Source: an uncultured Merdimonas sp. (GTDB lineage Bacteria > Bacillota > Clostridia > Lachnospirales > Lachnospiraceae). Taken from it: a stretch of DNA of 43,049 nucleotides. Each line of letters begins with the position of its first letter. Within the stretch, counting starts at the first letter, position 1. Below, one piece after another: positions 1-43,049 of the stretch. The notes beneath the pieces were generated by a model that was given only the letters and a program-made list of their open reading frames with translations, ran no database searches and was not told the DNA's origin. The position numbers and the translations under genes were made by a program. The stretch is from positions 1 to 43,049 of the forward strand of contig CALWGE010000020.1 of assembly GCA_944378225.1 (NCBI GenBank). Reading direction: 5' to 3'.

Positions 1-96
1 ATAGGGAAGGCTTCTTGTCGTCCTCACGGGCCGGATAAAATTATGGGCGCCGTGCAGGACGGCTTCCATATACCTGGTTCTGTTTGCTATAACCCC

Positions 97-336
97 TTAA
101 TGCCATTTAATGATACAGCTCCTTTTTACCTCTTCCACGCAAGTTTTCAGATAATCGTCTACCGCATTATGGAAGTCGTTAAGAAGTTCTTTCTCATTTT
201 CTCCTTCATAAGAGATCAAGGAACAGACTCCCATAACCTTACCGTAAAAAATCCCGTCTTCTTCTGAAAACTCAACGCTGCCTACATATCCTTTATACTG
301 AATCGTATTCCCCACCTTATAAACCATCTCCCGCAA
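97..336 (-). CDS. HicB-like antitoxin (solitary, short)
   Basis: The 79-residue product has the compact N-terminal HicB fold: a 'YKGYVGSVEFSEEDG' strand pair, then 'GVCSLISYEG' and 'LLNDFHNAVDDYLKTC'. HicB antitoxins of this type normally bind and neutralise a HicA mRNA interferase and often carry a C-terminal DNA-binding segment of about 30 further residues. Here the protein stops soon after the DDYLKTC helix, so that segment is missing. No HicA frame is visible on either side. The start is uncertain: TTG at 336 has a GGGAG stretch a rather long 16 nt upstream, while ATG at 327 has almost no spacing to a GGGAG. It could be a remnant or a stand-alone HicB domain protein. Confidence 0.7.
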   Translation of the reverse strand: MREMVYKVGNTIQYKGYVGSVEFSEEDGIFYGKVMGVCSLISYEGENEKELLNDFHNAVDDYLKTCVEEVKRSCIIKWH

Positions 337-370
337 ATTTTATCTGCTGCTGTCTCCCTCCTACTGTCTT

Positions 371-379
371 TATTATACA
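371..379 (-). promoter_or_regulatory. Putative -10 element for the hicB-like gene
   Basis: The minus strand reads TGTATAATA here, a perfect TATAAT about 35 nt upstream of the hicB-like start. No good -35 box is present at 17 nt spacing, so this is only a tentative promoter. Confidence 0.35.
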
Positions 380-491
380 CTTGCAAAATATTTTTGTGTT
401 GAACCTGTAATTCACTTTAAACGGGTTTTTCCAAAAAAAGAACCAGACCATTCACAACTGCGAACAGCCCGGCCCCCTATACTCAAAACAT

Positions 492-790
492 AGTTCCGAT
501 ATAAATGTAAAAATTTTTTCGTGCCAGATTGCTATAATTCCTTTTTCTTTTTTGGAACGCTTAATTCCCTTGTAAATGTAAAAAAATCACAATTCTGATT
601 CTCATATAAATGTAAAAAATCCTTTCGGCATCAGACTCTCATAATTCCTTTACAAATGTACATTTTTCTCTGGGAATCCTTATTTTATAAGGCTTCCCAA
701 AACCGGTAATTCCGATATAAATGTAAAAAAATCCAGCTTTCCGACTCGTATAATTCCCTTTAAATGTCTTAAATTCCCTTATTAATGTAA
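492..790. repeat. Cluster of about seven degenerate AT-rich repeats
   Basis: A unit built from AATTCC followed a few bases later by TATAAATGTAAAAA recurs at about 493-513, 562-587, 597-620, 641-660, 707-732, 750-768 and 771-790. The copies are direct, imperfect and unevenly spaced: the AAATGTA cores start at 503, 574, 608, 654, 719, 762 and 783. The last copy runs into the stop codon of the neighbouring flavoprotein gene. The region from 337 to 791 holds no gene. Uneven direct repeats of about 20-27 bp resemble the multiple transposase-binding repeats at the ends of IS21-type elements, but no transposase gene is in the window, so that origin is inference. Confidence 0.75.
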
Positions 791-791
791 A

Positions 792-2030
792 TTAACAGCT
801 GTCTCCGACAGCATTTCCGGCCGCATATGCTGTGGACCAGGCAATCTGCAGGTTAAAACCACCGGTCACCGCATCCAGATCCAGAACTTCCCCGATGAAA
901 TACAGCCCCTTGATCAGTCTGGATTCCATAGTAGAGGGATTAATCTCTTTTACCGATACGCCGCCCTTTGTAATAATTGCCTCACGGTAATCACGAAGTC
1001 CTGTAATTGTCATTTCCAGATTTTTAATCAGCCGTACCAGATTCTGCCGTTCTTCTCTGGATATATCATGCACTTTCTTATCCGGATTAATACCTGACAA
1101 AGCTATCATCACCGGGGTCAGCTTGGCCGGAAAGAGACCGGCAATCACATTCTTAAAACTTTTATTTGGATTTGCATCGAAATCTCTGAGAATTCTCTGA
1201 TCCAACTGTTCCGGCGTCAGGGCAGGCTTCAAATCCAGCGTCATACGCAGTTCCTGCCGGGCCGCCAGTGTTCCCACATAGCTGCTGGCTGTGAGAATAA
1301 GCGGACCGCTGACGCCAAAATGCGTAAACAGCATCTCACCAAATTCCCGATACACCTGCTTTTTTCCATTGTAAATGGCAATTTCCACATTTTTCAGTGA
1401 CAGGCCCTGAAGCTCCTTCACAAAATTTTCCCGCACATTGAAAGGCACCAGTGCCGGAAGGCAGTCTGTCACCTTGTGGCCTGCCTCTTTTGCAAACCGG
1501 TATCCGTCTCCTGTGGAGCCTGTGGACGGATAGGAAAGTCCGCCTGTGGCCACGATAACAGAGTCTCCTTTTACAATCTCTCCGTTTTCCAGCCGGATTC
1601 CCGTGGCCTGTCCGTCACAGCAGAGAACTTCCTTTACCTCGTTATTCAAATGTACCTTTACACCTGCTTTTCTCATGCTGCGGCGCAGAGTATCCAGCAC
1701 ATCCGCCGATTTATCTGAGACAGGGAACACCCGCTCGCCCCGTTCTGTCTTGAGAGCCAGCCCCTCTTCTTCAAAAAATTTCATTGCATCCTGATTCGTA
1801 AATCCATAAAATGCACTGTATAAAAAACGCGCATTGGTACGCACACTGTCAAACAGCGCATCCATTTCACATGCATTCGTCAGATTACAGCGGCCTTTTC
1901 CTGTGATATATAGTTTCTTCCCAAGTTTTTCATTTTTTTCAAAAACATGTACCTCGCACCCGCGCCTTGCAGCAAAAACGGAAGCCAGCATGCCGGCGGC
2001 TCCTCCGCCCACTATCAATACTTTACTCAT
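792..2030 (-). CDS. BaiN/HI0933-family FAD flavoprotein
   Basis: A 412-residue NAD(P)/FAD-dependent oxidoreductase. It opens with a dinucleotide-binding 'VLIVGGGAAGMLAS' and the family mark 'GKGRCNLTN' (about residues 45-53). It has 'VATGGLSYPSTGSTGDGY' in the middle and ends with the typical 'GEVLDLDAVTGGFNLQ' that closes the FAD site. Length matches the family (about 400-420). HI0933-type proteins are common in Firmicutes; the best-known relative is BaiN of Clostridium scindens, proposed to act on bile-acid intermediates. The substrate of this copy cannot be read from sequence, and most homologues lie outside bile-acid clusters. An AGGAGA ribosome site precedes the ATG. It appears to be a single-gene unit. 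Confidence 0.9.
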   Translation of the reverse strand: MSKVLIVGGGAAGMLASVFAARRGCEVHVFEKNEKLGKKLYITGKGRCNLTNACEMDALFDSVRTNARFLYSAFYGFTNQDAMKFFEEEGLALKTERGERVFPVSDKSADVLDTLRRSMRKAGVKVHLNNEVKEVLCCDGQATGIRLENGEIVKGDSVIVATGGLSYPSTGSTGDGYRFAKEAGHKVTDCLPALVPFNVRENFVKELQGLSLKNVEIAIYNGKKQVYREFGEMLFTHFGVSGPLILTASSYVGTLAARQELRMTLDLKPALTPEQLDQRILRDFDANPNKSFKNVIAGLFPAKLTPVMIALSGINPDKKVHDISREERQNLVRLIKNLEMTITGLRDYREAIITKGGVSVKEINPSTMESRLIKGLYFIGEVLDLDAVTGGFNLQIAWSTAYAAGNAVGDSC

Positions 2031-2156
2031 CTGTCATGCTCTCCTGTATTCTTCTTTTCTGTCATTTTCCTGTTTTACCGAAATCAGTGTAGCATATTCC
2101 TGACACAGGCGCAATCTTCTGGTTTTGCATGTCCTTAACATTCCTGCTTTAAACAG

Positions 2157-2201
2157 GAAAAGAAAAATCCAGAGCCGAAACTCATCGTCTCCGCTCTGGA
2201 T
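2157..2201 (-). terminator. Rho-independent terminator of the decarboxylase operon
   Basis: A 9-bp perfect stem, ATCCAGAGC (2167-2175) with GCTCTGGAT (2193-2201), is followed on the minus strand by a T-rich run (TTTTTCTTTT). It lies 25 bp beyond the oadA stop codon. Confidence 0.85.
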
Positions 2202-2226
2202 CTTCAATTTTACTATATAACAGAAA

Positions 2227-3633
2227 TTATACCGGATATGCGCCGTTCTTTGTATCCGCTTCTGTTACATCTACCTTTTTCTCCTGTGCATCTCTGTACT
2301 TGAAGAACTCGGTAGCCACCTGCGGGAACAGTGCATAGGTCAGCACATCCTCGTCCTGCTCCTTGTACTGTGCCATCTCCTTCTCCAGTGTATCCAGCTC
2401 GTTGGGAACCAGATCCGCCGGACGGCAGGTGATAACTTCTGCATCGCCGATACACTTCTTCTGTACTTCGGGATTGAAAGGCTTTACAGTCTTTCCGTAT
2501 TTTCCGGAAAGAAGGTCTCTGGACTCTTTCGTTACCATCTTGTAACGCTCGCCGGCTACTACATTCATAACCGCCTGCGTTCCTACAATCTGAGAAGACG
2601 GAGTTACCAGCGGACACTCACCGAAGTCCTTACGCACACGCGGAACCTCTTCCAGAACCTCATAGTATTTGTCGGATGCTCCCAGCTCTTTCAGCTGAGA
2701 AGTCAGGTTGGACAGCATACCACCCGGCACCTGATAGAGCAGAGTCTTAATATTTACACCCAGGTTCTTCGGATTCAGCAGGCCGCTGTCCAGTGCCTCG
2801 TCACGGATCGGACGGAAATAGTCAGCAATCTCAGACAGAAGCTTCTGATCGTATCCTGTGTCATACGGAGTACCGCGGAAAGTCTCTACCATAACCTCTG
2901 TTGCCGGCTGGGATGTTCCCAGAGCAAAGGGAGACATTGCACAGTCGATAACGTCTACGCCAGCCTCTACAGCCTTCAGATAAGTCATGGAAGCCACACC
3001 GGATGTATAATGGGTATGCAGCTGAATCGGAATATGAACAGTCTCTTTCAGTGCTTTCACAAGCTCTGTAGCCTTATACGGCAGCAGAAGTCCTGCCATA
3101 TCCTTGATACAGATGGAATTTGCTCCCATCTCTTCGATCTCTTTTGCAATATTTGTCCAGTACTCCAGAGTATAGGCGTCACCCAGGGTATAAGAAAGGG
3201 CAATCTGCGCATGGCCGCCCTCTTTGTTGGTTGCCTTTACTGCAGTACGAAGATTTCTCATATCGTTCAGACAGTCAAAGATACGGATAATATCGATTCC
3301 ATTTGCAATAGATTTCTGAACAAAATACTCTACTACGTCGTCGCCGTAAGGACGGTATCCCAGAATATTCTGGCCGCGGAACAGCATCTGCAGCGGAGTC
3401 TTTTTTGCTCTCGCTTTAATCTTACGCAGTCTCTCCCAGGGATCTTCGTGCATAAAACGAAGGGACGCATCAAAAGTCGCTCCTCCCCAGCACTCCAGAG
3501 AATGATAGCCTACCTGATCCAGTTTTTCCACAATAGGAAGGATCTGTTCTGTTGTCATACGTGTCGCAATCAGAGACTGATGAGCGTCACGCAATATCGT
3601 TTCGGTAATCTGTACCGGTTTGATGTCAGCCAT
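2227..3633 (-). CDS. oadA: Oxaloacetate decarboxylase alpha / transcarboxylase 5S-type carboxyltransferase
   Basis: A 468-residue biotin-dependent carboxyltransferase of the pyruvate/oxaloacetate (PYC_OADA) type. Visible marks are 'ETILRDAHQS' (11-20), 'ECWGGATFD' (47-55), the active-site lysine in 'CIKDMAG' (K177) and the metal-binding 'HTHYTSG' (206-212). The chain ends without a biotin lipoyl domain; a separate carrier protein is encoded upstream in the same operon. It would move a carboxyl group between oxaloacetate/pyruvate and carrier-bound biotin, either feeding the OadB sodium pump or, with the 12S-like subunit encoded at 6338-7732, acting as a transcarboxylase. It is the last gene of the operon and is preceded by a 200-bp gap with two hairpins. 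Confidence 0.93.
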   Translation of the reverse strand: MADIKPVQITETILRDAHQSLIATRMTTEQILPIVEKLDQVGYHSLECWGGATFDASLRFMHEDPWERLRKIKARAKKTPLQMLFRGQNILGYRPYGDDVVEYFVQKSIANGIDIIRIFDCLNDMRNLRTAVKATNKEGGHAQIALSYTLGDAYTLEYWTNIAKEIEEMGANSICIKDMAGLLLPYKATELVKALKETVHIPIQLHTHYTSGVASMTYLKAVEAGVDVIDCAMSPFALGTSQPATEVMVETFRGTPYDTGYDQKLLSEIADYFRPIRDEALDSGLLNPKNLGVNIKTLLYQVPGGMLSNLTSQLKELGASDKYYEVLEEVPRVRKDFGECPLVTPSSQIVGTQAVMNVVAGERYKMVTKESRDLLSGKYGKTVKPFNPEVQKKCIGDAEVITCRPADLVPNELDTLEKEMAQYKEQDEDVLTYALFPQVATEFFKYRDAQEKKVDVTEADTKNGAYPV

Positions 3634-3698
3634 TTTCTAACCTCCTCGTAAAATTGTCTGTTGTTCAGACTCAGATTTATTTCTTCGCCTCAGACTCT

Positions 3699-3837
3699 GG
3701 ATTCTCCGTTCTGCATCTTAAAAGACACAGACTTTTGCTCGCTCGCTTCGTCCGCTCAACGGAGAATCCTTCGTTAAGCAGTGGGCTGAAAATGAATGCT
3801 CGCTTCGCTCGCGCTCCTTTTTCAGCCTTCCTGCTTA
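3699..3837. repeat. Two large stem-loops with related GCTCGCTTCG loops between oadB and oadA
   Basis: Stem 1 pairs GGATTCTCCGTT (3699-3710) perfectly with AACGGAGAATCC (3758-3769). Stem 2 pairs TAAGCAG and GGCTGAAAA (3775-3792) with TTTTCAGCC and CTGCTTA (3819-3837) and covers the oadB stop codon. Both loops contain the direct repeat TGCTCGCTTCG or a close variant. Neither stem has a T-run on the minus strand, so they look like REP-type or mRNA-processing elements rather than terminators. Confidence 0.75.
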
Positions 3838-4986
3838 CATGACTCCAAAAATAGCCATAAAGGTTCCTGCAGCAACAGCCGTTCCGATAACACCGGCCAC
3901 GTTCGGACCCATGGCATGCATCAGCAGGAAGTTGGTCGGATCTGCCTCAGCACCTACCTTCTGAGATACACGGGCTGCCATGGGAACTGCAGATACACCT
4001 GCAGAACCAATCAGCGGATTTACCTTGCCCTTGCTAACAAAGCACATCACCTTGCCAAGCAACACTCCTGCCGCAGTACCGAATGCAAAAGCGATCAGTC
4101 CCAGAAATACGATTTTCAGAGTATCAGCTGTAAGGAATGCTTCCGCACTGGTGGTAGCTCCTACAGAAGTACCAAGCAGAATAACTACGATATACATCAG
4201 CGCATTGGATGCTGTCTCTGTCAGCTGCTTCACCACGCCGGACTCGCGGAACAGGTTGCCCAGCATCAGGGCTCCTACCAGCGGAGCTGTCGTCGGAAGA
4301 ATCAGGCAGACTACAATCGTAACGATAACCGGGAACAGAATTTTTTCCAGCTTGGAAACCGGACGCAGCTGTTCCATCTTAACTTTTCTCTCTTTTTCCG
4401 TAGTCAGCAGACGCATAATCGGCGGCTGGATAATCGGAACCAGAGACATGTAGGAATAAGCCGCCACAGCAATGGGTCCCAGGAGAGCCGTCTGCTCCAG
4501 CTTACCTGCAAGGAAGATAGAAGTCGGACCGTCTGCTCCTCCGATGATGGAGATGGCAGCCGCCGCCTTATCTGAGAATCCCATCAGCATAGCGCCAAGA
4601 TATGCCATAAAAATACCAAACTGCGCTGCGGCACCCAGAAGAAAGCTCTTCGGGTTCGCAATCAGCGGACCGAAATCCGTCATTGCTCCGACACCCATGA
4701 AGATGAGTGACGGAAGTATCGACCATTCATCCAGTACATAGAAGTAATAGAGAAGGCCTCCGACGCCGTTGGACGTCTCCTCCGGACTGGCCATGATGTC
4801 CGGATAAATGTTTACAAGAAGTATGCCAAAAGCAATGGGAACCAGCAGAAGCGGCTCATACTCCTTTTTGATAGCCAGATACAGGAACACACATGCAACA
4901 AGAACCATAATGTAGTTGCCCCAGGTCAGGTTAAAAAAGGCTGTCTGCCGCACGAGGTTTCCAAGGGTTTCTAATATATATTCCAT
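3835..4986 (-). CDS. oadB: Sodium-translocating decarboxylase beta subunit
   Basis: A 383-residue, very hydrophobic protein of the OadB/MmdB/GcdB family. The conserved membrane loop '[10 protein letters not shown]' holds Asp152, the equivalent of the sodium-binding aspartate known in Klebsiella OadB. The second conserved block near the C terminus, '[19 protein letters not shown]' followed by 'GPNVAGVIG', is also intact. The family catalyses decarboxylation of carboxy-biotin coupled to export of sodium ions. Its carrier and carboxyltransferase partners flank it. An AACGGAGGT ribosome site lies just before the ATG. Length is in the normal range (about 375-430) for the Firmicute type. Confidence 0.95.
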
Positions 4987-5022
4987 GTCTTAACCTCCGT
5001 TGAAAATGGGCATTCTGTACAA

Positions 5023-5418
5023 TTAGTTCAGGGATGCCAGCAAATCTCCGGACTCTACGGACTGACCCACGCTTACGTTGATGCCTGCTACAGTTCCTGC
5101 CTCAGGAGCTACAATCGGAATCTCCATCTTCATGGCTTCCAGAACGATAATGCTGTCTCCCGCCTGTACTGCCTGTCCCACTGCTGCGTCAATTTTAACT
5201 ACCTTACCCGGAACAGATGCCTTTACTTCGATTCCGCCGGCTGCTGCAGGGGCCGGAGCCGGTGCGGGTGCTGCTGCAGGGGCCGGAGCCGGTGCTGCCG
5301 CCGGTGCAGGCGCAGGTGCTGCTACAGGGGCCGGGGCTGCCGGAGCCACGCCTCCGACTCTTTCTTCTACAGTTACGTCATATGCTACTCCATTTACAGT
5401 GATTGTGTAACTTTTCAT
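5023..5418 (-). CDS. Biotin carboxyl carrier protein (1.3S/gamma-type)
   Basis: A 131-residue carrier. Residues 1-25 are a short strand-rich start, and residues 25-60 are an Ala-Pro linker made of repeated (AP)n blocks encoded by near-repeats at about 5235-5345. Residues 62-131 form a biotinyl/lipoyl domain with the biotin attachment motif 'EAMKM' (Lys97). This is the classic layout of the 1.3S transcarboxylase or MmdC/GcdC subunit. It carries carboxyl groups between the soluble carboxyltransferases and the OadB pump. The flexible Ala-Pro arm is expected to let the domain swing between partners. GC-rich linker codons make this the highest-GC stretch of the operon. Confidence 0.95.
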   Translation of the reverse strand: MKSYTITVNGVAYDVTVEERVGGVAPAAPAPVAAPAPAPAAAPAPAPAAAPAPAPAPAAAGGIEVKASVPGKVVKIDAAVGQAVQAGDSIIVLEAMKMEIPIVAPEAGTVAGINVSVGQSVESGDLLASLN

Positions 5419-5461
5419 GTTCTATATCCTCCTGAATACTATGACTCGTTTTATCGTATTA

Positions 5462-6322
5462 TTACGCCTTTTTCCACTTGTTTCCGTTTCTGCGCCGGAT
5501 AGAACGCACCACGAAACCATCTGTGGATGTGCCCAGCTCTGCTGCCACAGCAGCTGTAATCACTGCCACAAGCTGTGTATCCGCTGTCACGGTCGCTGCC
5601 GCAACTGCCGCTGCCAGTTCAGGCTCTGTTCCGGACGGGGCCGTACTCGCTGCAGACACAGACGGTGCCGGGGCTGCCGGAGCTTTTTCTGCCTTTCTGC
5701 CGCCCTTTTTAGCTTTCTGTTCTGCCATATTGATATAGCGGAAACCGGAAATCAGGACACAGAGAATAATCAGTACCACAAACACAGAACCCATACCGAT
5801 CAGCGTATTCAAAGCTGCCTTCTGTGCAATCTCAGCAGAACTGTAAATCGGATCCAGTGTCGCTGTTGTAACAACGCTGTCCTGATTGTACTCCAGGCTC
5901 ATACGCATATCATGTTTATCGAACTCATAAACCGTGGAGTAGGTAACATTTCCATCAGAGTCCACTGTAGCGCCCTCATACTCTTTGACGCCAACGTAAG
6001 CTCCGAATTCATCAAGATTGGCTTCGTAAGATCTGAGCATGCTCAGATAAGCCTCTGCCGTAAAATCAAACTTCTGCCCGGTACTGCCTATGTACGGATA
6101 CAGTGCAACCTGCTGCTCAAAATCCTCAAAATGAGACTCCAGATTTTCAATCTCAGCTTCCAGTTCAGCTGCATCTGTACTTACAAGCATCTGCACATAC
6201 TGATCTGATCTGGTCTGGTAATCTGTCTCATTGGGAACCGCAGTCTTAGCAGAGCAGCCTGTCAGCACAAGAACGCAGGCCAGCATCAGCAGCGCCGGCA
6301 GTTTTTTCAAGCTTCTTTTCAT
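5462..6322 (-). CDS. OadG-like gamma subunit fused to a lipoprotein domain
   Basis: The 286-residue product starts with a lipoprotein signal peptide ('LVLTGCSAK', Cys at about 23). A predicted extracytoplasmic helical domain follows (about 30-185), then one membrane helix ('LIGMGSVFVVLIILCVLISG', about 194-213), and a cytoplasmic Ala/Pro-rich tail that ends in a basic segment 'FVVRSIRRRNGNKWKKA'. OadG/MmdD subunits are usually only about 60-130 residues: one helix plus a basic, Pro/Ala-rich tail. The C-terminal third fits that pattern. The N-terminal lipoprotein part is extra, and its function is unknown. Position in the operon supports the gamma-subunit call. Confidence 0.8.
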   Translation of the reverse strand: MKRSLKKLPALLMLACVLVLTGCSAKTAVPNETDYQTRSDQYVQMLVSTDAAELEAEIENLESHFEDFEQQVALYPYIGSTGQKFDFTAEAYLSMLRSYEANLDEFGAYVGVKEYEGATVDSDGNVTYSTVYEFDKHDMRMSLEYNQDSVVTTATLDPIYSSAEIAQKAALNTLIGMGSVFVVLIILCVLISGFRYINMAEQKAKKGGRKAEKAPAAPAPSVSAASTAPSGTEPELAAAVAAATVTADTQLVAVITAAVAAELGTSTDGFVVRSIRRRNGNKWKKA

Positions 6323-6337
6323 AATGATTCACCCCTC

Positions 6338-7732
6338 CTAGACAGTTCCATGCTTTTTGTCCGGGCGGCCTTCCCTCTTGGTAAACAGCATTTCAAATGC
6401 GCCAATCACCTGTTTTCTCGTATCGGCAGCAGAAATAACTGCATCCACATAGCCTCTTCTGGCGGCAGCCTCTACACTGTCCTGAAGCGCTGCATATTCT
6501 TTCGCCTTTTCATTCTGGGTCTCTGCATCAGCGTCTGCATACATTACTTTTGCAGCCATCTTTGCGTCCATCATACCGATTTTCGCATTTTCCCAGGCAA
6601 ATACCAGATCAGCGCCCAGTCCTTTGCTGTTCATGGCCACATAAGCGCTGCCGAAAGCCTCTCCTGCAACCACATTCACCTTGGGAACCGTTGCATTCGC
6701 GAATGCATAGGTAAGTCTTGCTGCAGCCTTCGCCAGATTGCGCTCAGAGCACAGAGATGCCTTGAAGCCTGTTACATTGGTAACTGTAAGAACAGGGATA
6801 TTAAACGCATCACAGAAATTCACAAAATCAGCCGCCTTCTGAGCTCCTCTTGCGGTCATTTCCTGCGCGCCATTAGCCACAGCACCGACTGTCACTCCGT
6901 TCAGACGGATGAAACCGGTTACCATGTCCTGTCCGTATGCTGCTTTTGTCTCAAAAAATTCTTTTCCATCAGAAATAGTGGAAAGAATATACGGTGCGGC
7001 ATAGGATGCACCTTCCAGCTCTGCGCAGGAACGGTTCAGATCATCCATACACTCGTCGTAAGAAGCGTCATCCTCGTTATTGGCCGGAAGCCAGGTAACA
7101 AGACGGCGGATCTGCGCCAGAATATCGCTCTCACTTCCAACCATATCCACGGAGCCTGCCTCTTCTGCCTGGAATTTTGCAGAAGAGCTGTCACATTTTT
7201 CCTTTCTGTTTCCAGCCACTGCATTAGGTGCATTTACAAAAAGCTTTGCATCCTTCTCTTCCATAAATGTAAAGTCGGAAAGTCCGGGGACAAGAGCAAG
7301 TCCGCCTCCGCAGGTTCCGAAAATCGCAGTAATCTGCGGTACTACGCCGGAAGCAAGCGTCTGCTGAAGATAAACCTCTCCAAAGGCATTCAGAGCGTCT
7401 ACGCCTTCCTGAAGACGAATTCCGGCACAGTCGATAAGACCGATGACCGGTGCGCCCATCTTGCATGCCATCTCATAGAGGCGTACAATCTTCTTCGCAT
7501 GCATCTCGCCAAGAGTTCCGTTCAGTACGGATGCATCCTGACTGTAGACATATACCAGATTGCCGTCTATCACTCCATATCCGGTAATAACGCCATCCGA
7601 AGGCGTATTCACATTCTGCAGATTGAAATCAGTGCTTCTGGCCGTTACCTGACCGCCGATTTCCACAAAACTATTCCCGTCAAGCAGTTCTGCAATTCTT
7701 CTGCCTGCCGGGCTTTGTGCTGTACCACTCAT
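6338..7732 (-). CDS. Acyl-CoA carboxyltransferase (12S / MmdA-like)
   Basis: A 464-residue crotonase-fold carboxyltransferase with two halves, related to methylmalonyl-CoA decarboxylase alpha, transcarboxylase 12S and propionyl-CoA carboxylase beta. 'ATFGTCGGGLALVPGLSDF'-type glycine-rich segments and 'GEAFGSAYVAMNSKGLGAD' mark the acyl-CoA sites of the two halves. I chose the ATG at 7732 because GGAGGG lies 8 nt upstream; a longer frame to 7771 has no ribosome site. Family members of about 510 residues are common, so this copy is slightly short. It is the first gene of the operon. Together with the 5S-like OadA and the carrier it supplies all three transcarboxylase subunits; with OadB/OadG it would form a methylmalonyl-CoA (or similar) decarboxylase pump. 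Confidence 0.88.
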   Translation of the reverse strand: MSGTAQSPAGRRIAELLDGNSFVEIGGQVTARSTDFNLQNVNTPSDGVITGYGVIDGNLVYVYSQDASVLNGTLGEMHAKKIVRLYEMACKMGAPVIGLIDCAGIRLQEGVDALNAFGEVYLQQTLASGVVPQITAIFGTCGGGLALVPGLSDFTFMEEKDAKLFVNAPNAVAGNRKEKCDSSSAKFQAEEAGSVDMVGSESDILAQIRRLVTWLPANNEDDASYDECMDDLNRSCAELEGASYAAPYILSTISDGKEFFETKAAYGQDMVTGFIRLNGVTVGAVANGAQEMTARGAQKAADFVNFCDAFNIPVLTVTNVTGFKASLCSERNLAKAAARLTYAFANATVPKVNVVAGEAFGSAYVAMNSKGLGADLVFAWENAKIGMMDAKMAAKVMYADADAETQNEKAKEYAALQDSVEAAARRGYVDAVISAADTRKQVIGAFEMLFTKREGRPDKKHGTV

Positions 7733-7772
7733 TTTCAGCCCTCCATATATTGTGTTTTTAACAAAAAACAAA

Positions 7773-7815
7773 GTACATCACGTACCATTTTATCAATAAT
7801 TCATCAAGGAATCAA
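7773..7815 (-). promoter_or_regulatory. Promoter of the decarboxylase operon with adjoining palindrome
   Basis: On the minus strand TTGATT (7810-7815) and TAAAAT (7787-7792) are separated by exactly 17 bp. Directly downstream, near the expected start of transcription, lies the near-perfect palindrome GTACATCACGTAC (7773-7785, five of six pairs match), a possible operator. Confidence 0.6.
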
Positions 7816-7816
7816 G

Positions 7817-8230
7817 TCAATTTTCTTTTCTTATGTACTCTTTGTAACAAAATTCGATAATATCCTTACGTGTAACGATTCCGATAAAAATTCCTTTGTC
7901 ATCAATAACAGGAACAAAATTCTGATTCATTGCCTTTGTAATCAGGTCTTCCATATCCGAATTAATCGAGATGGGATCAAAACGCATTCTTCTGCGCACA
8001 GAGAGAATCGGTACATCCTCAGCCATCTTCAGATCAAGAGAGAATTTATTTTTCAGGGACCACAGAAAATCTCCCTCTGTAATTGTACCTATGTATTTTC
8101 CCTCTTTATCTATCAGAGGAATCGCAGTAAATCCGCTGCGCTCCAGCTTCTCAAGTCCCTGCCGGAGAGAACAGTCGTCATAAATGTATGCAAGCTCTCC
8201 TTTCGGTTTCATAAAAAACAATATATTCAT
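7817..8230 (-). CDS. Two-CBS-domain protein (DarB/CbpB-like layout)
   Basis: A protein of about 137 residues made almost entirely of a CBS-domain pair: first 'GELAYIYDDCSLRQGLEKLERSGFTAIPLIDKEGKYIGTI..GDF', second 'SINSDMEDLITKAMNQNFVPVIDDKGIFIGIVTRKDI' (shown split). Stand-alone pairs of this size bind adenine nucleotides; Bacillus DarB and Listeria CbpB of similar length bind c-di-AMP, but ligand identity here is inference. Start choice: the ATG at 8248 has no ribosome site, whereas the GGAGG right after it lies 11 nt before the ATG at 8230, so I favour 8230. The gene stands alone, just upstream of the decarboxylase promoter, and a read-through transcript is possible. Confidence 0.82.
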   Translation of the reverse strand: MNILFFMKPKGELAYIYDDCSLRQGLEKLERSGFTAIPLIDKEGKYIGTITEGDFLWSLKNKFSLDLKMAEDVPILSVRRRMRFDPISINSDMEDLITKAMNQNFVPVIDDKGIFIGIVTRKDIIEFCYKEYIRKEN

Positions 8231-8298
8231 CTGGTACTTTTCCTCCATATATATTATATATTCTTATCATTTAACTCTCACACAGACCGGCACACACA

Positions 8299-9834
8299 TT
8301 ACATCAGCGGGGAAAGCACACGCAGAACCGCGCTCAGAAGGCCTCCAAAAAAGCCCTGGCGTGTGTCTTTCAATGTAATCTCCCTGCTCTTTTCCATTGT
8401 ATTCAGGCTGTCCTGCTTCACATCCGCCACAATCGGATTCTGGTAGAAATAAGTGCCGCATTCGAAGTGCAGATACAGGCTCCTGTAATCCATATTGATT
8501 GTACCTACCACTGCAATCTCATCATCACACACATAGGATTTGGCATGAAGGAATCCCGGAGCATACTCATAAATCCTCACTCCTGCCTTCAGAAGCACCG
8601 GATAACAGGAGCGTGTCAACTGAAACACCATCTTTTTATCCGGAATTCCCGGTGTCACAATCCTCACATCCACGCCACGCTTGGCTGCAAGGCAGAGCGC
8701 TGACTGCATCTCATGATCCACAATCAGATACGGTGTAAAAATATAGACGTAATCTCTCGCCTGATTCAGAATGTCCAGATAGACATTTTCTGCCACAATC
8801 TCGTCATCCAGAGGCGAATCCCCATAAGGCTGTACAAAACCCTCTCCTTCAAAAGGCTCCGGATGCCAGACAGACGGACGATAGGGTTCATAAGAAGGAT
8901 CTGTATGACGCTGGGAATTCCACATCCGCAGAAACATCACCGTATAATTCCAGACTGCTTCTCCCTTCAGCATAAATCCTGTATCTTTCCAGTGTCCGAA
9001 ACGTACTTTTTCATTGATATATTCGTCTGCCAGATTAATACCGCCGCTGAAAGCCGTATGACCATCAATAACCGTGATTTTTCTGTGATCCCGGTTATTC
9101 ATCACCAGCGACCAGAACGGAACGAAACGGTTAAAAGCGATACATTTTACTCCTGCCTCTTCCAGCTTTCGATCATAGTCCGGAGGAAGCAGAGAAACAC
9201 TCCCCAGATCATCATACATGAAGCGGACATCCAGCCCTGCTTTTGCCTTCTCCACCAGGATTTCACGGATACTGCCCCACATTTTCCCATCTCCAACGAT
9301 GAAAAATTCCATAAAAATAAAATGTTCCGCCTTTTTCAGTTCTTCCAGCAAATCCCGGTACAGCTCTTCTCCTATTTTGTAATAACGGGCAGATGTATTT
9401 CTGTACACCGGATATCCGCCTGTCACAGAGGTATATCGTACCTGTCCCTCTATTCTCCGATCACAGGCACGTATCTCCTCCATCACATCCATGTCCTGCA
9501 GCAGTTCATCCTCTGTGCGAATCCGTTCAGCCTCCATCTTCCGACGCATGTTTCTGGAAGGCCGTTTATGGCCGACAGCCAGATAAAAGAGTCCTCCAAT
9601 AATCGGAAGAGCCATAATAAGTATAATCCATGCAACTTTATAAGCCGGATTATCATCACGGTTAATAATCCAGAGCACTGCCAGAAGGCTGATTACGGAA
9701 AACAGAATGGAAATAGAGGCGGAATAACCGGCAAGTCTGGTCACAAAAATCACCAGCCAGACCAGCTCGACTGCCAGAATCAGACCAAATACAACGAGAC
9801 GATTTTGTGATAGTTTTTTCAAAATTTTCTTCAT
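8299..9834 (-). CDS. cls: Cardiolipin synthase (phospholipase D family)
   Basis: A 511-residue membrane enzyme that joins two phosphatidylglycerol molecules into cardiolipin plus glycerol. Two N-terminal membrane helices (about 10-60) and a basic 'GHKRPSRNMRRKM' segment precede two phospholipase D motifs: 'NRDHRKITVIDG' followed by 'AFSGGINLADEY', and 'FLHAKSYVCDD' followed by 'VVGTINMDYRS'. Both HxK(x)4D cores are intact. The ATG at 9834 has AAAGGAG 7 nt upstream; the longer frame to 9909 runs through the promoter and is rejected. The length is typical for Firmicute Cls (about 480-520). Confidence 0.95.
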   Translation of the reverse strand: MKKILKKLSQNRLVVFGLILAVELVWLVIFVTRLAGYSASISILFSVISLLAVLWIINRDDNPAYKVAWIILIMALPIIGGLFYLAVGHKRPSRNMRRKMEAERIRTEDELLQDMDVMEEIRACDRRIEGQVRYTSVTGGYPVYRNTSARYYKIGEELYRDLLEELKKAEHFIFMEFFIVGDGKMWGSIREILVEKAKAGLDVRFMYDDLGSVSLLPPDYDRKLEEAGVKCIAFNRFVPFWSLVMNNRDHRKITVIDGHTAFSGGINLADEYINEKVRFGHWKDTGFMLKGEAVWNYTVMFLRMWNSQRHTDPSYEPYRPSVWHPEPFEGEGFVQPYGDSPLDDEIVAENVYLDILNQARDYVYIFTPYLIVDHEMQSALCLAAKRGVDVRIVTPGIPDKKMVFQLTRSCYPVLLKAGVRIYEYAPGFLHAKSYVCDDEIAVVGTINMDYRSLYLHFECGTYFYQNPIVADVKQDSLNTMEKSREITLKDTRQGFFGGLLSAVLRVLSPLM

Positions 9835-9857
9835 ATGCGCTCCTTTACACCTCATAT

Positions 9858-9886
9858 ATCCTAACATATTTTTGACACATTTCCAA
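9858..9886 (-). promoter_or_regulatory. Putative cls promoter
   Basis: On the minus strand TTGGAA (9881-9886) and TAGGAT (9858-9863) are spaced by 17 bp and end 24 bp before the cls start codon. Confidence 0.5.
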
Positions 9887-9964
9887 GATATCTTGTTCTT
9901 TTTCACCAAAATTTAAGAAATCTGTATAGAATTTTCTCGGGATTCGTGCTAAACTTGAGAGTAA

Positions 9965-10002
9965 CGGTTTCCGGAAATATCTGAACATTTCCGGGAAAAC
10001 CG
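9965..10002 (+). promoter_or_regulatory. Inverted repeat in the leader of the DUF362 gene
   Basis: CGGTTTCCGGAAAT (9965-9978) is largely complementary to ATTTCCGGGAAAACCG (9987-10002), with a small bulge and an 8-nt loop. No T-run follows. It lies 35 bp before the start codon and could be an RNA element or a protein-binding site. Confidence 0.6.
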
Positions 10003-10036
10003 ACTGAATCTGAAATCATTTAGACAGGGAGGATAT

Positions 10037-11152
10037 ATGGATATGGAAGCTTCAAAAGTATATTTTACAGACCTGCGTGTACATAACGGAGATAATCTTC
10101 AGAAGAAGCTGGAGCGTCTGATCAGAAAGGCGGGAATCGGAACGATCGACTTTGACGGGAAATATACCGCCATCAAAATCCATTTCGGCGAGCCTGGCAA
10201 TCTGGCTTATCTGCGCCCCAATTACGCAAAGACTGTGGCTGATGTGGTAAAAAGCCTGGGCGGCAAGCCGTTTCTGACTGACTGCAACACCTTATACGTA
10301 GGCGGCAGAAAAAATGCTCTCGATCATATTGAGTCTGCTTATCTGAACGGTTTTTCTCCGTTTTCCACAGGCTGCCACATTCTGATCGGAGACGGTCTGA
10401 AGGGAACGGATGATATTGCCGTACCTGTAGAGGGCGGCGAATATGTCAAAGAAGCCAAAATCGGCCGTGCCATCATGGATGCAGACATTATTATTTCCCT
10501 GACCCATTTCAAAGGGCATGAAATGGCCGGCTTCGGCGGCGCTCTGAAAAACCTCGGCATGGGCTGCGGTTCCCGGGCCGGAAAGATGGAAATGCACAGT
10601 GCCGGAAAACCCTATGTCCGCACGGAAGACTGCATCGGCTGCGGAGCCTGCGTACGCATCTGCGCTCACGATGCACCCCACATCAAAGACCATGCGGCTT
10701 CCATTGATCAGTCAAAATGCGTTGGCTGCGGCCGTTGTATCGGTGTCTGTCCCAAGGACGCCGTAACCCCCGCACAGGATGAGGCCTGCGATATCATGAA
10801 CCGGAAAATTGCCGAATATACCAAAGCTGTGGTGGACGGACGTCCCGCTTTCCACATCAGTCTGGTAGTAGACGTATCTCCGTTCTGCGACTGCCATGCA
10901 GAAAATGATGCTGCCATCGTTCCGGACGTAGGAATGTTTGCCTCCTTCGATCCAGTGGCTCTTGACGTGGCCTGCGCTGACGCTGTCAATCGCCAGCCTG
11001 CTATCCGGAACAGTGTTCTTGGAGAATCCCACCACCATGACAGGGATCATTTTGGAGCCGTATCTCCGGATACCGACTGGAAGTCCGCTATCGAACACGC
11101 AAAAAAGATAGGCCTTGGAAATGATACCTATGAACTGATTGAAGTAAAATAA
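10037..11152 (+). CDS. DUF362 protein with two [4Fe-4S] clusters
   Basis: A 371-residue soluble protein. An N-terminal DUF362 domain (about 1-190) contains 'KIHFGEPGNLAYLRP', 'SLTHFKGHEMAGFGGALKN' and 'GMGCGSRAGK'. Then comes a double ferredoxin insert with cysteine sets 'CIGCGACVRIC' and 'CVGCGRCIGVCP' (about 196-238), and the DUF362 fold closes with 'DVSPFCDCHAENDAAIVPDVG'. DUF362 proteins are widespread in strict anaerobes; a precise reaction is not established, though an electron-transfer role is likely. GGGAGG precedes two in-frame ATG codons (10037 and 10043); either could be the start. It is transcribed away from cls as a single gene. Confidence 0.9.
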   Translation: MDMEASKVYFTDLRVHNGDNLQKKLERLIRKAGIGTIDFDGKYTAIKIHFGEPGNLAYLRPNYAKTVADVVKSLGGKPFLTDCNTLYVGGRKNALDHIESAYLNGFSPFSTGCHILIGDGLKGTDDIAVPVEGGEYVKEAKIGRAIMDADIIISLTHFKGHEMAGFGGALKNLGMGCGSRAGKMEMHSAGKPYVRTEDCIGCGACVRICAHDAPHIKDHAASIDQSKCVGCGRCIGVCPKDAVTPAQDEACDIMNRKIAEYTKAVVDGRPAFHISLVVDVSPFCDCHAENDAAIVPDVGMFASFDPVALDVACADAVNRQPAIRNSVLGESHHHDRDHFGAVSPDTDWKSAIEHAKKIGLGNDTYELIEVK

Positions 11153-11213
11153 ACAGAATCAGATAATCTGACGGAATTAGAGGCAATGCCTTCCCACTGC
11201 TTATAAAAAAGCA

Positions 11214-11254
11214 GGAGAATATTCACTTTTACATGAATATTCTCCTCTTTTTTA
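11214..11254. terminator. Bidirectional terminator after the DUF362 gene
   Basis: A perfect 12-bp stem, GGAGAATATTCA (11214-11225) with TGAATATTCTCC (11234-11245), is followed by TCTTTTTTT on the plus strand. A matching A-run (11205-11210) gives a T-run on the minus strand, so it can also end the cyclic-di-GMP gene from the other side. Confidence 0.9.
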
Positions 11255-11307
11255 TTTTCATCGTTATATACAGTTCGTTAAATGACAGCTCCTGCCGGGC
11301 CAAAATC

Positions 11308-14300
11308 TCAGATTTTACTTTCGCTCTTCTGTGTGGAAGGGCTCATTAATTTTTCAAGTAAATAATAAATCTCGCTTATTTCCTGAGGTCTGTAATGGTA
11401 AAATCCCTGGATCATATCGCACCCCATCCTCACAACAATCTCACTCTGCTCCTTTTTCTCAACGCCCTCTACACATACTTTTTTCCCAAATTGATGACAG
11501 GCGAAAATAATACTGCTTATAAAGCTCATTTTTTCCCCGGAATCCATAACCTCACGGATCAGGGAACGATCCAGCTTAATGATCGTAGACGGATACTGAA
11601 GTATCATCCTCAGCGAAGAGTATCCGCTTCCAAAATCATCCAGAGCTATTCTGATGCCCATTTTTTGACATTCATTCACGAAATGCGTCATCTTTTCCGG
11701 TTTCTCATCCAGACAGCTTTCTGTCATCTCCGCCACCAGAGCAGATCCATCCAAATGGTATTTTTCCAGAGTGCTCTTCATGAAATCCAAAAGCCCGTCA
11801 TCAGAAAGCTGATATAAGCTGACATTAAAGGAAACCAGAAAATCCGGAGCATACGCGCGTGCCCTTACACAGGTGCACACAGCCTGCTCAAACACCCATC
11901 TTCCCGCCTGATGAATGGTATTATTCTTCTCCAGATAGGGAATAAATGTTGCCGGCGAAATATCTTTTCCTTTATAATTCCAGCGCAGCAGGGCTTCTCC
12001 GCCGATAATTGTCTTTTTGTCTGCAGAAACCATGGGCTGAACCATAATACGAAAATTTCTCATATTATGGCTTACATCCTCATCCAGCTTAAGAATCATG
12101 TCAGAGCTCTCTTTGATTCTCCGGACATTATCTGCCGAATAATCAATATATTTCTGCCCCGGTTCACTCTTTGCCAGACGGATGAGAGATACCATAATCT
12201 CCACTACGTCTTCCGGCATAAAATCTTCACAGGGATATTCCATCAGACCAAACGAACATGCTTTGGAAACCGTAATTTCCATTTCTTCATAGCATCTTTT
12301 TACAATTTTCTGAATCCGCGATACAAGTGCATCACATCCCTCCCCCATATAAGAAGGATTGACCACAGCCATACACCGCGCGCCTTCCAGGCGATAGAAA
12401 GATGCCACGGCAGACATGTTTTCCATCAGTGCTTCCGATACTTTTTTCAACAGGCGATTCCCGTAGGATCTTCCCTTCGTACTGTTAAGTTCGGTAATTC
12501 CGTTAAATCCAAATCCAATCACCAGCGTCCTGATATGATCCGCCCGAAGCCTGTTCAGTTCCCCGAAAGAGGCATTTTCTCTCGGAAGTGTAGTAATCGG
12601 ATCCATCACAAACTGCCTGTCCTGACAACCGATTCTCCCTGAGAAAAAAACCGGAAGAGTGTTGTCTTCATTCCATATCATACGCCCGTAGCAACGTATC
12701 CATTTATTGTTTCCTTTCACGTCTCTGACACGATACCGTAAGTCATGAACCACCCGCTTGTTCTTCACCATATCGGAAATATCCTGCCAGTATGCTTCTC
12801 TGAATTCCGGAGTGGCAATTCTTTTTTCCCACAGAGAAAGCAGATCGGGTACGATATTATCCTGAAACCCAAAATCTTCCTTCATATTATCAGAAATATA
12901 AAAAAGATTTTTCTGCATATCCCCAAAATAGAAATAGCTGGAAGTATTATCCTCTGAAAGCGATTTAAAAAGCGCATCCATATCGCAGTAAGACGTATTA
13001 AGATAGTTCCGAAACAAACTCACTGAAGATTCCAGTCCTCCGTCTCTTCTTTCAATTCCGGAACGCCTTCTGTCCACACCCATACAGCGGCTGTATTTCT
13101 GATAATAAGTCCGCTTATCCTCATACATTACCCGATCTGCACGAATAATCAATTCTTCAAGATTCAGATTTTCTTCATTTGACCAGACGTATCCCAACGC
13201 CATATGATGTTCATCCCTATGAATCGCTTCCTGAAGACTTTTCACCATATTCATAAAATTTTCTTCCGTGCAGTCAGGAGACAAGGCAATAAATTCATCT
13301 CCCCCGGTCCGAAATATCTTTCCGGATTTGACTGATTTTTTAATCAGATCGTAGCAGTGGCAGATCATTCTGTCCCCGGCTGCATGCCCCAGAGAATCAT
13401 TCACACTTTTGAGTCCTGTAATATCACAGTACAGCACTCCCACTGTATCCATCGGCATCCTGTCGTAATACTCTGCCAGTGCGTTTCTGTTTAACGCACC
13501 CGTAAGCTGGTCATGATAACTCAGTTCATTCAGTTTTTTTAACAGATCCCTTCTCCGCAAAAGCGATAACACAAAATAACCGATAACCTTCAGAAAAGGC
13601 TCCACCAAAGACATCTTCTGCTCATCCGGATTATCCACGCCAAGAAATCCTATCACCTGTCCGTCAGATTTTATAGGACCGGCCGCCAGTGAAGTAATGT
13701 TCTGAGGTTTTAAAACTGCGTATGCTTCCGGATACTGTTTCCGGATGCTCTCCAGATTTTCAATGACTGTCACCTGATTAGCCGCAAATAACTCCATCCA
13801 CCAGTCAATGCCATTCAAAGACACATTCTGAAGGATTTCTTTCTGATGAGTCACATCCTCGGCACACCATTCATAGGTATTTGAAGTATGCCTGCCATTT
13901 ATTTCAAATACATATGCCCTGTCACAGCCAAAGGTTTTACCGATATATTCCAGCAATTCTTCCACAGATTTTTCCGGATGCGCCGTATAAAATATCTTCT
14001 GCAGACACTCATTAAGAATTGCCTCGTTACGGGCGTAAAGATAATAGCTGTCATGGCTGTTTTCCGCATCCGTATCAATGGCGATTTCAATCCTGTAGGT
14101 TCTTCCATGGGAAACAACCATACTGTCCTTAACCAGAAAACGCTTATTGAGCACAGGATTCGTATGTATCCAGGATATAAATTCCCCCATCTCAAGCTTT
14201 GAGTTAGTACAAAACAGACAGACAGAATGTCTTCCCTGAAGTACTTCATAGCACATTTTTCCCTGATACTCCTCACGCGAAGTGAATCCCAGCGCTTGCA

Positions 14301-14397
14301 TTAAATGCTGATTAATATAAACCAGCTCATTGGTTTCCATGTCAGAAACATATACCATTTCATCTATTTTATCAAAAAATTCCCATATCTCACCCAT
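11308..14397 (-). CDS. PAS-GAF-GGDEF-PAS-GGDEF*-EAL cyclic-di-GMP protein
   Basis: A soluble protein of about 1029 residues. Order: PAS-like (about 1-115, with a Cys-rich 'HSVCLFCTNSK'), GAF-like (130-290), GGDEF (300-445, signature 'RTGGDEF' intact), PAS (470-590), a second degenerate GGDEF (600-750, signature replaced by 'RLEGARCMAV') and EAL (765-1015, 'GGEALLRW', 'DDFGSGYSSL', 'EGVEKKEQ'). The first GGDEF lacks an RxxD product-inhibition site (KSGK in its place). It should therefore make c-di-GMP, and the EAL domain has the residues needed to degrade it. I chose ATG 14397 because GGGGGAG lies 5 nt upstream. No membrane segment is seen. A bifunctional or switch-type enzyme is likely. Confidence 0.93.
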   Translation of the reverse strand: MGEIWEFFDKIDEMVYVSDMETNELVYINQHLMQALGFTSREEYQGKMCYEVLQGRHSVCLFCTNSKLEMGEFISWIHTNPVLNKRFLVKDSMVVSHGRTYRIEIAIDTDAENSHDSYYLYARNEAILNECLQKIFYTAHPEKSVEELLEYIGKTFGCDRAYVFEINGRHTSNTYEWCAEDVTHQKEILQNVSLNGIDWWMELFAANQVTVIENLESIRKQYPEAYAVLKPQNITSLAAGPIKSDGQVIGFLGVDNPDEQKMSLVEPFLKVIGYFVLSLLRRRDLLKKLNELSYHDQLTGALNRNALAEYYDRMPMDTVGVLYCDITGLKSVNDSLGHAAGDRMICHCYDLIKKSVKSGKIFRTGGDEFIALSPDCTEENFMNMVKSLQEAIHRDEHHMALGYVWSNEENLNLEELIIRADRVMYEDKRTYYQKYSRCMGVDRRRSGIERRDGGLESSVSLFRNYLNTSYCDMDALFKSLSEDNTSSYFYFGDMQKNLFYISDNMKEDFGFQDNIVPDLLSLWEKRIATPEFREAYWQDISDMVKNKRVVHDLRYRVRDVKGNNKWIRCYGRMIWNEDNTLPVFFSGRIGCQDRQFVMDPITTLPRENASFGELNRLRADHIRTLVIGFGFNGITELNSTKGRSYGNRLLKKVSEALMENMSAVASFYRLEGARCMAVVNPSYMGEGCDALVSRIQKIVKRCYEEMEITVSKACSFGLMEYPCEDFMPEDVVEIMVSLIRLAKSEPGQKYIDYSADNVRRIKESSDMILKLDEDVSHNMRNFRIMVQPMVSADKKTIIGGEALLRWNYKGKDISPATFIPYLEKNNTIHQAGRWVFEQAVCTCVRARAYAPDFLVSFNVSLYQLSDDGLLDFMKSTLEKYHLDGSALVAEMTESCLDEKPEKMTHFVNECQKMGIRIALDDFGSGYSSLRMILQYPSTIIKLDRSLIREVMDSGEKMSFISSIIFACHQFGKKVCVEGVEKKEQSEIVVRMGCDMIQGFYHYRPQEISEIYYLLEKLMSPSTQKSESKI

Positions 14398-14480
14398 AAC
14401 ATCTCCCCCTCTTTTACAGACAGTATCTTTCTCCCCCAAAAAACAGCTTCCGGAAATCAGACTGCTCCTTCATGTAACGT

Positions 14481-14518
14481 AAAAAAGCGGCTGTCCGATT
14501 TTTGCAAACAGGTGCCGC
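14481..14518 (-). terminator. Terminator-like hairpin upstream of the cyclic-di-GMP gene
   Basis: GCGGCTGT (14487-14494) pairs with ACA plus GCCGC (14508-14518, with a GGT bulge); six T residues follow on the minus strand. It probably ends the vanY transcript, and it would sit in the leader of the next gene if transcription reads through. Confidence 0.5.
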
Positions 14519-14619
14519 CTCCTTTTTCTTTTGATTTTAGCCATTTCCATATTTTTTCTTTTATAATACAGGTTTTATCCTGATATTTCAATATAAAAAC
14601 ATACGATTCTATACTAAGA

Positions 14620-14647
14620 GAGAAGCAGGCTATTCAGCCTGCTTCTC
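14620..14647 (-). other. Stem-loop spanning the vanY stop codon
   Basis: GAGAAGCAGGC (14620-14630) and GCCTGCTTCTC (14637-14647) form an 11-bp perfect stem with a 6-nt loop that contains the stop codon. There is no T-run on the minus strand, so it may act in mRNA stability rather than termination. Confidence 0.6.
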
Positions 14648-15442
14648 CCCTTCTGATACCGGTTTTGCTCCAACATACTCTTCCAGCGTAATTCCTGCTT
14701 CCGTAATCTCTTTGGCCGCTTCCAGGCCAACATAACGGAAATGCCAGGGCTCGTAAATAATTCCTGTAATGTCCGTTTCCCCATTCGGGTATCGGAGAAT
14801 AAAACCATATTCCCAGGAATGTTCCTTGAGCCATTTAAATCCTTTTGTATTTTCCTGTTTTTCATCCAGTTTCCGATATTCAGAAGAAACAATATCCAGA
14901 GCCAGTCCCAGATGATGTTCACTGGTGCCGGGTACGGCTACTACCTGTGCCGCCTGCTTTCTGGCGCTTTCATAAGAATATCCCTGCATGACATAGGATT
15001 CTGTTTTCTTCTCAAACAACTCGGTCTGCTTGTCCAGATCCCGGTAAGAGGATGTTACATAAATGTAGACGCCCTCCTTCTTTGCTGCCTGAATCATAGA
15101 GCAGAAATCATCGTAAGCTCTCGCATCTATCTTGTGTCCGCTTCCGATATTTTTGAGTTCCACCTCATAGTCCTCAGGAATCGGGTGCGTCCGGTTCACC
15201 AGAATCAGATTCCAGTCCTCCGGGAGATTCTCCTCTGTATTTTCATCTGATATTTCTTCTGTATATTCCAGCGTTTCTTCTTCCAGTACATCCGGCAGCA
15301 CAAGCTCCTGTACTGCGGTTCCCTCCTGCTGTTCCTGCTCCATAGTCTGCGCATATACTGTGCCAAGCACCATCCCTGCGCCAATCACCATAGTCAGAGT
15401 GCCTGTCAGCAGAAGCAGCCTTTTTTTCTGCCGTCTGTTCAT
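14630..15442 (-). CDS. D-alanyl-D-alanine carboxypeptidase, M15B (VanY/DacB type)
   Basis: A 270-residue membrane-anchored peptidase that trims the terminal D-Ala from peptidoglycan stem peptides. A signal anchor lies at residues 9-31, followed by an acidic, low-complexity linker (about 32-75). The zinc peptidase domain has 'VTSSYRDLDKQTELF', the metal motif 'SEHHLGLALDI' (SxHxxGxAxD) and 'EPWHFRYVG' (ExWHxR). The length is normal for single-domain VanY-like proteins. The absence of vanA/H/X genes argues against a resistance role; it is a housekeeping cell-wall enzyme by inference. Confidence 0.93.
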   Translation of the reverse strand: MNRRQKKRLLLLTGTLTMVIGAGMVLGTVYAQTMEQEQQEGTAVQELVLPDVLEEETLEYTEEISDENTEENLPEDWNLILVNRTHPIPEDYEVELKNIGSGHKIDARAYDDFCSMIQAAKKEGVYIYVTSSYRDLDKQTELFEKKTESYVMQGYSYESARKQAAQVVAVPGTSEHHLGLALDIVSSEYRKLDEKQENTKGFKWLKEHSWEYGFILRYPNGETDITGIIYEPWHFRYVGLEAAKEITEAGITLEEYVGAKPVSEGEKQAE

Positions 15443-15502
15443 CTTTCTTTTTCTTCCTCTCTAAGTCCATGTCATATCCCAATGCCGCCTTACACAGTAT
15501 AA

Positions 15503-15536
15503 AGGAAAAGAGTCCGGGAAACCAGACTCTTTTCCT
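15503..15536 (-). terminator. Probable terminator of the GntR-ABC operon
   Basis: A perfect 12-bp stem, AGGAAAAGAGTC (15503-15514) with GACTCTTTTCCT (15525-15536), is followed by a short TTTAT on the minus strand. It lies about 50 bp after the permease stop codon. The T-run is weak. Confidence 0.55.
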
Positions 15537-15587
15537 GAACGTTTTCTTAATTTTTTCTGAAGATATTACCCTCATGAACTGACAGGG

Positions 15588-16223
15588 TTACCACTCTTTA
15601 TTCTTAATGATTTTCACAGAAAGCCCGTATGAGATAAAGAAACCTGCAAAAACGAGTATAATACCGGTGCACAGAACTCCCAGCACCAGTTGTAATGAGA
15701 CCTGCACGCCAGTCATTTTTACGACTGTAAATCCTCCGTAAAGCAGACCGAAAGCAACAAGAAAAACAGCAGCAAGAAAGAGACGGGCCTTTTCCGCGCC
15801 ATACCGGAATACCAGCGGAAGGAGTACCTCAAATGCCAGCAGATACAGAAAACCAACTGCTGCTGCAGAAATCGCCTCCTCCGGCAGGCTCATCTGACTT
15901 CCCAGGAACGCACGCAGTACCATACCGCCCAGAGAACCAATCAGAATGCCAGCCGCAAAAAGGAGACACAGAAGAATATATTTTGCCTTTACCAATTCTT
16001 TTCTGGTAACAGGAAGCGTCAGTGCATATTTATCAAAACATGCCATTTCATCATAACTCATAGCTGTGAACAGCATCATCATGCAGTATATGGGAATCAT
16101 CATAGAAAACAGCTGAGAATTTTTAACAAATATGCTCCATACAGTAAAAACGCCCAGAACAATCAGAGACTGTTTCCCCACCTGACGCAGATTACAGAAA
16201 TCTTTATACAGCAGTCCTTTCAT
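15588..16223 (-). CDS. ABC-2 type transporter permease
   Basis: A 211-residue integral membrane protein with about six hydrophobic segments ('SLIVLGVFTVWSIFV', 'MMIPIYCMMMLFTAMS', 'YILLCLLFAAGILIGSLGG', and three more). It has the 'DKYALTLPVTRKELVKAKY' cytoplasmic signature common in ABC-2 permeases that sit next to GntR/YtrA-type regulators. It overlaps the ATPase gene by 4 bp (ATGA), so the two are translationally coupled. Substrate unknown; relatives respond to cell-envelope stress. Confidence 0.9.
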   Translation of the reverse strand: MKGLLYKDFCNLRQVGKQSLIVLGVFTVWSIFVKNSQLFSMMIPIYCMMMLFTAMSYDEMACFDKYALTLPVTRKELVKAKYILLCLLFAAGILIGSLGGMVLRAFLGSQMSLPEEAISAAAVGFLYLLAFEVLLPLVFRYGAEKARLFLAAVFLVAFGLLYGGFTVVKMTGVQVSLQLVLGVLCTGIILVFAGFFISYGLSVKIIKNKEW

Positions 16224-17095
16224 GAATTTTCCGCCTCCTCATCCATCCCGTTTTTTATGGTAAATAATAAAATATCTTCCAGGGAAGCTCTGTCAATGAC
16301 CAGGTCTGTTTCCTCCTGAATTTCCCTTCTGTCTCGGACAAGAATCTCTGTTTCAAACTGATTTCTTCTCACTCCCACAATCTGCTTTTTCTCGATCCGC
16401 TCTGCTTTTTCATGACTGCAGCGTACTACGCCATACTCATACAGCAGGCGGTCCTTCTCTTCCATGAAAAGAACGTGGCCTTCATGCAGAAACAGGATAT
16501 AATCCGCAATACGCTCGATATCACTCGTAATATGGGAAGACAGAAAAACTGTACACTCCTCTTCTTCTATAAATTCCCGGAAAATATCCAGAATCTCATT
16601 TCTCACAATGGGATCGAGACCGCTGGTTGCTTCGTCCAGAATCAGAAGTTTGGTCTGATGAGAAAGCGCCGCCGCAATCGAAAGCTTCATCTTCATACCT
16701 CTGGAAAATGTCTTCACACATTTCGTTTCCGGTAATTTAAACCTTCTGCAGTATGAGAAAAATTTCTCACTGTCCCAGCCATGAAAAATACGTTTCATCA
16801 TCTGATCCACATCTTTGATTTTCAGGTTATCCGGAAAATAGCTTTCCTCAAACACCACGCCAATCTGCTCCTTGATTTCGGGAAAGCGCGCGCCATTTTC
16901 CATCCCCAGAAGGCGTACTCTGCCTTCATCCACCTGAATCAAATCCAGAATGGCCTTGATTGCAGTACTCTTTCCGGCACCGTTTTCCCCTATAAATCCT
17001 ACAACAGAACCGGTCGGTACGGCAAAACTCACATGATCCAGTGTAAAGCCCGGATAATGCTTCGTTAATCCTTCTACTTCTACTGCATATTCCAT
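16220..17095 (-). CDS. ABC transporter ATP-binding protein
   Basis: A 291-residue ATPase with Walker A 'GENGAGKST', a signature motif in divergent form 'FSRGMKMKLSIAAAL', Walker B 'LLILDEATSGLDP' and the switch His in 'FLSSHITSDIERI'. The C-terminal 70 residues form an extra domain seen in ABC-2-type drug or envelope-stress exporters. The ATG at 17095 starts 2 bp after the gntR stop, and its ribosome site (AGGAG) lies inside the last gntR codons. The longer frame to 17158 would overlap gntR and is rejected. It pairs with the permease downstream. Confidence 0.93.
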   Translation of the reverse strand: MEYAVEVEGLTKHYPGFTLDHVSFAVPTGSVVGFIGENGAGKSTAIKAILDLIQVDEGRVRLLGMENGARFPEIKEQIGVVFEESYFPDNLKIKDVDQMMKRIFHGWDSEKFFSYCRRFKLPETKCVKTFSRGMKMKLSIAAALSHQTKLLILDEATSGLDPIVRNEILDIFREFIEEEECTVFLSSHITSDIERIADYILFLHEGHVLFMEEKDRLLYEYGVVRCSHEKAERIEKKQIVGVRRNQFETEILVRDRREIQEETDLVIDRASLEDILLFTIKNGMDEEAENS

Positions 17096-17097
17096 AA

Positions 17098-17472
17098 TCA
17101 CATCTCCTCGAACAGAAGCCGGAGTATATCGACAACCTCCTGCTCCTCCATTCCGCACTGCCTGGCTGCGTCCACAGCCGCCTGCAGATGACCCTCCACA
17201 GCTTTCAGCCGCTCTTCCCGGACAAATTCCTGATCAGCTTCCCGGACAAAGCTTCCTTTCCCGACAATCGTTGTAATGAACCCATCCCGTTCCAGGTCCT
17301 CATACGCCCTCTTGGTAGTGATAACGCTGATTCGAAGCTCCTTTGCCAGAAGCCTCATGGAAGGGAGAGGCTCTCCCGGTTTCAAAGTTCTATTCATAAT
17401 CATGCCTTTGATCTGGGATGTAATCTGTTCATAGATCGGCCTGCCACCTGAATTACTGATAATAATATCCAT
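17098..17472 (-). CDS. GntR-family regulator, YtrA subfamily
   Basis: A 124-residue regulator. An N-terminal winged helix-turn-helix occupies about 10-75 ('GRPIYEQITSQIKGMI', 'GEPLPSMRLLAKELRIS', 'TTKRAYEDLERDGFI'), with a short 45-residue helical C-terminal tail. That tail length defines the YtrA group, whose members usually repress their own operon with an ABC transporter and respond to cell-wall antibiotics or envelope stress. The effector cannot be read from sequence. It leads the three-gene operon, and its promoter carries a strong palindrome. Confidence 0.92.
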   Translation of the reverse strand: MDIIISNSGGRPIYEQITSQIKGMIMNRTLKPGEPLPSMRLLAKELRISVITTKRAYEDLERDGFITTIVGKGSFVREADQEFVREERLKAVEGHLQAAVDAARQCGMEEQEVVDILRLLFEEM

Positions 17473-17542
17473 AGTTTCTGTTCCTCATTCTGCGCATATA
17501 AGGTATTTGATCACAACAGTCTCTGTATCCTGCCGCAATCTA

Positions 17543-17578
17543 TATATTGTATATATCATATATACACAATATAGTCAA
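17543..17578 (-). promoter_or_regulatory. gntR promoter with 31-bp palindromic operator
   Basis: The minus strand has TTGACT (17573-17578), a 17-bp spacer and TATATA (17550-17555). The inverted repeat at 17543-17573, centred on 17558, matches in 13 of 15 arm positions (arms TATATTGT and ACAATATA outermost). It covers the whole spacer and the -10 box, as expected for autorepression by the GntR protein. Confidence 0.8.
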
Positions 17579-17590
17579 TAGCTTTTATAA

Positions 17591-17631
17591 AAAAGAAAAG
17601 CCCGGGAGACAATTTCGACTGTCTCCCGGGC
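17591..17631 (-). terminator. Terminator of the NlpC/P60 gene
   Basis: A perfect 12-bp GC-rich stem, GCCCGGGAGACA (17600-17611) with TGTCTCCCGGGC (17620-17631), is followed on the minus strand by TTTTCTTTTTT. Confidence 0.92.
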
Positions 17632-17672
17632 ATCCCTGTTACATATTCAATGTTCGAAATAAATCCTGTAAA

Positions 17673-18866
17673 TTAATAATAACGCCGTACAGAACGAATC
17701 GTCCGGTAAGTGGCCGTGCCTGTCTTGATTCCGGTAGCCTCTGTACTGGCATGTACAATTCTTCCTCCGCCCAGATAAATCGCCACATGGCCGCCGTAGT
17801 AAATAATATCTCCCGCCTGGGCCTCAGAGTAGCTGACCTCGCGTCCGGCACGTCCCTGCGCGTCTGATGTTCTGGGAATAGAAATACCGAAATGTGCCAT
17901 AACCGACTGGGTAAAGCCGGAACAGTCCGCTCCGTTTGTCAGGCTTGTCCCACCTAATACATAGGGATTCCCCACAAACTGCAGGGCATAATTGGCAATC
18001 GCTCTGCCGGTGGAGCTGTTGCCCGAAACGGATGTGGACCCGGACGAGGAACCGGAGGACGATCCGGAGGAAGAGCTTCCGGAAGAGCCTCCTGAAACAG
18101 TTGCAGACTCCTGTGTCTCCTTTTCCTTCGCTATTTTTTCAGCTTCCAGTCTCTTCAGTTCCTTCTGGCTTTTTTCCAGTTCTGCCCGGAATGTGGAAGC
18201 CTGCGCCTTGGCACTGGCAAGCTGGGATTCATAGTCTGCTTCTTCCGCTTTTTTCTCTGACAAAGATGACTGGACAGCAGCCTGTTCCTGCTCATACTCA
18301 GCTTCCAGAGCTTCCATATCCGCCTTTTCCTGTTCCAGCTGATCCAGAAGTTCCGCCACCTCTGCCTTCGTCTCCTGATATTCTTCCAGCATCTCGCGAT
18401 CCTTTGTCTGAATTTCCTTGGCAAAATCCGCACGGTTCAGGAAATCCGTAAAGCTGTCCGCCTGCAGAAAGAGTGTCAGATAATCCATATCTCCTTCTTC
18501 ATATATGTACTGAATACGAAGCTTCATAGCCTCATACTGTTCTTCTTCCTTCTGCTTCGCAGCCTCATAATCCACTTCTGCCTGCGCCAGTTCTTCCTCC
18601 TTCGCCGCCAGATCTGCTTCCAGAAGTTCAATATTCAACATCAGATCCACCAGCTCGGAATTCAGGGAATCAATCTCCGCCAGAACACTGTTTCTCTGGC
18701 TTTCAATGGACTTCATCTCCTGATTAATCGCATTCAGCTGTTTCTGCGCCTCCGCCTGTTTCTTCTTCAGCTCTGCTTCTGTCGCAAATGCCTGTATAGG
18801 GAAACACATGCTTGCCGCCAGTACCACTGCCAGAAAACGCCGGCTGATCTTTCTGAAATTATGCAT
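17673..18866 (-). CDS. Secreted coiled-coil NlpC/P60 peptidoglycan hydrolase (PcsB/CwlO-like)
   Basis: A 397-residue exported protein. It has a signal peptide at 1-29 ('VVLAASMCFPIQAFA'), a long coiled coil at about 30-250, a Ser/Gly linker at 258-285, and a C-terminal NlpC/P60 domain with catalytic Cys315 ('NGADCSGF') and His360 ('YGGHVAIYLGGG'). The family cleaves peptidoglycan stem peptides. In PcsB/CwlO the coiled coil is the part controlled by FtsEX, suggesting a role in cell elongation or separation; ftsEX is not in the window. Single-gene unit with its own promoter and terminator. Confidence 0.94.
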   Translation of the reverse strand: MHNFRKISRRFLAVVLAASMCFPIQAFATEAELKKKQAEAQKQLNAINQEMKSIESQRNSVLAEIDSLNSELVDLMLNIELLEADLAAKEEELAQAEVDYEAAKQKEEEQYEAMKLRIQYIYEEGDMDYLTLFLQADSFTDFLNRADFAKEIQTKDREMLEEYQETKAEVAELLDQLEQEKADMEALEAEYEQEQAAVQSSLSEKKAEEADYESQLASAKAQASTFRAELEKSQKELKRLEAEKIAKEKETQESATVSGGSSGSSSSGSSSGSSSGSTSVSGNSSTGRAIANYALQFVGNPYVLGGTSLTNGADCSGFTQSVMAHFGISIPRTSDAQGRAGREVSYSEAQAGDIIYYGGHVAIYLGGGRIVHASTEATGIKTGTATYRTIRSVRRYY

Positions 18867-18943
18867 AAAATTCTCTCCGCTTCTGAATATAATTTTCTCT
18901 GATATATTTCAACTGCAACCGTACAGTTTACAAATTTATATCT

Positions 18944-18972
18944 ATTATATCTGTTAATTCGAGCTTTTTCAA
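18944..18972 (-). promoter_or_regulatory. Promoter of the NlpC/P60 gene
   Basis: On the minus strand TTGAAA (18967-18972), a 17-bp spacer and a perfect TATAAT (18944-18949) lie 77 bp before the start codon. The leader between them contains a small AACTG/CAGTT hairpin. Confidence 0.75.
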
Positions 18973-19043
18973 GTGAATTTGCATATTTATGTGAACCTTT
19001 TCCTGCCATTTTTCCCGCTGCCCGATTCCCTGTTCTTTTACAG

Positions 19044-19098
19044 AAAAAAAGGCGCACAGAACACAGGTAACTTTCATTTCCCTGCGCTCCCGTGCGCC
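19044..19098 (-). terminator. Terminator of the thioredoxin-hydrogenase-yfcE operon
   Basis: GGCGCAC (19051-19057) pairs with GTGCGCC (19092-19098) across a long loop, and seven T residues follow on the minus strand. It lies 38 bp after the yfcE stop codon. Confidence 0.72.
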
Positions 19099-19136
19099 CC
19101 ATTCTGTTTCCGTCCGTTCTTGCAGGCAGTTCTGCC

Positions 19137-19688
19137 TTACATATCTTTCATTTCCCAGGTAAGCTTCACTTCTCCGTCCAGATCCTTCCAGACAAATGTA
19201 CGGTCTTCCAGGATCAGATAACCATGCCAGCTGTTCTCTTTGGGAATAGATACAGACCCCGGATTCAGATACGTATACTGCTCCGTCTCATGGCATACCG
19301 GCACATGTGTATGTCCGTGCAGCAGAATATCTCCCTTTTTCAGCATTGGAAGATTTTTTTCATGAAACACATGTCCGTGAGTGGCAAAAATCATATGGTC
19401 ATTCAGATAAAGAATCGCATACTCCGCCATCACAGGAAACTCCAGCACCATCTGATCCACCTCTGTGTCGCAGTTTCCGCGTACGCAGAGAATTTCTTCC
19501 TTTCTGGGGTTCAACATGGAGATAACCTCCTTGGGCGCATAATCCCTGGGCAAATCATTACGTGGTCCATGGTAAAGAATATCTCCCAGAAGCAGAAGCT
19601 TCTGCGCTCCCTCTCTGTCATAGGCTTCCAGCAGTTTTCTGCAGTAGTACGCAGAGCCGTGAATATCGGATGCAATCATCAGTTTCAT
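19137..19688 (-). CDS. yfcE: YfcE-type metallophosphodiesterase
   Basis: A 183-residue calcineurin-like phosphoesterase with every family metal motif: 'ASDIHGS' (7-13), 'LLLGDIL', 'VRGNCDTEVD', 'ATHGHV' and 'LLHGHTHVP'. E. coli YfcE hydrolyses model phosphodiesters; its true substrate is not known. The start codon follows the hydrogenase stop directly (GAATAAATG), so it is translated from the same transcript. No functional link between the two is established. Confidence 0.93.
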   Translation of the reverse strand: MKLMIASDIHGSAYYCRKLLEAYDREGAQKLLLLGDILYHGPRNDLPRDYAPKEVISMLNPRKEEILCVRGNCDTEVDQMVLEFPVMAEYAILYLNDHMIFATHGHVFHEKNLPMLKKGDILLHGHTHVPVCHETEQYTYLNPGSVSIPKENSWHGYLILEDRTFVWKDLDGEVKLTWEMKDM

Positions 19689-21200
19689 TTATTCTTCCTC
19701 CAGACTCTTCAGTATATCTTTATAATCACTGGAAAGAACGCCTTTATTCCCGGCTTTCTTCATCAGCATCTTAACCTGTCCCTTCGCTTTGGACGGACTC
19801 TGCAGAATACCTGCGCCTCCGACACAGCCGCCGGGGCATGCCATACCTTCCAGTAGATAACCGTCATACGTTCCCTTTTTAGCCTCATCCAGCATGGCCC
19901 GGCATTCCCGCAGTCCCTCCGCGTTCATGACCATGACCTCCCGCTCCGTATCAAGCTCTTTAATGCATTTCACCACCACACCCGCCACTCCGCCGCTGAC
20001 TGCGAATCCGCGTCCGTCAGCACTGGAACCTGACAGGTTGTCCGTGCCGGTAATCTCTGTAAAATCAATTCCCTTTGCCTCAAACATGCCCATGACTTCT
20101 TCAAACGTCAGAACAAAATCCACATCACTGCGAATATCTGCACGGCTGGCCTCCAGCTTCTTGGCTGAGCAGGGACCTATAAACACAACCTTGCTGCCGG
20201 GATGTTTCTTCTTAATGAGCCGTCCGGTAAGCACCATGGGCGTCAGCGCCATGGAAATGCATTTTGCAAAATCCGGATAAAGCATTTTTGCCATCTCGGA
20301 CCATGCAGGGCAGCAGGATGTTCCCATGAAGGGCAGCCTGTCCGGCACCTCATTCATGAAGTCATGCGCTTCCTCGATCGTACACAGATCAGCGCCTACC
20401 GCCACTTCAATCACATCCTCAAACCCAAGCAGCTGGAAAGCCTTCCTTACTTTTTCCGGCGGAAGCTCCTTTCCCCACTGGCCCACGAAGGCCGGCGCCA
20501 GGGCCGCATATACCGGAGTGTCGCTTTTAATCGCATGAATAGCCTGGAAAATCTGGCTCTTATCCGCAATCGCTCCAAAGGGACAGTTTACCAGACACAT
20601 TCCGCAGGATACGCATTTATCATAATCAATATCTGCACGGCCCAGCTCATCTGTACGAATGGCATCCACGCCGCAGGCCTTTGCGCAGGGCCGCTCCAGC
20701 TTCTGAATGGCTCCGTAAGGACAGGCTGAAATACAACGGCCGCACTTAATGCATTTTTCCTGATCAATGACAGATTTTCCATTTACAATGGAAATCGCAT
20801 CTTTCGGGCAGACCTCCTTACAGGGATGCGCAAGACAGCCCTGACAGGAATCGGTGACCCGCACCTCATTATCCGGGCAGGCGTGGCAGGCAAATTTAAT
20901 AATATTTACCAGGGGCGGATCGTAATACTTCTCCGCAATGGCGCTTTCCTCAATTCCCTGAGAAACCGGCGCATGCTCTGTCATCTTGCGGAGCGGCAGG
21001 CCAATGGCCAGACGAAGCCGCTCTTCCACAATCGCTCTTTCCAGGAATACACTTTCCCGATATGTCGCCACCTCACCCGGAATGATTTTATACGGGATGT
21101 TCAGAATCCGTGAATAATCCCCGCCTTCATATGCAAGCCGCGCAACTTCTGTAAATACTTTCTGGCGAATCTCAACGATATTTGTATAGATTCCTCTCAT
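19689..21200 (-). CDS. [FeFe] hydrogenase, monomeric (group B-like)
   Basis: A 503-residue protein. The N-terminal about 95 residues are helical. A Cys-rich ferredoxin region follows with sets at 119-131, 150-160 and 196-206 (further Cys at 172-176), then the H-cluster domain with its three motifs: 'TSCCPAW' (294-300), 'IGPCSAKKLE' (341-350) and 'EGMACPGGCVGGAG' (451-464). All Cys ligands of the H-cluster are present; the first motif has Ala instead of the usual Gly. The protein lacks the N-terminal [2Fe-2S] domain of group A enzymes and looks like group B, whose physiological role is poorly known and probably ferredoxin-linked. Its start overlaps the stop of the preceding flavoprotein gene (ATGA). 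No maturase genes (hydEFG) are in the window. Confidence 0.9.
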   Translation of the reverse strand: MRGIYTNIVEIRQKVFTEVARLAYEGGDYSRILNIPYKIIPGEVATYRESVFLERAIVEERLRLAIGLPLRKMTEHAPVSQGIEESAIAEKYYDPPLVNIIKFACHACPDNEVRVTDSCQGCLAHPCKEVCPKDAISIVNGKSVIDQEKCIKCGRCISACPYGAIQKLERPCAKACGVDAIRTDELGRADIDYDKCVSCGMCLVNCPFGAIADKSQIFQAIHAIKSDTPVYAALAPAFVGQWGKELPPEKVRKAFQLLGFEDVIEVAVGADLCTIEEAHDFMNEVPDRLPFMGTSCCPAWSEMAKMLYPDFAKCISMALTPMVLTGRLIKKKHPGSKVVFIGPCSAKKLEASRADIRSDVDFVLTFEEVMGMFEAKGIDFTEITGTDNLSGSSADGRGFAVSGGVAGVVVKCIKELDTEREVMVMNAEGLRECRAMLDEAKKGTYDGYLLEGMACPGGCVGGAGILQSPSKAKGQVKMLMKKAGNKGVLSSDYKDILKSLEEE

Positions 21201-22063
21201 CCGTCTCTCCTCACAAATTTAATCATACTCATAGCTGCCTTTGCGCCTTCCCCTACTGCAGTGGAAATCTGAAGAAGGCCTCCGGTACAGTCTCCGGCCG
21301 CATAAAGTCCCGGAACATTGGTGGCCATCGTTTCATCCACCTGAATACTGCGCCCGTCTGTGAGCGCACCCACCTTCCGGGCCAGATCCACAGCCCCGGC
21401 GCTTCCAAGAGCCACAAAGAGTCCGTCTGTTTCCAGACTGCTGCCGTCCTCGAAAGTAACTCCGCAGACTGCATCTTCCCCATCCACGGAACGAATCTTT
21501 TTCGTAATTACCGGAACGCCTTCCGGAGCTTTGGCAAGAAATTCTTTTCCATCTGTCAGAATCACAGCAGAACCTGCCACTGGAAGCAGCTGGCTCAGTT
21601 CATGCACAGCGTACTCCTCATTTCCCAGAACGGCTACCTTCCGTCCCCGGTAAAAGAAAGCGTCACAGATGGCACAGTAGCTCACGCCATGGCCTTCCAG
21701 CTCTGCAAGACCTCTGATGTCTGCTTTTTTTCTGGATGTACCGGTAGCCAGAAGCACAGCCTTCGCCTGATAATTTCCCTGCCGTCCCTCCAGCACGAAT
21801 CCCTGATTCCATGATATATGAAAAATCTCATCTGTTATCAGCTCTGCTCCCAGACTTCTTGCCTGAATCTTTGTATTCTCCACCAGCTCGCAGCCGGAAA
21901 TAGGCTCTGCGAGGCCAAAGTAATTTTCAATTTTCTCTGCCTTCGCAAGGGCTCCCTGATCTTTTCCAATCACAAGCGTACGCAGATTTGCGCGGCTGGT
22001 ATAGAGGGCTGCCGAAAGTCCTGCCGGACCGCTGCCCACTATGATAATATCATACTCTGACAT
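21197..22063 (-). CDS. Thioredoxin-reductase-like flavoprotein lacking NADPH motifs
   Basis: A 288-residue class II flavin oxidoreductase. It has FAD motif 'GSGPAG' (10-15), redox pair 'CAICD' (Cys130/Cys133) and C-terminal FAD motif 'GLYAAGDCTGG'. In the domain that normally binds NADPH, the usual glycine-rich GGGxSAxEE is replaced by 'LGNEEYAVHE' (146-155), and the HRRxxxR phosphate-binding set by 'TDGKEFLAK' (170-178). Loss of these motifs is known from pyridine-nucleotide-independent, ferredoxin-dependent flavin thioredoxin reductases of clostridia. Together with thioredoxin upstream and a [FeFe] hydrogenase overlapping downstream, a ferredoxin-fed reductase is the best inference. An ordinary NADPH-dependent TrxR is less likely. 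Confidence 0.85.
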   Translation of the reverse strand: MSEYDIIIVGSGPAGLSAALYTSRANLRTLVIGKDQGALAKAEKIENYFGLAEPISGCELVENTKIQARSLGAELITDEIFHISWNQGFVLEGRQGNYQAKAVLLATGTSRKKADIRGLAELEGHGVSYCAICDAFFYRGRKVAVLGNEEYAVHELSQLLPVAGSAVILTDGKEFLAKAPEGVPVITKKIRSVDGEDAVCGVTFEDGSSLETDGLFVALGSAGAVDLARKVGALTDGRSIQVDETMATNVPGLYAAGDCTGGLLQISTAVGEGAKAAMSMIKFVRRDG

Positions 22064-22089
22064 ATTCCCCTCTCCAAATCCTGTGTTTT

Positions 22090-22401
22090 TCAGATTCCCA
22101 GAAGCTTTTTCAGTCCTTCTTTTGACTGAAGACCCACAGCGGAAGCCGCAATTTTTCCATCCTTAAATACCAGCAGTGTGGGAATGCTTGCCACACCGTA
22201 TCTCTGCGCCAGACTTATATTCTCATCCACATTCAGTTTTCCGAATTTCACACCCTCTGTCTCTTCTGCCAGCTCATCAACGATAGGTCCCTGCATCTGA
22301 CAGGGTCCGCACCACACTGCCCAGAAATCCACCAGTACCGGCACTTCTGAATTCAATACCTCTGTTTCAAAATTCTTTTCTGTAATTGTCAGCACTGCCA
22401 T
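22090..22401 (-). CDS. trxA: Thioredoxin
   Basis: A 103-residue classical thioredoxin with the active site 'WCGPC' (Cys31, Cys34), the buried 'VDF' and the cis-proline 'ASIPTLLVF'. The start at 22401 has AGGAGGAG 8 nt upstream; a TTG two codons earlier is less likely. It lies 26 bp before the reductase-like gene and is the first gene of a trxA-reductase-hydrogenase-yfcE operon, so it is the probable substrate of that reductase. Confidence 0.95.
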   Translation of the reverse strand: MAVLTITEKNFETEVLNSEVPVLVDFWAVWCGPCQMQGPIVDELAEETEGVKFGKLNVDENISLAQRYGVASIPTLLVFKDGKIAASAVGLQSKEGLKKLLGI

Positions 22402-22525
22402 AAACAATTCTCCTCCTTACATTTCTGTCGTTGTCTTACTCTATCATATTTTCTCTGAAAAATCTACGGGACATTCCAATGATTCTGAAAAAATGCACAG
22501 ACTGTAAATTCATTCTGTTTCAGAC

Positions 22526-23641
22526 TCACTCCGCATCCATCATCAGCAGCTTTACGAGCTCTGTAACTGTTTCCAGCTCTGACACTGTCGTATACTCGCT
22601 GCAGGAATGAACCTGCTCCATAGCGCTTGCCAGTACCAGACCGCTGATTCCATGTAAAGCAAGATTGCTCTGATCGCTGCCGCCGAAGGTGGGCTCCAGT
22701 GTTCCGGGCAGGCCAAGACGCGCGCAGGCACGGCGGAAACGGCTCACAGACGGATGGCTTTCCGGCACCTGATAGGCGTGAAGCGGAACTGTATACCGCA
22801 CCTCACAGCTGCCCCCGGCCTTCTCTGCTTCTTCCCTGAAGATTGCTTCTATCTTTTTCATCTGGGCTTCTGCGCGCTCATGGGAGTAGCTTCGCACCTC
22901 TCCCATCAGAAAACAGGTGTCCGGTACAATATTGGTGGCTTTTACGCCGCCTTCCACATGACCGATGTTAACTGTCATGTCTTCTCCGACTCTGCCCAGC
23001 TCCATACGCGCCACCGCCCGGGCCGCCGCCGCAATGGCATGCACCCCTTTTTCGGGAGCAAAGCCTGCATGAGCCGCCTTTCCGTGAACCGTAATCTGAA
23101 AATCCACCAGTGAGGGCGCCTGTACAGCCGCCCGGCCCAGAGAACCGCTCAAATCCAGGATATAGGATTCTTTCGCCTTTATATCCGAAAAATCAAAAAC
23201 CGCGCTTCCCCTGAGATGACGTTCCTCCCCGATAAAGAAAATGAGTTCCAGGCTTCGGCAGTCTTTTCCTTCTTCCTTTATCTCAGTGAGAGCTTCCAGA
23301 ATCGCAGCCGTACCTGCCATACAGTCGGCCCCCAGTACCGTCGTTCCGTCACTGGTAATTCTGCCGTCTTCATGAAGTACAGCCTTCTTTCCCCGGGCAG
23401 GCTCCACCGTGTCCATATGCGCAGAAAAAAGAATCGGTTCTCCCGGCAGTGTACCCTCCCGGTACGCATAGAGATTTCCTGCCGTCCCTCCATAATATTC
23501 TCCAGCCCTGTCTTCTGAAACCGCAAATCCCAGTTCTTTCAGGCAAATAGTCAGCCGGTCTGCCATTTTCCTCTCATCAAATGACGGAGAATCAATGGAG
23601 ACTAGCTCCTGAAACATCTTTACCAGTCTTTCTGTATTCAT
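22526..23641 (-). CDS. M20 family metallopeptidase (PepT-like)
   Basis: A 371-residue peptidase with metal ligands in 'SAHMDTVEP' (His75, Asp77), 'LGADCMAG' (Asp106), 'FIGEERHLRGS' (Glu139/Glu140), a dimerisation domain ('KAAHAGFAPEKGVHAI') and a final His in 'EQVHSCSEY'. Family proteins usually read GADDKAG at the bridging Asp; here the next residues are Cys-Met instead of Asp-Lys. The ATG at 23641 begins the family's usual N terminus; the longer frame to 23719 is Cys-rich and unlike the family. It probably removes residues from small peptides, tripeptidase T being the closest well-known relative. Single gene. Confidence 0.88.
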   Translation of the reverse strand: MNTERLVKMFQELVSIDSPSFDERKMADRLTICLKELGFAVSEDRAGEYYGGTAGNLYAYREGTLPGEPILFSAHMDTVEPARGKKAVLHEDGRITSDGTTVLGADCMAGTAAILEALTEIKEEGKDCRSLELIFFIGEERHLRGSAVFDFSDIKAKESYILDLSGSLGRAAVQAPSLVDFQITVHGKAAHAGFAPEKGVHAIAAAARAVARMELGRVGEDMTVNIGHVEGGVKATNIVPDTCFLMGEVRSYSHERAEAQMKKIEAIFREEAEKAGGSCEVRYTVPLHAYQVPESHPSVSRFRRACARLGLPGTLEPTFGGSDQSNLALHGISGLVLASAMEQVHSCSEYTTVSELETVTELVKLLMMDAE

Positions 23642-23785
23642 TCCTTTTTGTCCTTTCCTGACTTCTCTGTCACAAAGTATTATAAGCTTCTTCCCGCCCC
23701 CTGTAAAGCATCTGCACACCTCCGCCAGCTCATCCGTTCTTTCCTGATTTTTTCATTGACTTCATACACATATCATGATATTTTC

Positions 23786-23815
23786 TTGTTAGACATTTAG
23801 ACAATCATCTAAATA
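23786..23815 (+). promoter_or_regulatory. sdpR promoter with palindromic operator
   Basis: ATTTAGA (23795-23801) and TCTAAAT (23808-23814) form a perfect 7-6-7 palindrome. It sits between a candidate -35 TTGTTA (23786-23791) and -10 TAAATA (23810-23815), as expected for autorepression by the ArsR-type protein. Confidence 0.6.
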
Positions 23816-23880
23816 TCCAGTCGCTTTCTGATAATAAAAATACTTTCCATAAAACCGGAAAAAGAAAGAAGGAATGCCGT

Positions 23881-24150
23881 TTGAATGATGCCTTTAAAGC
23901 CCTTTCCGATCCGACCAGGCGACGAATCCTGGAACTGCTCTCGGAGCATGACAGAACTGCCGGAGAAATCGCAGACTGCTTTGCCATCTCAAAACCGTCA
24001 GTCAGTCATCACTTAAGCACTCTGAAAGCCGCAGGCCTTGTTCTGGACGAACGCAATGGTCAGAATATTGTATACAGCCTGAACATGACCGTCTTTCAGG
24101 AGCTTATGAAATGGTTTTTTGATTTTTCTGAAGGAGTGAAAAAGAAATGA
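23881..24150 (+). CDS. sdpR: ArsR-family repressor, SdpR-like
   Basis: An 89-residue winged-helix repressor: 'FKALSDPTRRRILELL', 'TAGEIADCFAISKPSVSHHL' and 'VYSLNMTVFQELMKWFF'. It has no metal-binding cysteines of the ArsR type, which fits the SdpR branch. In Bacillus subtilis SdpR represses sdpRI, and SdpI sequesters it when the SdpC toxin is present. The start is TTG (23881), with GAAGGA upstream. It overlaps the next gene by 4 bp. Confidence 0.92.
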   Translation: MNDAFKALSDPTRRRILELLSEHDRTAGEIADCFAISKPSVSHHLSTLKAAGLVLDERNGQNIVYSLNMTVFQELMKWFFDFSEGVKKK

Positions 24151-24785
24151 AGAAACTGAATATCCTGATTCTCATACTCTGCATTCTGTCCCTGGCAGGA
24201 CAGCTGCTTCTGCTTCCGAAGCTTCCCGACACCATTCCCATACACTGGAATGTGTCAGGGGAAATTGACGGCTACGGCAGCAAATACACTTCTCTGTTTC
24301 TGGCAGCCATTCCTCTTCTGATGTATGGGCTGTTTGAGCTGATTCCCAGAATCGACCCGAGAAAACAGAATTACGAAAAACACCAGAAAGCCTATACTGT
24401 GGTCCGGATTCTCACATCCCTGCTGTTCATCGCTCTTGTCTGGGCGACAAATGCTGTCGCCATGGGAATTCCTGTAGACATGGGCCTTGCTGCTCCTGTG
24501 GGTGTCGGTCTGCTGTTCCTCGTTATCGGTAATTATATGCCGCAGATCCGTCCCAATTATTCTTTCGGTATCCGGACTCCCTGGACACTGGAAAGTCCTT
24601 ATGTATGGAAAAAAACACATACTGCAGGCGGCGTCCTGTTCTGCATCTATGGTCTTCTGCTGATTGCGGCGGGAATCGTGCAGAAAGAATGGATGATGAA
24701 TCTTTTTCTGGCCGTCCTGCTTCTGGGCACGGCCGCTCTTACCCTTTACTCCTGGCTCCTGTTTCGCCGGGAACAGACAAAATAA
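24147..24785 (+). CDS. sdpI: SdpI-family membrane protein (immunity/signal)
   Basis: A 212-residue membrane protein with about six helices. The N-terminal DUF1648 part carries 'LPDTIPIHWNVSGEIDGYG'. The C-terminal SdpI part carries 'GNYMPQIRPNYSFGIRTPW' followed by 'WKKTHTAGG'. SdpI gives immunity to the SdpC peptide toxin in B. subtilis. No sdpABC-like genes are in the window, so here it may guard against peptides from neighbours. It is translationally coupled to sdpR and ends at a strong terminator. Confidence 0.92.
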   Translation: MKKLNILILILCILSLAGQLLLLPKLPDTIPIHWNVSGEIDGYGSKYTSLFLAAIPLLMYGLFELIPRIDPRKQNYEKHQKAYTVVRILTSLLFIALVWATNAVAMGIPVDMGLAAPVGVGLLFLVIGNYMPQIRPNYSFGIRTPWTLESPYVWKKTHTAGGVLFCIYGLLLIAAGIVQKEWMMNLFLAVLLLGTAALTLYSWLLFRREQTK

Positions 24786-24802
24786 CTGTCCGGCAGGCAA
24801 TA

Positions 24803-24852
24803 AGGGCATGACACTGACTGCTTCGCAGCCGGCGTCATGCCCTCTCTTTTTT
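24803..24852 (+). terminator. Terminator of the sdpRI operon
   Basis: An 18-bp stem with a few mismatches (24803-24820 with 24826-24843; AGGGCATGAC outermost, CTTCG tetraloop-type tip) is followed by CTCTTTTTT. Confidence 0.9.
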
Positions 24853-24874
24853 GTATCTGTGGTTATTTTATTAT

Positions 24875-25720
24875 TTATTCTGCAGCGTTTCCACTCTTTG
24901 CTTCCAGATCCCTGCCAATCAGTTTCAGACCGGCTGTAAAAAGTCCCACGCCCAGAATCACGGAGACTGCATTGGAAATAATCACAGCAGCCCAGGAAGG
25001 CTCCGAACCGAAGATCAGCTCCAGTACCGGCGTCGCAAAGGTTCCGTAAGCATTGAATACAAAATGTACGGCGATACCTGCAAGCAGCGACTGATAACGC
25101 AGAACCACATAGCCGCAGGCCAGTCCCAGCAGAAAAGCATAGGTACCCTGAACCAGATTCATATGGGCAATTCCGAAAAACAGTGCCTGAATTACATTAA
25201 TAACCCAGAACCCCGCTCCGGCCTTCTTCAGATATTCTATGGTAAGTCCGCGGAAAATGATTTCCTCTCCCACAGGAGCCAGAATCACCGTGGCAATCAC
25301 AGACAACACGCTCAGTTCCGCGATTCCCGCCTCTTCCATCATCTGATTATACGCTTCTATCATATCCGGCGCCGCCAACTGCCAGATCGTCAGCAGCAGA
25401 CCGACCAGGAGCTGTGCTCCAAAAGCCAGCATGACTGTAAACCCGAAACTTTTTCCGGTAAATTTTCCTGCAAAAGGAATTCCTGCCCGTTTCTGTCTCC
25501 GCACCACATAAAGATAATACCATAGTCCCGTAATCAGAAGTGACCAGACATGCAGCCATACAAGCAGAACCACCGAATTTTCCGTATAGAGTTCCATGCC
25601 GGTGTCAAAGCCGGCAGTAATCATCCACCCGAACATCATGACCGTGGCAACGATGATCTGGATCACAAGCATTGTAATCAACGGAACAATGCTCATCACA
25701 TACCATCCCAGTTTCTTCAT
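24875..25720 (-). CDS. CPBP-family intramembrane metalloprotease
   Basis: A 281-residue membrane protein with about eight helices. The CPBP (Abi/CAAX-protease) motifs are 'GEEIIFRG' (motif 1, EExxxR), 'FGIAHMN' (motif 2) and 'HFVFNAYG' (motif 3). Such proteins process prenylated proteins or bacteriocin-type peptides, or act in immunity to them. The ATG at 25720 has AGGAGG 9 nt upstream, so the longer frame from 25744 is not used. It converges on sdpI, a membrane protein linked to peptide-toxin immunity; this may be coincidence. Confidence 0.92.
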   Translation of the reverse strand: MKKLGWYVMSIVPLITMLVIQIIVATVMMFGWMITAGFDTGMELYTENSVVLLVWLHVWSLLITGLWYYLYVVRRQKRAGIPFAGKFTGKSFGFTVMLAFGAQLLVGLLLTIWQLAAPDMIEAYNQMMEEAGIAELSVLSVIATVILAPVGEEIIFRGLTIEYLKKAGAGFWVINVIQALFFGIAHMNLVQGTYAFLLGLACGYVVLRYQSLLAGIAVHFVFNAYGTFATPVLELIFGSEPSWAAVIISNAVSVILGVGLFTAGLKLIGRDLEAKSGNAAE

Positions 25721-25753
25721 CCTATGTGTCCTCCTCTTCTTCAAATCCAGAAC

Positions 25754-25762
25754 ATCATATCA
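25754..25762 (-). promoter_or_regulatory. Putative extended -10 for the CPBP gene
   Basis: The minus strand reads TGATATGAT, an extended -10 (TGn plus TATGAT), 33 bp before the start codon. No convincing -35 was seen. Confidence 0.4.
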
Positions 25763-25838
25763 GATTTCACATAAAATAACCATATCACCCGGACAATCTT
25801 AACAAAACTTTAAACTTTTATTCCCTGTTTTCTCTGTT

Positions 25839-26675
25839 TCAGAACAGTATTTCCAGCATCAGCCCCGACGCCACAGACACTGAATAAAGCAGGCCAAGGA
25901 CAGCTATGTTCTCTTTCATGGGATGATTTGCCTTAAACAGAACAGCAAGTCCCATTCCTGCCCCGGCGCAGAGTCCTGCCATAGCCGAAGCAAAGCTCAG
26001 CCCCCCTGCCAGATATAACTCAGTAATCAGCACTGAGGATGCGCAGTTGGGAATCAGTCCCAGAAGTGCCGTTATAAAAGGCTGAAACCAGGTATCCTTT
26101 CCCAGAAGCGACGTCAGAGCCTCCATGCCGATAAAATCAAGCAGCAGATTCAGTACAAAAGTGAAGATCAGAATATAGGCAGCCAGTCGCAGTGTATGGC
26201 GCAGCGCAGGCTTTATAATTCCGCCATGGTCACTGCAGCCGCAGCTTCTGCATAAATCTTCTATATGCTTCTCCTCTTTTTTTCTCCGGAAGACCAGATC
26301 TGCCAGATAACCAAACAGAATGCCCAGCAGCACCTTCCCAATCAGAAGCTTCCCAATCACGGCTCCGCTCCCCGGATTTCCCAGGAGAATCAGCACCGCT
26401 TCATCCGACGTGGAAAGGAAAACCGCCAGTAGAGTTCCAAGCGTGATCACGCCGCCGGAATACAGATTGGCGGACGCCACCGAAAAACCGCACTGAGGGA
26501 TGCAGCCAAACAAGGCTCCGACCAGAGGTCCTGCCTTTCCTACCTTTCCCAGTATCCGGTTCATATAATTATTTGAATAATGTTCCAGTGCCTCCAGGAT
26601 CAGAAAAGCCGCCAGCAGAAAAGGCACCATTCTCAATGTATCCAGAAGCGCATCCAGAAATGCATCCAGTATCAT
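25839..26675 (-). CDS. 10-TM heavy-metal/manganese exporter (ArsP_2 type)
   Basis: A 278-residue membrane protein made of two repeated halves, each with a helix-breaking Cys motif: 'GCIPQCGFSVASANLYSGG' and 'GLIPNCASSVLITELYLAGG'. Between the halves lies a cytoplasmic loop rich in metal ligands, 'HIEDLCRSCGCSDHGG'. This matches the putative 10-TM metal exporter family, often called manganese transporter. The actual metal is not shown by sequence. Its upstream region, shared with the divergent folT promoter, holds a short palindrome that may be a metal-regulator site. Confidence 0.85.
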   Translation of the reverse strand: MILDAFLDALLDTLRMVPFLLAAFLILEALEHYSNNYMNRILGKVGKAGPLVGALFGCIPQCGFSVASANLYSGGVITLGTLLAVFLSTSDEAVLILLGNPGSGAVIGKLLIGKVLLGILFGYLADLVFRRKKEEKHIEDLCRSCGCSDHGGIIKPALRHTLRLAAYILIFTFVLNLLLDFIGMEALTSLLGKDTWFQPFITALLGLIPNCASSVLITELYLAGGLSFASAMAGLCAGAGMGLAVLFKANHPMKENIAVLGLLYSVSVASGLMLEILF

Positions 26676-26759
26676 AATTCTTTACACCTCGTTTTCATTC
26701 CGGCCAGTCTTTCCCTGTTTCATACCGACCGGACGAATTCCATTCATTGCCCTGTATCA

Positions 26760-26774
26760 TTAGTTACAACTATC
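26760..26774. promoter_or_regulatory. Short palindrome upstream of the metal exporter
   Basis: The sequence contains TAGTTACAACTA, a perfect 12-bp inverted repeat, with further flanking matches (TTAGTT and AACTAT). It lies about 85 bp before the exporter start and overlaps a weak TTGCCT-18-TAATGA promoter candidate on the minus strand. Identity of the binding protein is unknown. Confidence 0.4.
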
Positions 26775-26856
26775 TCAACAAGGCAACAGAATACCATAAA
26801 CCAGTCTCCTGTGCAAGTGTCGTACGAAAAGTTTGTTAAAAAAATACTGATATATA

Positions 26857-26884
26857 TTGCATTCTGAAAAGGATATGCTATAAT
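26857..26884 (+). promoter_or_regulatory. folT promoter
   Basis: TTGCAT (26857-26862), a 16-bp spacer and an extended -10, TGC plus perfect TATAAT (26876-26884). The riboswitch begins about 80 bp downstream. Confidence 0.75.
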
Positions 26885-26885
26885 G

Positions 26886-26960
26886 ACCTCAGACAGCGGA
26901 AAAACTTGTTGCCATACTGTCTCACCTGCAGAAAGCAGGCGTAAACATTCAGAAGAATAA
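26886..26960 (+). other. Leader segment with small hairpins before the THF riboswitch
   Basis: The 75 nt between promoter and riboswitch can form an outer AGACAG/CTGTCT stem (26891-26927), a CCTGC-AGAAA-GCAGG hairpin (26928-26942) and ATTC-AGAA-GAAT (26947-26958). I do not recognise a known RNA class in it. Confidence 0.45.
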
Positions 26961-26965
26961 ATAAT

Positions 26966-27075
26966 AGCGAAGTAGGATTTTATGCGTTAAGTGTTCGCTG
27001 GCTGGGGAGTCGCCGCGAAACGAAAAGCAGAGCATAAGAGCTTGGTCTTACGATATATTATCCGCACCCGTTGCT
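26966..27075 (+). ncRNA. Tetrahydrofolate (THF) riboswitch
   Basis: The segment carries the hallmark conserved core of the THF riboswitch: GTAGGAT on the 5' side, then ATGCGTTAAGTG (26982-26993), a TTCGC/GCGAA stem whose loop holds GGGGAGTCGCC, then ACGAA, a GC-AGA-GC mini hairpin and the closing ATCCGCACC (27060-27068). Order and spacing match the known Eubacterium siraeum example. It lies upstream of a folate ECF transporter gene, its classical target. Folates should lower folT expression; hairpins between 27080 and 27175, including one with the ribosome site AGGAGG in its loop, are likely the expression platform. Confidence 0.88.
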
Positions 27076-27179
27076 GCAGATGAGTATAAATACATCTCAT
27101 GTGTGGAGGGAATCGGGCTGAGGAACAGTCTCGATATTATTTATTTGCCTGACACACACATACAGGAGGTGTATTTTTT

Positions 27180-27755
27180 ATGCGTTTATTTTCCAAGGAC
27201 GCCTTTGCGTTCCGGGAGCAGCTGCACAATCTGAGAAAAGCACGGAATCTCTGTGTCTGCGGTCTTTTTGTGGCCGCCTATGTGGCGCTCTCCTTCTTCA
27301 GTATCAAGATGACGGAATTTCTGGAATTCCGCTTCGCCTTTCTGGCTCTCGCCGCAGCAGCAGCTTACGGCGGCCCCGTCATGGGTATGGCAGCCGGTCT
27401 TACAGGCGATGTTATCAGTTTCTTCGCGGCTCCCCAGACCGGTCCCTTCTTTCCCGGATTTACCATCAGCTACACGCTTCTGGGCTTTCTGTTCGGAATG
27501 ATTCTCTACCGCTCCAGAATCACGCCCCTGCGTGCCTTTGCAGCCGGGCTGGCAGAATATGTCATAGCCTGTACACTCAACACCATATGGCTGCATTTTA
27601 TGTACGGTATGGAATGGGAGTACCTTATCACCATCCGTCTGATTAAAAACACTGTCTCCCTTGGAGTAAATACAATTCTGCTTTTTGTATTTATGAAAGC
27701 CTTTTCCCGGATTCTGCTTACCATGCCGTCTCCTTTAAAGGCCTCCGAACAGTAG
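27180..27755 (+). CDS. folT: Folate-specific ECF transporter S component
   Basis: A 191-residue membrane protein with about six helices, opening with a basic 'LHNLRKARNLCVCGLFVA', the region where S components contact the ECF module. Typical FolT marks are 'FRFAFLALAAAAAYGGPVMG', 'GDVISFFAAPQTGPFFPGF' and 'LLGFLFGMILYR'. Folate specificity is supported by the THF riboswitch upstream. The shared EcfAA'T module is not in the window. Strong AGGAGG ribosome site. Confidence 0.92.
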   Translation: MRLFSKDAFAFREQLHNLRKARNLCVCGLFVAAYVALSFFSIKMTEFLEFRFAFLALAAAAAYGGPVMGMAAGLTGDVISFFAAPQTGPFFPGFTISYTLLGFLFGMILYRSRITPLRAFAAGLAEYVIACTLNTIWLHFMYGMEWEYLITIRLIKNTVSLGVNTILLFVFMKAFSRILLTMPSPLKASEQ

Positions 27756-27791
27756 AGAAACAATAGCATAGGGAAACAATAGAGAATAACA

Positions 27792-27839
27792 AAAACCGAT
27801 ATGTCACGAAATCGCTTCTGGCATATCGGTTTTCCTTTT
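27792..27839. terminator. Bidirectional terminator between folT and cbiK
   Basis: A perfect 12-bp stem, AAAACCGATATG (27792-27803) with CATATCGGTTTT (27822-27833), is followed by CCTTTTT on the plus strand. On the minus strand the stem's own T-run continues into TTTTTG. It serves two convergent genes. Confidence 0.9.
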
Positions 27840-27846
27840 TCTTATT

Positions 27847-28659
27847 TTATGACCCGGACCTGGATTCCATACAGCTTTTTTCAGCCTCTTTTACATGGTC
27901 CAGATAAATTTTCCTCACGCCGGGATACTCTCCCAGACCTTTCATCTTACAGACTACCTCATAGCCCTCCCGCTCAAACTGACTTCTCCAGGAGTCCTCA
28001 TCCTGCCCGGACATATCATGAATGGCATGATCGCCTGCCACCACCATAAAGGGAGCCAGAATCAGACGCTTTGGTCCCAGGGCGCGAATCTGCTTTTTCA
28101 GAGATTCCATGGAAGGATAGGCTTCCACAGTTCCAAGAAATACCCGGGAATATCCCTGATCCTTAAATGTGTAATCAAGGGCTGCATAAATGGCATTGGC
28201 ATAATGAGTGGTACCGTGTCCCATCAGCACCAGAGCCTCTTCCTCTGTCATATCTGAAAACTCTTCCATCACGGCCTCAATCACAGCCAGGTTATCTTCC
28301 TGTGTGGTCAGAAGCGGATCTCCAAAGGCTACGCTTTCAAAAGCATCCTGTCTCTTCAGCACATCTTCTTTCATCAGATCATTTTCCACGCCGTTAATTA
28401 CATGTGTGGGCTGCACGATGAGCTCTCTGATTCCGTCTGCTATCATCTGTTCCACGGCTTCCGCCACGGTAAACACCTTCACTCCGTCCCGGCGCAGCAG
28501 TTTTGAGATAATCATTTTGCTGGTCCAGGCCCGGTAAATCCGGTAATCCGGATAAGCCTTCTCAATATCTGCCTCGATCCGGTCAATTGTCTTCTCTCTG
28601 GTCCGGTGAAAACTGGTGCCAAAGCTCACCACCAGAATCGCTTTCCTGCTATCTGTCAT
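27847..28659 (-). CDS. cbiK: Sirohydrochlorin cobaltochelatase
   Basis: A 270-residue class II chelatase that inserts Co2+ into sirohydrochlorin in the anaerobic (early-cobalt) B12 pathway. Metal-binding histidines are in 'LMGHGTTHYAN' (His148) and 'VAGDHAIHDMSG' (His211, His214), matching the two key His of Salmonella CbiK. The N terminus 'ILVVSFGTSFHRTREKTI' is typical. The ATG at 28659 has AAGGAG 7 nt upstream; a longer frame to 28698 has none. No other cbi genes are in the window. The next gene upstream is the DUF3786 gene, 63 bp away, so they may be cotranscribed. Confidence 0.95.
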   Translation of the reverse strand: MTDSRKAILVVSFGTSFHRTREKTIDRIEADIEKAYPDYRIYRAWTSKMIISKLLRRDGVKVFTVAEAVEQMIADGIRELIVQPTHVINGVENDLMKEDVLKRQDAFESVAFGDPLLTTQEDNLAVIEAVMEEFSDMTEEEALVLMGHGTTHYANAIYAALDYTFKDQGYSRVFLGTVEAYPSMESLKKQIRALGPKRLILAPFMVVAGDHAIHDMSGQDEDSWRSQFEREGYEVVCKMKGLGEYPGVRKIYLDHVKEAEKSCMESRSGS

Positions 28660-28722
28660 GTCGCTCTCCTTCTCTGCAGTTTCGTATCCGCTCTTCACGC
28701 GCGGTTTAAACTGAAGCCGATT

Positions 28723-29370
28723 CTATGCGGTCAGCTTTTTCAGCGTGGTGATGGAGATATCTCCTACCACCGCCAGATCCTCTGCCTGGTAGGCATACGG
28801 GAAATTATCCTCGAACAGAATCTGGGAAGAAGGCGGAAATTCCTCATCTCCGGCCCAGAGGATAAAGCGCACATGAAGACCGTTGATAAACTCAAACTCA
28901 TAGGATACGTCTCCCAGCGTCAGCTTCTGCACTCCGGGAATCTTCTCCATACCTTCCGCAAACTTGTCCAGCTTGAATCCAAAGCCAAACTTCAGTCTCA
29001 TCAGACAGCGTCCCTCAAACTGCCGGAAATATACCTCTCCCCAGGGAACCTCCCGGTATGTAAGGTATTTGCCGCTGCTCTTCACCACCTGGGCTGAAAT
29101 CAGAAACCGCAGCACAATAATCTTGGCCGGAACCATATCCAGAAGAAGAAAAGCTCCTTCCTCCTCTTCCTCCTCCTTGTGCACTGCAAACTCCGGAAAA
29201 TCCACCAGATAGCGGTATCCCATCAGTCGGATATGAAACTGTCCTCTCTCTTCGTCGTACTCTACGCCGCAGCGTTCAGCAGCCTCCTTCGGATCCAGCT
29301 TCCGGTATTCGCTCAGATAATGTTCCAGAGGAATGCGTTCTTTATTGTCCTTCTCATAAGGGAATTCCAT
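28723..29370 (-). CDS. DUF3786 domain protein
   Basis: A 215-residue soluble protein with the DUF3786 C-terminal signature 'ILWAGDEEFPPSSQILFEDN' and 'LAVVGDISITTL', and the middle 'GKYLTYREVPWGEVYF'. An acidic run (KEEEEEEGAF) lies at about 70. The function of the family is not known; in anaerobes such proteins are often near corrinoid or C1 genes. It lies between the RACE-type gene and cbiK on the same strand, which agrees with a link to corrinoid metabolism (inference). Confidence 0.85.
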   Translation of the reverse strand: MEFPYEKDNKERIPLEHYLSEYRKLDPKEAAERCGVEYDEERGQFHIRLMGYRYLVDFPEFAVHKEEEEEEGAFLLLDMVPAKIIVLRFLISAQVVKSSGKYLTYREVPWGEVYFRQFEGRCLMRLKFGFGFKLDKFAEGMEKIPGVQKLTLGDVSYEFEFINGLHVRFILWAGDEEFPPSSQILFEDNFPYAYQAEDLAVVGDISITTLKKLTA

Positions 29371-29405
29371 ACTCTGTTCTCTCCTTGTTTTTCATCATAA
29401 AATCC

Positions 29406-29425
29406 GCGCCGGCCAAAGCCGGCAC
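29406..29425 (-). other. Small GC-rich hairpin between the RACE-type and DUF3786 genes
   Basis: GCCGGC-CAAA-GCCGGC forms a 6-bp stem extendable by a few pairs, with only ATTTTA after it on the minus strand. It may attenuate the downstream genes or protect the mRNA end. Confidence 0.45.
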
Positions 29426-29444
29426 GGTCAGACTTTCCCGGACT

Positions 29445-31373
29445 CTATTCCTGCACAACTGACGGGAACAGACTGTTGTCTGTATGCGGCAGGAAACAGC
29501 AGGCTACAAATTCATCCATGTAACCCGGCTCTGTGGAAAGCTCCAGATAAGTCATATTCTGTGCCAGTTCATAAACCTTGCGCTCCGCTTTCGTGGAAAG
29601 CAGCATCGCATAGGCGCCGCACAGAGAAGAATTTCCGATATAGTGATAGCACTCCAGAGGAATATCCGGGAACATACCGATTCCCACTGCATTCTTCATA
29701 TTAATGCCGCTTCCGATTCCGCCTGCCACGAATACCTGCTCAATCATGCTGATATCGAAGTCCAGGGTATTCAGCATCGTACGGATGGCAGAGAAAATCG
29801 CTCCTTTGGCGCGGATAAAGTTATCGATATCCACCTCTGTAATCTCCACATCCTTTGCGGCGGCTGCCTCGGACTCAAAAGCCAGCACATAGCTTCCCAT
29901 TCCGTATGCATCGTGCTTAATCCGCTTTCCTTCCCGGATAAATTTACCCTTGGGGCTGATAATGCCGCAGCGGAACAACTCTGCGATCACGTCAATGATA
30001 CCGGATCCGCAAAGACCTACCGGCTTCTGTCCTTCCTCTCCGATAATGCGGAAAGAAGGCTCCATGGTTTCTTTATCAATGGTGCAGGCTTCGATTGCTC
30101 CGTCTGTAGCACGCATACCGCAGCTGATATCGCCGCCTTCAAACGCCGGACCTGCCGAGCAGGCACAGCTCATCATAAAGTCAGAGTTTCCAAATACCAG
30201 CTCTCCGTTCGTTCCCAGGTCAATGAAGAGAGAAAACTGAGACTGATTCCAGAGCATGCTTACCAGAGTACCTGCGGTAATATCGCCGCCCACATAGCTT
30301 CCGATATTCGGCGCCATAATAATATGAGCGTCCGGATGCACATTCAGATTAATGTCCGAAGCATAGAAGGAATTCGTCTTGAAGAAAGCCGGAATATACG
30401 GCTCCATACGCAGCGGATCTGCGTTAATTCCCATCAGCAGATGATTCATGGTAGAATTGCCTGCCACTGCCAGACGGAAAATATGACGCGGACTGATTCC
30501 GGCCGTCCTGCACATCTGCTGAATCATCGGATTCAGTGTCTCAGATACAATGGCATCCTGCAGTTTCTTCTGTCCGCCCGGTTTTGTGGACTCGATGATC
30601 CGGTTGATGACATCAGCTCCGAAACGAATCTGTCCGTTGCCGGCAGACGCCTTTGCCAGGATCTTTCCATTCGTCATATCCACAACCACAGCGGATACTG
30701 TCGTTGTACCGATATCCACAGCCAGACCGCCCACAATCAGATTCTCGTCTTTGCCGGATACCTCATAGACAAAGACATGGCTCTTTCCCTGGCTGACTAC
30801 ACACTGTACTTCAAAATTGCTGCTCCGCAGCACATCCGGCAGCCGGCGCAGCACAGAATAGGGTACACGGATATACTGAATACCGGTAGCCTCCTGCAGC
30901 GCACGGATCAGACGCTCAATATCCGGCATTGTATCTTCCAGGCTGGGCGGAGCCATCTTTACCTTAATGATATGAATATTGTTTTCCATGGGAAGTCCGG
31001 CTTCCTCTATTTTCTCCTTAGACTCGTCAAAAATCTGAATTTCCTCCGGAGAACTTAAATCAGCCACCTTCATACGGCTCTTATATGCAGATGCAATATC
31101 CGGAACCAGAATCTCCACGTCACCGGCTACCTGGCTGCAGCATGCCAGACGCCAGCCTTCCGCATACTCAGCATCGCTGATATGGCGGGTCTGTCTGGAA
31201 TCCAGTTTTCCGCTCAACAGTTTTACACGACATTTACCGCAGGAACCATTTCCCGAGCAAGGCGCGTCGATTACCACATTGGACTTGCGCGCAGTCTCCA
31301 GAAGATTTTCCCCTGTCATCGTCGATACCATCACCGGATCGCCGTTTTCAAATCGGAAAATTACATTTGCCAT
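29445..31373 (-). CDS. RACE-type corrinoid-activating [2Fe-2S]/ASKHA protein
   Basis: A 642-residue protein. An N-terminal [2Fe-2S] ferredoxin domain (1-95) has ligands in 'CSGNGSCGKC' (Cys39, 45, 48) and 'RLACCSQ' (Cys78). A linker (about 95-210) follows, then a large ASKHA ATPase-like domain beginning 'GGLAVDIGTTTVSAVVVDM', with 'FIDLGTNGELVFGN' and 'FVAGGIGSGINMKNAVGIGM'. RACE proteins use ATP to reduce inactive Co(II) corrinoid to Co(I) in methyltransferase systems. No corrinoid protein or methyltransferase gene is in the window. Upstream lies an unusually long leader. Confidence 0.92.
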   Translation of the reverse strand: MANVIFRFENGDPVMVSTMTGENLLETARKSNVVIDAPCSGNGSCGKCRVKLLSGKLDSRQTRHISDAEYAEGWRLACCSQVAGDVEILVPDIASAYKSRMKVADLSSPEEIQIFDESKEKIEEAGLPMENNIHIIKVKMAPPSLEDTMPDIERLIRALQEATGIQYIRVPYSVLRRLPDVLRSSNFEVQCVVSQGKSHVFVYEVSGKDENLIVGGLAVDIGTTTVSAVVVDMTNGKILAKASAGNGQIRFGADVINRIIESTKPGGQKKLQDAIVSETLNPMIQQMCRTAGISPRHIFRLAVAGNSTMNHLLMGINADPLRMEPYIPAFFKTNSFYASDINLNVHPDAHIIMAPNIGSYVGGDITAGTLVSMLWNQSQFSLFIDLGTNGELVFGNSDFMMSCACSAGPAFEGGDISCGMRATDGAIEACTIDKETMEPSFRIIGEEGQKPVGLCGSGIIDVIAELFRCGIISPKGKFIREGKRIKHDAYGMGSYVLAFESEAAAAKDVEITEVDIDNFIRAKGAIFSAIRTMLNTLDFDISMIEQVFVAGGIGSGINMKNAVGIGMFPDIPLECYHYIGNSSLCGAYAMLLSTKAERKVYELAQNMTYLELSTEPGYMDEFVACCFLPHTDNSLFPSVVQE

Positions 31374-31535
31374 AATTTTTCATACCCTCCTGTTTCTCTG
31401 ACACAGCGTCACTCTCCCCGCTTCCGCTGCGATCGTATTTCCTGAAATTCTGTAATCAAGCAAAACCTGCTGTTAAACAAATCAAGTGTCGGATGCAAAA
31501 TTTTCCCGCTGCATGCCGACGTTCTGATTATAGCA
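31374..31535 (-). promoter_or_regulatory. Promoter and long structured leader of the RACE-type gene
   Basis: An extended -10 (TGC plus TATAAT, 31527-31535 on the minus strand) gives a leader of about 145 nt. It contains a GTCGG/CCGAC stem enclosing a TGCA/TGCA pair (about 31484-31520) and a CAGCG/CGCTG stem nearer the gene (about 31405-31432). The ribosome site AGGAGGG lies 11 nt before the ATG. The hairpins could be a regulatory RNA; no known class was recognised. Confidence 0.5.
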
Positions 31536-31610
31536 TATCCGTCCCTTTCCGTCTATTCCCTTTCCCAATTCTGTACATAAAGAAAAGATAAACGAGGAAG
31601 GAAAAGAATA

Positions 31611-31639
31611 TTGTTTTTCCCCTGCAAATAAGATATACT
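31611..31639 (+). promoter_or_regulatory. Promoter of the HAD gene
   Basis: TTGTTT (31611-31616), a 17-bp spacer and TATACT (31634-31639). A second TATAAT at 31644-31649 lies just downstream and could shift the start site. Confidence 0.55.
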
Positions 31640-31676
31640 TTTCTATAATTTTCAACAGTAAAAAATGAGGTGACTT

Positions 31677-32396
31677 ATGAAACATTCAAACATTACCGCC
31701 GTCCTTTTCGATCTGGACGGCACCCTGCTCCCTATGGACTATGACGAATTTACCAAAGGCTATTTCCGGCTGCTTGCCGCCCGTCTTGCCCCCATGGGAT
31801 ACGAACCGCAGAAACTTGTGGACGCGGTATGGGCCGGAACTGCCGCCATGGTCGGAAACGACGGCAGCCAGACAAATGAACAGGCTTTCTGGAAACGTTT
31901 CTCAGAAATCTGCGGAGAAAAGGTTCTGAAAGACCTGCCTGTCTTCGAAGACTTCTATGCCACGGATTTTCAGAATGCCAGGGCTTTCTGCGGCTTTAAT
32001 CCAAAGGCCGCTGAGACTGTACGCTTTGCAAAGGAAGCAGGCCTTCGGACAATTCTGGCCACGAATCCAATCTTCCCCTCCATCGCCACCGAAAGCCGTA
32101 TCCGCTGGGCAGGACTGGAACCGGAAGATTTCGAACTTTACACAACCTATGAAAATATCGGTTTCTGCAAGCCGAACCCGGCATACTATCAGGAAATTCT
32201 GAACAGGCTGCACCTGAGTCCCGAAGAATGTCTGATGGTTGGCAACGATGTGACAGAAGATATGGTCGCGCAGACACTCGGCATGCAGGTATTCCTTCTG
32301 ACAGACTGTATCATCAATAAAAATAATCAGGACATCTCCGTATATCCGAACGGAAGCTTCGATACACTTCTGAACTTTCTGAAAGAAAATTTATAA
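31677..32396 (+). CDS. HAD-family hydrolase (phosphatase)
   Basis: A 239-residue HAD subfamily I phosphatase with motif I 'FDLDGTLLPMD' (nucleophile Asp), motif II 'LATNP', motif III Lys in 'GFCKPNPAYY' and motif IV 'VGNDVTEDM'. A helical cap (about 20-100) lies after motif I. The substrate is unknown; sugar phosphates or phosphoglycolate are usual for this group. Its last two codons share a TTATAA palindrome with the convergent MFS gene. Confidence 0.88.
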   Translation: MKHSNITAVLFDLDGTLLPMDYDEFTKGYFRLLAARLAPMGYEPQKLVDAVWAGTAAMVGNDGSQTNEQAFWKRFSEICGEKVLKDLPVFEDFYATDFQNARAFCGFNPKAAETVRFAKEAGLRTILATNPIFPSIATESRIRWAGLEPEDFELYTTYENIGFCKPNPAYYQEILNRLHLSPEECLMVGNDVTEDMVAQTLGMQVFLLTDCIINKNNQDISVYPNGSFDTLLNFLKENL

Positions 32397-33602
32397 ACGT
32401 TCCGGCGTTTTTCTGCCCAGAATCATACAGCCGGCCAGCATCGCTGCCGGAAACAGAACAGCTGTCAGAATTCCGGTACGCAGATCCCCGGAGACCGCCG
32501 ACGACACTGTCCCTACAAAAGACGGTCCCAGGGAACAGCCTACATCCCCTCCCAGGGCCAGCAGTGCAAACAGCAGTGTGCCGCCCCGGGGAAGGGCGCG
32601 GGATGCGATGCTGAAGCTTCCCGGCCAGAGAATTCCCACAGAAAAACCGCAGATGCCGCAGCCAAGCAGACTGACTGCAGGCCATGGTGAAAGCGAAATC
32701 ATCAGATACGTGAAAATACACAGACCTGCGCTCAGCTTCATACTCCGCTGCAGCGGCAGTTTATCCCCAAACTTTCCGTAAAGAGCTCTGGAGGTTCCCA
32801 TCAGAACTGCAAAAAACATGGGACCACAGAGATCTCCCAGACTCTTTGATACGCCAAGACCGGATTCCGCAAAGGTCGAAGCCCACTGGCTGACCGCCTG
32901 CTCGCTTGCTCCCGCACAGATCATCAGAAGCAGAAGCAGCCAGAAAATCCGGTTCCTCATAAGCATTCCCAGAGACATTCCCGTCTCTCCGTCTTCCAGC
33001 AGAGAATAAATCGGCACCTTCCAGAACAGAAGGCAGTTCACAGCCGGAATCACAGCCCAGAAAACCGCAAGAATCCGCCAGTTTTCTGTTCCGAATGCCG
33101 CAAAGAACACTGTAGAGAGAAGCACGACTCCCACATGTCCCCAGCAGTAGAATGAATGCAGAAGGCTCATGGCCTTTTCCTTGTTTTCCGCAGGACAGGC
33201 CTCGACGATAGGGCTTACCAGCACTTCAATCAGTCCGCCGCCTACCGCATAAATCATAACTGCAAGAAGCAGGCCGGCAAAAGGATCCGGCAGAATTCCC
33301 GGAAGCACAGCAAGCAGCACAAGACCGGCGGCCGAACAGATATGAGCCAGCATCACAGAGGCCCTGTATCCTATTCTGTCTATGAAGCGGGCACTCAGCG
33401 CATCGATCAGCAGCTGAATGCAGAAATTAAATGTGATAAGCAGCGTAATCCTGGACAACGGAATTCCATATTCCGACTGAAACGTCAGAAACAGAAGCGG
33501 TACAAAATTATTGCCGATAGCCTGAACAATATAAGCAATAAAGCAGGCCTTGATGGTATACTGATAGAGATCCTTCTTCTTTTGCGGCTTTAAGGGTGTC
33601 AT
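32391..33602 (-). CDS. MFS transporter (12 TM)
   Basis: A 403-residue major facilitator with about 12 helices and the A-loop-like 'ARFIDRIGYRASVML' after helix 2. It resembles the sugar/fucose permease (FHS-like) branch, but key sugar-binding residues cannot be judged here. It starts in a 4-bp overlap with the yihY stop (ATGA) and closes the long minus-strand operon that begins with gmd. Substrate unknown. Confidence 0.88.
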   Translation of the reverse strand: MTPLKPQKKKDLYQYTIKACFIAYIVQAIGNNFVPLLFLTFQSEYGIPLSRITLLITFNFCIQLLIDALSARFIDRIGYRASVMLAHICSAAGLVLLAVLPGILPDPFAGLLLAVMIYAVGGGLIEVLVSPIVEACPAENKEKAMSLLHSFYCWGHVGVVLLSTVFFAAFGTENWRILAVFWAVIPAVNCLLFWKVPIYSLLEDGETGMSLGMLMRNRIFWLLLLLMICAGASEQAVSQWASTFAESGLGVSKSLGDLCGPMFFAVLMGTSRALYGKFGDKLPLQRSMKLSAGLCIFTYLMISLSPWPAVSLLGCGICGFSVGILWPGSFSIASRALPRGGTLLFALLALGGDVGCSLGPSFVGTVSSAVSGDLRTGILTAVLFPAAMLAGCMILGRKTPERL

Positions 33603-34498
33603 CCCTGTTCCTCCTTCTTTTCCTCGCTCTTTTCCTCTTTCTTCTGCTCCCGGAGCATCTGCCGGTAATAGTTCACCCTGCGGAACTGATCTTCAAAATA
33701 GGAGTTAATCTCTGCCCCCAGCAGAATGATATACATACAGAAATACAGCCACAGCATAACCAGTACAATCGTGGTCAGACTTCCGTACATATTGGCCAGA
33801 CCGGGAGAATACTGCACATAAATAGAAAAGAAAATCGAGAACATATACCAGCATACGGCGGAAAACAGAGCTCCCGGCGCCTGGCTTAAAATCCGTGCCC
33901 GCCGGTTGGGAACAAAGCGGTACATCACCATAAATACCAGGGTCAGGAAGGCCACGCCTACAATTCCCTTAAGCTGAACAATCACGCCGGTCACAACTGC
34001 CACAAAAGGCATATAATTCACTGCCGCCTGATGAATGGAATTACCAAAGACCAGAACCACCAGGGAAAGAATGATTGCCACCACAAATACAAGCGTATAC
34101 AGTGCAGAACGCAGGCGCAGAATCACATAATTACGCCTTTCCTCCACATTGTAAATCGTGTTCATGCCGCGCATCAGAGCAAGAAAACCCTTTCCCGCAG
34201 ACCATGCTGCCACGATAGCGGATACTGACACAGTTACTGCCGTTTTACTGTATACCTCATTAATCAGACTGAGAATAAATGTATCCATGCTGTCCGGAAA
34301 AAACATCTGTGCCGCACTGTATACATCCGCAGGTGTAATCGATGTATACCGGATCAGCGTTACAAGAAGAATAATAAAAGGGAAAAAGGAAAGCATAATA
34401 AAATAAGCGGTCTGCGCCGCATACGCCCCCACATGATCATCCTGCATGGCTTCCAGAAAGCCTGTTATCAGTTTTACTGTCTTTTTCAGAAATTTCAT
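33599..34498 (-). CDS. YihY/BrkB-family membrane protein
   Basis: A 299-residue protein with six membrane helices of the YihY/virulence factor BrkB family: 'GAYAAQTAYFIMLSFFPFI', 'AWSAGKGFLALMRGMNTIY' and 'LYGSLTTIVLVMLWLYFCMYIILLGAEIN'-type segments (the first helix region and the last are the most conserved). Despite an old RNase BN label, the family's function is not established. A charged Lys/Glu tail ends the protein. Translationally coupled to the MFS gene. Confidence 0.92.
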   Translation of the reverse strand: MKFLKKTVKLITGFLEAMQDDHVGAYAAQTAYFIMLSFFPFIILLVTLIRYTSITPADVYSAAQMFFPDSMDTFILSLINEVYSKTAVTVSVSAIVAAWSAGKGFLALMRGMNTIYNVEERRNYVILRLRSALYTLVFVVAIILSLVVLVFGNSIHQAAVNYMPFVAVVTGVIVQLKGIVGVAFLTLVFMVMYRFVPNRRARILSQAPGALFSAVCWYMFSIFFSIYVQYSPGLANMYGSLTTIVLVMLWLYFCMYIILLGAEINSYFEDQFRRVNYYRQMLREQKKEEKSEEKKEEQG

Positions 34499-34540
34499 AC
34501 GTTCCCCGTTCTCCCTCTGCTTCTGACTGTATATCTTATC

Positions 34541-34587
34541 ACAACTCCCGGATTCCCGTCAATTCCGGGACGGTTGTGCATAACCGA
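34541..34587. other. Two adjacent inverted repeats between vanZ and yihY
   Basis: TCCCGGA/TTCCGGGA (34546-34570) and CGGTT-GTGCAT-AACCG (34571-34586) lie back to back in the 104-bp gap. No T-run follows on the minus strand. They may modulate expression of the last two operon genes. Confidence 0.45.
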
Positions 34588-34602
34588 CGATTTTCGGTAA
34601 AA

Positions 34603-35145
34603 CTATCCTCTGCGGCGACAGAAAAAAACAGACAGAGCACGGAAAAGAAGCCACCCGAGAACTGTGCCTGCCGTATTCGTCACCACGTCGTCCAGCTGAC
34701 AGAAGCCCCTCTGCGTCAACAGCTGCGTGAGTTCCAGCGCAATGCTGCACAGACAGCCTGTCAGAATGCAAAAGCTGCCCCTCCTCATCGTCCGCAACGC
34801 AAAGGGCAGCAAAAATCCCATGGGAATAAATAAAAGAATATTTTCCAGAAAAAAGGCCCGGGCATTCAGAGAACTGTTCCAGGTCCCAAACAGTTCCAGA
34901 TCCACCCGGTTCCTGGAGCCCGGCTCCCTGGAAAAGAACGTAAGAATCAGAAGTACAATCAGATATACCGTCAGAAAAAACAGTGCAGATATCTTCTTTT
35001 TATCCATACATTTTTCCTTTTCTGACAGAATACTGCGGGGGACGAACCGCAGAAAGAGCAGAAAAAGGAAGCCTCCCGCCATTCCATATGGCAGGTAGGC
35101 CAACGGTTCCAGTATATCCCGCATAATTTTCCCAATCAGTTCCAT
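34603..35145 (-). CDS. VanZ-family membrane protein
   Basis: A 180-residue protein with about five helices and the VanZ signature 'ENILLFIPMGFLLP' plus 'LELTQLLTQRGFCQLDDVV'. VanZ gives low-level teicoplanin resistance in some enterococci; in other Firmicutes VanZ-like proteins are common and their role is undefined. It lies 15 bp after the phosphosugar mutase gene, in the same operon. Confidence 0.92.
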   Translation of the reverse strand: MELIGKIMRDILEPLAYLPYGMAGGFLFLLFLRFVPRSILSEKEKCMDKKKISALFFLTVYLIVLLILTFFSREPGSRNRVDLELFGTWNSSLNARAFFLENILLFIPMGFLLPFALRTMRRGSFCILTGCLCSIALELTQLLTQRGFCQLDDVVTNTAGTVLGWLLFRALSVFFCRRRG

Positions 35146-35160
35146 TTCATCTTCCTGATT

Positions 35161-36858
35161 TCAATTCATATAATCCTGAGCCGCCGCGCACAGAGACTGT
35201 TCCAGCTTCTGAGCTTCCTCTCTGCCGGAGGCAGAAACACTGATATACACCTTGAGCTTCGGCTCTGTTCCAGAAGGTCTTACTACTACAGAGCTGTGAC
35301 CCTCCAGCAGGAATTTCAGCACATCCGAAGCAGGAAGCCCCTGCAGTCCCTCCGCATAATCCAGAACTGTCTCCACACGCTTTGTGCCTATCCTCTCGAT
35401 ACCGCTCCGGAATTTTACCATAATCTCCTGCATTCTGTCAAATCCCGCGGCACCCTCAAATTCATAGCTGTGCAGGGTATTCAGGCAGTAACCATACTTT
35501 GCGTACAGTTCCTCAAGTTTCTCCAGAAGAGAAATTCCCCGGGTTCTGTAGAAAGCAAACATCTCACAGATCAGAAAAGCGCCGTCTACCGCATCTTTAT
35601 CACGTACATAGCTTCCGCTCAGATATCCGTAGCTTTCTTCAAATCCGAACAGATAAGAGTCTGCTTTTCCTTCCTTCTCCAGCCGTCCGATCTGCTCTCC
35701 GATGAATTTAAAACCTGTCAGCACATTAACTGTGCGCACCCCGTAGTCTGCAGCGATGCGTTCTGCCAGATCCGTAGTTACGATGGTCTTGACGAGTACA
35801 GGATCCGCCGGCATGGCGCCATGCTCTGTCCTCCTGGCACAGATATAATCCAGCAGCAGAAGGCCCGTTTCATTGCCGGAAAGGAGTACGTACTCTCCCT
35901 TTTCATCTCTGACCGCGATTCCCACCCGGTCACAGTCCGGGTCCGTGGCAAGCAGAAGATCTGCCTGTTCTCTCTTCGCATATTCCATGCCAAGCTGCAT
36001 GGCTTCCCTGATCTCCGGATTGGGATAGGGACAGGTGGGGAAATGTCCGTCCGGCTGTTCCTGCTCCTTAACCACCGTAATATTGGTATAGCCTGATTCT
36101 TTCAGGGCACGCAGAACGGGATGCAGCCCCGTACCGTTCAGAGGCGAGTAGATAATGGCTACATTCTTATCAATGGTTTCCCCTGCGGCAAGCATTGTCT
36201 GACTCTTTACCTCTTCCGTAAAAGCCGTATAGATCTCCTCCGGTATCCAGGACACCTGCTTCTTTGCAAGTGCCTCCTCAAAATCCATCCTGCGCACCTG
36301 TGTGAAAAGATCCAGTTTCTCTATTTCAGCCAGAATCTCGGCCGCTGCCTCTGTGGTAATCTGGCAGCCGTCCGGACCATATACCTTATATCCATTATAT
36401 TTCGACGGATTGTGGGATGCCGTAACCATGACGCCGGCCGCGCAGTCAAGAGCACGGACCGCATAGGAAAGACAGGGCGTCGGCATCAGCTGTCCATACA
36501 GGTATACATGAATCCCGTTGGCCGCAAAGACACCGGCAGCTGTCCGGGCAAAGACGTCAGATTTGATTCTGGAATCGTAGCTGACCGCGATCTTTCTCTC
36601 TTCTTCCGGAAACTTCCTGCAGATATAATCGGCCAGTCCCTGGGACGCCTTTGCCACCGTATAGAGATTCATCCTGTTCGTTCCCGCTCCGATGACTCCT
36701 CTTAAGCCTCCCGTTCCAAAGGCCAGATCCCGGTAGAAAGCATCTTCTATCCGGTCCCATTTTCCTTCCATCTCACAGAGTTCTCTCTGAATATCCGGAT
36801 CCTGAACCGCTTCCTGTTTCCATCTCTCGTACTCTTTTTCTATCTTGTCTCTTTCCAT
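35161..36858 (-). CDS. Phosphoglucomutase/phosphomannomutase (PgcA-like)
   Basis: A 565-residue alpha-D-phosphohexomutase. Marks: phosphoserine loop 'VTASHNPSKYNGYK' (Ser148), metal loop 'ATDPDCDRVGI', sugar loop 'GFEESYGYL' and phosphate loop 'RPSGTEPKLKVY'. Length matches Bacillus PgcA, a phosphoglucomutase. Context favours at least some phosphomannomutase activity: it sits between manA and GDP-fucose genes, and no other mutase is in the window. It starts 15 bp after manA. Confidence 0.93.
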   Translation of the reverse strand: MERDKIEKEYERWKQEAVQDPDIQRELCEMEGKWDRIEDAFYRDLAFGTGGLRGVIGAGTNRMNLYTVAKASQGLADYICRKFPEEERKIAVSYDSRIKSDVFARTAAGVFAANGIHVYLYGQLMPTPCLSYAVRALDCAAGVMVTASHNPSKYNGYKVYGPDGCQITTEAAAEILAEIEKLDLFTQVRRMDFEEALAKKQVSWIPEEIYTAFTEEVKSQTMLAAGETIDKNVAIIYSPLNGTGLHPVLRALKESGYTNITVVKEQEQPDGHFPTCPYPNPEIREAMQLGMEYAKREQADLLLATDPDCDRVGIAVRDEKGEYVLLSGNETGLLLLDYICARRTEHGAMPADPVLVKTIVTTDLAERIAADYGVRTVNVLTGFKFIGEQIGRLEKEGKADSYLFGFEESYGYLSGSYVRDKDAVDGAFLICEMFAFYRTRGISLLEKLEELYAKYGYCLNTLHSYEFEGAAGFDRMQEIMVKFRSGIERIGTKRVETVLDYAEGLQGLPASDVLKFLLEGHSSVVVRPSGTEPKLKVYISVSASGREEAQKLEQSLCAAAQDYMN

Positions 36859-36873
36859 TTCTGGTCTCCTTTT

Positions 36874-37881
36874 TTAACAGCTTACCTTCAGAAATTTGGC
36901 TCTTCCGTGTATTTTCATAGGCACAGAGTCTGCGGGAACGAAAATACAGTCTCCCCGGAAAAACGGAAGACTTTCCCCGTCCTGATGAAAGAGCATGCCG
37001 CAGCCGTCGATGCACAGAAGAATTTCAAAGGAATTGCTCTTTGTGCGGTAATCCACCATAGCCCTGCAGCGCTCCGTATTGAGAAGCAGACGCTCCGTCT
37101 GAAAATACCGGCAGCGGCAAAGAAGCTCGCTGGCGCAGCCTTCCCTGTACTGAAGAACGCGCATAGGCTGCCTGGGCTCCGCGCTGCTTTTCAGATTGGC
37201 CACATCCAGAGCCTTATCAACGTGAAGTTCCCTCTTTCTTCCATTCTTGTCCACACGGTCATAATCATAAAGCCGGTAGGTCAGGTTGGAACTTTCCTGT
37301 ACCTCCGCAATCAGAGCCCCCGCCCCGATGGCATGGACACAGCCTGCCTCGATGTAAAATACATCATCCTTCTGAATAGGCACTTTCTGCAGATACTTTT
37401 CCACTGTTCCGCTGCGGATACTGTCCCGGAGTGTTTCCTTCGTAATATTGTGATGAAATCCGTAAATCAGCTTCGCATCCTTTGCGGCGTCCAGAACGTA
37501 CCACATCTCTGTCTTTCCCAGTGATCCGTTCTCATGTACGCGGGCATACTCATCATCCGGATGCACCTGCACGGACAGATCTTTCCTGGCGTCTATCAGC
37601 TTCACGAGAACAGGGAGCTCTCCCTTGACCCGGGGATGGGTCCCCAGATACTCGGGATGCTCCTTGATAATCTCAGACAGCGTCTTTCCTTTATGTTCTC
37701 CGGACGCAGCCACACTTGGCCCGTCCGGATGGGTGGAGCATTCCCAGCTCTCTGCCAGCGGCTCCATATCGATACCCTTGGAAAAATCATCATTCAGCCG
37801 GGTTCCGCCCCACAGATAATCCTTCCCGCAGGGCTTCAGCAGAAAGGGTTTATTTTTCCAGCTCAAACTTATGCTTATCAT
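36874..37881 (-). CDS. manA: Mannose-6-phosphate isomerase, class I
   Basis: A 335-residue zinc enzyme that interconverts fructose-6-phosphate and mannose-6-phosphate. It has 'KPCGKDYLWGGTRLNDDF' near the start, zinc-site 'SVQVHPDDEYAR', 'GKTEMWYVLDA' and 'AGCVHAIGAGALIAEVQ'. The gene starts 32 bp inside manC; AGGGGA 9 nt before the ATG at 37881 supports this start. The first few residues are longer than in many relatives. It supplies the precursor for GDP-mannose within the operon. Confidence 0.93.
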   Translation of the reverse strand: MISISLSWKNKPFLLKPCGKDYLWGGTRLNDDFSKGIDMEPLAESWECSTHPDGPSVAASGEHKGKTLSEIIKEHPEYLGTHPRVKGELPVLVKLIDARKDLSVQVHPDDEYARVHENGSLGKTEMWYVLDAAKDAKLIYGFHHNITKETLRDSIRSGTVEKYLQKVPIQKDDVFYIEAGCVHAIGAGALIAEVQESSNLTYRLYDYDRVDKNGRKRELHVDKALDVANLKSSAEPRQPMRVLQYREGCASELLCRCRYFQTERLLLNTERCRAMVDYRTKSNSFEILLCIDGCGMLFHQDGESLPFFRGDCIFVPADSVPMKIHGRAKFLKVSC

Positions 37882-39166
37882 CTACACTGATCCCCTTACC
37901 AAGCTGCACTTCTATCACCTGAAGCTCTGTCTCGGCAATAATCGTATGACGGCAGCCTGCCTGCATGGTTACCACATCTCCGGCCTTCACCGGCTGTTCC
38001 ATTCCGTCTACCACCGTTCTTCCCTTTCCGGAGATCACGGTCCACACCTCGTCTCTGCGGTCATGACTGTGGTAATTCATCCGGTGCCCCGGATTCAGGG
38101 TTACCTTGATGGTCATACTGCCCTCTTCCACATCCAGCACCCGGAAACTTCCCCAGGATTTCTCCGCAAACATAATCTGCTGACTCACCTGATCCACAAA
38201 GGGCTTGATATAGCTGGACTGTTCCTTGTCAGATACGAGAATTCCCTCCGGACTTGCGGAAATCACTACGTCTTTAAGCCCCATGCACAGAACCGGCACG
38301 CCCAGCTCATTGATCACATGAACATTTTCGCAGGTCTCGTTCATCATGGTCTCTCCCACACAGTTATCTTCCATGGCTTCCGTAAGAGTATTCCAGGTGC
38401 CCAGATCCTTCCACTGTCCCGCAAAGCGCATCACCTGAATCTTCGGCTCCTTTTCCACCACCGCGTAGTCAAAGCTGATTTTCGGCAGGGTATCATATCT
38501 GTCATAGAGATCCTCATAATCCGTAAAATCAATCAGCTCATGAGCTTTCTTCAGCACATAGCCCAGTTTATAGGCAAATACGCCTCCGTTCCAGAGGGCT
38601 CCCTGGGAGATGTAGGTTTCCGCCGTCTTCTGATCCGGCTTCTCCTTAAAGGTCTGCACCCGGCTGATAGTGTCTTTTGTCTCCGGAATAATATAGCCGT
38701 ATTTTTCGCTGGGATAGGAGGGTTCGATTCCCATGAGGGTCAGGTTGGCTTCCCCCTGTTCCGCCAGCTCTGCCAGTTTTTTCAGAGCCTCAAAGTAATC
38801 CGTTTCCACAAACGGATCCACCGGGCATACCACCACGGACTCCTCTTCCGAAATTCCCTTGACCTCATGAAGGTAGGCAGTAGCAAGAGCGATGGCCGGA
38901 AACGTATCCCGACGGCAGGGCTCCACACAGACTCCCACTTCGCCGCCCAGCTGATTATGAATGGATGACACCTGAGTCCGGGATGTGGCAATGGTCACGG
39001 TAGCCTCCGGATCAACCTGACGGATCTGTCCGTACACGCGCTGAACCATGGACTCCAGACTGCCGTCCTCCTTTTTAAAGATTTTAATAAACTGTTTTGA
39101 ACGAATGTCATTGGACAAGGGCCACAGCCGCTTTCCGGAACCGCCCGACAGCAATACAATATTCAT
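37850..39166 (-). CDS. manC: Mannose-1-phosphate guanylyltransferase with cupin PMI-II domain
   Basis: A 438-residue enzyme. The N-terminal nucleotidyltransferase has 'LLSGGSGKRLWPLSNDIRSK' (residues 5-24). The C-terminal cupin of the type II phosphomannose-isomerase class has 'EKSWGSFRVLDVEEGS', 'NPGHRMNYHSHDRRDEVW' and 'AGDVVTMQAGCRHTI'. It forms GDP-mannose from mannose-1-phosphate and GTP. The ATG at 39166 follows GGAGGATGGGAA; the longer frame to 39364 would overlap fcl deeply and is rejected. It could also isomerise mannose-6-phosphate, duplicating ManA. Confidence 0.94.
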   Translation of the reverse strand: MNIVLLSGGSGKRLWPLSNDIRSKQFIKIFKKEDGSLESMVQRVYGQIRQVDPEATVTIATSRTQVSSIHNQLGGEVGVCVEPCRRDTFPAIALATAYLHEVKGISEEESVVVCPVDPFVETDYFEALKKLAELAEQGEANLTLMGIEPSYPSEKYGYIIPETKDTISRVQTFKEKPDQKTAETYISQGALWNGGVFAYKLGYVLKKAHELIDFTDYEDLYDRYDTLPKISFDYAVVEKEPKIQVMRFAGQWKDLGTWNTLTEAMEDNCVGETMMNETCENVHVINELGVPVLCMGLKDVVISASPEGILVSDKEQSSYIKPFVDQVSQQIMFAEKSWGSFRVLDVEEGSMTIKVTLNPGHRMNYHSHDRRDEVWTVISGKGRTVVDGMEQPVKAGDVVTMQAGCRHTIIAETELQVIEVQLGKGISVDDKHKFELEK

Positions 39167-39200
39167 TTCCCATCCTCCATTTACGTTTACAAGACTCGGT

Positions 39201-40145
39201 TTAACGCTCCGCCCGCATGGGATTCTGCAGGAAATCCTCGTAAGACAGACGGATTCCTTCTTCCAGTTCCGTATGATATTTCCATCCCAGCTTTTCCAGC
39301 TTGGACACATCCAGAAGCTTTCTCGGCGTTCCGTCCGGCTTGGAGCTGTCCCAGAGAATCTCACCTTCGTATCCGATGACCTTTGCCACCAGTTCTGTCA
39401 GCTCACGGATGGTAAGCTCTTTTCCGGTACCTACATTCACTGTTTCATTTCCTGAATAGTGATTCATCAGGTACACACAGGCCTCTGCCAGATCATCCAC
39501 ATACAGGAACTCACGAAGCGGCGTTCCCGTACCCCAGCAGGTCACCTGCTTCAGTCCTGCTTCCTTTGCTTCGTGGAAACGGCGGATGAGAGCCGGCAGC
39601 ACATGGCTGTGGGTGGGATGATAGTTGTCGTTGGGTCCGTAGAGATTCGTAGGCATCACAGAAATATAATCTGTACCGTACTGACGGTTCAGGAACTCGC
39701 AGTATTTCAGTCCTGAAATCTTTGCCAGCGCGTAAGCCTCGTTCGTCTTCTCCAGCTCTGAGGTCAGAAGGCAGCTCTCCGGCATGGGCTGGGGCGCCAT
39801 TCTGGGATAGATACAGGAAGATCCCAGGAATTCCAGCTTTTTGCAGCCGTTCTTCCATGCACTGTGAATCACATTCATTTCCAGTATCATGTTCTCATAC
39901 ATAAAGTCTGCCAGAGCTTCGGAGTTTGCCACGATGCCGCCCACCTTCGCTGCTGCAAGAAAGACATAGTCCGGCTTTTCTTCTGCAAAGAAGGCCTCTA
40001 CCTGATCCTGTCTTGTCAGATCAAGCTCCTTGTGTGTGCGGGTTACGATATTTTCATATCCCTGCCGGTTCAGCTCCCGGATGATAGCTGAGCCTACCAT
40101 TCCCCGGTGTCCGGCCACGTAGATTTTTGCTTCTTTTTCCATCAT
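39201..40145 (-). CDS. fcl: GDP-L-fucose synthase
   Basis: A 314-residue short-chain epimerase/reductase that converts GDP-4-keto-6-deoxy-mannose to GDP-L-fucose with NADPH. Rossmann motif '[11 protein letters not shown]' (10-20), 'FLGSSCIYP' with the catalytic Ser/Cys, and the Tyr-Lys pair 'YALAK' (138-142). The C-terminal '[15 protein letters not shown]' and '[20 protein letters not shown]' are typical. It follows gmd by 52 bp, the usual arrangement. Confidence 0.96.
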
Positions 40146-40197
40146 TTCCCTAATCCTCTTTTCTATTCAGCGCAGATTCCCTGCTGTGTCGTCTTTA

Positions 40198-41247
40198 TTA
40201 CTGTGCGTCTCTGACTGCACGTTCCTTCTTTGCCAGCTCCCAGTCATGCTTTGTCATGATCTCAACCAGCTGTGCATAACTGGTCTTCTGCGGATTCCAG
40301 CCAAGAACCGTCTTCGCCTTGGTAGGATCGCCCCAGAGATTGTCCACGTCTGTAGGACGGAACCACTGCGGATTTACGCATACGAGCATTTTTCCTGTTG
40401 CCTTGTCGTAACCCTTTTCGTCTACGCCTTCACCCTTCCACTCGATCTCGATTCCTACTGTGCGGAAGGCACGCTCCGTAAAGTCACGCACGGTATGCTG
40501 CTCACCTGTGGCGATAACGAAATCTTCCGGAGTATCATGCTGCAGAATCATCCACATGCACTCTACATAATCTTTTGCATAACCCCAGTCACGCAGAGAA
40601 TCCATATTGCCCAGCTCCAGGTGATCCTGCAGTCCTTCCTTGATTCTTCCTACGGCAAGGGTAATCTTTCTCGTTACAAAGTTTTCTCCCCGTCGCTCAG
40701 ATTCATGATTAAAGAGAATACCGTTTACAGCAAACATACCGTATGCCTCCCGGTACTCTTTGGTAATCCAGAAGCCGTACTGCTTTGCAACTGCGTAGGG
40801 GCTGTAGGGATGGAAGGGCGTCGTCTCTCTCTGGGGAACCTCTTCTACCTTTCCGAAAAGCTCAGAGGTAGACGCCTGATACACTTTCGTCTTCTTTGTG
40901 AGACCCAGAATGCGGACTGCCTCCAGAATACGAAGCACGCCAATAGCATCCACATCTCCGGAATACTCCGGCACATCAAAAGATACCTGTACGTGTGACT
41001 GGGCTGCCAGGTTATAGATTTCATCCGGCTGCACCAGACCGATGATACGGATCAGAGAAGAAGAGTCTGACAGGTCTCCGTCATGCAGAGTTACTGCATT
41101 TGCCTCGATCAGATGATCAATCCGCGCTGTATTGGAAATAGACGCTCTTCTTGTAATTCCATGTACCTCATACCCCTTTTCCAGAAGAAATTCTGCAAGG
41201 TAAGAACCATCCTGTCCTGTAATTCCTGTAATTAATGCTTTTTTCAT
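40198..41247 (-). CDS. gmd: GDP-mannose 4,6-dehydratase
   Basis: A 349-residue dehydratase making GDP-4-keto-6-deoxy-D-mannose. Motifs: NADP-binding '[14 protein letters not shown]' (8-21), '[10 protein letters not shown]' (catalytic Thr/Ser/Glu region), 'YAVAK' (151-155) and '[17 protein letters not shown]'. First gene of the long GDP-fucose operon, with GGAGGT before the ATG. Transcribed divergently from an AraC regulator 176 bp away. Confidence 0.97.
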
Positions 41248-41278
41248 GTGATACCTCCATTGATTCTGCTTATCTTGT

Positions 41279-41284
41279 ATTATA
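41279..41284 (-). promoter_or_regulatory. Putative -10 of the gmd operon
   Basis: Minus strand TATAAT 32 bp upstream of the gmd start. The best -35 candidate (GAGACA, 16 bp further) is poor, which would fit activator dependence. Confidence 0.45.
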
Positions 41285-41392
41285 TTGTGACTGTTTTTTC
41301 TGTCTCATTTCTTTATCTTCTGCATTGTAATCAGAACAGAGAAAAGAATCAAGGGAGAATCTTGCAAACTGATAGCATTATATTGACTTTTT

Positions 41393-41401
41393 TGTTATAA
41401 T
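41393..41401 (+). promoter_or_regulatory. Extended -10 of the AraC-type gene
   Basis: TGTTATAAT, an extended -10 with perfect TATAAT, lies 23 bp before the start codon; the ribosome site GGAGGA follows at once. A TTGACT at 41383 is too close to act as its -35. Confidence 0.5.
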
Positions 41402-41423
41402 AGCCGGGAAGGAGGAATTACAC

Positions 41424-42284
41424 ATGGAGACATCATTCTTTCAGGGCACGCTGGTCCGTTCCAGCCGCATCATTTATACGCCCTCATCCTTTGCGAAGAC
41501 AAATCTGATTCACCTGCAGGAAATCGGACGCCTTCAGGCTCAGCAGCCTCACAGCAGCCGGCGGGAAAACCTGGCTTCCTATCTGTTTTTTCTGGTATCC
41601 TCAGGCAGCGGCGTCCTGCAGTATCAGGGCGTCACCCGGGAGCTTCATCAGGGAGACTGCGTTTTTCTGGACTGCCGCTCCCCGTACCTTCACCGTTCTT
41701 CTGAAGATCTGTGGTCTCTCCAGTGGATTCATTTTTACGGTCCTAACATGTCGGGAATCTATCAGAAATATCTGGAACGGGGCGGAAGACCTGTATTCAC
41801 CCCTGATTCCCTCGATCCCTACAACACACTCATCGAAGAAACCTACCGCCTGGCCGACTCTTCCGATTATCTGAAGGATATGAAAATCTATGAAAAGCTC
41901 ATCGGACTTCTGACCCTCCTCATGGAAGAAAGCTGGAACCCGGGCGAACGCAGAAAAGGCTCCGCCAAAGGGCAGAGCCTGCAGCACATCAAAGATTATC
42001 TTGATCAGCATTATCAGGAGAAAATCCTGCTGGACGATCTGGCAGAACAGTTCTATATCAACAAATACTACCTGACCCGCATTTTCCGCGAACAGTTCGG
42101 CATCACCATCAGCAATTACCTGCTGCAGGTGCGGATCACACACGCCAAGCAGCTTCTGCGCTTCAGTGACCTGAGCGTCGAGGCCGCAGGACGGGAATGC
42201 GGTATTCCCGACGCCAACTACTTCTCCCGCATTTTTCGTAAAATCGAGGGCTGCAGTCCGGGCGAATACAGAAAAAGATGGTGA
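41424..42284 (+). CDS. AraC-family transcriptional regulator
   Basis: A 286-residue regulator. The N-terminal cupin-like sensing domain (about 20-160) has 'GSGVLQYQGVTRELHQGDCV' and 'CRSPYLHRSSEDLWSLQWIH'. The C-terminal double helix-turn-helix (about 187-286) has 'ILLDDLAEQFYINKYYLTRI', 'EQFGITISNYLLQVRITHAK' and 'ECGIPDANYFSRIFRK'. It is of the sugar-responsive type. Divergent from gmd, so it may regulate the GDP-fucose operon, but such genes often regulate distant sugar-use genes. Confidence 0.93.
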   Translation: METSFFQGTLVRSSRIIYTPSSFAKTNLIHLQEIGRLQAQQPHSSRRENLASYLFFLVSSGSGVLQYQGVTRELHQGDCVFLDCRSPYLHRSSEDLWSLQWIHFYGPNMSGIYQKYLERGGRPVFTPDSLDPYNTLIEETYRLADSSDYLKDMKIYEKLIGLLTLLMEESWNPGERRKGSAKGQSLQHIKDYLDQHYQEKILLDDLAEQFYINKYYLTRIFREQFGITISNYLLQVRITHAKQLLRFSDLSVEAAGRECGIPDANYFSRIFRKIEGCSPGEYRKRW

Positions 42285-42314
42285 CAGGGTCCGTGCCCTG
42301 CCGCCATCTTTTTC
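42271..42314. terminator. Bidirectional terminator between the AraC gene and the fucokinase gene
   Basis: GAAAAAGATGGTGACAGGG (42271-42289) pairs with CCCTGCCGCCATCTTTTTC (42296-42314) with two mismatches and a 6-nt loop. The A- and T-runs at the base serve both convergent genes. The stem begins within the last codons of the AraC gene. Confidence 0.88.
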
Positions 42315-42333
42315 ATTCTCTTTTCTTTTATCT

Positions 42334-43049
42334 TTATACAAACGCGCAGTCCCAGACATCCACGCCGCTGTCCTGGAAGACCTCGTCCAGACGTCTGCGC
42401 AGCTCCTCTTTCGTCACTCCCTTTTTGAGTACTACCTGAAGGAAACCGCCTCCGCCTGCCCCGCAGATCATTCTGCCGTCAATCAGATCATCGATGGTGC
42501 TGAAAATCTGATCGATACAGGTATTCGTGCTGCCCGCATCGATCCGCTGGCTCTCCTGCCAGTGTTCGGACAGAAGCCTTGCAAAACCGTCCACATTGCC
42601 CTTTTCCAGTTCAAAGCGCATAAGAACTGCCAGACGCTGAATATTGTAATGAGCATCCAGGGAAGTTCTGTCATTGCTGATATAGCGGCCTACCACATCA
42701 CGCAGCAGATTACGGGCAAGACGCCGCTGTCCCGTATAGATAACCGCAAATCTCCGGTTCAGCTCCTCCAGAGTCTCCTGACTTACCCGGAGAGGCGTGC
42801 AGACAATCTTCTGGGAAAGCCCCGGGGTCGTAGTAATCATTTTAATGCCGGGCACGATACCTCCCACCTGATCCTGCCAGCCGCCGCCCGTAGACATAAG
42901 CTGTTCCATGCAGAGAACCCGCTCAAACACTTCATCGTCTGTGGCTGTCTCACCCAACGCCTGAAGAAGAGCCTTCACACAGGCGCCGGCCAGAATAGAG
43001 CTGGTGCCAAGACCGCTTCCCTTGGGAATATCTATCACACGGGTATTCA
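42334..43049 (-). CDS. L-fucokinase, C-terminal GHMP-kinase part (Fkp-like, partial)
   Basis: The reading frame is open to the right edge, so only about 238 C-terminal residues are seen. 'IPKGSGLGTSSILAGA' is the GHMP-kinase ATP loop. 'STGGGWQDQVGG' is characteristic of fucokinases such as Bacteroides Fkp, and 'GAGGGGFLQVV' is the closing GHMP motif. The enzyme phosphorylates L-fucose, and in Fkp-type proteins an N-terminal pyrophosphorylase then makes GDP-fucose; that half, if present, lies outside the window. A GTG at 43038 is internal, not a start. Confidence 0.88.
   Translation of the reverse strand, partial: NTRVIDIPKGSGLGTSSILAGACVKALLQALGETATDDEVFERVLCMEQLMSTGGGWQDQVGGIVPGIKMITTTPGLSQKIVCTPLRVSQETLEELNRRFAVIYTGQRRLARNLLRDVVGRYISNDRTSLDAHYNIQRLAVLMRFELEKGNVDGFARLLSEHWQESQRIDAGSTNTCIDQIFSTIDDLIDGRMICGAGGGGFLQVVLKKGVTKEELRRRLDEVFQDSGVDVWDCAFV

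Follow-up and report, generated by a model that had tools for sequence, protein, structure and literature searches.

The locus examined here raises the question of why the gene of a thioredoxin reductase without NADPH motifs overlaps that of an [FeFe] hydrogenase, and whether hydrogen could serve as reductant for thioredoxin. Within the window, the whole 43,049-nucleotide stretch of contig CALWGE010000020.1 from an uncultured, apparently gut-associated Merdimonas sp. that was analysed, the genes trxA, reductase, hydB and yfcE follow each other on the minus strand with gaps of 26, -4 and 0 bp, and the tight packing described in the original prediction was thus confirmed for all four. The first gene (22090..22401, ATG start at 22401) codes for a thioredoxin with the active site WCGPC (TIGR01068, 119 bits, cut-off 96.8). 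The reductase of 288 amino acids is encoded at 21197..22063, and hydB at 19689..21200, giving a protein of 503 amino acids; the two genes overlap by the four bases ATGA, and GAGGAGAG precedes the ATG of hydB. The last gene (19137..19688) codes for a yfcE-like phosphodiesterase of 183 amino acids (NF006988, 232 bits, cut-off 117; TIGR00040, 88 bits, cut-off 56).

The reductase displays the FAD motif GSGPAG and the active site CAIC. As originally predicted, and as borne out by the alignment, both nucleotide-binding motifs are lost: LGNEEYAVHE stands at the place of GGGxSAxEE, and TDGKEFL at that of HRRxxxR, with TDGK at the 2'-phosphate site. Neither HRR nor GGG[NDS]SA was found in any of the 81 aligned reductase rows. 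The best match in the PDB, by sequence as well as by fold, was 5nii, the TRi of Desulfovibrio vulgaris (DvTRi; PMC5627308), which came out at rank 1 in Foldseek with a TM-score of 0.87 to the predicted fold. Both proteins have degenerate NADPH motifs and the blocks GVSYCxxCDxFFYRG and GDCTGGxLQ, share 44% identity over 289 positions and form one clade in a 30-row tree (support 100/99), in which the position of DvTRi within the clade is unsure because of its long branch (1.85). The genetic context is different, since tri forms a monocistronic unit in D. vulgaris (PMC5627308), whereas the window gene adjoins trxA and hydB.

The sequence signature proposed for TRi in 2017 was derived from 17 sequences, and the window reductase follows it in part. 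The degenerate GGGxxAxE pyrophosphate motif is present as LGNEEYAVHE, and the stretch VSYCxxC with two following phenylalanines as GVSYCAICDAFF; in an alignment of 36 rows S128, Y129, C130, C133, D134 and F136 are invariant, while F137 occurs in at least 90%. Two letters differ. Where TQ/NGK was described as replacing HRRD, the window sequence has D instead of Q/N, and the thioredoxin-contact motif G[R/K]G in front of VSYCxxC reads GHG (GHGVSYC). Among the 81 rows, T[ND]G was found in 78, T-x-G-K in 19 and TNGK in 11, so that the published TQ/NGK motif looks too narrow for the clade; GHG, GKG and GRG each occur among the relatives. Judged by its sequence, the protein is TRi-like, not TRi by the letter.

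A link to the clostridial ferredoxin-dependent enzymes (FFTR), which had been suggested initially, did not hold. These proteins (CaFFTR, 6gna/6gnc; TrxB1 of Clostridioides difficile, PMC10880999) likewise combine FAD and a CxxC site without NAD(P)H motifs. However, the CaFFTR pair lies on a separate branch (100/100) of the 30-row tree, outside the clade of the window reductase, with only 33-34% identity and TM-scores of 0.62-0.68, and membership in this family was rejected; by identity, tree and fold the reductase groups with DvTRi. The C. difficile trxB1 gene also forms an operon with a thioredoxin gene, trxA1, but that operon has no hydrogenase gene.

The assignment of HydB to group B, proposed before, is supported by TIGR04105 with 620 bits against a cut-off of 450. 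The H-cluster motifs TSCCPAW, GPCSAKKLE and EGMACPGGC are shared with known group B enzymes, such as those of Bacteroides (PMC12578642) and CpIII, and their cysteines (296, 297, 344, 455 and 459) are conserved in 42 of 42 aligned rows. HydF is encoded in the same genome (557 bits, above the model cut-off). The statement that the role of group B is unknown is out of date, since the enzymes of gut bacteria were reported to evolve H2 and to reoxidise ferredoxin from PFOR (PMC12578642). Unlike these enzymes, the window hydB is located behind a thioredoxin system and has no promoter-like site of its own.

In order to place this arrangement, 16 genomes of the genus were compared, eight from the half to which the window belongs (near half) and eight from the distant half. 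Reductase and hydB are both present in 16/16; hydB directly follows the reductase in eight genomes, lies 0.2-1.3 kb behind it in five and is located elsewhere in three. In the near half the order is kept in 8/8, and in three of them the genes overlap by 4 bp; coupling may thus be under selection. The peptidase gene pepT upstream of trxA is kept in the same 8/8, and gene order among such close relatives is consequently weak evidence of function. In the genome-neighbourhood survey proposed with the original prediction, conservation of the pair beyond close relatives was not supported: among the family and class loci examined, the pair was not seen outside this one genus. None was found in 70 loci at no more than 58% identity. 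In the family sample, the reductase occurs at two of the best 30 hydB loci, both from the same genus, and hydB at two of 18 reductase loci, which are the same two genomes. In G013, a genome from a different genus, trxA, reductase, yfcE and nlpC follow each other without hydB, which is found on that contig at a distance of about 430 kb.

The two halves of the genus differ in the region upstream of hydB. Consensus matches to a promoter-like site were found in 8/8 genomes of the distant half and in 0/8 of the near half. The search pattern was defined when five of the eight distant sequences were already known, so that only three represent an independent test. Within 200-300 nt upstream of hydB, no replacement site was detected in the near half except for one weak site in a single genome (L003), and co-expression with the upstream genes is thus likely to be forced. 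The presumed promoter region of the operon is marked by a conserved element upstream of trxA, GATTTTTCAGARAAAATATGRTARAGT (22438..22464, minus strand), which aligns with small differences in all eight near-half genomes; a search of the window's own genome with up to three mismatches returned only the element itself. No terminator was detected between 18600 and 22900, where 3.7 would be expected by chance. A separate promoter scan gave 8 sites in the region against 3.9 expected, among them weak promoter-like sites inside the reductase gene (21838-21811, 9/12) and at its start (22076-22049). The coupled operon of the original prediction can be retained as one probable transcription unit.

Taken together, it is probable that a thioredoxin system independent of NAD(P)H and a group B hydrogenase were joined in one transcription unit by loss of the hydB promoter. 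This would be a recent fusion of two known modules under one promoter, confined to the near half of this one genus. The reductase would receive its electrons from a carrier of low potential, such as ferredoxin or flavodoxin, and pass them via FAD and CAIC to TrxA, which might then serve disulfide repair in oxidative stress, in line with the diamide sensitivity of the D. vulgaris tri mutant (PMC5627308); HydB would discharge the same pool of reduced ferredoxin to H2. Both enzymes would be linked by shared expression and perhaps by a shared pool, with no obligate path from one enzyme to the other. Some points count against this explanation. The promoters are consensus matches, the conservation in the near half may reflect selected coupling, an internal promoter may exist within the reductase gene, and the own genome also encodes an NADPH-type thioredoxin reductase with an adjoining thioredoxin gene, which leaves the need for a second system unaccounted for.

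Protein repair driven by hydrogen is hinted at by the arrangement, and H2-driven thioredoxin reduction is one competing explanation: HydB would oxidise H2 and, either directly from its ferredoxin-like domain or by way of free ferredoxin, reduce the TRi-like reductase at its FAD and thereby TrxA. The overlapping genes and the missing promoter-like site of hydB in the near half are in line with it. The electron donor of TRi was unidentified when the enzyme was described in 2017, its authors arguing from sequence against ferredoxin (PMC5627308), and H2 would fill this gap in the present lineage. Three further studies are also favourable: hydrogenase and PFOR were proposed to renew the ferredoxin that feeds FFTR in C. 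difficile spores (PMC10880999), a hydrogenase-rubrerythrin fusion reduces peroxide with H2 (PMC11926857), and C. autoethanogenum with a mutated group B enzyme grew poorly on H2-rich gas (PMC9431212). The fusion is a precedent for H2 as reductant in clostridial oxidative defence, and a similar one is encoded in the window's own genome, but it is one protein, whereas in the window the genes are separate and the hydrogenase belongs to group B. Against this path, the same report on C. autoethanogenum describes an extreme bias of the group B enzyme CpIII to H2 production, the pair is private to one genus among the loci examined, and four genomes with TRi-like genes (G090, G092, G154 and G204) gave no hydB match at E 1e-30, in drafts of 87-91% completeness of which only the best first-look candidates were scored. 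We regard H2-driven thioredoxin reduction as improbable, and the more specific claim that H2 feeds disulfide reduction in this genus through HydB, reductase and TrxA as quite improbable. If true, it would provide the first physiological donor for TRi-like enzymes and a second role for group B hydrogenases.

A purely neutral juxtaposition, in which a rearrangement fused two units without functional coupling of expression or electron flow, is unlikely. It agrees with the equal conservation of pepT and with the three genus members in which hydB lies away from the reductase, but not with the kept order and the scarcity of replacement promoter-like sites in the near half. Thiol control of the hydrogenase, an idea of the original prediction, or help by TrxA after oxygen exposure, would suit the common operon and the oxygen response of D. 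vulgaris tri (PMC5627308). Yet 23 of the 25 cysteine columns of HydB are filled in 41 or 42 of 42 rows, and the remaining cysteines, 314 and 412, occur in 28 and 25 rows, numbers well above that of the linked genomes. No cysteine private to these genomes was found in this alignment, so that thiol control left no trace there, and we consider it very unlikely. Some atypical use of NADPH or NADH by the reductase seems most unlikely of all; the protein scores 232 bits against TIGR01292, below the cut-off of 343, and 2q7v, which has GGGDAAVEE and HRRDTL, matches it at 167 bits, above the FFTRs, but the window reductase has lost both nucleotide motifs and its closest solved relative is unreactive with NAD(P)H (PMC5627308).

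Neither an operon of thioredoxin reductase and hydrogenase nor a reduction of thioredoxin linked to H2 was described in the titles and abstracts searched; the nearest precedent is the suggestion cited above for C. difficile spores. The operon offers a small test system, with a candidate donor route encoded beside a TRi-like reductase, and the genus a natural contrast between halves with and without the promoter-like site upstream of hydB. At 80 reductase loci, considering neighbour clusters present in at least 10 and leaving out antisense-looking frames by eye, no recurrent neighbour points to an electron donor. Relatives of trxA are located near the reductase in 48 loci (46 cluster members within 1.5 kb), followed by polysaccharide deacetylase (16), an ABC-transporter ATPase (13; assigned by eye on its first residues), cation ATPase (12) and a Crp-family regulator (11). 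The hydB gene occurs in nine, although in one of these (L036) the hydrogenase match is merely a distant one at about 100 bits. Of 391 genomes sampled from the class, 75 had relatives of the reductase, and the donor question of TRi thus concerns many anaerobes.

Four genes are packed on the minus strand of the window: trxA (22090-22401), which passes TIGR01068; a thioredoxin-reductase-like gene encoding 288 aa (21197-22063), which matches TIGR01292 with 232 bits, under the cut-off of 343; hydB (19689-21200), encoding an [FeFe] hydrogenase of 503 aa that passed the group B model TIGR04105 (620 bits, cut-off 450); and a yfcE-like gene encoding 183 aa (19137-19688), which passes NF006988. The intergenic gaps are 26, -4 and 0 bp, in this order. 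ATGA is common to the stop of the reductase gene and the start of hydB, and GTGAGGAGAG is located just before it. The original prediction had described the sequence correctly.

It had also noted that the reductase lacks NADPH motifs, and had pointed to the ferredoxin-dependent thioredoxin reductases known in clostridia (FFTR). The lack of motifs was confirmed: CxxC is present in 81/81 aligned reductase rows, neither HRR nor GGG[NDS]SA in any of the 81, and T[ND]G occupies the 2'-phosphate site in 78 of them. Kinship with the clostridial FFTRs was not, since tree, fold and identity all point to TRi, the atypical thioredoxin reductase of Desulfovibrio vulgaris (DvTRi). The closest solved relative by sequence is DvTRi itself (5nii, 224 bits, 44% BLAST identity), followed by 2q7v (167 bits, 37%), in whose sequence neither NADPH motif is missing. 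Scores were lower for the clostridial FFTRs 6gnc (143 bits, 34%) and 6gna (122 bits, 33%) and for GvFFTR (5j60, 128 bits). In a tree of 30 rows, drawn without GvFFTR, the window reductase, 20 locus relatives and DvTRi formed a 22-row clade (100/99), within which the position of DvTRi is unsure owing to its long branch; neither the NADPH-type rows nor the two FFTRs, themselves paired at 100/100, belonged to that clade. An AlphaFold2 model built from a 36-row alignment (mean pLDDT 84.7, pTM 0.72) gave 5nii as top fold match (TM 0.87, rmsd 2.9 A), a match which the presence of 5nii in training may favour, ahead of 6gna (TM 0.68), 6gnc (0.62) and NADPH-type enzymes (about 0.56). The window reductase departs from the TRi signature as published at two letters: TQ/NGK is replaced by TDGK, and G[R/K]G by GHG. 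Both places are variable among the relatives as well. The enzyme is therefore classed as TRi-like, and not as a TRi by the letter.

DvTRi is reported to be reduced by neither NADPH nor NADH, and to reduce Trx1 once artificially reduced itself; the tri deletion mutant was sensitive to diamide and the gene was induced by air (PMC5627308). The same report gives the donor as unknown, argues from sequence against ferredoxin and names flavodoxin as a candidate. Ferredoxin, as originally proposed, may thus serve as donor, but this idea does not carry over from the TRi family.

Conservation of the reductase-hydB pair was surveyed in 84,980 genomes, which yielded 322 confirmed candidate relatives of the reductase, the best 80 of which were kept. 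hydB stood behind the reductase in 8 of these 80 loci, all of 71-89% identity; L008 and L009, two more loci within this identity range, come from genomes that carry hydB at another place. At 58% identity or less, no locus of 70 had hydB behind the reductase, and many of these stop early at contig ends; one of them (L036) has a different hydrogenase about 4 kb from the reductase. In the family sample, the reductase was detected in 17/250 genomes (E 1e-50), and hydB accompanied it in 2 of their 18 loci, both from the window's own genus; conversely, the best 30 hydB loci contained the reductase in 2 (1.5 kb flanks), from the same two genomes. The class sample gave the reductase in 75/391 genomes (E 1e-60), and among the 30 loci listed hydB occurred only at the window's own. 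In the loci covered, the pair is not conserved beyond close relatives, a result which the original prediction had itself named as refuting; the proposed functional link between reductase and hydrogenase is weakened accordingly. The block also occurs minus the hydrogenase: locus L154, from another genus of the family, reads trxA-reductase-yfcE-nlpC, with hydB about 430 kb away.

Within the genus, all 16 genomes covered encode both proteins. In the window's half (reductase identity 81-100%), hydB follows directly in 8/8, with match ends 0-76 bp apart. Since pepT is kept equally ahead of trxA (8/8), this conservation is not special to the pair. In the distant half (70-73%), hydB lies 0.2-1.3 kb downstream on the same strand in 5/8; of the other three, G268 has it 36 kb upstream, and G266 and G267 have it on a different contig. 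TTCACA-N17-TA precedes hydB in 8/8 distant genomes, only 3 of which are independent as the pattern was drawn with 5 sequences known, and in 0/8 of the window's half; the longer CTTAATTTTT block before it occurs in 7/8 and 0/8, respectively. A general promoter scan of the 180 nt before hydB gave no site in the window and four near relatives and one weak site in L003, and a looser scan gave weak sites inside the window's reductase gene. We infer that hydB once stood near trxA-reductase with its own promoter, which was lost in the window's half.

Several further features were noted at these loci. The longer AT-rich block CTTAATTTTTTATGAAAATTRTTCACA or a near-variant covers the promoter-like site in 7/8 distant genomes (L204-L211), as judged by the pattern searched, and may contain an operator. 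A conserved element ahead of trxA (22438-22464, minus strand), which does not make a good sigma-70 site, recurs at the same place in 7 near relatives; a genome search found no second copy in the window's own genome. By eye, a similar TTTTTTCAGAA stretch lies about 30 bp upstream of it in 6/8. A CbiK-like gene (6839-7744; 231 bits, below the model cut-off of 400) separates reductase and hydB in the distant-half locus L007, and inspection of L010 by eye suggests a similar stretch there (about 6940-7740). In the window, a CbiK-like gene (27847-28698) is located 5-6 kb before trxA, near the corrinoid regeneration protein AcsV (29445-31373, 994 bits).

The likeliest mechanism is that of two known modules under a single promoter. 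A low-potential carrier would reduce the reductase and this TrxA, HydB would pass electrons from ferredoxin to H2, and shared expression would scale both branches together. Electrons could instead flow from H2 to thioredoxin, as the potentials allow (H2 about -414 mV, PMC9304861; thioredoxin about -290 mV, PMC12796991). Parallels are reported in a hydrogenase-rubrerythrin chimera reducing peroxide with H2 (PMC11926857), a protein type which the window's genome seems to encode, and in a hydrogenase suggested as possible renewer of ferredoxin for FFTR in C. difficile spores (PMC10880999). According to PMC9431212, CpIII is biased to H2 production, which tells against this flow, but a group B mutant grew poorly on H2-rich gas, which tells for it. 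The private distribution of the pair also speaks against such a flow, as do four drafts (G090, G092, G154, G204) with TRi-like reductases and no hydB match at E 1e-30. The locus retains its interest as a testable setting for the donor of TRi-like reductases.

The motifs of HydB suggest an ordinary group B enzyme. TSCCPAW is present in 36/42 and EGMACPGGC in 35/42 aligned rows, which represent fewer genomes (the window's own gene recurs as L081 and L087, and L134 is a partial copy from G223). Of 25 cysteine columns, 23 are filled in 41 or 42 of the 42 rows and the other two in 28 and 25, leaving no trace of the proposed thiol control. The role of group B enzymes is also less obscure than had been stated: those of gut bacteria are reported to make H2 and reoxidise PFOR-reduced ferredoxin (PMC12578642).

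The window's genome further encodes HydF (above its cut-off), a thioredoxin reductase of the NADPH type, in which GGGNSA and HRR are present, adjoining a thioredoxin gene (L082), a second reductase adjoining a thioredoxin frame (L083) and a relative without CxxC (L084). It has two more [FeFe] hydrogenases, one above the group A6 cut-off and one a group A-rubrerythrin fusion. This fusion is a single frame at L085 (613-2673, minus strand, G000:C62), with a group A domain and, at the C-terminus, a rubrerythrin (NF045767, 277 bits, cut-off 200); it is similar to the H2-to-H2O2 chimera published for C. perfringens. Of the best 80 reductase loci, 11 have a frame for a Crp-family regulator in the vicinity of the reductase gene (e.g. 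L021, 2241-2936). In L189, L197 and L183 (two frames), the gene directly follows a thioredoxin-thioredoxin reductase fusion gene, an arrangement that would be consistent with a function in disulfide or peroxide defence.
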